From: Diplocarpon mali
Taxonomy: Eukaryota > Ascomycota > Leotiomycetes > Helotiales > Drepanopezizaceae
Direction: 5' to 3'
Length of the DNA: 15,700 nt
Assembly: GCA_024741835.1 (NCBI GenBank)
Contig: JAENRP010000537.1
Coordinates: forward strand, 4,355-20,054
A program made the position numbers and the translations under genes. How positions within the stretch are numbered: position 1 is the stretch's first letter; each line of letters opens with the position of its first letter. This document shows positions 1 through 15,700 of the stretch, in pieces. The notes under the pieces were generated by a model. That model was not told the DNA's origin. It worked only from the letters and a program-made list of their open reading frames with translations, and did not search any database.

Positions 1-114
1 TTTTATACGCTTTTCACCTATAGGCCGGGCCTAGGAGTTAGAAAACGAAACTAGCAAAATAAACAAATAGGCTATAGAATCGTAAAAACAATTAAAATAG
101 AACCAACCTAGGTA
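1..114. other. Sequence downstream of ORF B
   Basis: Non-coding in the ORF B frame. It contains palindrome copy 1 and nothing else recognisable; there is no LTR copy. Confidence 0.5.
15..41 (-). repeat. Palindrome copy 1 (non-coding)
   Basis: Core TAGGCCGGGCCTAGGAGT. It lies past the ORF B stop and out of its frame, so the repeat is not confined to coding DNA. In its own register it would read LTPRPGL*VK. Confidence 0.8.
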
Positions 115-318
115 TCAGTTTTCCTTAGTTCTCTTTAAAGGATAGGGAGAACTATCGCTAGACAACAGTCTCTTTATAAAACGACCACTTCTTCTTATAG
201 CATTACTATTAGTATCCGATAAGATAGGTCTCGGTATTGCAAAGGCCTTAGTAGTTCAGGTAGATGCTAGTATACTTTAGTAGCTTCTATTAATAGGGAA
301 AGAGACTTATATAGTAGC

Positions 319-341
319 ATTATTATTATTATTATTATTAT
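319..341 (+). repeat. ATT/TTA trinucleotide microsatellite
   Basis: About seven to eight tandem trinucleotide units. On the minus strand it reads as an Asn run (after two Asp residues) near residue 1065 of ORF B, and keeps the frame. Confidence 0.85.
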
Positions 342-430
342 CATCCTTAAGAGAATTGTCAGTAATAGAAAAAGGGGAGGCAGGAGATTCTATAGATACT
401 ACTTCCTTAGCCTTGCCTTTTGCTAGATCA

Positions 431-456
431 AGTTATAGGCCAGGCCTAGGAGTTAT
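431..456 (-). repeat. Palindrome copy 2, in ORF B
   Basis: Reads ITPRPGL*LD in the ORF B frame, residue about 1027. Counterpart of copy 6 in ORF A. Confidence 0.85.
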
Positions 457-1250
457 ATCAGGTGTCTTTATATAGGGTTTCTTAGCGCTATACTTCTTAA
501 ATAGAATCGTCTTATTAATTATATTATTAGCTTTAATATTATCATCTGTGTTTTTAGTCTTTATTTAAGACTTATCGCTATATAACTATAGCTTTAGTTA
601 TTAAACCAGCTTCTAAGTATTAGTAAAATCTTTAAAAAGTTCTTATTTGTACTTCTTTAAATATATTATCAGCTAAGATATATCTTTTGCAAATAAATCC
701 TTTATAGTTATTACTACTAATAGATCATTCTATAGTCGTCTTCCTATAAGAGCATCTGATAATAGGCTACCTTTTATTATATAGAGCGTTGCTTGAAATT
801 TGGCAGATGATTCTCCTATAATACTCTATCTGGCCATTCTAGGTCGCTTTATATTAATAGCATTAATTAAGAAATCATTTAAGTCCATTCCGTTCTCGAG
901 AGCTTCGTTCCTAACAACTTTAGTATAATTATTACTAATTGTCAAGAACCCTCCCTTACTTAATTCCCGATTTAACTTAAGGTTAACAAATGTTCCTTAT
1001 CTTATAAATATAGAAAAAGGCGTAGTTTTATTAGAGATATACTTATTTAAGAGAGTCTTTTCTTTAGTATTTAATTCTTTCTATTATACCGCCTTTTATA
1101 CTAGGTTTAAGGAAATCCACTGCGCGTTTCTAAGACAGTAGGGTATAAGAGCAAATGACTTATAAGACTTTTGCTATATAGCAAATTGCCTTGTCAATCG
1201 TTTGACAGCTAGAATTATATAGTAGTTAAGGGTTCTATTATTAGGTATAG

Positions 1251-1277
1251 TGACCTGCGAGCCTAACCTAGGAGTCA
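1251..1277 (-). repeat. Palindrome copy 3, in ORF B
   Basis: Reads RLTPRLGSQVTIP in frame, residue about 753, just after the AYLK block. Counterpart of copy 7 in ORF A. Confidence 0.8.
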
Positions 1278-2481
1278 ATCTGATGAATCTTATATTAGCG
1301 TCAATCTTGGTTAATACTACTATTATATAGTAGTCAATTCCTATAAACTGTGCTAGTTTAAGGTAGGCTACTATCTTATATGAAGAATTATAGCAAGTTA
1401 ATAGTACTCTTAAATACAATCTATAATGCATTCGCAAAGTCTATTATATCAGATTATATATTATATTATAGAAAAAGGCAAAAGGGGGCGATGATTTCTT
1501 ATCTAAGGGGCGAAAATGATATTTGTATATTATTACCTCTTCCTATGCTAAAGTTATAAACGAACTCTTCCTACGAATACCGTAGCCTTATATGCGTACT
1601 ACGCCTAAGAATGCGCAACTAAATAGTTTAGGCATATTTAAAAAACCTTTACTATAAAGTGATATAAAATCGTCTAAGGTTAGTATGGACTTATACTAAG
1701 CGAGGGTTTAGGAGATATTATAGAATAATTTTAAAGCCTTAGGTGCTACCTTGAATTTCGCAAAACCTAATAATATATCTTTCTTAATCTGGTTGGCTAT
1801 TCTGCTACCGCCGGCTATAATTATATAATTTCCAAGATGCAATAAGAATAAAGTCAGGTTAGGTGTAGTATAGAATTTGTATATATTAAAGGAGACTTAT
1901 TTATTAGTTAAAGATAATGTTGCCAATCTATAGTATTATATATATTGTCATTTATAGAGAGTATAAAATTTTTCGAGACTGGAGTCTTCGAATATTCCTA
2001 TTATAAATCTGCTTAGTTATGTCTTTATTTCTAGCGTTACTATAATCTTGAATCTATTGCTATGCTATAGTATTATCTTAATGTTAAAGGGGACTCTATA
2101 GCATTCTGTGGAAATAATTGTTATGCTATTCTCTGTCTTTTCTTTAAGAATATAGTAATTACCTTTCAACTTCTTATAGTTGATAAAAAACTGCATGATA
2201 TTGTCCGCCGAAAACTTGTCTTATCGTAGCTTTATGATCTATTTAATAGCTCTTGCTATTGCTTCTTATGCTAATAAAACTTCTCCCTGGTTTTCCTTCT
2301 TCAAACGCTTTATTATAGACTTATAGAATTTTAGAATAAACTTTTATAAGTCCTTAGGGAAAGATTGCATAATATCCGCGATATCCTTTTTAGTGTTATT
2401 AAAAATTTCCAAGATATTAGTAATAGTGCTCCCTTCTTTATTTGACAAATCTTCTTCTAAGTCTATGATATTATATACGCT

Positions 2482-2507
2482 AACCTATAGGCTAGGCCTG
2501 CGATTCA
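2482..2507 (-). repeat. Palindrome copy 4, in ORF B only
   Basis: Reads KLNRRPSL*VSV in frame, residue about 346. ORF A has no copy at the matching place, so this one may be a later gain in ORF B or a loss from ORF A. Confidence 0.8.
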
Positions 2508-2668
2508 ATTTATTTGCTACTAGTATTTAAGGTATTTTAGGCATTTCTAAGGATAGTAATTCAAACTTATTTAAGTCTAATGATTTAAGGTTATAATAGT
2601 TAGCAATTTGTATTTCTAATATCATAGGTACCTTATATTTAAGGACTTCTTTATCACGTGCTAATTCT

Positions 2669-2694
2669 ACTTGTAGGCCAGGCCTATAAGTCAA
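2669..2694 (-). repeat. Palindrome copy 5, in ORF B
   Basis: Reads NLTYRPGLQVELA in frame, residue about 280, with no stop. Counterpart of copy 8 in ORF A. Confidence 0.85.
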
Positions 2695-3534
2695 ATTTTC
2701 TTCATTAGTTAGTTCTACTAAGGGTAGTAGCATTTTCTAAGCAGTAGAAACTATAAATTCCTATCTTTCTATTTTATTATTAAAATAGTTTATAATATAC
2801 TTAGTAAGATAGATCATCTTTTCTTTTATAATAAGTAGACTATATTATGACTATTATAAGCCGAGGGTGTTTAAAATTGTCTAATTAGGAAGGGCTAGAT
2901 TATTATATTACGCTGGATCGTCTTTTATAGTCTGAATAATAGAGTGTATAATAGTGCTTGAGAATCTAATAAATTTTCTACCTCTTATATTATTGCCTTA
3001 GAGTTTCTTTATACCTTCTTAAATAGTAAAATGATTCAATACCTATATGGCCTTTGCTACTAGTTAGTATATTTTAAAAATCTTATCTAGTCTTTGCAAG
3101 GCGTTATTGGCGGTAATATCAGTTATAAAGTGGGTTTGGAAAAGGGTACTATAAATGCTACTTATAAACTATAGCAATCTTTTCATACCTTTATTCTTTT
3201 TATCTTAGTTTCTTTAAAATAAATCCACTAATATAAAATAACCTTAATACTCTTATAAAAACTTTTCACAATTAATTCCTTTGACCTTAAGCTCTCCCTT
3301 AAGAAAATCATCAAAGCCTAAGAACCCCTTCTTAATAGTAGAAATTCTGTAGTTTAATACTTTAATAGAGGAATTTAAGAATACTTATTATTCTATTTTA
3401 CCTAACGTTTTATAGGTAGTCATAACGTCTTTTAATGATCTTAATGACTTGCCATCCTATAAAAACCCTCCTTCTAATATTAGTTCATTATTAGTAGTGC
3501 TTAAGGACTTGCTACCTAAGGTAACAACCGACAT

Positions 3535-4147
3535 ATTCTTCTTAAGTATGGCCTTTTTACTTATAGTTAATAGTGCTATAATGAATTATTTAGTAAGGGG
3601 GGGGTAGTTTTAAATAAAAAGATAATTGTTTAAGAAAGATTAACAATATAAGAGGCTTATACTAAAAAAGATTAATAATAGAAAGACAATAGTAGTAGTA
3701 CTACTAGTGCTAGTGCTAGGGTTTAGTAGGGTTATAGAAAAGGTAAAAAAAAAGTATGATTATAGTATAAGGAGAGATTTATTTATAGAGATAAGAACTA
3801 CGCTAGTGTATAAAGGAAAAGTAGGCATAAAGAGGCTAGAAGTAGAAACAAAAGTAAAGTATAACGTATATAAGGACCTATAATTGATAAATGATAATTA
3901 TTAAAGGTAAGGATGACATTTCAAAGGTAAGCGTTAGAAAGTTGCATACAAAGGGAATAATTAAAGAATGAATTATATAAAGAGTAAAGTAAATAAAGAA
4001 TATATATAAAATGGAATAATAAGTTAAGAATAAAAAGGTATAGGTATATAGAAAGTAGATAATCTTAAAAAAATTCAATATTTAATTTGCAATCTTTTCA
4101 AATGGTTTTCAAAGGGGGTAGATTATAATTCTTTAAATTAAGTTAAT
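3535..4147. other. Non-coding spacer between ORF A and ORF B
   Basis: 613 bp without a credible gene. The plus strand is purine-rich, has a G8 run at 3597-3604, a short inverted repeat TAGTAGTAGTACTACTA at 3690-3706 and two similar AAGATTAA-type words near 3645 and 3670. The part from about 3870 to 4140 keeps more CA and TG than the flanking ORFs, so it is less RIP-affected. A 66-codon hydrophobic minus-strand run at 4078-3878 is treated as chance. Presumably it holds the ORF A 3' region and the ORF B promoter. Confidence 0.55.
3597..3604 (+). other. G8 tract upstream of ORF B
   Basis: TTAGTAAGGGGGGGGTAG on the plus strand stands out from AT-rich surroundings, about 62 bases before the ORF B ATG. 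A run like this followed by TA resembles the polypurine tract before a fungal gypsy 3' LTR, but it lies on the strand opposite to all coding here and no LTR follows it. Confidence 0.3.
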
Positions 4148-4324
4148 TCAATTGTCAGTTCTATTATTACTTCAGAGTCTTCTTCTTTTATATTAGTTCT
4201 TATTTCTTAGCGATTTCTTAGCTTTAGGGACCTCTTTTAAAGGATCTTCTATTAATACCCCTAGATTTAGTGACTGAGGTTTATCCGAACTATCTTATGG
4301 GCTTAAGCTAGCTAAGTCTATCCT

Positions 4325-4351
4325 TACTCGTAGGCTAGGCTCGTAGGTCAG
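4325..4351 (-). repeat. Palindrome copy 6, in ORF A
   Basis: Reads RLTYEPSLRVRID in frame, residue about 1038, close to the basic C-terminus. Confidence 0.85.
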
Positions 4352-5207
4352 TCTTGGCGTTTCTAAGCTTAAGGGTAAAAATAGGGGATTGGTTTCCAAA
4401 TCAGGGTCTAATACTATACTAGCGTCTTAATTCGTCCCTTTTCCGAATCTTCTTATAATAATACCTTTATCAATTAGTATATTAGGCTCTTAAATAGCAT
4501 TTACTTTATCGCATTATCTTTAAGACTTAAATCTATAAAGAAGCGACTTAGTATTTATAATATTCGTCTAAGCCTTAATAAGGGCATTGAATAGCTTCTG
4601 ATTATATTCTATAAAGTGGATTTTCAATTTGTCTTTATTAAAAAGAAATAACTCTTATACTTTAATTATAACTGATAGATCTGTTTAAAAGCATCGACTA
4701 ATAATGGCTTTAAAGAGGCTGCTGCAGTTTTTAAGATGAAAAGCTGCTTTAAAAGGTGCAGTGGTTCTACTTATATTAATCTATTAAGGTATTAGAGGTT
4801 GCTTTAAAGCAAAGATTGAAAAGATAAGATCAGAGATTTGAGTTTTATTTTCTAAGGTATTCTTATCGCAAATAGCTATATAATTATTGCAAAAGGCTAT
4901 AAAACCACTAGTCTTATAAGAATTGTCTAAAAGCATTTTAAGAAGGTATTTCTATTTTATTATTACTATAATTAGATTGCTATTATTAGTAATAGGTCGC
5001 AAGATCTCCTTTTACTTTAATTTTGCAATTATTTAAGCTAATTAAGATTTTAAATTAAGTGCTTAAGAAGTCTATCGACTTATCTTCTTTGCAAATAGAG
5101 TAAGTTTTATATTCGACTAAAAGCCGACCTACTTATTAAGGCTTTTAAAAGCTAGCCCTTATCCGATTGGTAGGATCTAATAATCTAAGACTTACTTTCT
5201 AATAAAA

Positions 5208-5235
5208 TTGACTCGCGGGCCAGGACCGCAAGTAA
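5208..5235 (-). repeat. Palindrome copy 7, in ORF A; best preserved arms
   Basis: ACTCGCGGGCC, then an A, then GGACCGCAAGT. It is nearly free of RIP changes on one arm and GC-rich in an AT-rich setting. Reads IFTCGPGPRVNFI in frame, residue about 743. Confidence 0.9.
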
Positions 5236-6594
5236 AAATCGGAATTTCTTTATTAGTAGTACTTGTATCTCTCTTTATTAAAACGACTTAATTATAAAGA
5301 CTAAGGCTAATTAATTAAGGAGGTTTAAGGTAGGCTATAAGCTAATAGGTTCCTTTACTTCTTACTATTATAGCTAAGAGGTAGAGTCTATAGTATATTT
5401 AAAGGACTTATTAAATAAGATTGAATATTATATTATAAAGAAAATAAGAAGGTATAAAGGTTGCGCTATCTATAAGGTAAAAGTGATAAAGATATATCTC
5501 TACTTCTTATTTTATAATAGAGAGGAATATACTTATAAAAGTACTATTATTAGTAGTAAAATTGTTAGTTAGGAAGCGGTATCCGAAGGGTTTAGGCATT
5601 ACAATTGACCCTTCTTCCTCTATTTCCTCTTACTATTTATTACTTAATAATATCGATAAGAAGGAATTGTTCTATTCAATCGGCTCTAACGTTTTTAAAG
5701 CTTTAAGATTAGCCCTGAATTTTATAGCACTTAGAGATGCTTTTATTATTAATAGGTTGGATTTGCATATCTTTAAAAAGATAAAGAATTGATTATTAAA
5801 GTAGATTAGAAAAAGATCGATATCTTCTATTATATAAAGAAGTTCGAGGTATTTAATAGTTTCGTTAATATCAAATCCTTTATAATTAAGATTATAGTAA
5901 ATTAAAAGAGAGCAAATATAAAGGTCGTATAGTCTTCTCTCTTCGATTCCTACGCTAAGAAGATACTATTAAAAGCGAGTTTTTATTACAAAGGATACCT
6001 AAATATTATATTATTCTTTAAGCTTAAGGTTGAGAATGATTAATTAAGGCATATTGCTATAATTATAAATATCTTAATTAATAGATTCCTTTTTGCATTC
6101 TCTTTCTTATAAGATAAAATAGTCTTACTTAGTATCTAAGAGACTAGGTTTTTAACTTTTATAATTATTAAAGAATTAAATAATATCTGTAGGGGTAAAC
6201 TCGTTTAGGATAAGCTATTAAATCTATCTAATAGCTCTTTTAATTATCTTTAAAGTAATAGGAATAGGGTCTTCCCTTATCTTATTGTTTCTAAAACAGT
6301 TATATATAGATATAAAGAAGTTAAGAACTAGCTCCTTTAAGTTATTAAAGAAGGAGTTTAAGCGAGCGCGCAATCCTTTAGTTTTAAATTATAAATTAGC
6401 TAAGGTAGCTATCGAATAATCTATCCTTCTTAAAGGTTGAGCTAAAATAGGTCGTTTAATTAAAGGAAAGTCCCTTAAAGATTCTAAAAACTTTAAAAAG
6501 ACTACGCTAAGCGTTTAAGTAGTTTATTTAGCAGCGGTTTCTAGAATCATTTTAATAAAAGGCAGGTTAGGTCTAGTTTTAAAATTCTTGTTTC

Positions 6595-6622
6595 TGACTC
6601 TTAGTCTAGGACCGTGAGTCAA
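6595..6622 (-). repeat. Palindrome copy 8, in ORF A
   Basis: Reads DLTHGPRLRVRN in frame, residue about 281, the same place as copy 5 in ORF B. Confidence 0.85.
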
Positions 6623-7465
6623 ATCATATAGATTAGCACTTATTATATCTTTAAGCTAAGAAGCGAATTTTAAGGCAGGCTTAACTATAAATAACCAATT
6701 CCCTTCTTTATTATTAAAGAAATCTTATTTAAATTTTATTATAAGAGTCTAGTTCTTTCTTAAAATAAGCAAACTATAAGCAAAAGCGCAAAGCCTTAGC
6801 ATATTAATAATAGTACTATTAAGTAAGGTAATATCTATAGCCTAATTTGATCTTTTTATAGCCTTATTAGCTACTATAAGTATTACATTAGATAGACTTA
6901 TAAATCTATAACCGCGAATTCGATTGCCTTAGAATTTTGCTACTCTTTCTTAAATAATAAAGAAATTGAGAATCTAAATAGCTCTAGCAGTAAGAGTATT
7001 TTCTTTAAGAATTTTTAATAATACTTATCTTCTATTATTAGAATCAATATTTATTAAAAAGCGCGAACAAAATAGGAGTCCTTTCTTATTAATAGCTAAA
7101 TTATCCAATTATTAAATAGATTCTTTTCTTTTATCTTAATCCATTTTAAAAGTATTAGCCAAGGTTATATATTAATTTGCGTTAGCTAAGAATTCCTCTT
7201 TAGAGATTCCCTTTAGTCTTAATTCTTTAGTTAAGAAGTCGTTAAATTAGAGAATTCCAAGGGCTACTTAAGTTAAAAGGTTATTAATAGCATTCGCATA
7301 AGTTAAAAGGAGTTTTTATTGCTCTATATCTCCTAAGGCTATATAAGTCGATTTGAAGCTCTCTAATAATATAATAGCTCTACTATCTTAAGAGAAGTTT
7401 ATAACTAGTGCTTATTCATCCCCTATTATAGTAAATAAAACCATTTGTAAGTTCTTTAAAGGCAT

Positions 7466-7684
7466 ATTACTTGTAAAAGATAAGGAGTATAAATAAGAGA
7501 TTTCAATAGGGTATAAGAATTAAAAGGGCATATAAGCTATAATAGGTTTACTATATATATATTAAGGAAATTGGACTTTTATTTATTATTCAAAGAAAGT
7601 AATAGGAATGCTATAATTAAAGGCTAATATCAAGAATGCAAAATAAGTTAGAGTAAGCAAGAATTTAAGATAATCCTAAAAGAT
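7466..7684 (-). other. Spacer between pol and ORF A
   Basis: The spacer is 219 bp, or up to about 400 bp if pol ends early near 7870. No LTR-like segment or second copy of the 15051-15270 sequence is visible. The minus strand carries GGTCGCCTCCTTT at 7713-7701, a GC-richer patch that could be the tail of pol. No clear polypurine tract precedes ORF A. Confidence 0.5.
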
Positions 7685-9292
7685 CTATATCTTAAATAAT
7701 AAAGGAGGCGACCTTGCTAAAAATGTAAAAATAAGGATTAAAGGAAGGTAGGATAATTAATAGGTTAGGAAATCGTTTAGTATTCCCGCTTGCGTTCTTT
7801 AGATATTTTAGGAATAATAACTTAAGGTTGCGATTAGTTAGGTATTTTAATATTCTTTACTTATAGAACCGACTTATAGGTTAAGTTGAAAAAAATCTTA
7901 GTCTTCGTTTAAGGGTTTAAAATTGCTTATATTACCATCGGTTCTTATAAAAGATTCAAAAGTTATATTAATTTCTAATTCGTCTTCTAAAGGGAATAAG
8001 GTCTAGTTGCATCGATAAAAGCGCTTTAATCAGTTAGCTGCAAATATTCCTTTAATATCGACTCTATTAAGTTCCTAAAGAGAATAGTATTCCTTTTCTT
8101 TCTACTTAGATTTAACTTTAAATAGACTAAGCTATTAATAGTTAAATTTAATATCTACTAATATATTAATACTTCTTATAATATTATAAACTAAGACGAG
8201 ATTATCTTTTTAAATAGGGTGCATTTTAAGTACTTTAGAAGTAGCTTATACTTCCTTAGCTTTTTCTTAATATCGTTTCTTTTATAAAATGATTTCCTTT
8301 ATATTTATATCTTAGAGCTTAAGTTATCGGCATCTTATTATAAGTAAATCGGAATAGTTTTAAATTTGACTATAGTCGAACAATCTTTAAATAAGCTATT
8401 AAGATTTAAGAGGAAGCTATACCTCTCTACTATAGATAAGGAAAAATAGTATAACTCCAATCGGTTTATAAATTATCATTTGATAAGTAAAGAGTATTTT
8501 ATAAAAGTATTTTATCTAATTCTTAAATCCTCTATAGGTAACTTTAGATAGCCTATTAAGAATATCGTAATATCCTTACTTTACTACTCTATTAGTTTTC
8601 GAGTTATATACTAAGATTTAAACCTACTTAATATTATATTTTTACAAAAAAGCTTTAACTACTCCTTTATTTTTAAGGCCTTTATTAATAGTTAGTCTAT
8701 TAAAAAGTCTATAGCAATAGACCACATCTTCCTAAAGGAACTTTGCAATAGATTCAAAGTTAGCAGATCTTAAAGGTCGTCCTTTAAGCCATTCTAATAA
8801 GTCTTCCTTTATTAAAATAAAATATATAATCCCATTTTCGATTATTAATACTTATATAATATTAAGACTGACTTTATAAAAAAGGCCTAATAGCCAGGTT
8901 AGGAATAGGGGATTCTCTTTATAACTAGGTTTTCGTTTCTAATAGGGGATGCAACTTTTTATAAAGGCTTTGCAATCTTTAAAAGAACCCTTTTAAAAGA
9001 ATTTCCTTAAGAGTTAATAGTAGGTAGACTTAGCTCCTTAATAGCCAATTTCCTTATAAATATCTTAGATAGCCTTAGCCTTTAGTTTTTCATTATTTAA
9101 GCAAAGTTGTATAAGGAATAAGTTATTGCTCCTTTTAAATAATCGTCTTCCTTATATTAGATAAATTAAAGCTTTAGCTTTAAATTTCTAAAAATCCTTA
9201 GGAGCAACCGTCTTTAGTTATTTAAGTATAATTAAAAACTTTGCGATTTCTTCAAAGTCACTTAAGTAGTTAGGTAATAAAATTCTCTTATT

Positions 9293-9320
9293 TAACTCGC
9301 GGGCTAGGCTCGCGAGTTGA
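9293..9320 (-). repeat. Palindrome copy 9, in pol, second register
   Basis: ACTCGCGGGCTAGGCTCGCG then AGT: nearly perfect arms. In the pol frame it reads TQLASLARELN, not the LT...RV form. It sits between RNase H and the integrase zinc finger. Confidence 0.9.
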
Positions 9321-11260
9321 GTCCCTTTAAAGCGATATATTAATAGATAACCAACTTCGTTTTCTATCCACTTATTAATATCTATTTCGTCTTCTTTAAT
9401 TAAATCAAAAGGGTAGGGCCGAGTTCTTTTTAAAAGGCTATTAGTAGTAGTATTTTTTATTTTTAAAATATATTTGACTTTAAAGTCTATTAGTCTTATT
9501 TAAGTAATCTATTTTATTAGTAAGGCTTTTAGTAGGTCGCTTATAGCTCTATTTAGTTATTCTATTAGTACTTTAGTATCAATTTCAAAGATAAAGTAAG
9601 TACTATAAAGGTCGCTTCTTATCTTTTTCATCGCCTTTAAAGCGCTTTTATATTCCTATTTAATAGCATTATACTTTATCTTTATTAGATTCTAAAGACC
9701 ACTTTTAAAGTAAGCTAGATATCTTTTCTACTAGCTATTAGCTTATTAAAGGATAGCACCCTATTTAATTAAGCTTGCATCAACTATTAGTATAATTGGC
9801 CTAGCGTTAGCTCTATAGTCTATTTTAATCAGATATAGCGCCTTAAGTAATACTTACTTTAGTTGTTTTATAGCCTCTATTTAGGGTTCCTTTTATTAAA
9901 ACTCAGCCCCTTTTTAAAATAAGGAGTAAATAGGTACTGCCTTTTTAGCGAAATCCTTGATTTAAATGCGATAGTATACTATAATGCTAATAAATGCGCG
10001 AGCTTTTGCCATATTATTATACCTTTTCTATTTGTCGATTTTAAGTACTTTAGCCCTTTAAGGACTTCGGCTATTGGAATTAGTAATAAAACTAATAATT
10101 TCTATTGATAAAAGATAGTATTATAACTTCGGACCGACTATTGCTTCTACCCTTTTAAATTATATAAGCACTTAGTCTAGGTTTTAAATGTATTCTATTA
10201 TAAATCGCTATATACTAAGGAGAACTTCTTTATAGTTATAGAATGATCTTAATCCTTTTACTCTTATATCATTTATATAAAGGAGTATAATATTAGGTAT
10301 ATAATCTACTAGTATCTTATAGATTACTTAAACAAATTAAGCGATCGAATTTATAGCCTCTTAAGGTAATCTTATTATTTAAAGTAGCTTAAAAGGGGTT
10401 TGAATTACTATTATATCTCTCGATTTAATATTAAGAATAAATTGGTTATATTTAAAGAAGAAGTTAATAAAAGAGCTATAGGTTAATCCTGCGAATTTAT
10501 TTAAGAACTCATCTATATTTAAAAGAATATTAGTATCTCTAATAGTTACTTAGTTCATCTCTACTACTACTATTATTAGTTTATAAGTTCCCTTCTCCTT
10601 CTTAGTAACTAGGAACCATTTATTCCTATAAGGGCTATTATAGAACTTAAGAATACCTTGCTTTAGCCTATCCTTTAACATTTCGATTACCTTTTCTTAA
10701 AGAGCTTTAAAGACCTCAAATGTTTTCTCTTATTAGGCTTTATAAAGTATTATCTTAATCTTAATATAAGGTATAACCTCTTTTTAAATCTGGCTAAGTT
10801 CTATTTAATCAAAAGCTAAGGCGTCCTTTCGATTTATTAAGGTTTTATAAAGTAGTTCGCGTTCTTACTTTATTAAGTCTTCTTTAATTTTTAGCATATC
10901 GAAATATTCTTTTATTAGTCGATATTTGATAGGTTTATTAGAAAATCTGCCTATAATAAACTTATCGAATTTGCCACCCGGCTTTAAAGGTCGAAGCTTC
11001 TTATCTTATTCAAATTAATCATCCAGTCCTTTAGGCTTTAAGCTATTAGAGATTCCCTAATCTATTAGTTATACTTTATCGGCCTTACTTTTATATATAG
11101 TTCGAATATTAGCTAATACTATACTTCTTTACTTCTTTCCTTTTTTATTAAATCCTATAAAACGGTCCGAATTTTCCTTTTTAAAAATAAATAAAAGATT
11201 TTCTAAGTCGTTAATTTAAAGTGCGTAGATAGAAATATTATTAGTAATTTTATTATTTTT

Positions 11261-11286
11261 CACTTGCGGGTCCAGCTTATAAGTGG
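11261..11286 (-). repeat. Palindrome copy 10, in pol
   Basis: Reads TTYKLDPQVKNN in the pol frame, in the linker between protease and RT. Only about 160 bases from copy 11. Confidence 0.75.
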
Positions 11287-11420
11287 TTTTTAGGTTTTTT
11301 AAAATAATTAGTGAATTGTCGAAATTTGTAAAATAAACTCTCTTCTTTACCTTATTTTTCTTTTTTCTTAATTATTAAGTTAATAAAACGCTAATTGTAC
11401 TATTTTTTAAAATTCCAGAT

Positions 11421-11450
11421 TTGACTCTTAATCTAAGATTGCAAGTTAAA
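11421..11450 (-). repeat. Palindrome copy 11, in pol; heavily decayed
   Basis: Reads DLTCNLRLRVKSG in the pol frame, same linker as copy 10. Most of the central G/C positions are now A/T, but the outer arms ACTC/AGT remain alignable. Confidence 0.7.
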
Positions 11451-13338
11451 TCACTATTATTTAAAATTGACAAACTTACCTTTCTTTTATTATAACTCCT
11501 TACTAGGTGCCTTCCTTTATTAGTATTAAGCTTAGCCCTTATATTAGCTAATCGTTTCTTAAAACCTTATTTTAGAATTCGGCTATATCTCTTATGATAA
11601 CCATTTATCCTTCTAAGGATCGATCTATATTTTAAAGACTAGCTTTTATAAGCCTATCTTTAGGATAGTTAAATATTAGCTAAGATTCTAAAATAAAGGG
11701 CATTCTTAAAAGAATATCATTCGAAGAATTCTCTATTATTAGAAAGTCAATATAATTAACAATTCCTTTGACTTTAACCTTTACGTTTTTCACCTATCTA
11801 TTAAAATTGTATCTCGATCTAAAGATAGTCGAATAAATAAGGAGTCGATTATTAACAATTATCAATTGAGCTATTTCTACCACTTTTCTAATTATTATAT
11901 TAACTTTTAAACTATAATCGATTAAAGCCTTTGCTTTAACTGATTCTTCTATAGAATAAATAATAATAGGGCTTTTTATTATAACTATTAAATAATTTCA
12001 ATTAATATTCTAAGATATTAAAGCTATTGCTATAATATTATAGTACCTTTAAGTTCCTTTATCTTTTGCAATCTAAAGATATTTGATTAAAGCTAAGTGC
12101 TTTTTAAAGTTCTTTTATATTACAATTTCCATTTCCTTATTATTATTCAAATCTTTAAAGGCAATCGGGATATACTTTCCTAATACTTTATTAAAGTGTT
12201 TAATTAAACTAAATAGGTCTTTAAATGTAAGGTTAATTTGCTAAGCTATAATATTCTCTATAGCTTTCTTTATTATAGTTAAATTAGTATATTTATTAAT
12301 AAATTTTTCCTATTTTAATATCTATCTCTTTCGCTTAAGGTTAAGGGTTTGCGTAATAACTTTAACTTCTTAATCTTTAAGCTTAAAGCTATCTTTATCT
12401 ATTATATCTTTAATTAATTTGTCTATTATATTAGCTTTATCCTTATCTACTGCGGTTTTAGACTATTAGGTGTCTTTTAGCGTTTAGACCTTATATTAAG
12501 ATTCTTAAGTTCTACGTATTGATTTCTAGACTTTAGCTAGTTTTATTAGTATTAAAGGAATAGTAGATTTAAAAGAACGCTAAGTATTCTAAGGGTTTCT
12601 AGATATAAAAGCAGTATTAATATTAGCAGATATATTATTATTAACCCACTTTAAAATAGAGATACCTCTGACTTTAATAGCAGTTTAGTTCGAAGTTTGA
12701 TTAATAAGCATTCCTTTAAGTAGATTGCTAGCTAGACTTATATATATATAAGTTAGGACCTTAGAGTTGATTTCGATAATGCGCTTCTATTCGGCCAAAT
12801 CCTTATCCTACTTAATGCTATATATTATTATTTGAACAATCTATAGCTATAAACGATTCTGGTGTTTTTTAATAGGGATAGCATCTAGCCTAGGATCTTT
12901 AATATAAAGTATCCTATACTTATTAATATATATAACCCTAGTATTAATAAAATAAAGGAAAAGAGGGTAATTGTTATAGTATTTATATAAAGCGTAGTTA
13001 GGTTCTTTATTATTGCAAAAGTTATAGGTTAGCCATCTTCTATTACTATTTCCTTAATACCCTATAGCATTAATATTAGTAGAGTGCTAATTAGGATCAA
13101 TTCCTCCTTCTTTAGCTAGCTATTGCGTTCTTATATTAGCTGGTTATTCCAAATGATAAGAAGCAGAAGTCTAGTAATAGGAACTACTAAGTTAGCTTAT
13201 AATAGTCGAGTTTTATCTATTGCTAAACTAAGGAATATGCTGTTTTTCTTATAAAAGATTATTAATTCTAGTTTCTAAGCTTTAGATTTGGAGTTTTGCA
13301 AATTAGGTCTTAAGTTTCTTAATTCTAAGGTTGGATCT

Positions 13339-13366
13339 TACTCTTAAGTCGGGCCTGCGAGTAAAA
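13339..13366 (-). repeat. Palindrome copy 12, in gag
   Basis: Reads PFTRRPDLRVRSN in the gag frame, between two coiled-coil-like stretches. Confidence 0.85.
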
Positions 13367-14347
13367 GGTATAACTACTAGGTTCTTCTTTACCTCTTTTA
13401 TAACTTCTAAAGCTTTCGAGTGTTCTTAGACCAGGCTCTTAAGGTCTTTATTATAAAAGGGAGTAAGGGCTTTTTCCTACTCTATAGCATTAATAGTTCT
13501 CTTACTAAGATCTGATTTTAAAGCAAAGGCTAAGAATTCCTTAAATAAGGCAAAGGTTATAAGATCTTACTTATTAATCTTAAAATACTTAATAATCTTA
13601 TTTCAAAGGCTAGTAGGTAATTTAAGTAAGAAAAGGCAGCCTCTTTCAACTTTGCTAAGTATTTTTTAACTAATTAAAGTATTTAATATATAAGTAAAAG
13701 TCTGATAGTAGTTCTTAAATTCCTTAAGAGTATAAGTGACTAAAATAAATTCCTTTAAGAAAGCCAGGGTATTGCGAATCTGCTATCTATTGAATTCGCA
13801 GAATTCAGATTTAAAGGCCTTAATAAGGAGTTCTTATAAACTATAAGTTTTCCATTTAAAGAAGGACTTAATAATATCCTTACTTATATAATTATAATAG
13901 CAAGGAAGTTGAGAAATTATATCCTTTTATATAATATTAAAATTATAATAAGTTTCCTTATATTACTTAAGGAAATTAGTAATATTAGCGCTTATAAAGT
14001 AAGGAGCACTAAAAGAACTAAGGAAGGGAAAGTGACTAATAATAGCCTTAAATACAGCCATTATCGTTTTATATTAACCGTCTAGGTTAATAGAATCTAT
14101 AAAAGGCAAAGGGGAAGCTTTAATATTATAAGATTAATTGCTAAAAGGAGTACTTCGAAATTCAAAAGGGCTTAAAGAACATTTAAAATCCGAGTTAATC
14201 TTAAAGTGATTAGGACAAGTTTAAAAAGATTTAAATAAAGGGTTAATAAAAAGTTTAAAATTGTTATTATTTTTAATATTTTCTAATATTAATATTAAAA
14301 AAGTAAGTAGTAGTCTTAAGTTATTTAAAGACGTCTTTTTATCCTCT

Positions 14348-14373
14348 TACTTATAAGCTAGGCCTAGGAGTAG
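14348..14373 (-). repeat. Palindrome copy 13, in N-terminal gag, second register
   Basis: Core TATAAGCTAGGCCTAGGAGT. The gag frame reads ILLLGLAYK, the same alternative register as copy 9. If gag really begins at the surviving ATG 14061, this copy is in the leader. Confidence 0.8.
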
Positions 14374-14757
14374 AATTCCGAATTCTATTAAAAGTTTAAT
14401 CTAAGTTTACTAAAAGATTTTAAATAGATATTAAATAGCTAATAAAAGCGTTACAACTAATTGCAATAAGATAAGGTTTACTTAATTAAGGACCAATTTC
14501 TAAAATAAGGTTTATATTTAAGATTCTTCTTAGCCTTTAGGCTAATTCCTATTAATCTTTAAAGTAAAAGGGTCTTTAAAGACGATTCTAAGGCAGTTTT
14601 TAAAGTTCTATTAAGCTAAAGCGGCTAAATTATCAGATTCGGATTTCTAAAGATTCTAAGAAGGCACTTCTAATTAGAGTTTACACTTAATATTACTTAA
14701 GTATTCGAAACTACTGCTATTTAAGATTGCTATTATAGGGTTTGCTAAACTTTTTAT

Positions 14758-15032
14758 ATTAAGAAGCCGAAAATTCCGAAAATCTTAGAGTTAAGGAAGA
14801 AAATAGGAGTTTTCAAAGCAGAGCCGAAAAGGGAAAATCTAAGGTTGTTAATAGTTACTAAACGAAAATCGACAGTTCCAAATAACTAGGCGATTAAGGA
14901 TAAGGTTTTTAAAGTTAATTAAAATGCTATAAGTGTTTTAAAGACGTATTTTTTTTTCAAAAGGCCAGTCTCTTATCTACAAACTAAAAGATCGATAAGG
15001 TTATATAAGGACGGAAATCTTAAGAAATCGGT
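14758..15032 (-). other. Gypsy leader between primer site and gag
   Basis: About 275 bp with no convincing reading frame. It includes a nine-base T run on the plus strand (14949-14957) beside CAAAAGGCC, and has more CA and TG than the coding regions. Interpreted as the untranslated leader; no other signal was seen. Confidence 0.35.
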
Positions 15033-15050
15033 CCCTATATAGGTCACTAA
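15033..15050 (-). other. Possible primer-binding site
   Basis: Directly after the proposed LTR end the minus strand reads TTAGTGACCTATATAGGG. If G-to-A change is allowed for, the start becomes TTGGTGACC, the shape of a tRNA-complementary site beginning TGG. I cannot name the tRNA. The call depends on the LTR end being placed correctly. Confidence 0.25.
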
Positions 15051-15270
15051 TATAAAACTAAAGAGAGATAATACAAGAATAGGCCTAAGGAAAGACCTAA
15101 AAACAAAGAGGAGGAAGCACTATAAGCGGGCTCTCTTAGATAAGATATTAAGAATAAGTCCTAAGTATAAGGTATATTTAGTACTATAGCGACACGCGCT
15201 ATCTTTATATATAGAAGATGGCCCTTTTATCCTCCTATTGTCCTACGCTAATCATATGATATATGTCACA
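15051..15270 (-). repeat. Probable 5' LTR of the gypsy element
   Basis: On the minus strand this begins TGTGACATATATC and ends AGTTTTATA, which RIP would give from a TACA end; TG...CA ends are usual for LTRs. It is about 220 bp, contains a TATA box about 56 bases from its start, and is directly preceded by the collapsing copia frame. It is also less RIP-damaged than its surroundings. No second copy is visible in the window, so direct-repeat proof is missing. The ends are inferred from motifs and could be off by tens of bases. Confidence 0.45.
15203..15214 (-). promoter_or_regulatory. TATA box of the proposed LTR promoter
   Basis: The minus strand reads CTATATATAAAG, followed by a GC-containing stretch (GCGCGTGTCGC). 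This is a good TATA box in the expected part of an LTR and points toward gag. In such AT-rich DNA a TATA match alone is weak; its support is the position inside the proposed LTR. Confidence 0.4.
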
Positions 15271-15700
15271 AGACCTATCCCTCTCAGGTCTCCATAGTAA
15301 AAAGTGCACTTTCTTTAAAGGAATCTACTTATAAGTCTAGCTTAAGAGTCAATTTCTATAATATTACTTTTAAGATAATATAAAGTCTATCTTTAATTTT
15401 AACTTTAAAAATCACTTTATAATTATTATTTATAAACTATATAAATTAATTATTAAAAACTCTTATATAATTTAATTTTATATAGATCTTATAGTTAGAT
15501 AAAAGATTAATGCTTAAGCTAGGTATAAGGAGAACATTTTGTAAAAAGAAAGAAATACTAGCGATATTCATCTTTATTATACCTATTAAGTCTATATATA
15601 ACCTTTTACTACTAACTTTAATAGAGCGCCTTTTTATTTTAATAAGTAGGTCTTTAAATAAGTAGGGTTTATTAATTATATATATTATATAATTAGTATT
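15271..15700 (-). pseudogene. Ty1/copia protease fragment, truncated at both ends
   Basis: The frame enters from the right edge with NTNYIIYII, readable as a RIP-altered copia protease active site of the form D-T-G-C-x-x-H. After the expected spacing comes FFLQNVLLIPSLSINLLS, which closely matches the copia block LQNVLYVPSL-NLLS. FKVKIKDRLYIIL follows, like the region before the GAG-pre-integrase domain. An in-frame palindrome lies at 15353-15326. The frame then reads ESALFTMET and dissolves at about 15285-15271, exactly where the proposed gypsy LTR begins. No copia integrase or RT appears elsewhere in the window. Inference: the gypsy element inserted into this copia copy, with the rest of copia beyond the left edge, or deleted. 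The copia call rests mainly on the LQNVLLIPSL block. Confidence 0.7.
15326..15353 (-). repeat. Palindrome copy 14, in copia fragment
   Basis: Reads KLTLKLDL*VDS in the copia frame, shortly after the protease domain. It places the repeat in a retroelement unrelated to the gypsy element and to ORFs A and B. Confidence 0.75.

What the first reader, a model, noticed from the sequence alone, without database searches (positions are those of the whole stretch)
15..15353. Short palindrome inserted 14 times in three unrelated transposon gene families
Seen: imperfect palindromes of about 26-30 bp, with ancestral-looking arms ACTCGCGGGCC and GGCCCGCGAGT, at 14 irregular positions. Thirteen lie inside frames, none of which is broken by its copy beyond RIP-type stops. 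Eleven use one register, giving LT-R-G-P-G-P-R-V-like peptides. Hosts are a copia protease region, gypsy gag and pol, and the unknown ORFs A and B. Known: Rickettsia palindromic elements insert in frame into unrelated proteins. Inference: a comparable selfish or tolerated in-frame palindrome acting on fungal retroelements. I know of no described fungal equivalent, but I could not search for one.
Basis: partly seen in the sequence, partly recalled or inferred. Interest (0 to 1): 0.88.

Follow-up and report, generated by a model that had tools for sequence, protein, structure and literature searches.

The report
Palindrome spread inside fungal retrotransposons
A GC-rich palindrome about 23 to 35 bases long occurs more than two thousand times in this fungal genome, as far as could be read only inside jumping genes and related repeats of several unrelated kinds, where it usually adds a short peptide without breaking the protein, as if it were a passenger that lives on other mobile DNA.

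Summary
Fourteen imperfect palindromes lie in the RIP-mutated window (0.3 expected per shuffle). The window's own genome (49.4 Mb; probably Diplocarpon coronariae or a close relative) holds 2390 RIP-tolerant copies against 1 in the control. The 60 distinct places read (79 loci) all lie in repeat families, mostly LTR retroelements. A pattern of equal information allowing transversions finds only 58, so divergence is RIP-type and copies sit in repeats. In polyproteins they lie between domains, mostly in one codon phase, in both orientations, often as arrays; one family is in copia 3' non-coding DNA. D. coronariae copia protein P0005 has five copies; 17 of 17 relatives have none. RIP-proof variants recur in copia, two gypsy elements and ORF A. 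Best reading: a palindromic passenger spread at nucleic-acid level among retroelements. The mover, exact insertion length and target duplications are not shown; no clean DNA-level empty site was found among 844 flank joins; pair 9-15 does not covary; 28 of 88 strict copies were not read. My searches found no printed description.

The parts
16..38 (.). palindrome core 1, outside the ORFs listed
431..453 (.). palindrome core 2, in ORF C (minus strand), codon phase 0, peptide ITPRPGLqL
1253..1275 (.). palindrome core 3, ORF C, phase 0, LTPRLGSQV; same aligned place as core 7 in ORF A
2483..2505 (.). palindrome core 4, ORF B, phase 0; aligned place in ORF A lacks it
2669..2691 (.). palindrome core 5, ORF B, phase 0, LTYRPGLQV; same aligned place as core 8 in ORF A
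4326..4348 (.). palindrome core 6, ORF A C-terminal part, phase 0; same site in 17 distinct sequences, window included
5211..5233 (.). palindrome core 7, ORF A, phase 0, FTCGPGPRV; same site in 16 distinct sequences, window included
6597..6619 (.). palindrome core 8, ORF A, phase 0, LTHGPRLRV
9295..9317 (.). palindrome core 9, Ty3/gypsy pol between RNase H and integrase zinc-binding domain, phase 2 (LASLARE), frame not broken
11262..11284 (.). palindrome core 10, N-terminal part of pol frame, phase 0
11424..11446 (.). palindrome core 11, N-terminal part of pol frame, phase 0
13340..13362 (.). palindrome core 12, gag-region frame, phase 0, FTRRPDLRV
14349..14371 (.). palindrome core 13, phase 2 in the long frame 13603-15348 or phase 0 in the frame 14162-14632; may be upstream of the gag start
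15327..15349. palindrome core 14, at the edge of the gag-region frame, possibly 5' non-coding; below the threshold
8030..11716 (-). host: RIP-broken Ty3/gypsy pol (RT_RNaseH_2, RT_RNaseH, Integrase_H2C2)
11998..15348 (-). host: gag-region frames (11998-13602, 13603-15348), no Pfam match above cut-off; 'gag' is my label by position
4172..8029 (-). host: ORF A, 1285 residues read through stops, no Pfam match
256..4074 (-). host: ORF C (256-1947) and ORF B (1948-4074), together homologous to ORF A

Best explanation
The feature is one family of short, GC-rich, imperfectly palindromic inserts (core ACTC[CG]CGG[GT]CC N GG[CA]CCG[CG]GAGT, often extended by matching flanks to about 35 bp). It has been distributed at nucleic-acid level among several unrelated LTR retroelements of a Diplocarpon-like fungus, and has since been multiplied by the transposition of its carriers and by tandem duplication of 39-54 bp units. 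In coding DNA it survives where it is harmless: in linkers between folded domains of Gag-Pol, mostly in the phase that reads TPGPGPRV, or TRGPGPGV when reversed. Shown: copy number, location in repeats at every place read, both orientations, several carriers sharing the same variants, homologous proteins without it, arrays of differing unit number, one non-coding family at the copia 3' end. Inferred: that it moves on its own account. Most likely route, inferred only: transfer during reverse transcription, when the hairpin makes the enzyme switch template between retroelement RNAs. This would explain why retroelements carry it and host genes seem not to.
For: 2390 copies against 1 control. A transversion-tolerant pattern of equal information gives 58, so divergence outside the variable positions 5, 9, 15 and 19 is RIP-type, which needs repeated DNA. 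All 60 distinct places read fall in repeat families: seven flank clusters plus two singletons that carry copia RVT_2. Copia P0005 has 5 copies at 2 sites; 17 of 17 relatives have none. Gypsy: P0001 and P0002 between them carry copies at three sites, P0003 one, P0004 none. In P0001, P0002 and P0005 the copies lie outside Pfam domains that pass their cut-off. Both orientations in P0005 (TREPGPGV and TPGPGPRV). RIP-proof class RR|TA recurs at sites in copia, the window's Ty3/gypsy, a second Ty3/gypsy, ORF A and the L026 group. Unit number 2-4 in one copia linker and 2-3 in a gypsy linker. Non-coding copy about 75 bp after the copia stop. Hairpin energies -16.7 to -19.2 kcal/mol in 5 of 6 copies folded, -9.7 in the sixth.
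Against: No clean DNA-level empty site in the genome: 757 of 844 distinct joins are filled at the same size. At the copia integrase-RT linker the relatives carry other linker sequence of their own, so that site could be a replacement; only the protease-side site looks plainly empty. Two sites, perhaps three, are shared by ORF A and B/C at about 30% identity, suggesting age or constraint. Pair 9-15 does not covary (937/228/1225 observed, 1005/296/1090 expected). The class at 9-15 varies within a site (copia linker 4 TA, 3 TC), so shared classes may partly be repeated change or conversion. No mover gene, target duplication or exact insertion length was found. 28 of 88 strict copies and most RIP-mutated ones were not read. 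The phase bias (13 of 14 coding sites; tallied by hand) could mean peptide-level selection.
Confidence: 0.58

Rival explanations
1. The peptide, not the DNA, is kept: TPGPGPRV-like linkers serve the retroelement proteins (spacer, cleavage or binding site) and the palindrome is a by-product of its codons.
For: 13 of 14 coding sites tallied share one codon phase (P about 6e-6 if phases were equal and sites independent); peptide retained at two aligned places in ORF A and B/C; copies in linkers.
Against: Both orientations occur, giving TPGPGPRV and TRGPGPGV or TREPGPGV; a phase-2 copy lies in a readable pol frame; a frequent family is non-coding; copia relatives do without it.
Confidence: 0.2
2. 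A cis-acting RNA or DNA site shared by retroelements (dimer or packaging hairpin, or a binding site such as CGG-N7-CCG for a zinc-cluster regulator; both ideas recalled) that was captured by recombination and kept by selection.
For: Stable hairpins; 81% of 2390 copies keep a mismatch at one place, pair 5-19 (1938 observed, 1163 expected from independent arms), as a specific site might; a hairpin with a conserved mismatch is described near the LTR of fungal GalEa copia elements (PMC5445492, passages).
Against: Positions differ between elements and one array holds ten copies; no covariation at 9-15; Rfam finds nothing in the seven sources searched; copia relatives lack it.
Confidence: 0.14
3. 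Ordinary minisatellite: a linker repeat arose once and expanded by slippage, then reached other elements by rare recombination.
For: Unit number varies 2-4 with 45-54 bp steps; ten units in L081.
Against: Same core at many single-copy sites with unrelated flanks and in both orientations; spread over at least four carriers needs more than slippage.
Confidence: 0.08

Closest known systems
Rickettsia palindromic elements (RPE) and Wolbachia palindromic elements
   Same: Palindromic, repeated, inserted in frame in unrelated proteins at solvent-exposed places (passages of PMC3767692 and PMC10969869).
   Different: 100-150 bp, bacterial, in ordinary genes; here 23-35 bp, nuclear, fungal, found in retroelement or associated repeats at every place read.
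Palindromic GC clusters of yeast mitochondria and repetitive hairpin elements of mtDNA
   Same: Short GC-rich hairpins dispersed in AT-rich DNA, thought to be mobile (passages of PMC4478555 and PMC2800124).
   Different: Mitochondrial; an AG target site is described for GC42, none found here.
PARCEL, palindromic amphipathic repeat coding elements
   Same: Dyad-symmetric coding repeats in tandem arrays, in some taxa linked with mobile elements (abstract of PMC2996958).
   Different: 25-residue amphipathic unit; different peptide and length.
Conserved Hairpin Site of fungal GalEa copia elements
   Same: Palindrome-bearing hairpin in copia elements with a conserved mismatch (passages of PMC5445492).
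   Different: Beside the 5' LTR, mostly CTGATCAGT or CTAATTAGT; not in coding linkers or gypsy.
Coding palindromes in nematomorph mitochondria
   Same: Inverted repeats inside coding sequence (abstract of PMC6649704).
   Different: Perfect, up to 284 bp, in conserved parts of mitochondrial proteins.

Membership tests
Rickettsia palindromic elements | Palindrome repeated in the genome and inserted in frame in unrelated proteins | tested here: met
Rickettsia palindromic elements | Length about 100-150 bp | tested here: not met
   core 23 bp, up to about 35 bp with flanks
Rickettsia palindromic elements | Found in ordinary cellular genes | tested here: not met
   none among the 60 distinct places read; not every copy was read
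Mitochondrial GC clusters and hairpin elements | Located in mtDNA | tested here: not met
   copies on many contigs up to 463 kb, inside LTR retroelements
MITE | Terminal inverted repeats with target-site duplication and a parent transposase | tested here: inconclusive
   no DNA-level empty site to reveal a duplication; no parent searched for
PARCEL | 25-residue amphipathic repeat | tested here: not met
   unit is an 8-residue peptide plus about 5-10 spacer residues in arrays
[quoted passage not shown]
   sequence and positions differ

The most novel reading that the evidence does not exclude
A selfish palindrome whose only hosts are other mobile elements: it spreads between unrelated LTR retroelements (copia, Ty3/gypsy, and the ORF A group) during reverse transcription, by hairpin-driven template switching, and survives because its insertion adds a harmless in-frame linker peptide.
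Probability: 0.3. Interest if true: 0.92.

Novelty: new variant of a known kind. Interest (0 to 1): 0.78.

Why it matters
Dispersed in-frame palindromes are known from bacteria, and mobile hairpins from mitochondria; my searches found no printed case from a nuclear genome, or one confined to retroelements (listings; most subscription papers are not held). If it is a parasite of retroelements, it offers over two thousand RIP-marked copies to study how a sequence of about 25 bases can spread without a gene of its own, and it would show sequence exchange between copia and gypsy elements, which are separate superfamilies. It also shows how proteins can gain linker peptides from a nucleic-acid passenger.

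Tried and rejected
Compensatory pairing: the 88 strict copies suggested that G-C and T-A states at pair 9-15 were coupled, but the genome-wide count shows a slight excess of mismatches instead, so I withdrew it. Avoidance of perfect palindromes: 1 of 88 strict copies is perfect, against about 17 expected; copies are related by descent, so this may only reflect ancestry from a polar element. Rfam: nothing in seven sources. Same strict pattern in the prokaryote genome collection: 5 hits, about 4 expected for 257 Gb; in viral contigs 1 hit, not pursued. P0003 in viral contigs: no relative. Protein search with the L081 array: no hit at E 0.01 among 940 candidates. First flank clustering was too loose and was replaced. 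First count of flank joins included self and overlapping matches and was replaced. Copia protease in the window: no Pfam support. Host genes: none found, but only the places that could be read were examined. The spare structure tools were not used.
Full report
1. The observation. A scan of the window with a 29-base palindrome, half-counting C/T and G/A changes, finds 14 copies at or above 19.5; 20 shuffles average 0.3. The consensus was taken from the copies, so the independent test is the genome. The window lies in a held genome of 49,369,952 bases in 676 contigs. The 23-base core with up to 3 mismatches occurs at 505 places with 0 in the reversed control. A RIP-tolerant pattern occurs at 2390 places against 1; base composition predicts about 1.

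2. The host. A gypsy frame from this genome is 94% identical to proteins of Diplocarpon coronariae (P0001, P0002), and a copia frame 84% to P0005. The species is therefore D. coronariae or close to it (inference). Its size and contig number match none of those tabulated in PMC11527701 (abstract, sections 3.2 and 3.3 and passages seen). That paper gives about 25-32% LTR elements for D. coronariae assemblies, and its main text holds neither 'palindrom' nor 'RIP'.

3. Where the copies are. Loci L001-L079 cover 60 distinct central places (19 are second copies of a place). Grouped by both flanks they form seven multi-member clusters and two singletons: the ORF A family joined with the copia 3' end, the window's gypsy pol, a second gypsy (gag, and pol N-terminus), the copia integrase-RT linker, the copia protease side, the L026 group, and L044 and L047, both near copia RVT_2. 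The L026 group has no Pfam match in the frames tried and is called a repeat only because its flanks recur. Of the 88 strict copies (25, 63), 60 lie in loci held and 28 were not read. None of the places read is in an ordinary host gene. Genome-wide, a pattern of the same information that allows transversions instead of transitions has 58 matches, against 2390. Apart from positions 5, 9, 15 and 19, which are free in both patterns, the differences among copies are therefore nearly all RIP-type, which requires repeated DNA. On two contigs (C1 and C7, the latter cut by the list) 33 of 35 listed copies lie within 5 kb of another.

4. Position in proteins. In P0005, P0001 and P0002 the copies lie outside Pfam domains that pass their cut-off: before the Pol_BBD domain, between integrase SH3 and RT, in the gag N-terminus, upstream of RT, and between RNase H and integrase. 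P0002 lacks the pair upstream of RT because its gene model skips that part (perhaps a predicted intron). Coding copies usually read ACT in phase 0: 10 of 12 in the window, and 13 of 14 independent coding sites when I tally all carriers and leave out 14349 (13 of 15 with it; probabilities; the tally is mine, by hand, and some frames rest on read-through alone). One clear exception, 9295, reads LASLARE in phase 2 without breaking pol. All three phases are free of stops in an unmutated core (direct reading), so the bias is not forced.

5. Orientation and variants. Pair 5-19 is G-C in 421 copies, C-G in 31 and mismatched (C.C on one strand) in 1938 of 2390; 1163 mismatches would be expected from independent arms. 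Copies are related by descent, so this is a description and not a test. The element thus has polarity, and both orientations occur in one protein: TREPGPGV and TPGPGPRV in P0005. Pair 9-15 does not covary. Purine/pyrimidine classes at 5-19 and the G/T and C/A classes at 9-15, which RIP does not blur, show the class RR|TA at sites in a copia linker, a second gypsy gag, the window gypsy, ORF A and the L026 group. This is what copying between carriers would leave; but the 9-15 class also varies within sites, so repeated change or conversion contributes.

6. Filled and empty. Copia: 17 proteins besides P0005 were found, some of them fragments; none has the motif (strict expression). Of 12 aligned relatives, 10 cover the protease-side site and 12 the linker, and none has it. 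The protease side of Rhynchosporium P0006 is plainly shorter; at the linker the relatives carry unrelated sequence, often long. Gypsy: P0003 (metagenomic) has one TREPGARV where P0002 has two copies, and lacks the pair upstream of RT; P0004 lacks both. Whether P0003's copy is a palindrome in DNA is unknown. Inside the genome, 844 distinct flank joins were measured: 757 show a filled site of the same size, 68 a larger one, 19 a smaller one, and the 6 below 20 bases are all in the copia linker array. So insertion is older than the amplification of each family, while array length still varies (2-4 units).

7. Age. ORF A aligns with ORF B (31%) and ORF C (28%). Two palindromes fall at the same aligned places and a third lies near the same C-terminal place; ORF B has one more that ORF A lacks. 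Either insertion preceded the split and the motif was kept better than its surroundings, or the same tolerant places were used again.

8. Non-coding copies. In the copia family around L003, L028 and L059 the palindrome lies about 75 bases after the stop that ends the pol-like C-terminus (compare P0005), next to repeated AAGGGGTGATTTT, which looks like polypurine tract and LTR start (my label). A protein role cannot explain these.

9. Mechanism. Nucleic-acid-level spread with tolerance in linkers explains the orientation, the carriers, the non-coding copies and the relatives without it. Apparent restriction to retroelements suggests reverse transcription as the route. Hairpins of about -17 kcal/mol in 5 of 6 copies folded could pause reverse transcriptase and favour template switching; this is inference. 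The phase bias and the retained motif in ORF A/B leave room for peptide-level selection, which may act on top.

10. Known relatives. Rickettsia palindromic elements work alike in being in-frame palindromes but differ in length and in living in ordinary genes (passages). Yeast mitochondrial GC clusters resemble it in size and composition but are mitochondrial (passages). PARCELs and nematomorph coding palindromes differ in unit (abstracts). Fungal GalEa elements carry a mismatched hairpin near the LTR (passages). Searches for a printed description of this kind in fungal retroelements found none in their listings, nor in passages of PMC7864672.

11. Verdict. A real, very abundant palindrome of retroelements, absent from the copia relatives found; a new variant of the known kind 'dispersed in-frame palindrome', with the mover unknown.

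Noticed in passing
window 256-8029, minus strand: ORF A and ORF B+C are paralogous large frames without Pfam match, lying downstream of a gypsy pol; possibly an extra gene of that element or a separate repeat.
   Followed up: partly
whole window: Strong RIP signature: CA 0.43 and TG 0.37 of expectation, G+C about 27%.
   Followed up: partly
L028, L059, L003 about 1400-1560: Tandem copies of a polypurine-tract-like AAGGGGTGATTTT motif at the copia 3' end, with the palindrome among them.
   Followed up: no
L081 1643-2317: Copia frame with ten palindrome-derived units, mostly spaced 13 or 16 residues, ahead of a pre-integrase-like stretch (my label).
   Followed up: partly
window 7856-7884: A weaker palindrome-like site scoring 19.0, within the range of shuffles.
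   Followed up: no
L082 157-179: Single strict match in an IMG/VR contig, not examined.
   Followed up: no
L036, L048, L066, L073: Runs of N within or beside some copies (assembly gaps or withheld stretches).
   Followed up: no
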